The notes beneath the pieces were generated by a model. That model was given only the letters and a program-made list of their open reading frames with translations, had not been told where the DNA came from and searched no databases. Made by a program: the position numbers and the translations under genes. Shown here piece by piece: positions 1 to 46,707 of a DNA stretch of 46,707 nt. The stretch's first letter is position 1, and each line of letters begins with the position of its first letter. This DNA comes from Synechococcus sp. UW140 (lineage in GTDB: Bacteria > Cyanobacteriota > Cyanobacteriia > PCC-6307 > Cyanobiaceae), in the NCBI GenBank assembly GCA_945877115.1, contig CAMCQR010000006.1, forward strand, positions 1 through 46,707, in the 5' to 3' direction.

Positions 1-11
1 AGGAGCGCCTG

Positions 12-818
12 TTGGTCCATCTGCAGCATTGGGCCGGCCCCCGCCACTGCCACTGGGATCCCCTGGCCCTGCTGGGGGTGCGCGCCGAGCTATCAGCCCT
101 GCTGGCCCCCCTCGGCTCCTTTGAAGAGCATCGCTTCGGGGTTGGTTCGCAGGCCGGCTGCAATCTGATTTTGCGCCTGCCGGGCCGCCAATCCCATCGA
201 GCCCCATTGCTGGTGGGCGCCCACTACGACGGTCCGTTGCATTCCCCCGGCGCCGACGACAACGCCACGGGGTTGGCGGCCCTGGTGGAGTTGGGGCGGT
301 TCTGGGCCGTCCAGCCGCCCCGGCGGCCCGTTTGGCTGGTGGCCTTTGACCAGGAGGAATTGGGCTTGCTGGGCAGCCTCGCCCTGGCGGCCCAGCTCAA
401 GGCCAGCGGCCAGCAGCTGGGACTGATGGTGAGCCTGGAGATGCTGGGTTACACCTCCAGCCAGCAGCGCTATCCCCTGGCGGCGATGCGCCATCTCTAT
501 GGCGAGCGGGGTGATTTCCTGGCCCTGGTCGCCAACCTCAAGGCCTTACCCCTGCTGCCAGCGCTGGCCCGGCGCCTGGGGCGCCATGTGCCCACCAAGG
601 TATTGCCGGTGCCCCAGGCCGGCCGCCTGCTGCCGGATGTGCGTCGTTCCGACCACAGCCCCTTCTGGGACCAGGGTTACGCCGCCGTCATGGCCACAGA
701 CACCTCCTTTCTGCGTAACCCCCACTACCACCAAGCCAGCGACACCATCGCCAGCCTCGATCTGCCCTTTCTGACGGCGGTGACCACCGGCCTGGCCCAG
801 GGCCTCTCGGCCCTCTGA
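12..818 (+). CDS. M28 family Zn-aminopeptidase-like protein
   Basis: Predicted zinc-dependent exopeptidase of the M28 family. The co-catalytic metal site is readable: VGAHYDG (His, Asp), GADDNATG (bridging Asp), QEELGLLGS (catalytic Glu and ligand Glu) and RRSDHSPFW near the C-terminus. About 268 residues is short for the family and amounts to a bare catalytic domain with no visible signal peptide, so it is probably cytoplasmic. The TTG at 12 is preceded at positions 1-5 by AGGAG with a 6-base gap, which supports it as the true start. The frame is open to the window edge, however, so a longer protein cannot be excluded. The substrate is unknown. It converges on the HicB-like gene with a 33-bp gap. 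Confidence 0.85.
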   Translation: MVHLQHWAGPRHCHWDPLALLGVRAELSALLAPLGSFEEHRFGVGSQAGCNLILRLPGRQSHRAPLLVGAHYDGPLHSPGADDNATGLAALVELGRFWAVQPPRRPVWLVAFDQEELGLLGSLALAAQLKASGQQLGLMVSLEMLGYTSSQQRYPLAAMRHLYGERGDFLALVANLKALPLLPALARRLGRHVPTKVLPVPQAGRLLPDVRRSDHSPFWDQGYAAVMATDTSFLRNPHYHQASDTIASLDLPFLTAVTTGLAQGLSAL

Positions 819-851
819 ATTTGCGTTCTGCTCCTTTGCGAGCCCCTGGTT

Positions 852-1145
852 TCAGCCGCCGCAACGCCCCGGCGGTGCCAGCAGCGCCGCTGGGGCTTCA
901 TAGGTAGATGCAGGCCGCCGTTGGCGCTGGTCCGACCCCTCCGGCCGCGGCTTGGGACTCAAGGGCCGGCAGAAGCGAATCCGGTAGCTGTTGTGGGCCG
1001 CTCCCACCTGGGCCATCAGGGCTTCGCGGGCTTCGTGGTGCAGTTCCTCCAGGCTGGGGGCCTGCACGTGCAGGGAGCGATCCGGAGCGGTGGCTTCGAT
1101 ATGACCTGGCCGCTCCGTCGTCACTAGGAAAACGATCTCGCGCAT
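852..1145 (-). CDS. HicB-like small protein (orphan antitoxin-type fold)
   Basis: A 97-residue protein. The first 60 residues resemble the HicB-like/DUF1902 alpha-beta fold common in cyanobacteria: an N-terminal strand (MREIVFLV), a second strand (SLHVQAPS), then a helix beginning LEELHHEAREAL. In HicAB systems this fold neutralises the HicA RNase, but no HicA-like partner lies on either side: M28 follows after 33 bp and M32 diverges upstream. The C-terminal 35 residues are Pro/Arg-rich, low in complexity and probably disordered, in place of the DNA-binding domain of full-length HicB. ATG start. The function is unknown; many such orphan proteins are conserved in cyanobacteria without a proven toxin-antitoxin role. 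Confidence 0.65.
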   Translation of the reverse strand: MREIVFLVTTERPGHIEATAPDRSLHVQAPSLEELHHEAREALMAQVGAAHNSYRIRFCRPLSPKPRPEGSDQRQRRPASTYEAPAALLAPPGRCGG

Positions 1146-1285
1146 TCCGTTCTCTTGTCTGCTGATCTAAGGGTGGTTCCAGCTTCATCGCCCTGGACCC
1201 GGGTTGGAGGACTTCTGGGATACGGGCATCCGTAGTCACGGCTATCCCTTGCCACGATGCTGGGGCCAGCCCTGATTCCACCGCC

Positions 1286-2812
1286 ATGAACGCGCCGGGT
1301 TCCGCCTTCGGGCGTCTCCACGCCTACCTGCACCAGACCCGGCTGCTCGGCTCCATCAGTAGTGCCCTCTATTACGACCAGAACACGGTGATGCCAGCGG
1401 CGGGGGCCCCCTGGCGCGGCGAGCAACTGGCCCTGCTGGCCACCCAGTTGCACCAGCGTCAGAGCCAACAGGAATACGTCGACCTGCTGGCCGCCGCCGC
1501 CGGCCTGCAGCCCGATTCGCCGCCCGAAAGTCACCGCAACCTGCAGTTGTTGCGCCTCGAACTGGAGCGCCAGCGCTGTCTCGATCCCGACCTGGTCGGC
1601 CGCCTCGCCCAAGCCCAGTCCCGGGGCAATGCCCTGTGGCAGGAGGCCCGGCGCACCGATGATTTTTCCCTGTTCGCGCCGGCCCTCCAGGAGCTGCTCA
1701 ACCTGCGCCGCGACCAGGCCGCCCAGCTGGCTGCCGCCGAGCCGATCGCCCGCAGCCCCTGGGAAACCCTGGCCCAACCCTTCGAGCCCGACATCAGCAA
1801 GGCCCGTCTCGACGAGCTGTTTGCCCCCCTCAAGCAGCAGTTGCCGGCCCTCCTGGAGCGGGCCGCGGTGCTGGGCGAGCGCTCCGAGGCCGGCCCAGCG
1901 CATGAGTTGGATCTTGCCGAGGGGGCCCAGGAGTCCCTCTGTGCCGAGTTACTGGAGGGTTGGGGCTATGACCCGCGCCGCTGCCAGCGGGCCAGGTCGG
2001 CCCATCCGTTTTCCTGCACGGTCGGGCCCCAGGACTTCCGCATCACCACCCGGGTCGTGCCGGGCCAGCCCTTGTCGGCCTTCCTGGCCACGGCCCACGA
2101 ATGGGGCCATTCGCTTTATGAGCAGGGCCTGCCCCGGGATGGCCATCACTACTTCCCCTGGCCCCTGGGGGAGGCCACCTCCATGGGGGTGCACGAGAGC
2201 CAATCGCTGTTCTGGGAATGTCGGGTGGCCCGCAGCCGCGCCTTCGCCGACCGCTGGTATCCCCGCTTCCAGGCCGCCGCGGGCGCCGGGGCCTGGGGCA
2301 GCGGCCGGGCCTTCTGGCGCTCCCTCAATCCGCTGCGGCCCGGCCTGATCCGGGTGGAGGCCGATGAACTCAGCTATGGCCTCCACATCGTGCTTCGCTA
2401 CGAACTGGAGCTGGAGTTGGTCGAAGGCGGCCTGCCGGTGGCCGACCTGCCCGCCGAATGGAACCGCCGCATGGTCGCCCTGCTCGGCCTGCGGCCGTCC
2501 AGCGACAGCGAAGGCTGCCTCCAGGACATCCACTGGGCCGAGGGGCTGTTTGGCTATTTCCCCTCCTATGCCCTGGGGCACCTCATCAGCGCCCAGCTGA
2601 GCCAAACCCTGGAGCAGGACCTCGGGCCCCTGGAAACCCTCGTGGCGGCCGGCGAAGAAGACCGGCTGCGGGGCTGGCTGGCGTCCCATGTCTGGCCCCT
2701 GGGCCGCTCGGTCAATGGCGAGGAGCTGGTGCAGCGGGTGACGGGCCTGCCCCTGGGGGCGGAGCCCTTTCTCACCTACTTGGCCGCCAAGGTGGACCGG
2801 CTGGCTGGTTGA
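1286..2812 (+). CDS. M32 family carboxypeptidase (Taq type)
   Basis: Zinc metallocarboxypeptidase of family M32, which releases C-terminal residues from peptides in the cytoplasm. The zinc site HEWGH is at residues 271-275 (the family usually has HEFGH or HEMGH), followed by the third ligand in HESQSLFWE (Glu about 304). The length of 508 residues matches the family norm of about 500. The Tyr/Arg-rich C-terminal region containing ELSYGLHIVLRYELE is also typical. The ATG at 1286 gives the expected short N-terminus. The pyrophosphatase gene follows after 44 bp on the same strand, so the two may be cotranscribed. Confidence 0.93.
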   Translation: MNAPGSAFGRLHAYLHQTRLLGSISSALYYDQNTVMPAAGAPWRGEQLALLATQLHQRQSQQEYVDLLAAAAGLQPDSPPESHRNLQLLRLELERQRCLDPDLVGRLAQAQSRGNALWQEARRTDDFSLFAPALQELLNLRRDQAAQLAAAEPIARSPWETLAQPFEPDISKARLDELFAPLKQQLPALLERAAVLGERSEAGPAHELDLAEGAQESLCAELLEGWGYDPRRCQRARSAHPFSCTVGPQDFRITTRVVPGQPLSAFLATAHEWGHSLYEQGLPRDGHHYFPWPLGEATSMGVHESQSLFWECRVARSRAFADRWYPRFQAAAGAGAWGSGRAFWRSLNPLRPGLIRVEADELSYGLHIVLRYELELELVEGGLPVADLPAEWNRRMVALLGLRPSSDSEGCLQDIHWAEGLFGYFPSYALGHLISAQLSQTLEQDLGPLETLVAAGEEDRLRGWLASHVWPLGRSVNGEELVQRVTGLPLGAEPFLTYLAAKVDRLAG

Positions 2813-2856
2813 ACGGGGAGTCTTTCCTTAAGATTCCAGCGCTTTGCCCCCTCCCC

Positions 2857-3444
2857 TTGGCGAACATCGACCACGCCCCCAGCCGCACGATGCTCAACCT
2901 TCTGCACGTGCTGCCGGCCTTCGCCGACGAGGGCAAGCTGCGGTTGAACGCGATCGTCGAGCTCAATTCAGCCACGATCAACAAGTACGAGCTGATCACC
3001 GAAACCGGCCACCTCAAGCTGGACCGGGTCGGTTACTCCTCCCTGGCCTACCCCTTTGCCTACGGCTGCATCCCCCGCACCTGGGATGAGGATGGCGATC
3101 CCCTGGACATCGAGATCGTGGGCGTCACCGAACCCCTGGTCCCCGGTTCCCTGGTGGAGGCCCGCATTATCGGCATCATGAAATTCGACGACGGCGGTGA
3201 GGTCGACGACAAGGTCATCGCCGTTCTGGCGGATGACAAGCGCATGGACCACCTCACCTCCTATGAACAGCTGGGGGCCCAGTGGGTCACGGAAACCACC
3301 TATTACTGGGAGCACTACAAAGACCTCAAAAAACCGGGCACCTGCCACGTCAATGGCTTCTTTGACAGCGCCGAGGCCGTGAGGGTGATCAAGGAGTGCG
3401 AGGTGCGCTATACCTCAACCATCGACGCCAAGTTGGTGGGCTGA
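2857..3444 (+). CDS. ppa: inorganic pyrophosphatase, family I
   Basis: Soluble family I pyrophosphatase, which hydrolyses PPi to two phosphates and so pulls biosynthetic reactions forward. Active-site signatures are present: the Mg-binding DGDPLD within a WDED context, the DDGGEVDDK acidic cluster, and YKDLKKPG, where Lys/Tyr contact phosphate. I place the start at the TTG at 2857, giving about 195 residues (MANIDHAPSRTMLN...), because I recall picocyanobacterial homologues beginning this way. The ATG at 2890 gives 184 residues and is the alternative. Neither has a strong Shine-Dalgarno. The frame stays open back into the M32 gene, so that upstream extension is not coding for this protein. 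It lies 44 bp downstream of the M32 peptidase. Confidence 0.92.
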   Translation: MANIDHAPSRTMLNLLHVLPAFADEGKLRLNAIVELNSATINKYELITETGHLKLDRVGYSSLAYPFAYGCIPRTWDEDGDPLDIEIVGVTEPLVPGSLVEARIIGIMKFDDGGEVDDKVIAVLADDKRMDHLTSYEQLGAQWVTETTYYWEHYKDLKKPGTCHVNGFFDSAEAVRVIKECEVRYTSTIDAKLVG

Positions 3445-3513
3445 TCCGCCCCCATACCCCTGTCATCGGACCCGCCTGGGCCTTTCCCTGTCAACCCGTT
3501 CCGCGATTCACCC

Positions 3514-4224
3514 ATGAGCCCCAATCCCTGCGGCCCAGCCGTTTTCCCCTCCCGTTCTGGGGTTGCCCAGGCCCTGGGTTGGGGCCTGCGCACCCCTGGC
3601 CTGATGGCCGCGGCGCTGGTCCTGGGAGCCATGCCGAGTCTGGCCGTGGAACCCCCGCCGCCCTTGCCTGCCATGCCGTTGGCCAGCCCCACCGTCGCCC
3701 GTCCCCAGACGGCAACAGGTGCGGCCCCGACCCGGGACGGCCGTGCCTCGGGTGCCTCACGTCCGGGGCTGCCGGCCGCCACGGCCGCCCCCGCTGCCGC
3801 CACGGCCGCCACCTACACGAACACCCGCGAGATCCGTCTGCAATTGGGTAAGCGCACCATCAGCCTGGTGGACAATGGCCAGGTGCTGGGCAGCTGGCCG
3901 GTGGCCATCGGTGACCCCGCCACCCCCACACCCACGGGTCGTTTCGTGGTGCGCAACAAGGTGGTTAATCCCCAGTACCAGAGCACCAAGAGCGGTAAAA
4001 ACAACCCCACCATCGGCCCCCTGGGTCCCCTGGGCGATCGCTGGCTGGGCTTCCACACCACCGCTAAAGACCAGTTCGGCATCCACGGCACTCCGCCGGC
4101 CTGGGAGCAGTGGGTCAAGACCCGCTCCGCCGTCTCCCATGGCTGCGTCCGCATGCTGGGTCCCCATGTCCGCCAGCTGTTTGACCAGGTGGAAGTGGGC
4201 ACGCCGGTGATCGTGACCCCCTGA
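3514..4224 (+). CDS. L,D-transpeptidase (YkuD domain), exported
   Basis: Periplasmic YkuD-type L,D-transpeptidase, which forms 3-3 peptidoglycan cross-links or attaches proteins to the wall. It has an N-terminal hydrophobic segment with an AxA-like exit (about residues 28-45, LMAAALVLGAMPSLAVE), then a Pro/Ala-rich linker (45-100), then the catalytic domain (104-236). The active site is explicit: FGIHGTP (His about 191) and SHGCVRM (His about 209, nucleophile Cys about 211, Arg 213). The start is ATG at 3514. A Met at residue 31 would give a conventional short signal peptide and is an alternative start. The gene stands alone, 69 bp after ppa. Confidence 0.9.
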   Translation: MSPNPCGPAVFPSRSGVAQALGWGLRTPGLMAAALVLGAMPSLAVEPPPPLPAMPLASPTVARPQTATGAAPTRDGRASGASRPGLPAATAAPAAATAATYTNTREIRLQLGKRTISLVDNGQVLGSWPVAIGDPATPTPTGRFVVRNKVVNPQYQSTKSGKNNPTIGPLGPLGDRWLGFHTTAKDQFGIHGTPPAWEQWVKTRSAVSHGCVRMLGPHVRQLFDQVEVGTPVIVTP

Positions 4225-4397
4225 GGCCTGCGGGGCGGCGGCATGGGCCTTGCTTCAGTCCTTGCCGCACCGACCCGCAGCCAAATCCGAAGAGATTCTG
4301 TGGATCGGTCGGTCTTGGGTCTTCAATCCAAGACTTTCCACTAGGTTTTCTTACCTGATCTGCCTCTTGACGTCCCTGGCTCGGCGTCAATCGTTCT

Positions 4398-4577
4398 ATG
4401 CGCTCCGACCGTTCCCCCCGATACACCACCGATCAGCTCAACAGCACCGCCCTGAAGTGGGGCAGCGATGGCGAGCTTTCGGACCTCGACCTGAAACGGA
4501 TCCTGGGGTTGCTTTCTCAGGCTGATCCTGTGGCTGAGGCGCTGCTGGCTAGGGATTGCTCCGAAATCGCGTCCTGA
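4398..4577 (+). CDS. small hypothetical protein (59 aa)
   Basis: A short reading frame from the ATG at 4398 encodes 59 residues (MRSDRSPRYTTDQLNST...) with balanced, charged composition and a predicted helix rich in Asp/Leu (ELSDLDLKRILGLLSQ). It looks protein-like rather than an out-of-frame shadow, and the 170-bp region upstream has no other gene. Its last 61 bases overlap the 3' end of the convergent ClC gene. I do not recognise the family and there is no clear Shine-Dalgarno. The alternative is that this is chance coding and the gap is simply the terminator/promoter region of its neighbours. Confidence 0.45.
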   Translation: MRSDRSPRYTTDQLNSTALKWGSDGELSDLDLKRILGLLSQADPVAEALLARDCSEIAS

Positions 4578-6613
4578 TGGTCGTGGCGGGCCAGGGCCAG
4601 GGCCAGGCCATCGCGACTGGCCAAACCCCGCAACGCATCGAGTCCCAGGCCGTTGGAGGGCAGCCCCCTGGGTAGGGGGCCAGCTGACACGGCGAAAACA
4701 GGCACCTGACGGATGCCTTGGGAGCCCAGTTGGTCCTCCAAATCACCGAGATGGGCCGAATCCGGTAACCAGACCAAATCATTGCGGCGGCATTCGCCCA
4801 AGCTCACGGGTTTCCCCTGTTGGTGAGCAGCGTTCAAGGCCTGCTGTAAATCGGTGAGGGTGACGATGCCCACCACGTTGACCTCGGCTGGATCCACCAC
4901 CAGTACGCAGTGGCCGTGGGCGACAATTAAATCGCTCAGGGCAGTCGTTGCTGGGGTTTGGGCCGGCAGAACCAGGGGAGCCTCCGGTTCCAGGGCCTCA
5001 ATCACAGCCACGGCCGCCAGCCGTTCGCGCCGGCGTTCTTCGTTGCGGTCGGCTCCCAGCAGGGTCGTGGGTTTGACGCTCTGCCAGCGGTCGACAAGGG
5101 CCGCACTCAAACCGGCCGCCGCCATCAAGGGCAACACGATGCGGATGTCCCGGGTCAGTTCGAACAACAGCAGCAGGGCCGTCAGGGGAGCCCTGACGCT
5201 GCCGGCCAGCACCGCCGCCATGCCCACCATGGCGTAGGCGGGGGCTTCGGCCACCGGCAAACCGAGCCCCCCTTCCCCCAGCAACTGCCCATAAACGCTG
5301 CCTAAGGTCGCCCCCAGGAACAGGGCCGGGGCGAAGCCGCCGCCCACGAATCCGGAGGCAGTACTGACGCTGGTCGCCAGTAATTTCACGCCCAGCAGCG
5401 CCACCAACGTGAGCAGGGGGATGCCTTGATCACTGCCCAAAAGGGCCTCAATCGTGTCGTAACCGACGCCGAGCACCTGGGGGAAAGCGAGGGCCATGCC
5501 CCCCACCGCCGCCCCCCCCAAAGCGGTGGCCAGGCCCGGGGGGAGGCGTTCCAGCAGGCGTTGCACGCGGCCATCCCGGCCGGCCGCCATCAGCTTGATC
5601 AGGGCGAGGGAAAGCAGGCTGGCTAGGACTCCCAGGCCCAGGTATAGGGGCAGTTCCAGCGGCGAGCGCACCTCATAGGCGGGCAGCCGCAGGATCGGTT
5701 CATCGCCCAGCATCAACTGGGTCACCAGGGCTGAGGCCACTGCCGCCACCAGCACGGCCCTCAGGTTGGGGCGGCTGGCGTTGGTATTGGCATTGCCCTC
5801 AAAGGCAAAGAACACCCCCGCAATCGGGGCCTTGAAACCCGCTGCTAGGCCAGCGGCCACCCCCGCGGCGACCAGGGTCTGCTGGGACTGGGGCGACAGG
5901 CGTCCCACGCGGGCCCACCACAGTCCCAAGTTGCCGCCACTCTCGACGCTGGGGCCCTCAGGCCCCAGGGAGGCGCCACTGCCAAGGCTGAGGGCCGCCG
6001 TTAACAGGCGTAGCAAAGGCGGTACGGGGGCCGGATCTTCGGCGCCCTCGGCCATGGCCATCAGGCTGGGCACGCCCGGTCCCAGGGGGCCGAAGAAGCG
6101 GCGCAACACCCCCACGGCCAGGCCCCCCAAAGTGGGTACCACCACCACAGGCCAGAGGGTCAGCCAGTCCGGGGCGGCAGGTCCGGGAGATGGCAGGGGC
6201 GCCGGGGCCGCTGCCGGGGGAGTTCCGGTCAGAAAACCGATGCTACCTAGGCCCAGTTGCAGCAGGGCCTGGAGGGGTGTGGCCGCATCGTTGGTCGGGG
6301 GGGGGGGCAAGGCCACCGGCGCTGCAGGTACCTGGGCTGCCGCCGCTACCGCCACCGGGGAGCGGCTGATCTCCAGCAGCCCTTCAACAAAGGAACCAAA
6401 GAGGAAGTTATTGAGGAAGTCGAGGATGTTATGGAAGGCCACGATCGCCAGACCGGTGCTGATCCCCACCAGGGCGGCCCAGGCGAGCAGCGTCCACTCG
6501 AAGGGAAAACCCTGGGCGCTTAGGCGCCGGTCGGTGTTGGGTTGCAGGGGGGGGCGTCGAACCTTGGCGGGCAGTTCAGCCCTTACCACCGTGACGGGGT
6601 CCAGGGTTGGCAC
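4517..6613 (-). CDS. ClC-family anion channel/transporter with CBS domains
   Basis: Membrane chloride/anion channel or antiporter of the ClC family. Family motifs are GPGVPSLM (selectivity-filter motif, normally GSGIP), GPEGPSVESGGNLG (gating Glu about 219), FKAPIAGVFFAFE and GGFAPALFLGATLG. After the last helices comes a cytosolic CBS pair (about residues 560-690). I choose the GTG at 6613 because GGAG lies 5 bases upstream and it begins 13 bp after the hemC stop. A GTG at 6751 is in frame but would sit inside hemC. A Pro/Ala-rich, poorly conserved insertion (about residues 85-150) separates the first helices. Key variant residues are discussed under findings. The 3' end overlaps the small gene at 4398-4577. 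Confidence 0.92.
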   Translation of the reverse strand: MPTLDPVTVVRAELPAKVRRPPLQPNTDRRLSAQGFPFEWTLLAWAALVGISTGLAIVAFHNILDFLNNFLFGSFVEGLLEISRSPVAVAAAAQVPAAPVALPPPPTNDAATPLQALLQLGLGSIGFLTGTPPAAAPAPLPSPGPAAPDWLTLWPVVVVPTLGGLAVGVLRRFFGPLGPGVPSLMAMAEGAEDPAPVPPLLRLLTAALSLGSGASLGPEGPSVESGGNLGLWWARVGRLSPQSQQTLVAAGVAAGLAAGFKAPIAGVFFAFEGNANTNASRPNLRAVLVAAVASALVTQLMLGDEPILRLPAYEVRSPLELPLYLGLGVLASLLSLALIKLMAAGRDGRVQRLLERLPPGLATALGGAAVGGMALAFPQVLGVGYDTIEALLGSDQGIPLLTLVALLGVKLLATSVSTASGFVGGGFAPALFLGATLGSVYGQLLGEGGLGLPVAEAPAYAMVGMAAVLAGSVRAPLTALLLLFELTRDIRIVLPLMAAAGLSAALVDRWQSVKPTTLLGADRNEERRRERLAAVAVIEALEPEAPLVLPAQTPATTALSDLIVAHGHCVLVVDPAEVNVVGIVTLTDLQQALNAAHQQGKPVSLGECRRNDLVWLPDSAHLGDLEDQLGSQGIRQVPVFAVSAGPLPRGLPSNGLGLDALRGLASRDGLALALARHDHQDAISEQSLASSASATGSA

Positions 6614-6626
6614 TTCGGCTCCGGCT

Positions 6627-7580
6627 TCAGGCTTCGGGTCGGACGGTGGCAAAGATCTCCTCCAGAATCTCGCCCGCCCCCCGGGCCCTGAGGGTTTGGG
6701 CCAGGGCCACTCCGATCGCTTCCGGGTCGGACTGGTCGCCGCGGGCCCCATCCCGGATCAGGCGCTGACCATCCAGACTGGCCACCATCCCCGTCAGCAC
6801 CAGGGTGTCGCCTTCAAAGTGGGTATTGACGCCGATGGGCACCTGACAGCCCCCCTCCAGCTCCCGCAGGAAGGCCCGCTCGGCCAGGCAGCGCCGGGCG
6901 GTGGGCAGATGTTCCAACACCTTGATCTGGGCGAGCACGGTGGCATCGCCCTGGCGGCATTCGATGCCGAGGGCCCCCTGCCCCACCGCATGCAGGGAAA
7001 TTGAGGGATCAATGCGTTCGTGGATGCGGTCGGCCAGCCCCAGGCGCTCCAGCCCCGCTGCCGCCAGGATCAGGCAGTCGTAGGCGCCGGAATCGAGTTT
7101 TTCGAGGCGGGTGATCACATTGCCCCGCACATCCTTGAAGACCAGCTGGGGAAAATGGTGTCGCAATTGGGCCAGGCGCCGCAACGAGCTGGTGCCCACC
7201 ACGGCCCCTGCCGGCAGGGTGGCCAGGCTGAGATCACGATGACGTTCATGCACGACCAGGGCATCTGCGGGGTCCTCCCGCTCGGTGATGCACCCCAGCA
7301 TCAACCCGTCGGGCAGGTTGGTGGGCAGGTCCTTGAGGCTGTGGACGGCGATATCCGCCTGGTCCACCAGCATCTGGGCTTCCAATTCCTTGGTGAATAG
7401 GCCCTTGTCTCCGATCTTGGCCAGGGCCACATCCAGGATTTTGTCGCCCTGGGTGGCCATGGCCTCAATGCTGATCGCCAGATCCGGATGGGCCTCAAGC
7501 AGAGAATCACGCACCCAGTGGGTTTGGACCATGGCCAGCTGGCTGCGGCGGGAGGCGATGCGCAGGGAGGGGCTGGTCAT
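6627..7580 (-). CDS. hemC: porphobilinogen deaminase (hydroxymethylbilane synthase)
   Basis: Joins four porphobilinogens into hydroxymethylbilane in the tetrapyrrole pathway that feeds heme, chlorophyll, phycobilins and cobalamin. It is 317 residues, the usual length. The dipyrromethane cofactor attaches to Cys245 in GGCQVPIG. Other conserved elements are IASRRSQLA at the N-terminus, GDK(I/G) segments, VHSLKDLP with the catalytic-site Asp/Lys, and GTSSLRR. The start is ATG at 7580. DUF1824 lies 45 bp upstream and the ClC gene follows immediately, so the three may share a transcript. hemH and cobK/cobO, also tetrapyrrole genes, are elsewhere in this window. Confidence 0.97.
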
Positions 7581-7625
7581 CAGAGGGCGGCAGGGCAGGC
7601 GGAGTTGCCAACAGGCTTGGGAAGC

Positions 7626-8123
7626 CTAGGCAGCGGCGGGTTCGCCAGCCAGCCCTGCCGCCGCGAACAGGTCCAGGGGTAGGGGGCCCCAGGTCCCTTC
7701 CACGCTGGGATCCTCTGGGTGGTGGCCGGTGATCAACAGACCTTCGCCCAGACCGTTCTCCTGGCGCAGCTGATAGGTGCCGGTGCGCTGGTTCCCCTTA
7801 AGAAACACCGAGTGACCTGGGGCGACGGAGGCGGTGTCGCTGGCTGCTACCAGGCTGGACCAGCCCAGGCCGGACTCCAACGCCCGCAGGGCCGCCAAAG
7901 CTTCCGCTTCACCCGGGGCCATCACCCCCACGGTGAACCATTGGCAACGGGCCAGGGCAAGGACCAGCTCCTGTTTCAACTGTTGCCGTTGGGCCAGGCC
8001 CAACGTTGGGGCGGTCCGTAGCCCCCGCAGGCGCTCGAGGTTAAGGGTCTCGCCAGCGGGCTCTTGGGCGAGGGCAGGGGACGGGGGGGTGGGGGCCAAG
8101 GGATCGGCTTGCAGTGCTCCCAT
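7626..8123 (-). CDS. DUF1824 family protein
   Basis: A 165-residue protein of the cyanobacterial DUF1824 family, recognised from the C-terminal signature: SVFLKGNQRTGTYQLR, a GEGLLITG strand, and ending GPLPLDLF. The N-terminal 30 residues are Pro/Ala-rich and probably disordered. A helical segment follows (about 35-95, with LKQELVLALARCQ). The start is the ATG at 8123 (MGALQADP). The frame is open further upstream but would run into the PAP2 gene. It has no signal peptide or membrane segment. The function of the family is unknown. It lies 45 bp upstream of hemC on the same strand, suggesting cotranscription but not proving a link to tetrapyrrole synthesis. Confidence 0.78.
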   Translation of the reverse strand: MGALQADPLAPTPPSPALAQEPAGETLNLERLRGLRTAPTLGLAQRQQLKQELVLALARCQWFTVGVMAPGEAEALAALRALESGLGWSSLVAASDTASVAPGHSVFLKGNQRTGTYQLRQENGLGEGLLITGHHPEDPSVEGTWGPLPLDLFAAAGLAGEPAAA

Positions 8124-8172
8124 GATGGGGGGGCATGGTGTCTTGCCTGGGCCAGGCTCCCCTGTCTCTCGC

Positions 8173-8799
8173 TCAGCTTTGGGGGTCGCGCCGCGTGCGC
8201 CAGAGCGCCAGGCAAAGGGTGAGCCAGGCGGTGCCCACGGCCCCGCCGGCCAGCAGGTCGCTGGGCCAATGGGCCCTGGCCACCAGGGTGCTGAACCACA
8301 CCAGGGTGATCCAGACGCTGGCGGCCACCACAAGGGGGCGCCGCAGCTGGGGATAGTGGGCGGCCAGGATTGCCACCATGGCGAAATAAAAGGCAACCGA
8401 TCCGGCCGCATGCCCACTCGGGAAGCTGTGTCCCTCCACCACCAGGAGCTTTTCGGGGGGCCGGGAACGGTCAAACAGGGGTTTGAGCACCAGATCCACG
8501 ATCGCCAGGATGCCCCCGGTGGAGACCACCATCAGGCCGAGGTCGCGCCACCAGCGCTTGAGGGCTAGATAGGCCAGGGAGACTGCCACTAGCAGGCCGG
8601 TAAAGCCGACACCGCTGAGTTGATAAACCTTAAGCAGGCCATTTTGCAGGCCCCGTGGCAACCAGTCGTGCAGACCGTCTAGCAGGGTGCGGTCCAGGGC
8701 TTGGGCCGCTTCCACTTTGAGTAACTGGGCCAGGGTTGCCACCAGGGCGATACAGAGGGCCACCAGGGCCAGATCCCAGGATCTCAACTCCAGCTTCAT
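8173..8799 (-). CDS. PAP2-family membrane phosphatase
   Basis: Integral membrane phosphatase of the PAP2 superfamily, acting on lipid phosphates such as phosphatidic acid or undecaprenyl pyrophosphate. About six hydrophobic segments are visible. Motif C1 is complete (Lys106...Arg113-Pro114, KPLFDRSRP) and so is C2 (PSGH, 127-130). C3 reads STLVARAHWPSD: the nucleophile-type His177 and Asp181 are present, but the Arg normally following the first Ser is Thr171. Its start overlaps the stop of the upstream glycosyltransferase by 4 bases (ATGA), indicating translational coupling. In this context it likely recycles or modifies the polyprenyl carrier or lipid A; the substrate is inferred from context only. 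Confidence 0.88.
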   Translation of the reverse strand: MKLELRSWDLALVALCIALVATLAQLLKVEAAQALDRTLLDGLHDWLPRGLQNGLLKVYQLSGVGFTGLLVAVSLAYLALKRWWRDLGLMVVSTGGILAIVDLVLKPLFDRSRPPEKLLVVEGHSFPSGHAAGSVAFYFAMVAILAAHYPQLRRPLVVAASVWITLVWFSTLVARAHWPSDLLAGGAVGTAWLTLCLALWRTRRDPQS

Positions 8800-10646
8800 G
8801 GGTTCACGGCCCTTGGCGGGGTGAGGCGCCAGAGCTCCTGCTCGCCCCGACGGGCCAGCCGTTGAACGGCAGCATCCGGCAGACGGAGTTGGTCAAGTTG
8901 GCGACGATCTCCCAGGAGGCGGATGGAGGACGGCCGCTGGTTGGGGCCACCCGGCCCTGGTTCCAACTCCTTGAGACGGTCCTGGAGTTCGTCGTTCCCG
9001 GAGACGAAACGGGCCGTTTCGCCGCCATAAAACAAGGTGCTATACCGCTTGGTGCCAACCACCCAGAGCGGTTCGTCGGGGAGGGCCAGGCGGCGTGCCT
9101 CCAGGGCCAGTTGCCGCGGTGGGGCCTGCCGTTCCCGATCCAGCAGGGGGCCCAGGGGGGCGATCACGAGGGCCAACAGGCCCGCGAAGCCGACCAGGTT
9201 GGCTAAGTAGAGCCAGCGCCCCTGGCCCCGCACCAATAGCCAGGCACTGGCTAGGGCCATGGCTGCCAGGACGATCGCCAGCCACAGCGGCAGGCCGGAG
9301 CTGGCCAAGGCGGCGCCCAGATGGGGGTAGGCGGGGTCCGTTGCCGCCCAACGGGGGGCCTGGAGGCTGGCCAGGGCCAGGCCCCCCAGCAGGGCGGTCT
9401 GGGTCCAACCGGCGGCGCTGACGGGCCAGCCGCTGGGATCCCTAGGGGCCGAGCTCCCGGGGCGGCGCCCCTGTTGCTGCCCCTGGGCAGGCCATGGTCG
9501 CCAGTACAGCCCAACCAGCAGACTGGCGGCTGGCAGGGCAGGCAGGATGTACCCGGGCAGTTTGGTGGCGGCCGCCGAAAAGAAGGCCACCACCAGTCCT
9601 AGCCACAGCACTAGAAAGAGTTGCAGCTCATCGGCGCAAGGGCCAGGTCCAGCCCCCCGACTGGGGCTCCACCAGCGCCCGCGACCGATGAGGGCGGCTG
9701 GCAAAAAGAAGGTCCAAGGCAATAGCAGCAGCAGCAGCCAGGGCAGGTAGAACCAGGGGGGGCCCGGATGGGCGTAGAGCACGCTGGTGAAGCGCTTCAG
9801 GTTGCTGAAGCCCAGAAACCCGTTCAGAAAGGCGTCGCCATTGGCCTCGGTGGCCGCGCTGTACCAGGGCAGCACAACCCCAAGAAACAAAAGGGCCATG
9901 GCCAGCAGGGGAAACGGCCGGGCCCAGCGGCGCCAGTGGCCTCGCCAGGTCAGGAAAGCCCCGATCACCAAGGCCGGTAACAGCAGCCCCACGGGCCCCT
10001 TGGCCAGTACGGCGATGCCGCTGAACAGGGCCAGGGCGATGCGGCCCATGGGTTCCCAGAGGCGATGGCCCGCTAGCCGATGGCTGATCAGAAAGCCGAA
10101 GAGCGCCAGGCTGATGGCACTGGCCAGAAACATGTCCGTGGTGGCGGTGCGCCCCCAGCCGATCCAGCCCGGGGTCGTGGCCAGCACCCCCGCCGCCACG
10201 CAGGCCCGGATCAGCCGGGTGCGGGGTGCTTCCGGGGTCGATCCCCACAGATAGACCAGTCCGCAGGCCGCCATCACTGTGGCTGTTGCGGCCAGGGCCA
10301 CCGGCAGGCGCGCCGCCCACTCCGTCGCCCCGAATAAACGAAAGCTCTGGGCCACCATCCAGTAGCCCCAGACCGGGTAATCGAAGAAGGTCTGGCCGTT
10401 CCACCAGGGTGTGATCCAATCGTGGCGCTGCACCATCTGGTGGGCGACTTCGACGAACAGGGCCTCGGTCTTGTCCATCAGCCCCAGGCTGCCGAGGCCA
10501 TTGAAGAAAGCCAGCCAGCAGACGCTCAAGAGCGTGAGCAGGGGCAGCAGGGCAGAAAAGGGAGACAGGGCGGTTGGCCTGGGCGGGGCTGCAGCGGTGA
10601 TAGGAATAACCCATCGGCTCTGGTCAGGTCTGGGATCAGCCTGCAT
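8796..10646 (-). CDS. ArnT/PMT-like membrane glycosyltransferase
   Basis: A 616-residue polytopic glycosyltransferase of the GT-C superfamily (ArnT/dolichyl-P-mannose mannosyltransferase type). These enzymes transfer a sugar from a polyprenyl-phosphate donor to lipid A, glycans or protein on the outer face of the inner membrane. The first periplasmic loop after TM1 contains the family acidic motif (DKTEALF, Asp58 and Glu61), followed by DWITPWWNG and FDYPVWGYW, typical of ArnT-like proteins. About ten further hydrophobic helices and a C-terminal soluble domain (about 500-616) follow. The stop overlaps the PAP2 start. The sugar and acceptor cannot be read from the sequence. Confidence 0.88.
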   Translation of the reverse strand: MQADPRPDQSRWVIPITAAAPPRPTALSPFSALLPLLTLLSVCWLAFFNGLGSLGLMDKTEALFVEVAHQMVQRHDWITPWWNGQTFFDYPVWGYWMVAQSFRLFGATEWAARLPVALAATATVMAACGLVYLWGSTPEAPRTRLIRACVAAGVLATTPGWIGWGRTATTDMFLASAISLALFGFLISHRLAGHRLWEPMGRIALALFSGIAVLAKGPVGLLLPALVIGAFLTWRGHWRRWARPFPLLAMALLFLGVVLPWYSAATEANGDAFLNGFLGFSNLKRFTSVLYAHPGPPWFYLPWLLLLLLPWTFFLPAALIGRGRWWSPSRGAGPGPCADELQLFLVLWLGLVVAFFSAAATKLPGYILPALPAASLLVGLYWRPWPAQGQQQGRRPGSSAPRDPSGWPVSAAGWTQTALLGGLALASLQAPRWAATDPAYPHLGAALASSGLPLWLAIVLAAMALASAWLLVRGQGRWLYLANLVGFAGLLALVIAPLGPLLDRERQAPPRQLALEARRLALPDEPLWVVGTKRYSTLFYGGETARFVSGNDELQDRLKELEPGPGGPNQRPSSIRLLGDRRQLDQLRLPDAAVQRLARRGEQELWRLTPPRAVNP

Positions 10647-10761
10647 CGGCCAGAGTCTTTAACGACTCCATAACCTACGACTGCATGACCAGAGGAGTGT
10701 TCTCCCTGGTAGGAGTCCGCCGAGAAGGGCTGCCGAGGCAGGGCTTACGAACAGAAAGGGC

Positions 10762-11865
10762 TCACGAAGGGGTATTCCAAACGAAACGGGAAGAGGCGGC
10801 ATACTTCCAGACGAAGTCGACGGCGATGCCCGCCAGTACGGCCAGCAGGGTCTGGTGGCTGACGCGATGCAGGAACGCCGAGGAGACGCCGATGTTGGCC
10901 ACCATGCCCAGGGAGGTCACCACAAGGAAGCGCACCAGCCCTCCGATCAGATTGGGCCCTTTGAGCTGTTGGGCGCGAAAGGTGAGGCTGTTATTGATCA
11001 GGTAGTTGGAGCTGGCGGTGGCCACAACGGCCACGGCCTGGGCCGCCTCGAAACTGAAGCCGAACAGTCGACGCGCCAGGCCATAGAGCACCAGGTGCAG
11101 CAGGACGCCGCTGCCACCGACGAGGCCAAAACTGATGGCGCGGCGCGGCAGTAAACGGCCTAGCAATGTATGCAGAATGGAGAGGCCAAGATCCCAGACC
11201 ACGGCAAGATTCAGCTTCGATTCACCGCTGGTCCGGGGCTGGAAACTCAGGGGAATTTCGCTCACCTTGAGCTGGCCGTGGCTGATGGCGAGCAGCTCAT
11301 AGAGAAACTTGAAACCGTTGACGTCGACTTGCCTCACCCAGGGCAGGCAACGTTCCGGTACGAGGCCAAAGAAACCGCTCATGTAGTCCGTTAAGCGGCG
11401 ATAACCAGGCAGGCTGAACCTGGCCACCTGGTTGGCCAGGTTGGAGTTGCGCTGGCGCTGCTGGCTGAGGCCCAGGATCGCCGCATCGGCATGAAAGCGG
11501 CTGCCGATCACCAGATCGCTGTCAGACGACCGCAGCTGCTCCAGTAACTTCCTCACTGCAGCCGGCTCGTGCTGGCCGTCGCTGTCCATGACCACCACCA
11601 ATTCGCCGGTGGCATTTAGCAGTCCTTCCTTGATGGCGCTGGAAAGGCCAAAACGGCCAACCCGTCTAACAAGCCTAATGAAATCGTGGCAACGAGAGAG
11701 TCGTAAGACTTCATCGGCCGTGCCATCGGCCGAGTCGTCATCTACGAATAACACTTCGAGTCGATAGTCATTGGCCAAGTCAGCGAGCTTGGCCACTATA
11801 GGTGCAATGTTGTCGCGTTCGTTATAAGTTGGTAAAACGATCGAGAGTTTTAGGTTAGGACCCAA
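10762..11865 (-). CDS. GT2 polyprenyl-phosphate glycosyltransferase fused to GtrA flippase domain
   Basis: Two-domain protein of 367 residues. Residues 1-230 form a GT-A family 2 glycosyltransferase of the DPM1/ArnC type (LSIVLPTYNERDNI, VDDDSADGT, DSDGQHEP), which would charge undecaprenyl phosphate with a sugar. Residues 240-367 form a GtrA-like four-helix membrane domain (RAISFGLVGGSG, NYLINNSLTFRA, ending KYAASSRFVWN), thought to help flip lipid-linked sugars. The start is TTG at 11865. It is the first start codon after the rpoD stop and lies in the same frame, only four codons downstream, with no Shine-Dalgarno, so it may depend on translation of rpoD. It logically supplies the donor for the ArnT-like enzyme 115 bp downstream. 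Confidence 0.88.
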   Translation of the reverse strand: MGPNLKLSIVLPTYNERDNIAPIVAKLADLANDYRLEVLFVDDDSADGTADEVLRLSRCHDFIRLVRRVGRFGLSSAIKEGLLNATGELVVVMDSDGQHEPAAVRKLLEQLRSSDSDLVIGSRFHADAAILGLSQQRQRNSNLANQVARFSLPGYRRLTDYMSGFFGLVPERCLPWVRQVDVNGFKFLYELLAISHGQLKVSEIPLSFQPRTSGESKLNLAVVWDLGLSILHTLLGRLLPRRAISFGLVGGSGVLLHLVLYGLARRLFGFSFEAAQAVAVVATASSNYLINNSLTFRAQQLKGPNLIGGLVRFLVVTSLGMVANIGVSSAFLHRVSHQTLLAVLAGIAVDFVWKYAASSRFVWNTPS

Positions 11866-11877
11866 GGGATGAATCCA

Positions 11878-13236
11878 TCATTTGATGTATTCCTTCAGGA
11901 CGCCATTGCGGTTGGGATGGCGTAGTTTGCGCAGGGCTTTAGCTTCAATCTGGCGAATGCGTTCGCGGGTCACATCAAAGATCTGGCCAATTTCCTCCAG
12001 GGTCTTCATGCGGCCGTCGTCGAGGCCGTAGCGGAGCCGCAGCACATCGCGCTCCCGGGGACTTAGGGTGGCCAAGACCCCCTCCAAGTCTTCGCGCAAG
12101 AGATTTTTGGCAACATCTTGTTCGGGGTTTTCGATGTCGGCTTCGATAAAGTCACCCAGCCTGGAGTCTTCCTCTTTGCCAATAGGGGTTTCCAGGGAAA
12201 TGGGCAGTTGGGCCGACTTGGCAATGAAGCGCAGTTTTTCAATAGTCATCTCCATGCTTTCGGCAATCTCTTCCTCGGTGGGCTTGCGGCCAAATTCTTG
12301 GCTGAGCACCTTGGTGGTTTTTTTGATGCGGGAGATGGTTTCGTAGAGGTGAACCGGCAGGCGAATCGTGCGGCTCTGATCCGCAATGGCACGGGTGATG
12401 GCCTGGCGGATCCACCAGGTGGCATAGGTGGAGAATTTGTACCCTTTTTCGTGGTCGAATTTTTCGGCGGCCCGAATCAGGCCGAGGCTGCCTTCTTGAA
12501 TCAGATCTTGGAAAGATAGACCACGATTCATGTATTTCTTGGCAATGGATACAACCAAACGTAGGTTGGATTGAACCATCTTTTCCTTGGCCCGTCGCCC
12601 CAGCATCAACCGCCGCCGGAACTTGATCAGGGGCATCTCGACGAGAGCGGCCCATTCTTTCGTATCGGGATAATGGCCGTGGTCGGTTTCGAACTGGGTG
12701 GCTAATTCCTCGAGCTGCAGCAGGTCGGCGATCTTGCGGGCCAGTTCGATTTCCTCATCCGGCCGCAGTAGGCGGATGCGGCCGATTTCCTGCAGATAGA
12801 CGCGGATGGAATCCTCGGTGTAAACACCTTTGGGTCCCACCTTGATGCTGCTCAAGGCCCGGGCACTGCGGCTGTCTTTACCCTCGTCGCTGGCTCCTTC
12901 CAGGTCGCCGAGGTCATCCAAGTTGGCCTCGACTGCATCGGCCGCCACCAAAAGGTCGTTAGCCGTTGCATCGAGGCTGGGACCTGGGTCGGTGGCCTCA
13001 ACGGCTGGGGTGGTCTTGCGTGCAGTCTTGGTTTTGCCCCCACTGGCTTTGGCCGCCGTTTTGGGAGCGGCCTTCTTGGTGCCGCTGGCTTTGGTTGCTG
13101 CCCCGGTCGCTGCCTTGGTCTTGTCGGAGATCAGCTCCAGGACCTCCAAGGGGGACGACTCAGCCACCAGATTCGTGGTCAGGGTTTCGCTGGCGACGGC
13201 GCTGGTGGAATCAACCTTGGCGGCTACGGGGGTCAT
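11878..13236 (-). CDS. rpoD: principal RNA polymerase sigma factor (SigA/RpoD)
   Basis: Group 1 sigma-70 factor, 452 residues. The N-terminal ~135 residues are Lys/Ala/Thr-rich and low in complexity ([16 protein letters not shown]), as in picocyanobacterial principal sigma factors. Then come region 1.2 ([15 protein letters not shown], about 143), region 2 with core binding and -10 recognition ([34 protein letters not shown]), region 3, and region 4.2 helix-turn-helix ([20 protein letters not shown]) near the C-terminus. ATG at 13236. It is divergent from priA across a 327-bp spacer. The envelope glycosyltransferase gene follows 12 bp after its stop, an unusual partner for a primary sigma gene. 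Confidence 0.96.
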
Positions 13237-13563
13237 GGAATCTCAGTGGGGAAGACAACCTGGGCAGAGCGGGAGCCTTCGCTGCCGATGGCGATCGCTG
13301 CAAAACGATCGGAAGCGACGCAGGCTTTCGGTGTTGGGGGATGATGGTGGAGAAGCCAGGGATCCGATGGACAAGCGGATCCCCCGTTGCGGGGGGCTAT
13401 GGGTCGGCCATGAAGTCAGGGGGGAAAGGCGATCCGGTGGCGCTGAGGAGGCAACGCTTGAAATCCGGCTTCAGGGCCCCGTTGAACTTCTCCATGGACG
13501 GAACTCTGCCTGGTTCCGACGGCAGTCTGGAGGACTGCCCAACACCGACATTCTAGGAATGGC
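13237..13563. promoter_or_regulatory. rpoD-priA divergent intergenic region
   Basis: A 327-bp spacer between the divergent rpoD and priA starts, the longest gene-free stretch in the window. I see no convincing gene in it. A short G/C hairpin is visible (CCCCC-GTTGC-GGGGG, 13381-13395), and one HIP1-type palindrome GCGATCGC lies at 13291-13298. Promoters for both genes should lie here, but no -35/-10 pair stands out by eye. A long leader on rpoD would be consistent with regulated transcription; this is inference. Confidence 0.5.
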
Positions 13564-15903
13564 GTGAGAGTTTTGCAAGATTGGACAAGATTGGAACGGC
13601 CTGCTTTGAGCGCACCAGCGGTCGTCCCTGCGGCTCCGACCTGGGCAGAGGTCTGGCTGGAGGCCGGCAGGGAGGGCCGGGTCTTCACCTATGCCAACCC
13701 CCAGGAGTGGCCCCTCTCTCTTGGGGACTTGGTGCTGGTTCGGCTCCAGGGGAGGCGCCACTCCGGTCTGGTCGTTGGATTCCCCACAGCCCTCGGCGGC
13801 GATTTGGGGGAAAGGACCCTGCAGCCCATCGAAGCGGTGTTGCAATCCGCCGCCATCGATCCCGGTTGGCAGGACCTGGTGGCGGAGGTCGCCCAGGCCA
13901 CCCACACAAGCCTTTTTCGCACCTTACGAAGTGTGTTGCCCCCGGGCTGGCTCGGCCAGCGCTCCGCAACGCGCAAGGATCCAGGGGCGACCGAGCGGCA
14001 GGTGCTGGCGGTGCGATTGGCCGAAGCGGCAGACCCCACGGCGGAGGCCTTGGCCGCCCTGCCGAAGCGCCAGGGGCAGGTGGTGGCCCATCTGGCCACC
14101 CTGAAGGAACCAGTTGCCCAGAAGGATCTGCTAGCTGCCCTCGGATGCAGCGCCAGTGTGTTGTCGGCCTTGGAATGCCGGGGGTTGATCGAGCGGCAGC
14201 GGCTGAGCCGGTCCGCTGCCATGCCGGCGGGGTCGGCAGCAATCCGGCCCCTCCCTGGACCTGAGGAGTCGCCTCCCTCCCTCAGCCCCGCCCAGGCCGA
14301 AGCCGTTGCATTCATCAGCGGCGGGACGGGGCTGGCTGAGTTCCTGCTCTGGGGGGTGACCGGATCGGGTAAGACGGAGGTGTATCTCCACGCTGCGTCC
14401 GGCCAGCTGCAGGCCGGACGCAGCGTGCTGCTGCTCGCTCCCGAAATCGGCCTGATCCCCCAGCTTCTGGATCGCTGCCGCCGCCGCTTCGGAACCCAGG
14501 TGCTCGAATACCACAGCGGCATGGGCGAGCGGGAACGGGTGGCTGTCTGGCGGGCCTGCCTGGAGGCCGCCGGGCGGAAGCCCCTGGTCGTGGTGGGGAC
14601 CCGCTCCGCAGTGTTTCTGCCCCTGGGTGCCTTGGGATTGATCGTGCTGGATGAGGAGCATGACGGCTCCTATAAGCAGGAGAGTCCGATGCCCTGCTAC
14701 CATGCCAGGGATGTGGCCCGCCTGCGGGCCCGTCGCTCGGGGGCCAGGCTGGTGCTGGGCAGCGCCACCCCATCGCTGGAAACCTGGTGGGCTTGCCACG
14801 AACCCCAAGCTCAGTGTGGCTTGTTGCGGTTGCCGGAACGAATCCAGGGGCGGCCGTTGCCCCCGGTTCATGTGGTGGACATGCGCACCGAGCTGGCGGA
14901 AGGCAATCGCCGCCTGATCAGTTTTCCCCTGATGGAGTCCCTGGGCCGTCTTGCGGGCCGCGGCGAACAGGCTGTCGTGCTGGTGCCGCGCCGGGGCTAC
15001 CGCACCTTTTTGAGTTGTCGCAGTTGTGGGGAGGCGGTGCTCTGTCCCCATTGTGATGTGGCCTTGACCGTGCACCGACGCCGGGATGGTCTCGAATGGT
15101 TGCGCTGCCACTGGTGCAACCACCGCCAGGAGAAAACCGACAACTGCGGCCATTGCGGTTCTACCGCCTTCAAGCCATTCGGGGCGGGAACCCAGCGGGT
15201 TATGGAACAGCTGGCCAGCGAACTCCCGGACCTGCGGCTGCTGCGTTTCGACCATGACACCACCCGGGGACGGGATGGCCATCGCCGCCTGCTCGAACAC
15301 TTCGCTGCTGGTGAGGCCGACGTGTTGGTGGGCACCCAGATGCTCGCCAAGGGGATGGATCTGCCCCAGGTGACCCTGGCGGTGGTACTGGCCGCCGATG
15401 GTCTCTTGCACCGCCCTGACCTGCGGGCTGCTGAACAATGCCTCCAGCTGTTGCTGCAGCTGGCGGGTCGGGCGGGCCGGGGCGAGCGCCCCGGACAGGT
15501 TTTGGTGCAGACCTACAACCCCGATCACCCTGTCATCCGTCACCTGGTCGATGGCCGTTACGAGCGGTTTCTGGCCGAAGAACTGGCCCTCAGGCGGGAG
15601 GGGGGGTTGATCCCTTTCGCCCGGGCTTGTCTGCTGCGGTTGGCTGGGGTTTCTGCTGCAACGACGGCCACCACCGCCACGGCCTTGGTGGAGATGATTC
15701 GGCCACGGCTGGAGCTGGAGGGTTGGTTGGCGATTGGCCCTGCTCCCGCCCCCGTGGCGCGGGTCGCGGGTCGCAGCCGTTGGCAGGTGCTGTTGCATGG
15801 CCCCGCTGGCTCCTCCTTGCCCCTGCCGCCGGAACAGGAGCTACGGGCCCTGTTGCCCCAAGATGTCTCCCTGGCCATCGATCCGGACCCGCTCCAGCTT
15901 TAA
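13564..15903 (+). CDS. priA: primosomal protein N' (PriA helicase)
   Basis: Replication-restart helicase that reloads the replisome at stalled forks. It is 779 residues with GTG start at 13564. The order is: an N-terminal 3'-DNA-binding domain (RVFTYANP...GDLVLVRLQGR), a winged-helix region, and helicase lobe 1 with Walker A GVTGSGKTEVY and Walker B DEEH. A GSATPSLETW motif follows, then the zinc cluster between the lobes (CRSCG, CPHC, CHWC, CGHCG; eight Cys), and helicase lobe 2 (GTQMLAKGMDLP, LLQLAGRAGRGERPG). All canonical motifs are intact. It is divergent from rpoD and converges on the DUF3153 gene with a 34-bp gap. Confidence 0.95.
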   Translation: MRVLQDWTRLERPALSAPAVVPAAPTWAEVWLEAGREGRVFTYANPQEWPLSLGDLVLVRLQGRRHSGLVVGFPTALGGDLGERTLQPIEAVLQSAAIDPGWQDLVAEVAQATHTSLFRTLRSVLPPGWLGQRSATRKDPGATERQVLAVRLAEAADPTAEALAALPKRQGQVVAHLATLKEPVAQKDLLAALGCSASVLSALECRGLIERQRLSRSAAMPAGSAAIRPLPGPEESPPSLSPAQAEAVAFISGGTGLAEFLLWGVTGSGKTEVYLHAASGQLQAGRSVLLLAPEIGLIPQLLDRCRRRFGTQVLEYHSGMGERERVAVWRACLEAAGRKPLVVVGTRSAVFLPLGALGLIVLDEEHDGSYKQESPMPCYHARDVARLRARRSGARLVLGSATPSLETWWACHEPQAQCGLLRLPERIQGRPLPPVHVVDMRTELAEGNRRLISFPLMESLGRLAGRGEQAVVLVPRRGYRTFLSCRSCGEAVLCPHCDVALTVHRRRDGLEWLRCHWCNHRQEKTDNCGHCGSTAFKPFGAGTQRVMEQLASELPDLRLLRFDHDTTRGRDGHRRLLEHFAAGEADVLVGTQMLAKGMDLPQVTLAVVLAADGLLHRPDLRAAEQCLQLLLQLAGRAGRGERPGQVLVQTYNPDHPVIRHLVDGRYERFLAEELALRREGGLIPFARACLLRLAGVSAATTATTATALVEMIRPRLELEGWLAIGPAPAPVARVAGRSRWQVLLHGPAGSSLPLPPEQELRALLPQDVSLAIDPDPLQL

Positions 15904-15937
15904 GGAACCAGGCGGCATCGGGCTTCGCTCCCAGGGG

Positions 15938-17095
15938 CTAGGCCGGCAGTTCGGGCAGGCCGAAGCCAAGGTTCAGGCGCAGCCGTTGCAGGACCAGGGA
16001 GAGCAGTAACAACAGGGCGATGACCAGGCTGCCGAGGCCCAGGGGACTCCAGCGCCAGCATTCCAGTTCCAGGGTGTTGCGGCGGCCAATTTGCAGGGGC
16101 CAGATCACCCTCCCCTGTCGGTGGCCCGGGGTGGCTTCCTGGGGGGCGATGGCCGCGCTGTTTTCCGCCTCGCTGTGGGTGGCCATGGGCTCGGCCCGCC
16201 GCACATCCCTCGGTGCGACCGGATCAAGCAGCACCTCCAGCTGGAGCCCCGGTAGGTTCGGCACCGCGCTGAGGTCCAGATCGAGGAGCAGGTGCTGGCG
16301 CACCCCTACCAGCCAGTTGCGCTCATGCAACTCCAGGGTGGGCGGAGGAAGCGGGGTGGCCGCCAGGTCGGCGATCAGGCTGAGGCTCTGGCCCAGGGCT
16401 GCCAGGGCCTGGGGGGCTGCCAGCACAGGGGTTCGCAAGATTTCCTGGGCGCCCAGGCGATGCCGTTGAAAGTCGCCGTTCCGGCTCTGGACCAGGACCT
16501 CCACAAAGCGTTTTTGCAGCGGGGAGGGGGTGCCGCTAGCCGGCCGCAGGGCATGGCTGATCTGGAGCCGACCTGGTCCAGCGAAATGGATTTCGCTTTG
16601 CACCCGCATGCAGCCCCCCAACAGCTGGGAAAGAAGCACCGACAACAGCAGGGCCACCACCAGGGCGGCGAAGCCGCGCGGGGCCTTAACGGGACCGACC
16701 GGAGGGGCGGGCTCCGGCTCCGGGGCGGGGGCGCGGCTTCGGCGCCAACGCCCCCGGCTCAGTGTTTCCAAGGGCGGGGCGCTGGCCAGGCTGGGCAGGG
16801 TGAGGGACCATTCCCGGGGTCGGTTCAGTTCGGGGGCCTCCAGCACTAGCAGCAGATCCCGGGCCTGCTGACGCAGCTGCTGGTCGCGACACCCCTGCAG
16901 GCTGCGACAGCAGGCGGCGGCGTCGTCGGTGCGGCCCTGGCCCATCAGGGCGGTGGCCATCAGCAAGCGCAGATGCCCCCCCTCGGAGCTGGTGGCAGGG
17001 TGACTGGCACAGAGGGGATCGAGCAACCGCAGCACCTGGCCGTACTCGCCACGATCAAGGGCGACTCTGGCCTGCTGAAGGGGATCCGTCGTCAT
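15938..17095 (-). CDS. DUF3153 membrane protein with N-terminal helical-repeat domain
   Basis: A 385-residue protein. Residues 1-95 are helical and TPR-like (QARVALDRGEYGQVLRLLDPL...LLMATALMGQGRTDDAAAC). A Pro-rich linker (100-137) leads to a transmembrane helix (141-160) ending LLGGC-MRVQ at Cys162, then a beta-rich extracytoplasmic domain resembling cyanobacterial DUF3153 (SEIHFAGPGRLQI...), and a final TM (about 355-372) with a short tail. DUF3153 proteins are often lipoproteins; here a lipobox-like sequence sits inside the protein. ATG at 17095 lies 6 bp after the argB stop, so it is the third gene of a DUF2854-argB-DUF3153 operon. Molecular function unknown. Confidence 0.75.
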   Translation of the reverse strand: MTTDPLQQARVALDRGEYGQVLRLLDPLCASHPATSSEGGHLRLLMATALMGQGRTDDAAACCRSLQGCRDQQLRQQARDLLLVLEAPELNRPREWSLTLPSLASAPPLETLSRGRWRRSRAPAPEPEPAPPVGPVKAPRGFAALVVALLLSVLLSQLLGGCMRVQSEIHFAGPGRLQISHALRPASGTPSPLQKRFVEVLVQSRNGDFQRHRLGAQEILRTPVLAAPQALAALGQSLSLIADLAATPLPPPTLELHERNWLVGVRQHLLLDLDLSAVPNLPGLQLEVLLDPVAPRDVRRAEPMATHSEAENSAAIAPQEATPGHRQGRVIWPLQIGRRNTLELECWRWSPLGLGSLVIALLLLLSLVLQRLRLNLGFGLPELPA

Positions 17096-17101
17096 GCCGC
17101 C

Positions 17102-18022
17102 TCAGGAGCGGGGCTCGGGAGTGGTGGCTTGGTTTAGGCCCTTGGCGGAGGCCACCACCATCGTGCCGATGCCAGCGTTTGTGAAGACCTCGAGCAGCAG
17201 GGAATGGGGAACCCGGCCATCGAGGATGTGGGCGGCGGCCACCCCCTGGGCCAGGGCGCGGATGCAGCATTCGGTCTTGGGAGTCATGCCGCCGGCCACG
17301 ATCCCGCTGGCGATCAGCCCACGGGCTTCGGCGAGGGTCGTCTGGTGGATCAGGGAATTTGGATCGTCTTTGTCCCTCAAGATGCCTGCGGTGTCGGTGA
17401 GCAGGATCAGTTTTTCGGCCTGGAGCGCCGCAGCCAGTTCGCCGGCCACCGTGTCGGCATTGATGTTGTGCACTTGGCCGGTCGCATCCGGGGCGACGCT
17501 GGAGATCACTGGCATGTAGCCGTTTTCCAGCAGTGGCAGCAACACACTTGGATCGACGTTCGCCACATCCCCCACCAGGCCATGGGTGCCGTCGCCCAGG
17601 GTACGGGCCGTGACCAGGCCACCATCGCCCCCCGCCAAGCCGACCGCCCGGCCCCCGACCAGGTTGATCCCATTGACGATGCGTTTGTTGAGGCGACCGA
17701 CGAGCACCATCTCGACCACATCCATGGTTTCCGAATCCGTCACCCGCAGGCCCTCGCGGAACACAGGCTCGATCTGGAGGCGTCCGAGCCATTCGTTGAT
17801 CTCCGGACCACCGCCGTGGACCACCACCACCTTCACCCCAACGCAGCTCAGCAACACCAGGTCCCGGAAGATCGCTTCGCGCAGGTCATCCCGAACCATG
17901 GCGGCACCGCCGTACTTCACCACGATGGAGTGTCCGGCGAAGCGCTGGATGAAGGGCAGGGCTTCACTGAGGACAGAAACCCGCAGGCTGTCAGATGGAT
18001 GGATGGTGTGGTCGTGACTCAC
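17102..18022 (-). CDS. argB: acetylglutamate kinase
   Basis: Phosphorylates N-acetylglutamate, the committed step of arginine synthesis; in cyanobacteria it is the target of PII control. It is 306 residues of the amino acid kinase family: VVKYGGAAM near the N-terminus, [11 protein letters not shown] for substrate binding, VGDVANVDP, and a C-terminal GGMTPK nucleotide/allosteric loop. The N-terminal helix ([13 protein letters not shown]) is the one that mediates arginine-sensitive hexamers in this family. The start is GTG at 18022, overlapping the end of DUF2854 by 32 bp, with no clear Shine-Dalgarno, so coupling to the upstream gene is likely. Confidence 0.96.
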
Positions 18023-18602
18023 GGGACGGCAGTGGCGGGGGGGGGGAGTTGGGTGGGGTGGAGCTAGAGGTGGTCAGCAGGGTGAGCAGCAAGTGGGCCG
18101 AATCCGGTTGGCTGAGTTCTGCCCTCAGGCCAGGCCCGAAGAAACGGCCCAGTCGATCCTCGCGGTCCTGCCACCGCTGGTAGGGCACACCCTGGCAGTC
18201 GAACAACAGACGCAGTCCGTAGTCGTTGTCCTGCTGGATCTCCTCGATGGATTCCAACTGGGGCGGACGATCCTCATCCCAGAGTTTGAGAGCCTCCAGG
18301 GAGGATTCCAGGTGGGCCTTCTGGCCGTAACGCCAGCGGCTCACATCGGCCAGAAGCTTGCTCAGACTTTCATTTTCGGGCAGGTCACGCAAGGGGCGCA
18401 ACAGGGTCGGGTCCGTGAGCCGGCGGGCCGGGGGCAGCTCGGATGATTTGAGCGCCAGGCCTCCCAGCAGCACGGGGATGCCATAAAAAATCCCTGGCAG
18501 GCTCAGGTTGGGGCTGTCGGTGAGGTAGGCGATCGAGCCGATCACGGTGAGAACCGCTCCAGCCACAGTGATCAGCGAACCGGGGGAAAAAAGGGCTTGC
18601 AT
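17991..18602 (-). CDS. DUF2854 family membrane protein
   Basis: A 203-residue protein of the DUF2854 family, which I recall as conserved in cyanobacteria and plastids. Two adjacent hydrophobic helices lie at the N-terminus (about residues 5-50, [19 protein letters not shown] and [14 protein letters not shown]). A soluble domain follows, containing a conserved-looking core ([43 protein letters not shown]). The start is ATG at 18602 with a purine-rich GGAAGA upstream; an in-frame start 13 codons earlier is less likely. The Ser/Pro-rich tail is encoded across a run of ten G on the plus strand (18037-18046) and overlaps the argB start. Function unknown. Confidence 0.78.
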
Positions 18603-18631
18603 GGACCCATCTTCCTGCAACAGGGGGCAAG

Positions 18632-18895
18632 ATGGCCCCATCCTCTGGGATCGGGATCAAGTCCATGGCCAGCTCTTACCCGTCGTCCCAGCCGGCCCCG
18701 GATCCAAGGGGTGATCGACCGGCTGAGGCTGAGGACACGGCGACCCTGCTGGCCTTGCTTGCCCAGGACCGTCAGTGGCTGCTGCGGCAGTTGGACAGTG
18801 GGCGCTGGTCCCAGTGGCGCCTAGACCTCGCGGCCCTGGAGCGGGAGCTGGGGCAGATGCTCGACCAGGCGACCGAGAGGTTTCCCCAATCTTGA
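18632..18895 (+). CDS. small conserved-looking hypothetical protein
   Basis: An 87-residue hydrophilic protein. The first 30 residues are Ser/Pro-rich and the rest is a likely helical hairpin with regular Leu/Ala spacing (LLALLAQDRQWLLRQL; WRLDLAALERELGQMLD). The ATG at 18632 has AGGGGG with a 4-base spacer upstream. An in-frame ATG at 18665 (76 residues) is an alternative. It diverges from DUF2854 by 29 bp and converges on ssb with 34 bp. I do not recognise a family. Its composition and conserved-looking helices suggest a real gene. Confidence 0.6.
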   Translation: MAPSSGIGIKSMASSYPSSQPAPDPRGDRPAEAEDTATLLALLAQDRQWLLRQLDSGRWSQWRLDLAALERELGQMLDQATERFPQS

Positions 18896-18929
18896 GATGG
18901 CCTGGCTTGATCTGGCACCCCGACGCGGT

Positions 18930-19481
18930 TCAGAAGGGGATGTCGTCGTCCCCATCCAGCAGGTCGTCGGCGACCAGGGGCGAAGTGTTCCAGACCGGTG
19001 GGGTTTCGGCGGCCACCGGCGCCGGCGGCCGACCGCTGGATGCCGGCGCCGGGCTGGGGGCTTGTTGGTTGGCTTGGGGGATTGGCCGGGGCACGTTCCG
19101 GGGCGCCGGGGCCGCCATCGGTGTCGCTTCGGCCGTCACTGCCGGCCCCCCAGCGGTGGCTGGGCCCTGATGGGTCGCGTCGCCAAGGGGATGGAGCCGC
19201 GCCAGGGTGAGTTCGGCACGCTTTTCTTTTACACCGTCCGCCCGGCTTACGGTGTTGATGCGCAGGCGCCCTTCGACCACCATTCGCTGGCCGGCCCGGG
19301 CGCGGTTCTGGAGGTCCTGGGCCAGATTCCCCCAGCCCACCACTTTGATCTGACCGTGGGGATCCTCCGGTCGCAGGCCATCAAAGCGCACAGTCATTTC
19401 AGCCACTGGCGTTTGGTTGTCCTGGGTGTAACGGACCTGGGGGGCCTCCAGCACCTCCACCTCGAGCAAACAGTGATTCAC
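18930..19481 (-). CDS. ssb: single-stranded DNA-binding protein
   Basis: Binds ssDNA in replication, recombination and repair. Residues 1-105 form the OB-fold (MNHCLLEVEVLEAPQVRYTQ; KVVGWGNLAQDLQ; GQRMVVEGRLRI). A long Ala/Pro-rich disordered linker follows (about 110-170), and the canonical acidic tip is DDDIPF at the C-terminus, which recruits partner proteins including PriA (encoded nearby). The 183-residue length is usual. ATG at 19481. It is divergent from cobK with a 32-bp spacer, so the promoters must overlap or sit within the genes. Confidence 0.95.
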   Translation of the reverse strand: MNHCLLEVEVLEAPQVRYTQDNQTPVAEMTVRFDGLRPEDPHGQIKVVGWGNLAQDLQNRARAGQRMVVEGRLRINTVSRADGVKEKRAELTLARLHPLGDATHQGPATAGGPAVTAEATPMAAPAPRNVPRPIPQANQQAPSPAPASSGRPPAPVAAETPPVWNTSPLVADDLLDGDDDIPF

Positions 19482-19513
19482 TCCAGTCCCTTCGGATTAC
19501 TGATCCCATCCTG

Positions 19514-20323
19514 ATGCACGCCGCACCATGGGTTGGGGCCAAGGGCGGGCGGATCTGGCTGTTCGCCGGCACGGGCGAGGGGCCAGCGATGGCCCGGGTC
19601 CTGTTGCAGCGTGGCTGGCGGCTCAGGATCAGTGTGGTCAGTGCCCCGGCGGCAAGGGCCTATGGCACCGCCGCCGGCCAGGAGCTGCGGGTGGGAGCCC
19701 TGGCTGGCGAGGGCGTCCTGGCCCAGGAGCTGCTCGCCGCCCGAAGGGATGGGGAGGCCTTCACCTGGGTGGTGGATGCCAGCCATCCCTTTGCCTGCCG
19801 CATCAGCGCCAGCCTGGCGTCCGTGTGTGCGGACCTTGACCAACCCTTGTTGCGCCTGCAGAGGCCCCTGTTGCCCCTGGGCCGGGCTGAAGGGCTGGGT
19901 GACCTCTCGGAGTTGGCACACCGGGGCCTTGCCGGTGAACGGTTGCTGTTGGCGATCGGCGCTCGCCTATTGGCGGCGGCGGTGCGCCTCACCCCTGGGG
20001 CGGTGCACCATGGCCGCATCCTGCCCCTGCCCCTGGCGCTGCAGCAGGCGACGGCGGCCGGATTGGACCCGAGCCGCATTGCCTGTCTGCGGCCTGGAGG
20101 GGATGGCGCCATCGAACGGGCCCTTTGCCGGCACTGGCGGTTGACCTGCGTGGTGGCCCGACGCTCTGGAGGAACGAACGAAGCTCAATGGCATGCCATC
20201 GCCGCTGAACAGGGCCTGCGGCTGCTGTTGTTGGATCGGCCGCCCGAGCCCCTGGGGGCCAGGGTCCTGCCCTCGGGGCTCCTGCTCAACGCCCTGGGCT
20301 GGCCTGGGCCGGACGGACCCTGA
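19514..20323 (+). CDS. cobK: precorrin-6A reductase
   Basis: NAD(P)H-dependent reductase of the corrin-ring pathway (CobK/CbiJ family), reducing (cobalt-)precorrin-6A. The N-terminal GTGEGPAM loop follows IWLFAGTG, and the typical VVDASHPFACRIS segment is present. A C-terminal half contains RRSGGTNEAQW. The 269-residue length is usual. ATG at 19514. It supports endogenous pseudocobalamin synthesis together with cobO at 40.8 kb. It converges with the PfkB gene. I recall a cutA gene in this position in related genomes, but the 29-bp gap here leaves no room for one. Confidence 0.9.
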   Translation: MHAAPWVGAKGGRIWLFAGTGEGPAMARVLLQRGWRLRISVVSAPAARAYGTAAGQELRVGALAGEGVLAQELLAARRDGEAFTWVVDASHPFACRISASLASVCADLDQPLLRLQRPLLPLGRAEGLGDLSELAHRGLAGERLLLAIGARLLAAAVRLTPGAVHHGRILPLPLALQQATAAGLDPSRIACLRPGGDGAIERALCRHWRLTCVVARRSGGTNEAQWHAIAAEQGLRLLLLDRPPEPLGARVLPSGLLLNALGWPGPDGP

Positions 20324-20324
20324 G

Positions 20325-20346
20325 GGAGCTGGGGCCCCAAGGCTCC
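20325..20346. terminator. possible terminator hairpin between cobK and PfkB gene
   Basis: In the 29-bp gap of the convergent pair, GGAGC...GGCTCC arms flank a 10-base perfect palindrome TGGGGCCCCA. The outer stem is imperfect and no T-run follows on either strand, so termination function is only plausible from its placement. Confidence 0.3.
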
Positions 20347-20352
20347 AGCATG

Positions 20353-21384
20353 TCAATCGAGGTGCTGGGCGACCAGGGCGGGAAGGGAGGCCTGGGGGCG
20401 GGGGCCGAGCTGGGTGACGACCTGGCCGGCGCAGAGGGAACCGAGTCGCCCACAGCGTTCCAGACTCGCTCCGTGGGTATAGCCCTGCAGGAATCCGGCG
20501 GCGTAGAGATCGCCGGCGCCGGTGGTGTCGACCAGGGGCCCCAGCCGGAACGGTTCGATCAATAGGGTTTGATCGCCGCTAAGCACAACCGAACCCTGTT
20601 CGCTGCGGGTCAGGGCCGCCACCTGGCAACGGCCCCGCACCTGGTGGGCTGCTTCCTCAAAGTTGTCGGCTTTGTAGAGGGAGGTGATCTCCATCTCATT
20701 GGCAAACAGGATGTCCACATGGCCGTCCACCAATTCAAGGAAGCTGTCCCGGTGACGATCGACGCAGAAGGCATCGGATAGGGAAAGGGCCACCTGGCCG
20801 CCGCTGGCCCGCATGGCGGCTGCGGCAGCGAGGAAGGCTTGTTTAGCCGCTTCGCTGTCCCACAGGTAGCCCTCCAGGTACAGAACTTTCGCCTGGGGTA
20901 CTAGATCCAGGTCCAGGTCCCCAGGGTCCAGGCCCACGGAGGCCCCCAGATAGGTGCACATCGTGCGCTGGGCGTCCGGGGTCACCAGGATCAGGCAGCG
21001 GGCGGTGGAGGGGCCAGTGGCCGCTGCGGGGGTGTCAAAGCGGGCCCCCACCGAGCGAATGTCGTGGGCGAAGATCGCTCCCAGTTGGTCATCGCGTACG
21101 CGGCCGATGAAGGCGGCCTTGCCCCCCAATTGGGCAATGCCGGCCAGGGTGTTGGCGGCGGAACCGCCGGAGGTTTCCAGTCCAGGGCCCAGGGTGGCGT
21201 AGAGGGCTTCGGCGGCGGTCTCATCGATGAGGGCCATGGTGCCCTTACTCAGGCCATGGTCCTCAAGAAAGCGGTCCTCGGTTTGGATCAGCACGTCCAC
21301 GATGGCGTTGCCGATGCCGACCACATCGAGACTCCGGTCGATCGGGAGAAGGCTGTTGGGGGCCTGGAGGCTGGCGGCGCTCAT
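20353..21384 (-). CDS. PfkB-family sugar/nucleoside kinase
   Basis: Ribokinase-fold kinase of 343 residues. The PfkB signatures are GGSAANTLAGIAQLGG (substrate lid side) and DTTGAGDLYAAGFLQG, where the Asp acts as catalytic base in the anion hole. The N-terminal DVVGIGNAIVDVL and the overall architecture resemble the adenosine-kinase-like PfkB proteins of cyanobacteria, but the sequence alone does not fix the substrate (adenosine, ribose or another sugar). It is last gene of a minus-strand cluster proS-psb27-purA-pfkB, 45 bp after purA. A role in purine salvage would fit the purA neighbour; this is inference. ATG at 21384. Confidence 0.88.
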   Translation of the reverse strand: MSAASLQAPNSLLPIDRSLDVVGIGNAIVDVLIQTEDRFLEDHGLSKGTMALIDETAAEALYATLGPGLETSGGSAANTLAGIAQLGGKAAFIGRVRDDQLGAIFAHDIRSVGARFDTPAAATGPSTARCLILVTPDAQRTMCTYLGASVGLDPGDLDLDLVPQAKVLYLEGYLWDSEAAKQAFLAAAAAMRASGGQVALSLSDAFCVDRHRDSFLELVDGHVDILFANEMEITSLYKADNFEEAAHQVRGRCQVAALTRSEQGSVVLSGDQTLLIEPFRLGPLVDTTGAGDLYAAGFLQGYTHGASLERCGRLGSLCAGQVVTQLGPRPQASLPALVAQHLD

Positions 21385-21429
21385 GGGGGCTGGGGGAAGT
21401 GGGAAGGGGTGGGGAAGCCGGCCTGCTGA

Positions 21430-22743
21430 CTAGACGCTGAGCAGGGCGCGCTTGGGGCCATGGATGGGATCCTCGACAACGATGGTCTGGTCCCGCTGGG
21501 CCCCCAGGGAAACGATGGCGATCGGCACCTCCATCAGCTCAGCCAGGAAACGCAGGTAGGCCCGGGCGGTGTCGGGCAGCTCCTCCAGCCGGCGGCAATC
21601 GGCGGTCGAGCACTGCCAGCCAGGCAGGGTTTGGAAGATCGGCTGGCAGCGGGCAAAATCTTCAGCGCTGCAGGGGAAGTACTCGATGCGCTCCCCGTCG
21701 AGTTCGTAGGCCACGCACACCTGGATCTCGTCGAGCTCGTCCAGCACATCCAGCTTGGTGATCGCCAGACAGTCGAGGCCATTGACTTCGACCGCATAGC
21801 GCCCGATGACACCGTCGAACCAGCCACAGCGCCGCCGTCGGCCGGTGGTGGTGCCGAATTCGCCGCCACGATCGCAAAGATGGTCGTTGAGGCTGCCCTC
21901 CAGTTCGGTGGGGAAGGGGCCTTCCCCGACGCGGGTGGTGTAAGCCTTAGCCACCCCAATCACCCGGTCGATCAGGGTGGGTCCAACGCCCGCGCCGATG
22001 CAGGCCCCCCCGGAGACGGGATTGGAGGAGGTGACGTAGGGATAGGTGCCGTGGTCAAGGTCGAGCAGCGTGCCCTGGGCGCCCTCAAACAGAATGTTCT
22101 TGCGGGCCCGTGCCGCCTGATGAATCGTGCGGGTGCAATCGACCACATGGGGGGCCAAGCGGGCACCGTATTCGGCGTATTCGGCAATCACGGCGTCGGG
22201 ATCCAGGGGCTCTAGCCCGTAGACCTTGGTGAGCAGTTCGTTCTTTTGGGTGAGGGGCGTCAGCAACCGATCCCTCAGCCGGTCTACATCCAGCAGATCG
22301 ATTACACGAATGCCGTTGCGTTCGGATTTGTCGGCGTAGGTCGGGCCGATGCCACGGCCGGTGGTGCCGATGCGGCGGTCGCCGCGACGCTGCTCGATCG
22401 CCTGGTCCAGCAGGCGGTGGTACGGCATGGTCACGTGGGCCGTGGAGGCCAGCTTGAGGCCATCGACCGAAATGCCGTAATCCCGCAGGGTGTCGATTTC
22501 GCCGAGCATCACGCGAGGATCGACCACGGTGCCGGAGCCGATCAAGCAGACGGTTTCGGGGTAGAGGATGCCGGAGGGGATCAAGTGCAGTTTCAGCACC
22601 CGGTCGTCAACCACAATCGTGTGGCCGGCGTTGACGCCGCCTTGATAACGCACCACCACATCGGCGGAGCGGCTCAGCAGATCGGTGATCTTGCCTTTGC
22701 CCTCGTCACCCCATTGCGCACCGATGACGACGACGTTGGCCAA
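21430..22743 (-). CDS. purA: adenylosuccinate synthetase
   Basis: Catalyses the GTP-dependent condensation of IMP and aspartate, the first step to AMP. Signatures: the N-terminal P-loop [44 protein letters not shown], and the C-terminal GTP-specificity region KLDVLDEL. I set the start at the TTG at 22743, which yields the family-typical (M)[12 protein letters not shown]-terminus and 437 residues. A GTG at 22770 adds nine residues. Neither has a good Shine-Dalgarno. It lies between psb27 and the PfkB kinase. Confidence 0.96.
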
Positions 22744-22834
22744 GGACAAGGCGGCCCGTAGCCGCTTCACAGCACAAGCGAAGAGCGTGTCAGATGCAGG
22801 TGCCCTTCGTCAAAGGCTTGGGGCCACCCTGTGT

Positions 22835-23290
22835 TCAGGTCCCCCGGACCACGGAGGCTTGGGCCTGTTGCAGTTCTTTCTCGATGCGGTTGCGCAGGGC
22901 TTCCGGCAAGGGTCGGTTGGCATAGCCGAGATAGTGGCCGGCTAGAGAGTTGACGGCGGTCACCATTGTGGTGAATGACCCCAGCCCGCTGATTTCCTGG
23001 CGGGCGCGATAACGGGCCGTGTAGTCATTGATCAAGGCGCGGGCCTCTTTTTCGGCCTCACTGCGGCCGGGATCATCGGCATCCAGGTGGATGGTGGTCA
23101 GCAGGCTTTGGGCCACGCTGACGGTGTCGTCGACATAATTGCCGGTTAGCTTGCCGGTGACGCTGCCACAACCGCTAAGGCTGAGGCTGAGGCAAAGCAC
23201 CAGGGCCACCATGGCCTTGGCCGCCAGTCGAACGCCCAGGGCTTCGCCGATCCAAGTTGCCAGTCGTTGGATGGAACGGAGGGCAGCCAT
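22835..23290 (-). CDS. psb27: photosystem II assembly lipoprotein Psb27
   Basis: Lumenal lipoprotein that binds CP43 in immature photosystem II and assists Mn4Ca cluster assembly and repair. A hydrophobic signal segment (MVALVLCLSLSLSGC) places the lipobox Cys at residue 41 of the long form. The mature part shows the four-helix Psb27 pattern (NYVDDTVSVAQSLLTTI; ARALINDYTARYR; SFTTMVTAVNSLAGHY; LRNRIEKELQQA). ATG at 23290 gives an unusually long n-region; an internal ATG at 23212 would give a very short one. It lies 25 bp downstream of proS on the same strand. It is a firm indicator that the organism is an oxygenic phototroph. Confidence 0.93.
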   Translation of the reverse strand: MAALRSIQRLATWIGEALGVRLAAKAMVALVLCLSLSLSGCGSVTGKLTGNYVDDTVSVAQSLLTTIHLDADDPGRSEAEKEARALINDYTARYRARQEISGLGSFTTMVTAVNSLAGHYLGYANRPLPEALRNRIEKELQQAQASVVRGT

Positions 23291-23315
23291 AGAGGTGCGG
23301 CAAGGTGCGCTGATC

Positions 23316-25193
23316 CTAAGGATGCGCAGGTGTCGTGACTGGCGATTCCGCTGCGATCCGTTGCATCAGGAGGGGTACGAGGTCGTCTGCGGCCAGGTCC
23401 TGCTTTTCCCCTTCAAGACGGGAGACCAATTCGATCTGGCCGTTGGCGGCGCCCCGGCCCACAACCACCCGGAAGGGAATGCCAATCAGGTCGGCATCCT
23501 TGAATTTGACCCCAGCCCGTTCGTCGCGGTCGTCGAGCAGCACCTCCACACCGGCGGCTTGCAAAGCGCCATAAATCCGCTCTCCCAGTGCCACTTGCAC
23601 CGGTTCGTTGAGGCTGGCGATCACCACAATCACCGCGAAGGGGGCGATGGCCAAGGGCCAGCAGATGCCGTTGGCGTCATGGTTCTGCTCGACGGCGGCC
23701 TGGGCCAGCCGCGACACGCCGATGCCGTAGCAGCCCATCCAGAGGGGTTCTTCCTGGCCGGCCTCGTTGGTGAAGGTGGCTTCGAGGGCGGTCGAATATT
23801 TGCGGCCCAACTGGAAGATGTGGCCCACTTCGATGCCGCGGGTGGCCTCCAGGTGCTGGGTGGGATCGTGCAGGCAGCGGTCGCCGGGTTGGGCGGCCCG
23901 CAGGTCCGCTTTCTGGGGCAGGGGGCCGAGATCGGCCCAGGACGCGCCCACCCGATGGCTGTCCACCTGGTTCGCCCCGCAGACGAAACGGGGCAGCTCC
24001 AGGGCGGTGGGATCCGCCAGCCTCAGGAAGTGGCGTTCAAGCCGCGACGGAACCTCAGCTTTGGAACCGGATTTGGAGCGAACACCCGCTGCAATCCCTT
24101 TGTCAATATTCCCATCAGCCAGGTCGGGGCCCAGGTAGCCGAAGGGGATGGCGTCGAAGGCCTGGGGCAGGTTCCAGCGCTGGACGAGGGCGCCATCGAG
24201 GGGAGCCACCTCCAGCAGACCCCCGTGATCGGCAAGGACAGCGGTGATGGCATTGGCCAGCTTCACCTCATTGAGCTGCTGGTCGCCCCGCAGGCTGACG
24301 AGCACGGGCTGCACCAAACTGTCCGCGAAGCGGGCCGCCAGCAGCAGCACCTTGACGATCTGGGTGGGGTCGAAGCCATGGGCTGCGACCAGGGCCTCAA
24401 TGCTGGTTTGTCCCGGTGTCGCCAGGGAGTGACAAGGGTCGGGGCCCAGGGGTACCGCCTCGGGGGCGAAGGAAACGGCCCTTTCCTGGTTGGCGGCATA
24501 GCGGCCGTCGGAACTGGCTAAGACCAAGTCTTCGCCGGCTTCGGCCGTAACCATGAACTCCTGGCTGGCGGACCCACCGATGGCCCCGCTGTCGGCCTCG
24601 ACGGCCACGGTGCGCAGGCCACAGCGGCTAAAGATGCGGCGATAGGCGCCATCCATTGCGGCGTAGGTCTCGCGTAAAGAGGCCTCGTCGGCATGGAAAG
24701 AGTAAGCGTCTTTCATGATGAATTCGCGACCCCGCATCAGGCCGAAGCGGGGACGAATCTCATCGCGAAACTTTGTCTGGATCTGGTAAAGGTTGACCGG
24801 CAGCTGGCGGTAAGAACGGATCAGGTCTGCGGCCAGGGCGGTGATGACCTCTTCGTGGGTGGGACCCAGTCCCTGTTGCCGGCCTTGGCGATCGGTGAGG
24901 TGGAACATGATGCCTTCGCCCGCTGTGTAGCCGGCCCAGCGGCCGCTGCGCTCCCAGAGGTCGGCGGGTTGGAGCTGGGGCAGCAGCACTTCCAGGGCGT
25001 CAGTGCCGTTCATTTCCTGGCGCACGATCTCGGAGATCTTCTGCAGGACGCGCCAGAGCAGGGGAAGGTAGGCGTAAATGCCGGAGCTGATCCGGCGGGT
25101 GTAGCCGGCGCGCAACAGCAATTTGTGCGAGACAATCTCCGCCTCAGCCGGGTCGTCCCGAAGCGTCACCAGCATCAGGCGGGAGACGCGCAT
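23316..25193 (-). CDS. proS: prolyl-tRNA synthetase
   Basis: Class II bacterial-type ProRS, charging tRNA-Pro. Motif 2-type RFRDEIRPRFGLMRGREFIMKD and the GPTHEEVITAL region are present. The INS editing domain, which clears mischarged Ala-tRNA, occupies roughly residues 225-400. The C-terminal part holds motif 3 (GCYGIGVSRLAQA) and the anticodon-binding domain (PFAVIVVIAS...). The start is ATG at 25193 (MRVSRLMLVTLR), preferred over the TTG at 25202. About 625 residues. It heads the proS-psb27-purA-pfkB cluster and is divergent from the HTH/resolvase-like gene. Confidence 0.96.
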   Translation of the reverse strand: MRVSRLMLVTLRDDPAEAEIVSHKLLLRAGYTRRISSGIYAYLPLLWRVLQKISEIVRQEMNGTDALEVLLPQLQPADLWERSGRWAGYTAGEGIMFHLTDRQGRQQGLGPTHEEVITALAADLIRSYRQLPVNLYQIQTKFRDEIRPRFGLMRGREFIMKDAYSFHADEASLRETYAAMDGAYRRIFSRCGLRTVAVEADSGAIGGSASQEFMVTAEAGEDLVLASSDGRYAANQERAVSFAPEAVPLGPDPCHSLATPGQTSIEALVAAHGFDPTQIVKVLLLAARFADSLVQPVLVSLRGDQQLNEVKLANAITAVLADHGGLLEVAPLDGALVQRWNLPQAFDAIPFGYLGPDLADGNIDKGIAAGVRSKSGSKAEVPSRLERHFLRLADPTALELPRFVCGANQVDSHRVGASWADLGPLPQKADLRAAQPGDRCLHDPTQHLEATRGIEVGHIFQLGRKYSTALEATFTNEAGQEEPLWMGCYGIGVSRLAQAAVEQNHDANGICWPLAIAPFAVIVVIASLNEPVQVALGERIYGALQAAGVEVLLDDRDERAGVKFKDADLIGIPFRVVVGRGAANGQIELVSRLEGEKQDLAADDLVPLLMQRIAAESPVTTPAHP

Positions 25194-25202
25194 GGCCAAC
25201 AA

Positions 25203-25436
25203 TCAACAAGTGAGCGGACCTTACCATTGGCCCCCGGAGTCCACGACAAGCTCCTGCAAGCGAAGTGGGGGTTTGAACTGCTTTGGGGTCGTGGCTAGCT
25301 TTGAACCGATTTTTTGGCTTTGGTCCGATTTCACTGATTGGGCGGGACGGCTGTTGCGAGGAATCTGGCAAGGAGTGTAAACAAAATTGGAGATACCTGC
25401 TAAGTTCCCAGGCAATCTGGTCGGCTCCCGCGTTTC
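25203..25436. promoter_or_regulatory. proS / HTH-gene divergent spacer
   Basis: A 234-bp spacer between divergent proS and the HTH gene, with no reading frame I trust. It is noticeably AT-richer than the flanks. TGCTAAGTT at about 25398-25406 resembles an extended -10 element for the plus-strand gene, but there is no clear -35, so I would not rely on it. Confidence 0.35.
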
Positions 25437-25928
25437 ATGCTCGCCCCATCGGCTACCACATTCATTGGCACCGGTGGCGCTAATGGGGTTCAGGCATTGG
25501 CTTCATCCCTGACCCAGGGGAGCCTGGCTTCCGACGCTGGGCAGAGCGACGAACTTTTGATCAATATTGATGATGTGCAAAAAGCCCTGAATCGCTCCCG
25601 CGCATCAGTATACCGGTATACAAATACCGATCCTCGCAACCTCAATCCACCCTTTAATCCCCGAAAACTGAATCCCGAGTACCGCGCCGATCAGAAGGAT
25701 CCTCTGATGTTCCATCCCAATGAGGTGGCTCGTTTTGCTAGAGATGTACTTCGCATCAAGGAAGTTACGGTGGAGGTGCTCAATTCACCCTCTACCGCCA
25801 CCCAACAGTTGCTGGGATCCATCCTGGACGAGCTCCGCGCCATCCGTGAACATCTAGACCACATCGAAGATCTTCCCAGTCAGCTCAATCACCATCGTCA
25901 CAACAGTCAGGCTCGTCCTGCCGCTTGA
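25437..25928 (+). CDS. HTH-containing resolvase-like conserved protein
   Basis: A 163-residue protein. Its centre (residues 40-110) holds a MerR/resolvase-style helix-turn-helix (INIDDVQKALNRSRASVYRYTN) and a second conserved block (FHPNEVARFARDVLRI). The C-terminus forms a likely coiled coil (LGSILDELRAIREHLDHIEDL). I recall homologues labelled 'resolvase, N-terminal' beside proS in picocyanobacteria; there is no catalytic Ser-recombinase domain, so a DNA-binding regulator is more likely. Its coding sequence and the 234 bp upstream look AT-richer than neighbouring genes. It is divergent from proS, whose promoter region it could control. Confidence 0.65.
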   Translation: MLAPSATTFIGTGGANGVQALASSLTQGSLASDAGQSDELLINIDDVQKALNRSRASVYRYTNTDPRNLNPPFNPRKLNPEYRADQKDPLMFHPNEVARFARDVLRIKEVTVEVLNSPSTATQQLLGSILDELRAIREHLDHIEDLPSQLNHHRHNSQARPAA

Positions 25929-25966
25929 GCCCAAAGCACTGTCTTTCAACTTGGGGTTCTCGCTCC

Positions 25967-26668
25967 TTAGGCAAGGCGTTGGAGCAGAACCCCCTCGTAA
26001 TCCAGGGCCCGGAACACCGGTGCCGGGTCGCTGAAGCCGGCCGCTTCCACTAGGGCTGCCAGTCGTGATGATCCGATCGGATGAACGGCTTCGGTCAGTC
26101 CCCGCAGGGGTTCATCGTTGGCGATCGTTTCCCCATCCAGGGGACCGGCGGCCCGCTGAAAGGCCAGTCGCGCCGCCGCCAATTGCTCCTGTAGGGCGGA
26201 CTTGCCGCCCTGCATTAGATCCACCAGCAGCACCTGTCCTCCCGGCCGCAAGTTGCCGGCCAGGGCTGTCAGAAATCGAAGTTTGCTGCCGTCATCGGGC
26301 AGGCCCTGCAGCACCAAAACCGCAAGGGCGCCGTCGAAGCCCGGAGTGGTGTCGAGATCTTCAAGCCGGGCGTCCTGCCAGGTGATGCCTGAGCCACCGC
26401 TGGGTTGTTCGCTGGTCAACCTTTCCCGGGCGGCTGCCAGCATGGCTGGCAAGGGATCGATGGCGGTCAGTCGCCAGTCAGGGCGTTGGCGCCGGGCTTC
26501 TAGTAATTCGGCGCCCGTGCCGCAGCCGGCCACCAGAATCGAGGCGCCTGGGGCTGCCCCCAAGGGAGAGCTGGCCAGCAGGGCCACGCCTAGGCGGGCC
26601 AGGCTGCTGTAGCCGGGGATTAGGAGCTGGGCAATGCGGTCGTAGCGGGCCGCGGCGGTATCGGACAA
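25967..26668 (-). CDS. class I SAM-dependent methyltransferase
   Basis: Rossmann-fold methyltransferase, about 233 residues. Motif I (ILVAGCGTGAELLEA) binds S-adenosylmethionine, followed by the acidic end of beta-2 (LTAIDPLPAML) and motif IV region (GALAVLVLQGLPD), then LRPGGQVLLVDLM. The N-terminal ARYDRIAQLL resembles small-molecule methyltransferases of the UbiE/BioC type. The substrate cannot be assigned. I chose TTG at 26668 (MSDTAAARYDR); a TTG at 26737 adds 23 residues and lies closer to the divergent ferredoxin gene. The start is therefore uncertain. Confidence 0.85.
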   Translation of the reverse strand: MSDTAAARYDRIAQLLIPGYSSLARLGVALLASSPLGAAPGASILVAGCGTGAELLEARRQRPDWRLTAIDPLPAMLAAARERLTSEQPSGGSGITWQDARLEDLDTTPGFDGALAVLVLQGLPDDGSKLRFLTALAGNLRPGGQVLLVDLMQGGKSALQEQLAAARLAFQRAAGPLDGETIANDEPLRGLTEAVHPIGSSRLAALVEAAGFSDPAPVFRALDYEGVLLQRLA

Positions 26669-26806
26669 GGAACCCAGGCGATGACGCCATGCTAAGCAGT
26701 GCCTCGGTCGGCCTTTTTGGCGACACGTGATTGGCAAGCCTGCGTTGGTTCGGGAATCGGGGCGGGACGTGTCTTAAGTTGGGCGGCGCCCATACCTAGA
26801 TCCACC

Positions 26807-27169
26807 GTGCCCACCATCCATTTTGAAAAGGAAGGCCAGCAGGTGGGTTGCATTGAGGGTGCAAACCTGCGCAAGGCTGCCCTTGATGCCGGAATCAACC
26901 CCTATAAGGGCTTCAACAATTTCAACAACTGCGGTGGCTTGGGCCAGTGCGGCACCTGCGTGATGGAGGTGGTTGAGGGGGGCCGCAACCTTTCCCCCCG
27001 CAGCGATGTCGAGGAGGTTTATCTCGCCGATCGCCCCGCCAACTACCGCCTCAGCTGCCGCACCACCGTCAACGGAGACATCACCGTGCGCACCAATCCC
27101 GGTGACGGCGTTGGCAAGGGCTCCAACAGCCTGGTCGGTGCCCTCAAGGCCCTGGTGGGCCGCCGCTGA
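26807..27169 (+). CDS. [2Fe-2S] ferredoxin
   Basis: A 120-residue soluble electron carrier with a beta-grasp ferredoxin fold. The cluster ligands are Cys42, Cys48, Cys51 and Cys84, a C-x5-C-x2-C-x32-C spacing. This differs from the C-x4-C-x2-C-x29-C of photosynthetic PetF and is nearer the adrenodoxin type. GTG start at 26807; the frame is open upstream but has no family similarity. The C-terminal 25 residues are Gly/Ser/Lys-rich. The ArsC/Spx-like gene follows after 8 bp, so the two form a redox operon. Its electron partner is unknown; it is likely a specialised ferredoxin rather than the main PSI acceptor. Confidence 0.9.
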   Translation: MPTIHFEKEGQQVGCIEGANLRKAALDAGINPYKGFNNFNNCGGLGQCGTCVMEVVEGGRNLSPRSDVEEVYLADRPANYRLSCRTTVNGDITVRTNPGDGVGKGSNSLVGALKALVGRR

Positions 27170-27177
27170 ATGGGGCC

Positions 27178-27555
27178 ATGGCCAGTCACGCAGCGGCCGG
27201 CGCCATCTTTTACGGCTACAAGGCCTGTGGCACCTGTCGCAAGGCCTTGGCTTGGTTGAAAGACCATGGGCTCGAGTTGCCCATGGTCGACATCACCACG
27301 ACCCCACCCACCCCCGATTTGTTGCGTCGCGCCCTGGCCCAGGAGGGTGGCCGATCCCGCCTGGTCAACACCAGTGGTCAGAGTTACCGAACCCTTGGCG
27401 CCACTGCGGTCAAGGCGATGGGGGACGGTGTGTTTCTGCAGGCCCTGGCGGCCGACGGTCGCCTGATCAAACGTCCGTTTCTCGTCACGCCAACGGGAGC
27501 CATCCTCACTGGATTCCGTCAGGACGAATGGGAGCAGGCCTTGCTACGTCCCTGA
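27178..27555 (+). CDS. ArsC/Spx-family thioredoxin-fold protein
   Basis: A 125-residue member of the ArsC/Spx/MgsR family. N-terminal FYGYKACGTCRKAL carries Cys17 and Cys20 (CxxC), then VNTSGQSYR and LIKRPFLV, the conserved Arg/Pro cis-loop of the family. Glutaredoxin-dependent arsenate reductases have a single N-terminal Cys, whereas Spx-like regulators have CxxC, so a redox-sensing or general disulfide reductase role is as likely as arsenate reduction. There is no ars operon nearby. ATG at 27178, 8 bp after the ferredoxin stop. Its last 50 bases overlap the 3' end of the convergent membrane-protein gene. Confidence 0.82.
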   Translation: MASHAAAGAIFYGYKACGTCRKALAWLKDHGLELPMVDITTTPPTPDLLRRALAQEGGRSRLVNTSGQSYRTLGATAVKAMGDGVFLQALAADGRLIKRPFLVTPTGAILTGFRQDEWEQALLRP

Positions 27556-29092
27556 GCCATCCAGGAGTCCCCTCCAGAACCCCCGGCCGCCCGGTGCCCC
27601 CAAGGCTCATCAGCTCATCCAGTTCTTCGATCAGCCCTTCAATGCCAGCCCGGTTGATCTGGCTGAGGTAGTTGCGCTTGATTGCTTCCAGCAAGGCGCA
27701 CAGCAGCTGTTGGGAGCGCTCCAGGTTCGGACCCTGCTCTAGGGACGCTGCCAGCTCCTCCCAGAAGCGGTCCAGACAGCGCTGCAGTAGGGCGAGCTGT
27801 TGGTCATCCCTGTGGCCCAGCCGATCTCCGGTACTGCGGCTGAGGTCGATAAGGCTCTCCACCATGCCGACGGCCAATTGGCGGCTGAATCCTTTCTCCA
27901 TCTCCAGCAGCGGTTGCAGCCCCCGCAGGGAGGTGGGAATCACCGACGATTGCAGGCTGCGCTGCAACGCATGGCCCAGAACCCCCTGCAATTCGGGAGC
28001 AAGGCGAGGGGCAACTTCCACCAGCAGTATGGGACCCCAGATCCGCACCAGCTCCAGCAGCTGGCGATCCCGGTGCGCCACGACGCTCTGGTCGCTGCGC
28101 AGGGAGCGGATCCGTTCGGGCCAGCGCCTGGAACGAATCAGTTGCTGCAGGCCGTCCAGCAGTTGCAAGGCCAGCACCTCGAACAGCTCGACCGCCAGCA
28201 GGGCCACGACGCCACGGCTGATCACGGCCCGCAGCGGTTCGATGTTGATCAACCCGCTGGTCTGCAGCCGCTCCAGGACTGGCACCACCCGGAGCCAGCG
28301 CCAGAACGGCAGCAGCAGGGGTAGGTCGATCCAGCGGCGTAGCAGGGCCTGATTCCAGCTCAGACCAGGTAGACGGCGCCGCAGCCGCACTGCCCTTAAC
28401 AGGATGTCGAAGAGAAAGACGCTCTGGAAGAGCACCAGGTCGTAGCGCCAAAAGTGGTCTGTGGGACGGCCGTTGTTGTCGATCGAGCGCCAGTAGTTGG
28501 TGGCCACCAGCGGCAGCACCTCCTTGTTCCAGAACCGGCGCTCCGATTTCCAGAGCTGGCTATTGAGCCGATTGGGATCGAGTAATTGGGCCGCGGACTC
28601 CTTGGCCGAGTCGAGATTGGCCCGGTTGCGCAGGCGGAATTTGATCTTTTCCAGCGTGCCTGAGGCCCCCGTCGCCTCAAAGGGATTGGTATCGATCATC
28701 TGCTCGTTCAAATGGATCTGGCGCCGCAGCAAGCGGCTCTGATCCGGCGAAATGGTCAGCGGCGATCCGGGAGGGGCGGGTTGGAGCATGGCCTGGTCCA
28801 ACTCGTTGAAACTGCGTTGGTAGGCCTGGGTTTCCCGGTGGCCCTCAATGCCCTTGATCGGGTCCATCCAAGGCGTCACATCAGGCAGGAAGCGCATCGG
28901 CAGGGCCAGGGGTGCCGATGGAATCGGATAAAGATTGCGTTGCAGCCAGAAGATCCTCAGGGGCACATAGCTGAGGTCAAAGAACACCCACAGCAGGTTG
29001 ATGGTTGCCCAGATCGCCACAAACCGGTCCCAGCTTCGCCCCAGGCGATGGGCCGGTACCGGCAGGACGTCATGCCAGCGAGGGCGAGCCAT
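27506..29092 (-). CDS. conserved-type hypothetical membrane protein (528 aa)
   Basis: A large protein I cannot assign. A hydrophobic helix near the N-terminus (about 22-50, WDRFVAIWATINLLWVFF) is followed by a charged soluble region (60-205), then several amphipathic or membrane-type helices rich in Leu, Trp and Arg (about 215-320, DLVLFQSVFLFDILLRAV; WIDLPLLLPFWRWLRVV; VVALLAVELFEVLALQLL). A long helical C-terminal domain completes it (350-528). ATG at 29092. It is divergent from lepB and its 3' end overlaps the ArsC/Spx-like gene by 50 bp. The long intact frame with GC-rich third positions argues that it is real. I found no catalytic motif. Confidence 0.75.
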   Translation of the reverse strand: MARPRWHDVLPVPAHRLGRSWDRFVAIWATINLLWVFFDLSYVPLRIFWLQRNLYPIPSAPLALPMRFLPDVTPWMDPIKGIEGHRETQAYQRSFNELDQAMLQPAPPGSPLTISPDQSRLLRRQIHLNEQMIDTNPFEATGASGTLEKIKFRLRNRANLDSAKESAAQLLDPNRLNSQLWKSERRFWNKEVLPLVATNYWRSIDNNGRPTDHFWRYDLVLFQSVFLFDILLRAVRLRRRLPGLSWNQALLRRWIDLPLLLPFWRWLRVVPVLERLQTSGLINIEPLRAVISRGVVALLAVELFEVLALQLLDGLQQLIRSRRWPERIRSLRSDQSVVAHRDRQLLELVRIWGPILLVEVAPRLAPELQGVLGHALQRSLQSSVIPTSLRGLQPLLEMEKGFSRQLAVGMVESLIDLSRSTGDRLGHRDDQQLALLQRCLDRFWEELAASLEQGPNLERSQQLLCALLEAIKRNYLSQINRAGIEGLIEELDELMSLGGTGRPGVLEGTPGWLRDVARPAPIRPDGIQ

Positions 29093-29155
29093 GGAAGCCT
29101 GGCGGCAGGGGAGTGCTTACTCTGGCTTGAACCCCGACCTACCTGACGGAGTGCC

Positions 29156-29914
29156 TTGAGCCCGAAGGAATCCCAGGCCCATTTCCCCGCTGTCGACGCT
29201 GAAGACACCCGGGTTCATGCCTCCCGATCCAGGCGCCCTAAACCGGAGGAAGAGCCTGAAAACCCCTGGGCCTTCTGGCGCAGCCTGGCGTTGACCCTGG
29301 CCGTGGCCCTGGGGATCCGTCAGTTTCTGGTCGAGGCCCGTTATATCCCTTCGGGATCGATGCTGCCGGGTCTGCAGCTCCAGGATCGCCTGCTGGTGGA
29401 GAAGCTGAGCTATCGGGGCCGGGCGCCCCAGCGGGGCGAAATCATTGTTTTCCATGCCCCCCATCACTTTGACCCGGTGCTGAGCTCCCAGCAGCCCCGG
29501 GGTCCGCTCACCTGCCTGCTGGTCAACATCCCCGTCATCGGTTCCCTGGAGGGTTTGCAACAGCCCGCCTGCGATGCCTACATCAAGCGGGTCATTGGCC
29601 TGCCCGGAGAGCGGGTGGCGGTGGATCCCCGCGGCCGGGTGTCCATCAACGGCCAGCGGCTGAGCGAGCCCTACGTCAAGACTGCCTGCCCGGTGAATGC
29701 CCAGGGGTTCGGCCCTTGCCGCACCCTCGACGTGGTCGTGCCCCCGAAGCATGTGCTGGTGCTCGGCGATAACCGGGGCAACAGTTGGGATGGCCGCTTC
29801 TGGCCCGGTGGTCCCTTTCTCCCCGAGAACGAGATCATCGGTCGGGCCTTCTGGCGCTTCTACCCCTTCAACAAGATGGGCAGCCTGGGACCAACCACTC
29901 CGACGCAGCCGTGA
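29156..29914 (+). CDS. lepB: signal peptidase I
   Basis: Membrane-bound Ser/Lys-dyad leader peptidase that releases exported proteins. A single TM lies at about 41-58 (FWRSLALTLAVALGIRQFL), then box B IPSGSM with catalytic Ser68, box C-type DRLLVEKLSY, box D YIKRVIGLPGERV with general base Lys144, and box E GDNRGNSWDGRFWPGG. A loop of about 35 residues between the Ser and Lys motifs contains two Cys residues (Cys120, Cys139). The TTG at 29156 is the first usable start and leaves a 40-residue hydrophilic N-tail. Its last 47 bases overlap the convergent dihydroorotase-like gene. Confidence 0.94.
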   Translation: MSPKESQAHFPAVDAEDTRVHASRSRRPKPEEEPENPWAFWRSLALTLAVALGIRQFLVEARYIPSGSMLPGLQLQDRLLVEKLSYRGRAPQRGEIIVFHAPHHFDPVLSSQQPRGPLTCLLVNIPVIGSLEGLQQPACDAYIKRVIGLPGERVAVDPRGRVSINGQRLSEPYVKTACPVNAQGFGPCRTLDVVVPPKHVLVLGDNRGNSWDGRFWPGGPFLPENEIIGRAFWRFYPFNKMGSLGPTTPTQP

Positions 29915-31160
29915 ATCCGCTGGCCACCACCTGACCCACCAGGGGCCTTTCCGGCCAGGGGTGGTTGGCCGCCAGGGACCTTGCGTTCTGGGCTTGCCAG
30001 AGCCAGGGCCTGTCGGCATCAAACAGAATCCAGCGCTGGCTGCCGGGGGCCAGGGCCTCTTCCGCCACCCCTAGAAAACGGGCGGGGCCCCAACAGAGCC
30101 GTTCCCACAACAGGGTTGGCTCCCAGCCGTGACCGCGCACTAGTTCCTGCCAGAGCAGGGGCAGGACCAGGCCATGGCCCGCCAGGCCCCCAGGGCGCTG
30201 GTCGAGGGGCAGGAGTTGTTCTTCCGCATCCAGGGGCTGGTGGTGCACCGCCACGGCGCTGATGATGCCTTCGGCCAGGGCCTCGATCAGGGCTCGGCGG
30301 TCCCCGGGACCCCCCAGGGAGGGAACAATTTTCCAGCCTTCGTCGGCCAAGCTCAATGCACCGCTGTCGCTGATCAGATGCCACCAGCAGACGCTGGCTA
30401 GGGGGTGGTGGTGCTGGTGGTGGCGCAGCAGGGAAACCCCTTCGGCGGTGGAGAGATTCATCAGCCGCAGCCGGGATTGGGGGAGGCGGCCCGCCAGGGT
30501 GATCAAGGTCTGCAGGGGCAGGATTTCGCTGAGGGCCGGGTCCACCGGCCAACCCGCCCGCAACGCTTCTACCCGTTCACGCACGAAGCCATCGCGGCAG
30601 AGGGTCCCGTCCCGCACCGGCAGCAGGACGGGCTTGTCGGCCATTTCCGCCAGGCTCAGGCCCCGTTCCAGCAGCCCCAGGGGGGGCAGGCTGTCCCCAG
30701 CTGCCAAGCCGATGGCACCGGCCGCCACTTGGTCGCCATGGCCGGCCAGGTCCCGATCCTGGCCTTCGAGGCAGAAGCTGCCCCAGAGGTGCAGGTGCAT
30801 CGGCGCCGGCCAACCCAGGCTCAGCCGCTCGGGTCGGTCCCTCCAGGCCTTGGCCCAGGGCAGCAGCGCCACACTTCCGTAGCCCCCTGCGGCGGCGGCG
30901 GCCTGGAGGCTCGACAGGGTTTCGGCCCGGCCTAGGCAGGGGTCATCGAGGACGCTGTGGGGATCCACCAGGGGAGGGGCCAGCCAGCAGCTCTGGGCAT
31001 CGATGGAGGGGCAGGGACTGGGCCAGGGTCCTTGCAGGCCCCCAGGTTCGGCCAGGGCCTGCAGCCGTTGGCCGCTGATCAGGGCATCCACCACCCGGCT
31101 GGGGCGATCCGGCCCCTCCATCAGGTTGACCCGGCGCAGCAGCAGGTGCGGGTCGATCAT
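29868..31160 (-). CDS. dihydroorotase-like protein, metal site degenerate
   Basis: A 430-residue amidohydrolase-fold protein related to dihydroorotase (PyrC class I). Alignment by eye around PPLVDPHSVLDDP corresponds to the DxHxHLRDPG metal motif, but the second His is Val. The later DHAPH motif appears as VAVHHQPL, lacking the catalytic Asp. With two essential elements lost it is probably catalytically inactive, like the pseudo-dihydroorotases that partner aspartate transcarbamoylase in other bacteria; no pyrB is present here to support that. ATG at 31160. It lies 16 bp downstream of the two-domain phosphatase gene. Its 3' end overlaps lepB. Confidence 0.75.
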   Translation of the reverse strand: MIDPHLLLRRVNLMEGPDRPSRVVDALISGQRLQALAEPGGLQGPWPSPCPSIDAQSCWLAPPLVDPHSVLDDPCLGRAETLSSLQAAAAAGGYGSVALLPWAKAWRDRPERLSLGWPAPMHLHLWGSFCLEGQDRDLAGHGDQVAAGAIGLAAGDSLPPLGLLERGLSLAEMADKPVLLPVRDGTLCRDGFVRERVEALRAGWPVDPALSEILPLQTLITLAGRLPQSRLRLMNLSTAEGVSLLRHHQHHHPLASVCWWHLISDSGALSLADEGWKIVPSLGGPGDRRALIEALAEGIISAVAVHHQPLDAEEQLLPLDQRPGGLAGHGLVLPLLWQELVRGHGWEPTLLWERLCWGPARFLGVAEEALAPGSQRWILFDADRPWLWQAQNARSLAANHPWPERPLVGQVVASGFTAASEWLVPGCPSC

Positions 31161-31176
31161 GGGGGCGCAAGCTGGC

Positions 31177-32547
31177 TCAAAGGGCTCCGGCGGCGGTTCG
31201 ATCCAGCACGCCGCCCAGATGGCGGGTCAGATTCATGCTGGTGACCACTGCAGGGCCTGCGGCACCGTTGGGGTAATCGATCACCGTCACGCCACCGTTG
31301 CCCTGCTTCACGGCCCAGATATGGCGGGCTTCCAGGCCGAGAAGGTGGCAGATCAGGGTCTTGTTGACGGCGTCATGGGCCACCACCAGGGCTGTTTCGT
31401 CGTTGTCGAGGCTACCCACGATCCGCTGCCAGGCCTCTAGGGAACGGTCCCACACCTGTTGGAGATTTTCGCCCTCGGGCATCTGCACGGTTTCCGGCGC
31501 CCGCTTCCAATCGGCCAGCAGCTGGGGCCAGTGGGTGGCGATTTCGCTTTCCAGACGACCCTCCCAGTGGCCGTGGCCGATTTCCCGCAGACCCTGGGTG
31601 GTCACCAAGGGCACGTGGGGATGGGAGGCAAGGATGGCCTCGGCGGTTTGGCGGGGGCGGGCCATGGCGCTTGTATAGGCCCGCTGGATTGGGATCGAGG
31701 CCAGAAATTCGCCCGCGGCCTCGGCCTGTTCCAACCCGCGGCTGTTGAGGGGGATGTCGATCTGCCCCTGGAAGCGCCCCTGGCGGTTCCAGTCGGTTTC
31801 CCCGTGACGCACCAGCAGCAGCCGGGGACCGGCGGTACGACGGGGCAGGGGGGCATCGAGGTGGGAGGTGCCGTTGAGGGACTCGATCTGGACTTCCAGG
31901 CTGCCGTCAGCCCGGCGGCTCAGGTTGAAGACCGAGATCGAGGCGTTATCCACCCGAATCCGTCGAAAGCCCTCCAAACCCATGCCGAGCAGATGCAGCA
32001 CCAGCACCCTCAGAATGGCGTTGTGTCCCACCACCAGCACGCTGGCAGCAACGCTGGGGGCAGCGAGGGCTTCGGCATGCAGGTCGATTAGGCGGTCGGC
32101 GAAGCGGGCGGCCTGCGCCATCAACTCGGGCAGGGGCCGATAGCTGCGGCCATCGGCCCGTTCGAGTTCCAGTTCGGCGGGGCGATGGCGCCAGGTGGCC
32201 TCCAGTTCGGGGGCGCGCTGGACGAGTTCGCTGAGGGTCCAGCCTATCCAGGGCTCCAGGTCGATCTCCAGTAGGTCGTCGTCCAGGCCATGGCTGACGC
32301 CATGGCCCTGGGCCGCCAGCAGCTCTTCGGCGGTGTGGCTGGCACGGCTCAGGGGCGACGACAGGGCCGTGCTGAACCTCACCTCCTGCAGGTTGAGGCC
32401 GCAGGAGCGGGCCTGCTCACGCCCGGTCTCCGTGAGGCAGGAAAGGTCGTCCCGGCCCTGGATGCGCTCCTCCAAGTTGAAGCTGCTGATTCCATGGCGG
32501 ACCAGCACGAGACGAAGGGACACGGCCACTTGGGGGACTGGCGCCAT
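31177..32547 (-). CDS. tandem histidine-phosphatase (PGM-like) protein
   Basis: A 456-residue protein made of two complete histidine phosphatase domains. Domain 1 has RHG at 17-19 (LVLVRHGISSFN) and its second catalytic His in VVGHNAILR (His174). Domain 2 has RHG at 247-249 (LLLVRHGETDWN) and VVAHDAVNK. Both sets of catalytic residues look intact. Such proteins are often labelled GpmB or alpha-ribazole phosphatase; the sequence does not settle whether it acts on phosphoglycerate, another sugar phosphate or a cobamide precursor. ATG at 32547. It is the first gene of a two-gene unit with the dihydroorotase-like protein and is divergent from the CPBP protease. Confidence 0.88.
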   Translation of the reverse strand: MAPVPQVAVSLRLVLVRHGISSFNLEERIQGRDDLSCLTETGREQARSCGLNLQEVRFSTALSSPLSRASHTAEELLAAQGHGVSHGLDDDLLEIDLEPWIGWTLSELVQRAPELEATWRHRPAELELERADGRSYRPLPELMAQAARFADRLIDLHAEALAAPSVAASVLVVGHNAILRVLVLHLLGMGLEGFRRIRVDNASISVFNLSRRADGSLEVQIESLNGTSHLDAPLPRRTAGPRLLLVRHGETDWNRQGRFQGQIDIPLNSRGLEQAEAAGEFLASIPIQRAYTSAMARPRQTAEAILASHPHVPLVTTQGLREIGHGHWEGRLESEIATHWPQLLADWKRAPETVQMPEGENLQQVWDRSLEAWQRIVGSLDNDETALVVAHDAVNKTLICHLLGLEARHIWAVKQGNGGVTVIDYPNGAAGPAVVTSMNLTRHLGGVLDRTAAGAL

Positions 32548-32696
32548 CGTATTGGAGGGCCCCAGCCAGGGGGTTGGGAGGGTCCCAAGCCAGGCCGTCG
32601 CCTCCAGGCGGCGCGAGACAATCGTCTCGCTTGTTTTCCGAGGCCCCGCGGTTGTCCGGTCCCCTATCCCAGCCGCTTCCAGAGCCCAGGAGCCCC

Positions 32697-34070
32697 ATGG
32701 CCAGCCCCTACTGGAAACGGTTGCTGGCCCTGCTGGCCCTGGCCCTCAGCCTGGTCCTTTGGACCGAAGGATTGCTGGGCAGCCTGGAGCGGCCTTCGGT
32801 GATGGATGCCCTCGGTGTCCGGCAAATGGAGGTGGCCGCCCTGGCGGCCGAGGGTCTGCCGGCCCCCTGGCAGGCCGTTCTGGTGGGCGACGATCCCCGG
32901 GGGGCCCTGAGCCAGGAGCTGGATCGCCAGATCAAGGCGTCCGGCCAGGCCGCCAATGCCGTTCAACGCCTGGAGATGGCCTTACTGGATTCAGCAACGC
33001 TGACGGATCCGCAGCGGGCCGTTTCCGCCACTGTCACCGGGTTACTGGACCAGGTGGATGGGGCTCGCCAGCCCCTGCTCAAGGCCCTGCTGCGGGGCCA
33101 GCCCGTGGCAGCAGTTGAGCGCGCCCGGCTCCTGGCCCCCTGGGGTCAGGAGCCGATGCTGGAGCAGTTGACCTGTGAGTGGCTCGGAGGGCCGTCCAGC
33201 ACCTGCCCCGCCCGGCGCCAACACCGCCACCTACTGATGCAGTTGCTGGGAAGCAGCGTGCTGCCCGTGGCCATGATGATCGCTGGTGGGCTTTTGCTGC
33301 TGCGCCAGCTCTGGCGCTTCTACCGCGGTTCCCTGGCACCGCCGCCCCTGCTCCAGGGTCCGTCGCTTTCGGCGGTGGATGTCATCTTGCTGATTGCGGG
33401 GGGGTTCGTGCTTGTAGGGGAGGTGCTGCTGCCGGCCCTGCTGCAAAGCCCCACCCAGGCGCTGCTCCAGAAGTTGCCCCTGGCCCCCGCCACGGCCCAG
33501 GGCCTGCAGGTGCTTTTCCAGTACCTGGCCTTGATGGCGGCGCCCCTGCTGATCCTGCACCTATTGCTGCGGGGGCGGCAGGGTCCTGAGGGTGGCTGGT
33601 TGCAATGGCGTTGGCGGCCCCTGGCTGGGGCCATGACTCAAGCCAGTGGCGCCCTGCTGATGGTGATGCCCCTGGTGGCCCTGTCCAGCTGGCTGCTCAG
33701 TTTGGTGTGGAGTGAACCGGCGGGCAGCAATCCGTTGTTGGAACTTGTGTTCCACAGCGGCGACCGTGTCGCGTTGCTGTGCCTGGGTCTCACCGCCACG
33801 GTGCTGGCTCCCCTTTTTGAGGAAACCCTGTTCAGGGGGGTGTTGTTGCCGGTATTGGGTCCGCGGCTGGGCGCGCTCGGAGCCGTGTTGGCCAGTGCGG
33901 CGCTCTTCGCCCTGGCCCACCTCAGCTTGGGGGAGCTGGTGCCCCTGTTTGTGCTGGGCGTTGGCCTTGGCTTGCTGCGCTGGCGAACGGGACGACTGGC
34001 GCCTGGTGTTTTCATGCATGGTTTCTGGAATGCCCTGACATTTATCAACTTGATTTCCCTGGCGGGCTAA
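32697..34070 (+). CDS. CPBP-family intramembrane metalloprotease
   Basis: Type II CAAX prenyl endopeptidase/Abi-family integral membrane protein of 457 residues. The start is ATG at 32697, with GGAG 5 bases upstream. The first TM is at 8-24. An extracytoplasmic region of about 155 residues follows (helical, Ala/Leu-rich), then TMs from about 180 onward. The protease motifs cluster at the C-terminus: EETLFRG (Glu375-Glu376, Arg380), then a helix with FALAHLSLG (motif 2 His), then FMHGFWNAL (motif 3). Bacterial members process peptides or act in signalling; the substrate here is unknown. The FtsL-like gene follows after 26 bp. Confidence 0.87.
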   Translation: MASPYWKRLLALLALALSLVLWTEGLLGSLERPSVMDALGVRQMEVAALAAEGLPAPWQAVLVGDDPRGALSQELDRQIKASGQAANAVQRLEMALLDSATLTDPQRAVSATVTGLLDQVDGARQPLLKALLRGQPVAAVERARLLAPWGQEPMLEQLTCEWLGGPSSTCPARRQHRHLLMQLLGSSVLPVAMMIAGGLLLLRQLWRFYRGSLAPPPLLQGPSLSAVDVILLIAGGFVLVGEVLLPALLQSPTQALLQKLPLAPATAQGLQVLFQYLALMAAPLLILHLLLRGRQGPEGGWLQWRWRPLAGAMTQASGALLMVMPLVALSSWLLSLVWSEPAGSNPLLELVFHSGDRVALLCLGLTATVLAPLFEETLFRGVLLPVLGPRLGALGAVLASAALFALAHLSLGELVPLFVLGVGLGLLRWRTGRLAPGVFMHGFWNALTFINLISLAG

Positions 34071-34096
34071 CAGCGGCTTGCTTCAGGGGCCTCTGG

Positions 34097-34630
34097 GTGG
34101 TTCACTTGCACATCAATGCTTCGGTGAATTTGTCCGTGGCTGCCACCCTGTCCCAACCCCAGCCTCCCCGGCGCCGCGGTGGCCGTAGAGAGAGACGGCA
34201 GGTGGGTGGTGGCGACCCAACCGCCGCCACCCACCTGCGTCAGGCGTCGAGCCTGTTGCGGGAATCCCTGACCGCCCGACCGGTGGAGCGCCAGTGGCCG
34301 CTTGTGGCGGGGCTGCACCGGGTCACCTCAGGCGCGCTGCTTGGACTGGGCCTGTCGACCCTGGCCCTAGGGGGGTTGACCGTTTACTGGCAGAACCAGT
34401 GGGCCACCAGCTTTCAGCAACTCGAAGCCTCCAAGTCCCTGGAGCACCGGCTGCAACAGTCCTCGGCCGTGCTTGAGCAGCACCACCTGGGTGTCGCGGG
34501 TCGCCCAGGGCTTCTGGTGCCCACCAGTAGTGAACAGTTGATTCATTTGTCGGCCCCAGGGGACCCTGCGGTCCTGAGGCCCGACCTGCTGGGTCGCCTG
34601 AGGATGGGTCCCATCCCTGCGGGTTACTGA
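34097..34630 (+). CDS. FtsL-like bitopic cell-division protein (predicted)
   Basis: A 177-residue protein directly upstream of ftsI. The basic, Pro/Arg-rich cytoplasmic tail (1-70) precedes one TM (about 76-97, TSGALLGLGLSTLALGGLTVYW). A periplasmic helical stretch with heptad-like Leu/Gln spacing follows (98-130, FQQLEASKSLEHRLQQSSAVLEQ), then a short extended tail. Size, topology, coiled coil and position match FtsL, which is poorly conserved in sequence, so the name rests on context. GTG at 34097; a second GTG at 34136 is possible. The stop overlaps the ftsI start (TGATG), indicating translational coupling and near-equal synthesis. Confidence 0.7.
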   Translation: MVHLHINASVNLSVAATLSQPQPPRRRGGRRERRQVGGGDPTAATHLRQASSLLRESLTARPVERQWPLVAGLHRVTSGALLGLGLSTLALGGLTVYWQNQWATSFQQLEASKSLEHRLQQSSAVLEQHHLGVAGRPGLLVPTSSEQLIHLSAPGDPAVLRPDLLGRLRMGPIPAGY

Positions 34631-36498
34631 TGGCACGTTCGACCACCCGGCGCCATCCCCCTGGGGGTTCGGGCCGTTCGGACCTGCGCACCGCCACCCT
34701 TCGTGGATCCACTCCCCGGTCGCGCCATCCGCGGGTCAGGCCCCAACCCCCCCAGACCGGTCGCCGGTTGGTTCTGGTGTTTCTGGTCCTGGTGTCGGCT
34801 TTGGCGGGTCTGGGTTGCCGCCTGGCCTGGTTGCAATTGGTGGATGGCCATCGGCTGCGGGCCAAAGCCCGGGCGATCCAGACCCACACCACCAAACCGA
34901 TCGGGATTCGCCGCACGATCGTGGATCGCACCGGGCGCCTGGTGGCCCTTGACGAAGAACGTTTCGTGCTCTGGGCCCATCCGCGGTACTTCAATTTTCC
35001 TGGCGATTCACCCAAGGAGGTGCGTCCCGTGGCCGATGTGGCCGCCCGGCTGGCCCAGGTACTGGCGCTGCCAGAGCAGGCCCTACTCGAGCGCTTCGGG
35101 GATAAGCGCAGCGGGGTCAAGCTGGCGACCGGTCTGGATCCGGAAACCGCCCAACGGGTGCGGGCCCTGGGCATCAGCGGCCTCGACCTCCAGGGCTATC
35201 CCCAGCGCATCTATCCCCAGGGCTCCCTGTTCGCCAATGTGGTTGGTTTTCTCAACCTGGAGAGGGTGCCCCAGGCGGGTCTCGAACAAAGTCGCGACAA
35301 TGATTTGCGGCGCCAGGAAACGGCCCTGTCCATGCGCCGTGGCGCCGACGGAACCCCCTTGCCCGATGGCTTGCAGCCCGGTTCCCTCTACGGCGACGAC
35401 CTGCGTTTGCAGCTCACGCTGGATTCCAGGTTGCAGCAGGTGGCCCAGCAGGCCCTCGCCCGCCAGGTCAAGCAGTGGAACGCCAAGCGCGGCGCCGCCC
35501 TGGTGATGGATGCCCGCAACGGCGAAATGCTCGCCCTGGCCTCCAGCCCCAGTTACGACCCCAACAGCTTCTGGAATTACAACCCCGGTCTGTTTCGCGA
35601 ATGGTCGGTGCAGGATCTCTACGAACCGGGGTCCACTTTCAAACCGATCAACCTGGCCCTGGCCCTACAGGAAAAGGCGATCGAGCCCAATTCCACCGTC
35701 AATGACGTGGGCCAGCTCAGCATTGGTGGCTGGCCGATCTTCAATGCCGATCGGCGGGCCAATGGGGTCATCGATCTGCCGACGGTGCTGCAGGTTTCCA
35801 GCAATGTGGGCATGGTGCAGGCCATGGGCCGACTCAAACGGGAGGCCTTCTGGAAGTGGCTCCATGGGCTCGGCATTGATGAGGTGCCCGATACGGATCT
35901 TCCCGGTGCGGTGGCCGGCGAGCTCAAGAGCCGCTCGGACTTCACCGCCGGCGCCATCGAACCGGCCACCGCCGCCTTTGGCCAGGGCTTTTCGCTGACG
36001 CCCCTGAAGCTGTTGCAGTTACACGCCATGTTGGCCAATGGCGGTCGCCTGGTCAGTCCCCACATCACCCGCGGCTTGCGGTCCGGGGAGGCGCTGGCCG
36101 ATTCGGAGGCGCACACCGGTGTCCCCCTGCTCGATCCCGCTGTCACGCGCCAGGTGGTGGCGTGGATGGAAACCGTGGTGCAGAAGGGCAGTGGCAAAGG
36201 CCTGCAGATTCCGGGCTATCGGCTGGGTGGCAAAACGGGGACGGCCCAGAAGGCCCACAACGGCACCTACATCCCAGGGGCTCGGATCTGCAGCTTCGTG
36301 GCGGTGTTGCCGATTGAGGACCCGCGCTATGTGGTGCTGGTGGTGGTCGATGAGCCCCAGGGGGGCAATGCCTATGGCTCCACCGTGGCGGTTCCAGTGG
36401 CTCGCCAGATCGTCGAGGCCCTGTTGGTTTTAGAGAAGGTTGCCCCGAGCCAACCCGTGCAGCCGACCCCGTCCGCCATCGCCCCCCGCAAGGGTTGA
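34630..36498 (+). CDS. ftsI: peptidoglycan D,D-transpeptidase FtsI (PBP3)
   Basis: Septal class B penicillin-binding protein that cross-links new wall during division. The N-terminal basic tail (1-45) leads to a single TM (about 47-65, LVLVFLVLVSALAGLGCRL). Then comes the non-catalytic dimerisation/pedestal domain, and a transpeptidase domain with all three active-site motifs: SxxK at Ser335-Lys338 (GSTFKP), SxN at Ser390-Asn392, and KTG at Lys535 (GKTGTAQ). The 622-residue length is usual for cyanobacteria. ATG at 34630 overlaps the stop of the FtsL-like gene. tal follows after 106 bp, probably with its own promoter. Confidence 0.95.
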   Translation: MARSTTRRHPPGGSGRSDLRTATLRGSTPRSRHPRVRPQPPQTGRRLVLVFLVLVSALAGLGCRLAWLQLVDGHRLRAKARAIQTHTTKPIGIRRTIVDRTGRLVALDEERFVLWAHPRYFNFPGDSPKEVRPVADVAARLAQVLALPEQALLERFGDKRSGVKLATGLDPETAQRVRALGISGLDLQGYPQRIYPQGSLFANVVGFLNLERVPQAGLEQSRDNDLRRQETALSMRRGADGTPLPDGLQPGSLYGDDLRLQLTLDSRLQQVAQQALARQVKQWNAKRGAALVMDARNGEMLALASSPSYDPNSFWNYNPGLFREWSVQDLYEPGSTFKPINLALALQEKAIEPNSTVNDVGQLSIGGWPIFNADRRANGVIDLPTVLQVSSNVGMVQAMGRLKREAFWKWLHGLGIDEVPDTDLPGAVAGELKSRSDFTAGAIEPATAAFGQGFSLTPLKLLQLHAMLANGGRLVSPHITRGLRSGEALADSEAHTGVPLLDPAVTRQVVAWMETVVQKGSGKGLQIPGYRLGGKTGTAQKAHNGTYIPGARICSFVAVLPIEDPRYVVLVVVDEPQGGNAYGSTVAVPVARQIVEALLVLEKVAPSQPVQPTPSAIAPRKG

Positions 36499-36604
36499 AC
36501 GTCTCCTGTACGGATTCGCTCAACCGGCAGGTTGGGAGGTCGGGATAAGCCTTTGGTGTGGCTAAGTTTGGGCCCGGTCAGTGATTCTGTAAGGCATCTT
36601 TTCC

Positions 36605-37774
36605 ATGGCCCATCTGCTTGATCAATTGGCCAACATGACGGTCGTCGTGGCTGACACCGGCGAAATTGACGCCATCCGCCAGTTCACGCCCCGGGATGCC
36701 ACCACCAATCCATCCCTGATCCTGGCCGCAGCCCAAATCCCGGCCTACAACGAGCTGATTGACCGTTCGCTGCGGGAATCGCGCCAGCTGATCGGCAGCG
36801 AGGCGGCGGCGGAGGAGGTGGTCAAGGAGGCCCTGGATGAAATCAGCGTCACCTTTGGTAAGGAGATTCTCAAGATTGTGCCGGGCCGGGTGTCCACCGA
36901 GGTGGATGCCCGCCTCAGTTACGACACCGAAGCCACAATTGAAAAGGCCCACAAGCTGATCGGCCTATACCAGCAGGCCGGCATTGGCAAGGAGCGGGTG
37001 TTGATCAAGATTGCATCAACCTGGGAGGGGATCAAGGCGGCGGAACGGCTGGAAAAAGATGGCATTCATTGTAATCTCACCCTGCTCTTCGGCTTCTCCC
37101 AGGCGGTGGCCTGTGCGGAGGCAGGTGTCACCCTGATCTCGCCGTTTGTGGGTCGAATTCTGGATTGGTATAAAAAATCAACCGGGCGCGCTAGCTATCC
37201 AGGGCCAGAGGATCCCGGGGTCATCTCCGTCACCACGATCTTCAACTACTTCAAGACCTATGGCTATGCCACCGAGGTGATGGGGGCCAGCTTCCGCAAC
37301 ATCGATGAAATCATCGAGCTCGCCGGCTGTGATCTCTTGACCATCTCACCGGCTCTGATGGATCAATTGCGCAACACCGAGGCTGTGTTGGAGCGCAAGC
37401 TGGATGCCGCCAGGCCTGGCCCCAGCCCGGATCGGATTCATGTCGATCAGCAGGTGTTCAAAACGATGATGGCCGAGGACCCCATGGCCAGCGAAAAGTT
37501 GGATGAGGGCATTCGCGGTTTCTCCAAGGCGATCGAAACCCTGGAGGCCCAACTGGCCCATCGGCTGGCGGTGCTTGAGGGGGGAGCGGCCTTCAATCAT
37601 GCCGTTCACGAGATTTTTCTGTTGAACGATCTCGATGGCGATGGTTGTATCACCCGCGAGGAATGGGTGGGCAGTGATGCCGTGTTTGATGCCCTCGACA
37701 CGGATAAGGATGGCCGCCTCGTGCCCGAAGATGTTCGGGGTGGCTTGGGCGCCCCCCTGGCGATTCGGCGCTGA
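36605..37774 (+). CDS. tal: transaldolase with C-terminal EF-hand pair
   Basis: Class I transaldolase of the pentose phosphate pathway, transferring dihydroxyacetone units between sugar phosphates. The ~320-residue barrel carries the N-terminal [10 protein letters not shown] and the Schiff-base Lys in [11 protein letters not shown], followed by [11 protein letters not shown]. An extra C-terminal domain holds two EF-hand calcium loops: residues 342-353 ([12 protein letters not shown], all ligand positions standard) and 365-376 ([12 protein letters not shown], Asp instead of Glu at position 12). I recall this fusion in picocyanobacterial transaldolases. It suggests calcium-sensitive control of the dark, oxidative carbon route, which is inference. 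ATG at 36605. Confidence 0.95.
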
Positions 37775-37780
37775 AACCGG

Positions 37781-37796
37781 CCCCATAGGTATGGGG
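37781..37796 (+). terminator. weak hairpin downstream of tal
   Basis: CCCCATA-GG-TATGGGG forms a 7-bp stem just after the tal stop, followed within about ten bases by a short T-run (ATTTT). The loop of two bases is too tight for the full stem, so this is a weak terminator candidate. Confidence 0.35.
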
Positions 37797-37863
37797 GGGA
37801 GAGATTTTGGCTGGCGAAACGTCATCTGGTTAGAGTTACCTAGTCTCCTCCAGATCTTTTGCC

Positions 37864-38244
37864 GTGAATGCTCTCGACACCATGAAAGCCCTCGCCAGTT
37901 CCGGCGAGGTCAAGGAATTTGAACCTGGAGCGGCGATCTTTCATTCTGGAGAGCCAGGAGACTGCATGTTTGGCCTCCTGGAAGGGGAGGTAGAACTCAG
38001 CTGGAACGACGCGGAAGGTCAGGAGCAGATCAATGCTGGTGATGTCTTTGGAGCCGGAGCCCTGGTAACCCAGGACCACCGGCGTTTCGGTGATGCTCGT
38101 GCGATGACGGCCTGTCGCTTGCTGGTAATGAATCGCGAGAAGTTTCTGTTTGCGGTGCAGGAATCACCGATGTTTGCCGTTGAGCTGCTGGCCTCCATTG
38201 ACCAGCGGCTCCGCCAGCTCAAAATCACCGATCGTCGCCATTGA
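37864..38244 (+). CDS. stand-alone cyclic nucleotide-binding domain protein
   Basis: A 126-residue single cNMP-binding (Crp-type) beta-roll with no DNA-binding helix-turn-helix. Visible elements are GEPGDCMFGLLEGEVEL (strand-turn), AGDVFGAGALV (phosphate-binding-cassette region, but lacking the usual Arg-Ser/Thr-Ala pair for cAMP), and a C-terminal helix (AVELLASIDQRLRQLK). GTG start at 37864. The last six residues (ITDRRH) come from the second copy of a 61-bp tandem duplication that shifts the frame; without it the protein would run on to the TAG at 38309-38311. Its role could be a small ligand sensor; the ligand is unknown. Confidence 0.82.
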   Translation: MNALDTMKALASSGEVKEFEPGAAIFHSGEPGDCMFGLLEGEVELSWNDAEGQEQINAGDVFGAGALVTQDHRRFGDARAMTACRLLVMNREKFLFAVQESPMFAVELLASIDQRLRQLKITDRRH

Positions 38245-38283
38245 GTCGCTGGCCTCGATTGACCAATGGCTCCGCCAGCTCAA
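38162..38283 (+). repeat. 61-bp tandem duplication at the 3' end of the cNMP-domain gene
   Basis: Two directly abutting 61-base copies, 38162-38222 and 38223-38283, both beginning AATCACCGAT and ending CCGCCAGCTCAA, with about nine mismatches by my count (roughly 85% identity). Because 61 is not a multiple of three, copy 2 is read one base out of frame and supplies the present stop codon at 38242-38244. In its own frame copy 2 still encodes a near copy of the same helix (S-I/L-A-S-I-D-Q-x-L-R-Q-L-K). Confidence 0.9.
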
Positions 38284-38291
38284 GGCATGCA

Positions 38292-38320
38292 TCAGCGGGG
38301 CTTGGGCCTAGCCCCGCTGA
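38292..38320. terminator. bidirectional hairpin between cNMP-domain gene and oxidoreductase gene
   Basis: A perfect 11-bp inverted repeat TCAGCGGGGCT / AGCCCCGCTGA with a 7-base loop (TGGGCCT) sits at the convergent junction. It includes the stop codon of the minus-strand gene (38308-38310). No long T-run follows, so it may terminate weakly or protect 3' ends of both transcripts. Confidence 0.6.
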
Positions 38321-39438
38321 AACAGCAAGCGCCGGATCACCCGCTGGGCGATGTCGCCATAGCCCATTTCGCCCGAGAGGATCTGGGCAATGCGTTTGGG
38401 GGCGGTGGGGCGTTTGATGCCTAGCTGATAACCCACCCTGGGGACTCGGTAGAAGACCTGGGCGATCCGTTTGCCCCAGGCCATCGAGTCGCCCCAATCC
38501 TTGCGCATCGTCTGGCTGTAGCCGGCCAGGGCCAGATTGTCGCCAGCCAGCCAATCGTCCATGGCGCTGGCGGCGGCGCAACCACTGCGCAGGGAGGGCC
38601 TCAGTCCCTCCGCCAGAAAAGGATCACAGAGCGAAGCGGCGTCACCAACGGCTACTACCCCGTCCCCGTGCAGGGGATGGTGGCCATCCCAGATGCGCAA
38701 TTGCCCGCGGCGGCGATCGCCCGCCTCCGGGTCCAGCCCCAGGCTGGGCAACATGCGGGCCAGCACCGCATGGGCGTCCGCCTCCTGTTGGCCGATGAAC
38801 GTGCCCACACCGATGCTGTACCCCCCGCTGCGGGGGAAGGCCCAACAGAAGCCGTGGTGCACCAGGCCAAATTCAAAGTGGGCCACGTCTGGAGGGCTGG
38901 GGGTTCCCTCCACTTCCACCGAGACGGTGGCGGCATAGCGGGGGCGGGCCGGCCCCAGGCCCTGGTCGGCGGCAAAGCGGGAGCTGGAGCCATCGGCAAT
39001 CACCAGGCCCCGGGCCTCCAGCTGGTTCCCCTGGCCATCGGTTAATTGCCAGCGGTCGCCCTGGCGGCTGAGGGCCGTGGCGGTGCACCCGTAGCGCAGA
39101 TCAACGCCCCGATCGGCGGCCTGGCCGGCCAGAAAGTCGTCGAGCACCCGGCGACGAACGATCCAGAAGGGGGCATCACCGGGCAACTCGGCCACCACCG
39201 GATCCTCCAGGCACCAGGTGAATCGCACCTGGCGGATCACCTGGTCAACGGCGGGCCGCAGGTCAAACGGAAACCAGCGCTGCACCGAGGCGGCCATGCC
39301 ACCGCCGCAGGGCTTGCCCCGGCCGGGGGCCTCTTTTTCGAGTTGAATCACCCGCCGTCCCCGGGCGGCCAGATGGAAGGCCGCCGCTGATCCGGCCGGT
39401 CCGGCCCCAAGCACAATGACATCGGCGTCGAGCGTCAT
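38308..39438 (-). CDS. geranylgeranyl-reductase-family FAD oxidoreductase
   Basis: A 376-residue flavoprotein. The N-terminal dinucleotide-binding motif is VIVLGAGPAGSAAAFHLA with an acidic end (LEKE), then GKPCGGGMA typical of the geranylgeranyl reductase family, and the second FAD motif GDGVVAVGDAASLCDPFLAEGL. It is shorter than ChlP (about 450 residues), so I do not assign chlorophyll phytyl-chain reduction; a role in isoprenoid or lipid reduction is likely. ATG at 39438, 2 bp after the frr stop, so it is tightly cotranscribed with pyrH-frr. Its stop codon lies in the hairpin at 38292-38320. Confidence 0.87.
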   Translation of the reverse strand: MTLDADVIVLGAGPAGSAAAFHLAARGRRVIQLEKEAPGRGKPCGGGMAASVQRWFPFDLRPAVDQVIRQVRFTWCLEDPVVAELPGDAPFWIVRRRVLDDFLAGQAADRGVDLRYGCTATALSRQGDRWQLTDGQGNQLEARGLVIADGSSSRFAADQGLGPARPRYAATVSVEVEGTPSPPDVAHFEFGLVHHGFCWAFPRSGGYSIGVGTFIGQQEADAHAVLARMLPSLGLDPEAGDRRRGQLRIWDGHHPLHGDGVVAVGDAASLCDPFLAEGLRPSLRSGCAAASAMDDWLAGDNLALAGYSQTMRKDWGDSMAWGKRIAQVFYRVPRVGYQLGIKRPTAPKRIAQILSGEMGYGDIAQRVIRRLLFQRG

Positions 39439-39440
39439 GC

Positions 39441-39980
39441 TCAGACCTTGAGGATGTCGGCTTCCTTGTCGGCCAAGTGTTTTTCGAGTTCGCTGATGAA
39501 GCGATCGGTCAATTTTTGGATCTTGTCCTGTTCATCGCGACTCTGATCTTCCGAGAGTTCGGCATCTTTCTCCTGTTTTTTGATCTGGTCGATGCCGTCG
39601 CGACGCAGATTGCGTAGGCCCACCTTTCCCTCTTCGGCATATTTGGAGGCCAGCTTGCAAAGATCTTTGCGCCGGTCTTCCGTGAGGGGGGGAATGTTGA
39701 TGCGGATGACCTTGCCGTCGTTATTGGGGGTCAACCCCAGATCGCTCATGCCGATGGCTTTTTCGATCAGCGCGACGGAGCCGGCATCGAAGGGCTGAAT
39801 CTGAATGGTTTGGGAATCGGGGGTGGAGATGGTGGCGAGGGATTTCAGCGGGGTGTCGGCGCCGTAATAAGTCACCATGATTTTATCGAGCAGGCTGGGG
39901 TTGGCCCTGCCGGTGCGAATGGTGTTGAAATTGCGCAGGGTGGCTTCCACCGATTTGCGCATGCTGGCTTCCAGATCCAT
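39441..39980 (-). CDS. frr: ribosome recycling factor
   Basis: Splits post-termination ribosomes together with EF-G. It is 179 residues; the two-domain pattern is clear, with the N-terminal helix ([26 protein letters not shown]), the domain II strands ([46 protein letters not shown]) and two long C-terminal helices ([17 protein letters not shown]...). ATG at 39980. It follows pyrH by 27 bp, the near-universal bacterial pyrH-frr arrangement, and is 2 bp ahead of the FAD oxidoreductase. Confidence 0.97.
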
Positions 39981-40007
39981 GGGATTCCTGCGGAATGCGG
40001 GAGGGAC

Positions 40008-40724
40008 TTAAAATGTGGCTGGGATAATCCGGGTGCCGATTTCTTCGCCGGCCACGGCCCGGCCAATGTTGCCGCTGCCGAAGACATCAAAGACAAGGAT
40101 CGGGATGGCATTGTCCTTGCAGAGGGCAATGGCGGTGGAGTCCATGACTTCGAGTTCTCCGCTGAGCACCTCAAGAAAGGTGAGGCTTTCGTAGCGCTTG
40201 GCGTCGGCGTGTTTGGCGGGATCTTTATCATAAACGCCATCAACTTTGGTGGCTTTCATGACAACATCCGCGTTTATTTCGGCGGCCCGAAGGGCGGCCG
40301 TCGTGTCGGTGGTGAAGAAAGGGTTGCCGGTGCCGGCAGCAAATATCACCACTCGGCCCTTTTCCATGTGGCGGATCGCCCGGCGGCGGATATAGGGCTC
40401 CGCCACCTCCTGCATCGAAATGGCGCTCTGGACACGGGTCGGCACCCCGGCCCGTTCGAGGCCATCCTGCAGGGTGATGGCATTCATCACCGTGGCCAGC
40501 ATGCCGACGTAATCGGCCGTGGCCCGGTCCATGCCAGCGGCCGATCCCTTGAGGCCGCGAAAAATATTGCCGCCGCCCACAACGATGGCCAGCTGGGTGC
40601 CGTTCGCCACCACGGCGGCGACATCACGGGCGATGGACTGGACGATGGCCGGATCGATTCCGTAACCCTGATCCCCCATCAACGCTTCGCCGCTGAGCTT
40701 GAGCAGCACACGCCGGTAAGCCAT
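40008..40724 (-). CDS. pyrH: uridylate kinase
   Basis: Hexameric bacterial UMP kinase, making UDP for nucleotides and sugar nucleotides. Amino acid kinase fold: [12 protein letters not shown] at the N-terminus, [20 protein letters not shown], the [14 protein letters not shown] loop ([11 protein letters not shown]). The start is ATG at 40724 with a strong GGAGG four bases upstream, which rules out the longer in-frame start at 40754. 238 residues. Second in the cobO-pyrH-frr run; the gap to cobO is 81 bp. Confidence 0.97.
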
Positions 40725-40805
40725 CAACCTCCATCTTCGTTCGAACAGTAGCAACCCCTTCCGGCCGGCCCCCTTGCCGCGGGTACCAGCCAGTTTGCCT
40801 TCGAC

Positions 40806-41528
40806 TCAGTACTCAATGCCAGCCTGGGCTTTTACCCCTTGTTCCCGGAAGGGGTGGCGCACGACCCGCATCTCGGTGACCAAGTCCGCCCTTGCCAGGA
40901 GTTCGGGGGGGGCTCCCCGGCCAGTCAAGGCCACGTGGGTGAGGGGGGGGCGGCAATCGAGCCCTTCGAGCACCTGATCGAGATCGAGGTAGCCGAGCTT
41001 GAGGGCCACGTTGGCCTCATCCAGCACCACCAGCTTGCGGCGCCCATCGGCCAGATAGGTGAGGGACTGCTGCCAGGCCACCTGGGCCAGCTCCCGGTCC
41101 CTTTCGCGGTCCTGGGTTTCCCAGGTGAAGCCTTCCCCCAGGGCATGCCAGGCCAGGGCATCGCCGAAATGGGCCAGGGCCTTGGCCTCGCCGGGTTGCC
41201 AGCCTCCCTTGATGAATTGCACCACTGCCGCCCGCTCGCCATGGCCCAATGTGCGTAACACCAGGCCCAAGGCGGCGGTGGTTTTTCCCTTGCCTTCCCC
41301 GGTGAACACCAACACCAGCCCCTTTTCCAGGTCGCGGGCTTCCAGGCGTCGCTGTTGCACGTCGCGGCGGCGCTCCATGCGGCGCCGGTAGGCCTCCGGA
41401 TCGGTCTCCGGCGCCAGGGAGCCGCCGGGGCCAATCGTGGCGGCCTGCTGGTCCAGGGACGCCTCCAGGCCCGGGCTGGGGGCGTCGGGCGAAAGCGCCG
41501 AGGGATCGGGGGGGGCGTTTTCGCTCAT
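40806..41528 (-). CDS. cobO: cob(I)alamin adenosyltransferase
   Basis: Adenosylates corrinoids (CobO/CobA/BtuR family). The P-loop FTGEGKGKTTAAL, GWQPGE and VVLDEANVALKLGYLD elements and the C-terminal HVALTGRGAPPELL and DLVTEMRVVRHPF are characteristic. An N-terminal extension of about 65 residues is Pro/Ala/Ser-rich and disordered in appearance. ATG at 41528 (MSENAPPD); an in-frame start 25 codons earlier lies in the end of the recombinase gene and is unlikely. It pairs functionally with cobK at 19.5 kb. Confidence 0.95.
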   Translation of the reverse strand: MSENAPPDPSALSPDAPSPGLEASLDQQAATIGPGGSLAPETDPEAYRRRMERRRDVQQRRLEARDLEKGLVLVFTGEGKGKTTAALGLVLRTLGHGERAAVVQFIKGGWQPGEAKALAHFGDALAWHALGEGFTWETQDRERDRELAQVAWQQSLTYLADGRRKLVVLDEANVALKLGYLDLDQVLEGLDCRPPLTHVALTGRGAPPELLARADLVTEMRVVRHPFREQGVKAQAGIEY

Positions 41529-41574
41529 GGGGTTAGGGGCGTCGATCCCGCCACTGTGGCCTGGGGAGGCGCCA

Positions 41575-42747
41575 TCAGCCGGCTCGCCGGGCCAGGGCCG
41601 CATCCACGGCCTGTTGTTGGTCGCGGCGGGTGATCCAGTGGTGGTAGGTGCGGGTATGGATGGCCACGGAGTGGCCCATCATGCGGGCCGCCACCGTGTC
41701 CGGCAGGCCGATGTGGATGGTGCGTACCGCCCAGGCGTGGCGCAGGTCGTAGGGGGTGATCGGCAGGCCGTAGCGCCGGAATTGTTCGGCCACCCGGCGG
41801 CCCACCTGTTGCAGGGTGGTGCGGCGCAGGTCCAGATTCACCGAGGGCAGGGCGGTCCGGTCCCGTCCGAGCCGCTCCAGTTCGAAATGGTCGATCCATT
41901 CGGGCTGGAACGGCCAGACCTGGTGTTCGCCGGTCTTGCTGGTGGGCAGTACCCGCAGCACCCGATCGGCGCCGGGGGCCAGGGCGCTGCCATCGCAGAA
42001 AAAGACCTCGTGGTTGCGCAATCCATAGGTGGCCATCAGGCCATAGGCCAGGCGCCAGCGGGGATTGGGGATCTGTGCCACCAGCTCCAGGATCTGGCCG
42101 TCCGTGGGCAAGGGACGAAAACGGGTGAGGTGCAACCCATAGCCCGCCGCCCGGTCTCGCCAGTCCTCGGGCAGTTCCAGCTGCAGGTGACGGGCCAGGG
42201 CGGCCAGGGCCACGCCGCACTGCTGGCGGCTGCGGCTGGAGAGCTCGTAGCTCTCGAGCACCTCCACCAGTAAGTCGGCATCGAGGGGGCCCGGGCGCTG
42301 GTCGGCCCCATGGGCGGCCAGGCGCCGCAGGTAGGGCCGGTAGGCGGCGGCCCAGGTGCTGCGGCTGCCCGCCGGCCGGCGCCGGCGCTTCGGGTCGTTG
42401 CGGAACGCAACCTCAAACGCCTCGAGTTGTTCGGCCAGGGGGCGAAAGGCCAGGCCCCCCCCAACGGCGGCTCCGCCGAAAGGGGTCCCCGCGCCGCCGC
42501 CTTCACGCTTCCAGTCGTGCCATTGAAAGTGCCCTGAGGCCAGCTCTTGACGCAGCTTTGCCAGGCGCTCCAGGGCCAGGGTCAGGCCGGCCGGGTTGGC
42601 GCCCAACCCCAGGCTGAGCCGTTGGACCTTTGGCTCCCCTTCGCCAAGGCGGTCGGGCAAAGGGCCCCGCAATCCCAGCCGGCCACCGCGGATTTCCAGG
42701 CGCAGGGCAGAACCTTCGGCCGCCAGCCGCCCGTTGTGGTGGCGCAC
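41575..42747 (-). CDS. tyrosine recombinase (site-specific integrase family)
   Basis: A 390-residue lambda-integrase-type recombinase. The N-terminal region (1-60, with [19 protein letters not shown]) resembles an arm-type domain found in a cyanobacterial integrase family. A SAM-like core-binding domain lies at about 95-200. The catalytic domain contains Arg in TYGLRNHEV, Lys in PTSKTGEH, and box [12 protein letters not shown] with Tyr where His is usual but Arg and the second His kept. It also has MMGHS and the nucleophile in THTRTYHHW-type RTYHHW. All residues needed for cleavage appear present. GTG at 42747. There are no phage genes, att repeats or tRNA nearby; it heads the cobO-pyrH-frr strand and is divergent from hemH. 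Confidence 0.88.
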
Positions 42748-42906
42748 CGCCGTCGCCAGGGAAGGTTCCAGGGAGGGGGCCAGGGGGGCATAGGGTATTT
42801 GGCTGGACCGTATCGGCTTGCATGGGCCCTGGCCAGGGGTCCAGTGGAATCGGCAGGCAGAGGGATGCTGGCGCTACGCTCATCCTCTCGCTTTGAGAAT
42901 GAGGGC

Positions 42907-44082
42907 ATGGCCAGGGTCGGCGTGCTGTTGCTGAACCTGGGCGGTCCTGAACGGATCGAAGACGTGGGCCCGTTCCTGTACAACCTTTTTGCGGATCCCG
43001 AAATCATCCGCCTGCCCACACCCCTGCTGCAAAAGCCCCTGGCCTGGCTGATCAGCACCTTGCGCAGCGGCAAATCCAAGGCGGCCTATCGCTCGATCGG
43101 GGGTGGTTCCCCCCTGCGCCGCATCACCGAACACCAGGCCCGGGCCCTGCAGAGCAGCCTCCGGGAGCGGGGCGTCGAGGCCACCACTTATGTGGCGATG
43201 CGCTATTGGCATCCCTTCACCGAGTCCGCCGTGGCTGATATCAAGGCCGATGGCATCGAGGAAGTGGTGGTGTTGCCCCTCTATCCCCAGTTTTCAATCA
43301 GCACCAGCGGCTCCAGTTTTCGCGAGCTCAAGCGGTTGCGCCAGGCCGATCCGGCCTTCGACCGACTGCCCCTGCGCTGCATTCGCAGTTGGTACGACCA
43401 TCCCGGCTACATCGCGGCAATGGCGGGTCTAATCAGCGGCCAGATCCGGGCCGCTGCGGATCCGGCTCGGGCCCACATCTTTTTTAGTGCCCATGGGGTG
43501 CCTAAGAGCTATGTAGAGGAAGCCGGCGATCCTTATCAAAGCGAAATCGAGGCCTGCGTCGCCCTGATTCTGCAGCGCCTTGAGCGGGATTTGGGCTATG
43601 GGAATCCCTATACCTTGGCGTATCAGAGTCGGGTCGGCCCGGTGGAATGGCTCAAGCCCTACACCGAAGATGCCTTGCGCCAGCTGGGCAGCGACGGGGT
43701 GCAGGCCCTTGTGGTCGTGCCGATCAGTTTTGTGAGCGAACATATTGAAACTCTGGAAGAGATTGATCTGGAATATCGGGAAATCGCTGAGGAGTCGGGT
43801 ATTCACCATTTCCTGCGGGTGCCGGCCCTCGATACCGATCCCACCTTCATCAAGGGCCTCGCCGATCTGGTGGTGGAGGCCCTAGAGGGCCCCGAGATCA
43901 ACCTGGATCAGGCCGCCCAGCTGCCCACCAAGGTCAAGTTGTATCCCCAGGACAAGTGGGCCTGGGGGTGGAGCAACAGTTCGGAGGTCTGGAACGGTCG
44001 CCTGGCCATGGTGGGTTTCTCCGCTTTTCTGCTGGAACTGATCAGCGGCCGTGGGCCCCTCCATGCTCTGGGACTGTTCTGA
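42907..44082 (+). CDS. hemH: ferrochelatase with C-terminal CAB-like helix
   Basis: Inserts ferrous iron into protoporphyrin IX to make heme, at the branch point with chlorophyll. The ferrochelatase body (about 1-325) shows [37 protein letters not shown], the active-site His in FFSAHGVP, and [13 protein letters not shown] linker leads to a light-harvesting-type transmembrane helix (about 360-391, [19 protein letters not shown]), the chlorophyll a/b-binding motif, which anchors the enzyme in thylakoid membranes in cyanobacteria. ATG at 42907. The M23 peptidase gene starts within its last 20-30 bases. Confidence 0.97.
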
Positions 44083-44665
44083 CCTGGCCCATGGGCGCCG
44101 CCCGCTAGCCCTGGCCTTGGTGCTGGCCCTGGTCGGGGCCCCTGGACCCGCCGGGGCCTCGGGCCGGGAAGCCTGGCTGCGGGCCACGTTCCCGGTGGAG
44201 GGATTCGTCGGCTACACGAGTGCCTTTGGTCTGCGGTTCCATCCGGTCGATGGGGGGGTCCGTCCCCACTACGGACTGGACATCGCGGCCCCGCTCGGTT
44301 CCCCGGTGCGCAATTGGTGGAGTGGTGTGTTGGTGGAGGTGCTCGCGGGCGGGGGGTGTGGCAATGGGCTGGTGATTCGCTCCGGGGACTACGAGCACAC
44401 CTACTGCCATCTCGCTGGCAGCGCCGGCGGCTCCACGTACAAGAGCGGGTCGGTGCAGATCGAGGTGGGTCAGAGGCTGCGCACGGGCCAGACGATCGCC
44501 CATGTGGGCATGACCGGCAGCACCACCGGCCCCCATCTGCACTGGGGGCTCCGCTATCGGGGCGCCTGGCTCGACCCCGCCCGGGTGTTACGGGCCATGG
44601 CCGCCAGTCGTCGGGTCCAGGCCCCAAGAATGGGTTCGCCCCCTAAGGTTGGATCGTTTCAATAA
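44063..44665 (+). CDS. M23-family (LytM) peptidase, exported
   Basis: A ~200-residue protein with an N-terminal hydrophobic segment ending in an AxA-type site ([18 protein letters not shown]) and one LytM domain. The zinc-site residues are [14 protein letters not shown] (HxxxD) and GPHLHWGLR (HxH), the active form of the fold, so it is a likely periplasmic peptidoglycan endopeptidase. I prefer the ATG at 44063 to the in-frame GTG at 44051; both overlap the hemH end (by 20 or 32 bp). The C-terminal 25 residues are basic and without similarity. ilvB starts 37 bp downstream. Confidence 0.88.
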
Positions 44666-44702
44666 GACGCCGCATTTTTCGGTACTACCGCCCTTCCCCG
44701 CC

Positions 44703-46601
44703 GTGACGCTTACCCCTGTCCCCCCCACGGTTACTGCCCCGGATTCCCGCCTGCCCCTTTCTTTGCGGCACGAACCGGAGCCGGTGCTGACCGGAGTGGC
44801 CCAGCGGGTCAACGGGGGTTATGCCTTGATGCATGCCCTGCATCTGCATGGCGTCAAGGATCTGTTCGGCTATCCCGGCGGCGCCATCTTGCCGATCTAC
44901 GACGAACTACATAAAGCGGAAGCCCGGGGCTGGTTGAGACATGTGCTGGTGCGCCATGAACAGGGCGGTGCCCATGCCGCCGATGCCTATGCCCGGGCTA
45001 CGGGCAAGGTGGGGGTCTGCTTTGGCACCTCGGGGCCTGGAGCCACCAACCTGGTGACGGGGATTGCCACGGCCCAGATGGATTCGGTGCCCATGGTGGT
45101 GATCACGGGCCAGGTGCCCCGGGCCTCGATCGGAACCGACGCGTTTCAGGAAACGGACATCTTCGGCATCACCATGCCGATCGTGAAGCACTCCTGGGTG
45201 GTGCGCGATCCGGCCCAGATCGGCCGCATCGTGGCTCAGGCCTTCCTGATCGCCGCCAGTGGGCGGCCGGGGCCCGTGCTGATCGACATCCCCAAGGATG
45301 TGGGGGTCGAAGAATTTGACTACGTGCCGGTGCTACCGGGAAGCGTCATTCCCAATGGCTTTGATTTACCCCAGCCCGTGGAGCCAGCGGCCATCAGCGC
45401 CGCCCTGGAGCTGATCCGCCAGTCCCGTCGCCCCCTGCTTTATGTCGGTGGCGGGGCCATCAGCAGTGGCGCCCATGGGGCGGTGCATGAGCTGGCCGAA
45501 CGCTTCCAATTGCCGGTCACCACCACGTTGATGGGCAAGGGGGCCTTCGACGAACGCAATCCCCTTTCGGTGGGCATGCTGGGCATGCATGGCACGGCCT
45601 ATGCCAATTTTGCCGTCACCGAATGCGACCTGCTGATCGCCTGCGGTGCCCGTTTCGATGACCGGGTCACCGGCCGCCTCGATAGTTTTGCCCCCCGGGC
45701 CCAGGTCATCCACATCGACATCGATGCGGCCGAGGTCGGCAAGAACCGCACCCCCCAGGTGCCCGTGGTGGCCGATGTCAGGGAGGCCCTCGAAGCCATG
45801 GTGGCAGCTTCCGCAGGCGAGACCTCCGGCGGTCGCACCCAGGCCTGGCTGGAGCGAATTGCCAGTTGGAAGCACCACTATCCCTTGACGGTGCCTGTGC
45901 CTGAAGGGGAAATTGCGCCCCAGGAGGTGCTCCTGGCCCTGCGTGATTTAGCCCCAGACGCCTTCATCACCACCGATGTGGGTCAGCACCAGATGTGGGC
46001 CGCCCAGTACCTGGCCACCGGCCCCCGCCACTGGATCAGCAGCGCCGGCTTGGGCACGATGGGTGTTGGCATGCCGGCCGCCATGGGGGTCCAGGTGGCC
46101 TATCCCGAGGCCCAGGTGGTCTGCGTGGCGGGCGATGCCAGCATTCTGATGAACATTCAGGAGCTGGGAACCCTCAGCCAGTACGACCTGCCCGTCAAGG
46201 TGGTTGTGATTAACAACGGTTGGCAGGGCATGGTGCGGCAATGGCAGGAAAGCTTCTACGAAGAGCGCTATTCCGCCTCCGCCATGCATCAGGGCATGCC
46301 CAACTTTGAGGCCTTGGCCGAGGCCTTTGGAGTCCGGGGTGTGCTGATCACCGAGCGCGCGACGATGCGGCAGCAATTGGCCGAGGCCCTGGCCCATCCC
46401 GGTCCCGCCTTCATTGATGTCAAGGTGCGTCGCAACGAAAATTGCTATCCAATGGTTCCTCCGGGCGCCAGTAACGCCCAGATGGTGGGCTTACCCAGCC
46501 ATCCCGAGCTGGCCATCGACACCCAACGCCATTGCGACCACTGCGGCACCACCACCGCCAGTGCCCACCTGTTCTGCCCCACCTGCGGAGCCAAGCTCTG
46601 A
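44703..46601 (+). CDS. ilvB: acetolactate synthase large subunit with C-terminal zinc ribbon
   Basis: Thiamine-diphosphate enzyme starting branched-chain amino acid synthesis (acetolactate and acetohydroxybutyrate). Catalytic Glu in [30 protein letters not shown], the FAD domain in the centre, and the ThDP/Mg motif [12 protein letters not shown]...INN. The body ends near [20 protein letters not shown] short extra tail follows with Cys611, Cys614, Cys625 and Cys628 (CxxC-x10-CxxC), a rubredoxin-like zinc ribbon. I start at the GTG at 44703 (MTLTPVPPT); an in-frame start at 44649 is possible but overlaps the M23 gene. About 632 residues. Confidence 0.94.
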
Positions 46602-46615
46602 GACGTTTTCTGGCG

Positions 46616-46707
46616 TTGCCCGGGGCCTTGAGGGGCCCGCTTAGCCTGGTTTTGGCCCTGGCGCTGACCTGGATCCTGGCGGTGGCTCCGGTGGCGGCGG
46701 CGGAGGT
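46616..46707 (+). CDS. start of a secreted or membrane protein (truncated by window end)
   Basis: An open frame runs from just after the ilvB stop to the window edge and encodes a clear signal-peptide profile: basic residues (ALRGPL), then a hydrophobic core (SLVLALALTWILAVAPV) and AAA before the edge. Start candidates are TTG at 46616 or 46628; no good Shine-Dalgarno is visible. The mature protein is outside the window, so its identity is unknown. Confidence 0.5.
   Translation, partial: MPGALRGPLSLVLALALTWILAVAPVAAAE

Follow-up and report, generated by a model that had tools for sequence, protein, structure and literature searches.

A frame-shifting 61-bp tandem duplication near the stop codon of a small cNMP-domain gene of Synechococcus sp. 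UW140

The cNMP-domain gene, its neighbours and the repeat

Our study centred on the closing part of a small gene of Synechococcus sp. UW140, within a stretch of 46,707 nucleotides of contig CAMCQR010000006.1 that was analysed as a whole and is referred to below as the window. The encoded protein has a Pfam match to PF00027 (cNMP_binding) over residues 17-99 (E 3.2e-18; 65.9 bits, above the curated cut-off of 27.5). The features of the region are as follows.

36605-37774, forward strand: transaldolase with C-terminal EF-hand matches (open reading frame and profile match)
37864-38244, forward strand: gene that runs from a GTG start to a TGA stop and encodes a small protein of 126 aa with a cNMP-binding domain as its single domain (open reading frame and Pfam match)
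38162-38222, forward strand: copy 1 of the 61-nt unit, read in the original frame: SPMFAVELLASIDQRLRQL
38223-38283, forward strand: copy 2 of the 61-nt unit, with a one-base frame shift; otherwise found only in L033/G036
38224-38244, forward strand: new C-terminal tail ITDRRH and stop codon TGA (38242-38244) from the frame shift; ITDGRH and TGA in L033
38284-38311, forward strand: what is left of the earlier gene end, ACISGAWA then TAG in the old frame, now outside the reading frame
38292-38320, no strand assigned: inverted repeat rich in GC, spanning the convergent stop region, with 14-nt arms that are 93% complementary
38308-39438, reverse strand: gene for an FAD-dependent oxidoreductase, convergent (open reading frame and profile match)

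A preliminary description of this DNA had reported two abutting copies of 61 bases, about 52/61 identical, and three approaches agree with it. In the alignment, the two units abut without a gap and are identical at 52 of 61 sites. TRF, run on the 46.7-kb window with periods of up to 500, returned 38162-38283 with a period of 61, 2.0 copies, 85% matches, no indels and a score of 181, the runners-up reaching a score of 52 and a period of 21 at most; a separate repeat search returned the identical pair of 61-nt units at 85% identity. Chance similarity between the copies, an objection that the preliminary description had raised against its own reading, is rejected, since the best repeat score within 37501-38700 was 38.5, at offset 61, versus a maximum of 16.5 over 40 dinucleotide shuffles. 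The unit length is not a multiple of three, as befits a frame-shifting duplication, and only the first 22 nt of copy 2, including the stop codon, lie in the reading frame, the remainder forming a spacer. The open reading frame confirms the earlier statement that the present frame ends in ITDRRH, and the TAG at 38309-38311 does overlap the stop codon of the convergent oxidoreductase within CTAG, as had been described.

The domain itself departs from the FGE.AL motif of solved kinase domains, in which the glutamate contacts ribose. The corresponding residue is an alanine here (FGAGAL), and this A64 is invariant in 29/29 proteins of our alignment, which comprises 29 of 81 proteins picked for spread. 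Because the ribose-contacting glutamate is replaced, proteins of this family may have a different ligand or bind none at all.

Distribution among relatives and age of the duplication

Comparison with homologous genes, a check suggested by the preliminary description, showed one copy in nearly all relatives. A contig search for related loci yielded a named set (the best 80 of 127), each member of which was translated from its matched start and scored for its best repeat at offset 61. Among these best 80 of 127, 79 are without the duplication, and the one other carrier, L033 (JAPLIF010000155.1), belongs to Lac Pavin MAG 64_7. The next-closest relatives in the same best 80 of 127, L034, L035 and L036, which serve as the three nearest outgroups, are single-copy and end in RLRHLKGCISG followed by the stop codon. 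The picture was the same in a set of whole genomes made up of 41 congeners of the window genome, in 40 of which the gene end was read (23 via L004-L007, L011, L012, L014-L018, L020, L021 and L023-L032, and the remaining 17 via L135-L151): two copies were found in one of the 40, G036, the genome that also carries locus L033, and a single copy in 39. The 41st congener, G028, was left out, its only match being 47% identical and taken as a paralogue, in a genome that is 85% complete. The counts for the named and unnamed sets are not additive, because the sets overlap. Six extra loci from other genera of the family are all single-copy, as are the gene ends of G012, G025, G040 and G041, which aligned over the full 221-base DNA query at 66-67%. 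Of 400 genomes of the family, two (G000 and G036) matched a junction pattern allowing up to three mismatches, a count that more diverged copies may escape, and a search of plasmid records with positions 37864-38340 of the window gave no match. A family-wide two-copy layout with ITDRRH-type ends, the other outcome that the preliminary description had set against its reading, is thus rejected. One locus in these sets, L084, comes from a record titled as a Bifidobacterium breve MAG; the title looks mislabelled, since the record holds this cyanobacterial cNMP-domain gene.

Both carriers are draft assemblies (185 and about 380 contigs), and an assembler may in principle duplicate a stretch. We reject such an artefact, to which we give practically no chance, because the copies in the window differ at 9/61 sites and because the layout recurs in a second genome that has differences of its own and shares about 95% identity with the window in the neighbouring genes.

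To place the duplication in time, we used a FastTree tree of oxidoreductase and transaldolase DNA from 69 of 81 sequences, the window included; the other 12 had one or both of these neighbouring genes missing. The window and L033 are sisters in this tree (support 0.94), within a clade of five that also holds L034-L036 (support 1.0), and the two carriers are 95.0% and 95.5% identical in the two neighbouring genes. One duplication in their common ancestor explains these data, since the carriers are sisters. Relative to the outgroups, A44G is common to copy 1 of both carriers and T12G to copy 2 of both, which places the duplication before the split between the window and L033. From these comparisons the single copy is supported as the ancestral state, with the duplication derived, and the simplest history would be a single event before that split.

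The new protein end and the fate of copy 2

The frame shift falls directly after K120, where conservation stops: all 29 aligned proteins have L119 and K120, and residues vary from 121 on, the exceptions in the larger sets being R at 120 in L052 and I at 119 in L148. Beyond the junction the carriers differ from their single-copy relatives, a tail of five residues (GCISG) having become one of six (ITDRRH in the window, ITDGRH in L033), so that the protein has 126 residues versus 125. The preliminary description had proposed that a longer tail was lost, which is contradicted by the GCISG ends of the single-copy sisters, the window protein being one residue longer. Its broader claim of a frame-shifting tandem duplication in a one-copy ancestor that replaced the C-terminus agrees with the relatives, the tree and the protein ends alike. 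The new tail is six codons long because the copied codons ATT GAG contain an out-of-frame TGA. This TTGA is present at the codon pair in 21/80 relatives (best 80 of 127), L033 included, in a tally that misread one of the 80 loci (motif not found), and the short new tail thus depended on the codons of the lineage. In the corresponding tally of tail lengths, two loci (L104 and L108) came out at one residue, probably from a second LK in the tail. In an AlphaFold2 prediction (best of five models, mean pLDDT 82.5), the last helix spans residues 102-124 and residues 121-126 have a mean pLDDT of 49; since the predicted helix ends there and confidence in the tail is low, an effect on the fold is unlikely.

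What became of copy 2 was read from changes polarised by parsimony, over 61 nt in two genomes. Copy 1 has undergone four changes across both lineages (one nonsynonymous, three synonymous) and copy 2 has undergone ten, of which 7-8 are nonsynonymous in the old frame, one leucine change being path-dependent. The nonsynonymous share expected by chance is about 71%, close to that of copy 2, and no coding constraint on copy 2 was seen in these polarised changes, a comparison of low power with ten changes in two genomes. The preliminary description had held that both copies were under coding constraint, and in this it is not borne out; of the mostly synonymous or conservative pairs on which it relied, F/V, V/I, S/S and Q/Q are indeed present, but so are M/I, L/S and R/W. 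The copies differ in a way that suggests relaxed constraint on copy 2, although the difference is not significant (10 versus 4 changes, p 0.18; 8N:2S versus 1N:3S by hand counts, Fisher p 0.095, a contrast that would weaken further if the leucine change were scored as synonymous). Neither carrier has a stop codon in the old frame of copy 2. This is no evidence of use, since the chance that the old frame of the unit stays open is high, about 84-86% after 5-6 changes and 77% after 10. Copy 2 looks untranslated and decaying.

These same changes bear on the idea that ribosomes now and then slip by +1 at the junction sequence CTC AAA ATC, which has four A, and so return to the old frame; the product would be a longer protein in which the C-terminal helix is repeated. 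In its favour are the AAAA junction, identical in both genomes, and the open old frame just described. However, AAA ATC is translated in the zero frame as well, which could alone account for its identity, and the changes in copy 2 are not only mostly nonsynonymous and near the neutral expectation but also strike helix residues (L>S, R>W or R>G, F>V). The old-frame ends are, moreover, unlike each other in the window and L033. The constraint in the alternative frame that marks programmed +1 frameshifting was not found in this small sample (7-8/10 nonsynonymous versus about 71%). We consider such slippage very improbable, and the chance that two forms of the protein are made, a short one ending in ITD(R/G)RH and a longer +1-slip form with the repeated helix, is just as slender.

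The old gene end has also changed. TAGGG is kept there in L033, L034, L035 and L036 (alignment judged by eye), and the old-frame stop of the window has moved to CTAG because one base is missing at the former TAGGG (likewise by eye). The CTAG/ISGAWA end, taken in the preliminary description as the original one, is rather a later change in the window genome, the relatives having kept the earlier TAGGG.

Origin and significance of the duplication

The duplication lies where two genes converge, and the distance between their stop codons is 63 and 64 bp in the carriers versus 3, 10 and 7 bp in L034, L035 and L036. Selection might have retained it for this reason, the stop having been moved off the hairpin and the convergent end, with easier termination or less transcript collision as the benefit. 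A hairpin is indeed predicted in both carriers (z -3.41 in the window and -2.08 in L033), and the inverted repeat at 38292-38320 is a possible candidate for a two-way terminator; the folds of the single-copy sisters are mixed (z -2.36 in L034, 0.12 in L035 and -0.77 in L036). Against selection, the inverted repeat is without a T tract, no consensus terminator was found in 37700-38700, and the spacing is not tightly held, since its values in 77 of 81 sequences lie between -43 and 125 bp (L059, L070, L075 and L104, with a convergent frame of at most 330 codons, were left out of this list). The four-base overlap of stops, as with CTAG, occurs in 11 of these 77 and is absent from the three single-copy sisters. 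We consider retention by selection improbable, though somewhat less so than the ribosomal slip.

We have high confidence in the explanation as a whole, in which one ancestral tandem duplication swapped the tail, left a spacer and then drifted nearly neutrally. In the common ancestor of the window and L033, a 61-bp segment close to the stop codon of the cNMP gene would have been duplicated in tandem, probably by replication slippage or illegitimate recombination; homology at the ends of the unit is at most about 1 bp (by eye), and the GC-rich hairpin downstream perhaps assisted. As the sequence shows, copy 1 preserves the reading frame of the conserved C-terminal helix region as far as K120, and the frame, moving by one base at the junction, meets TGA after six codons. 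ITD(G/R)RH has in this way taken the place of the sisters' GCISG, and what remains of copy 2, together with the former gene end, lies as a spacer between two stops. The duplication was probably tolerated because it lies just beyond the conserved part of the protein, and the change was presumably nearly neutral, as only a variable and probably disordered tail is affected, so that it would have been fixed by drift.

The nearest parallels that we found are in Andreatta et al. (2015, PMC4494051) and Osmanli et al. (2025, PMC12871928); closer ones may be in print. In the cases outlined by the former, an indel upstream of the stop codon takes that codon out of the reading frame, and the former C-terminus gives way to new residues, 45 of 54 additions in yeast being frameshifts (Andreatta et al., 2015, PMC4494051). 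The C-terminus in the window was likewise replaced through a frameshift near the stop. As outlined there, however, those cases concern extensions that are polymorphic in yeast and fly and derive from noncoding sequence, whereas ours is a bacterial 61-bp tandem duplication in two species, the tail comes from the gene's own shifted copy and protein length is hardly altered. Frame-shifted tandem repeats have been compared across 50 proteomes, and that account mentions duplication with frameshift as a way in which new protein function has been proposed to arise (Osmanli et al., 2025, PMC12871928). Our case resembles those described there in the frame shift within a tandem repeat, but only 22 nt of copy 2 are in frame and a new function is not indicated.

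On the sequence comparisons made here, the most fitting reading of the event is a microduplication, a small mutation that is ordinary and nearly neutral, and our view of the protein and of the organism is unchanged by it. Its value lies in being a clean and datable case of a tolerated frame-shifting tandem duplication, in which the unread copy adjoins the read one and serves as an internal control.
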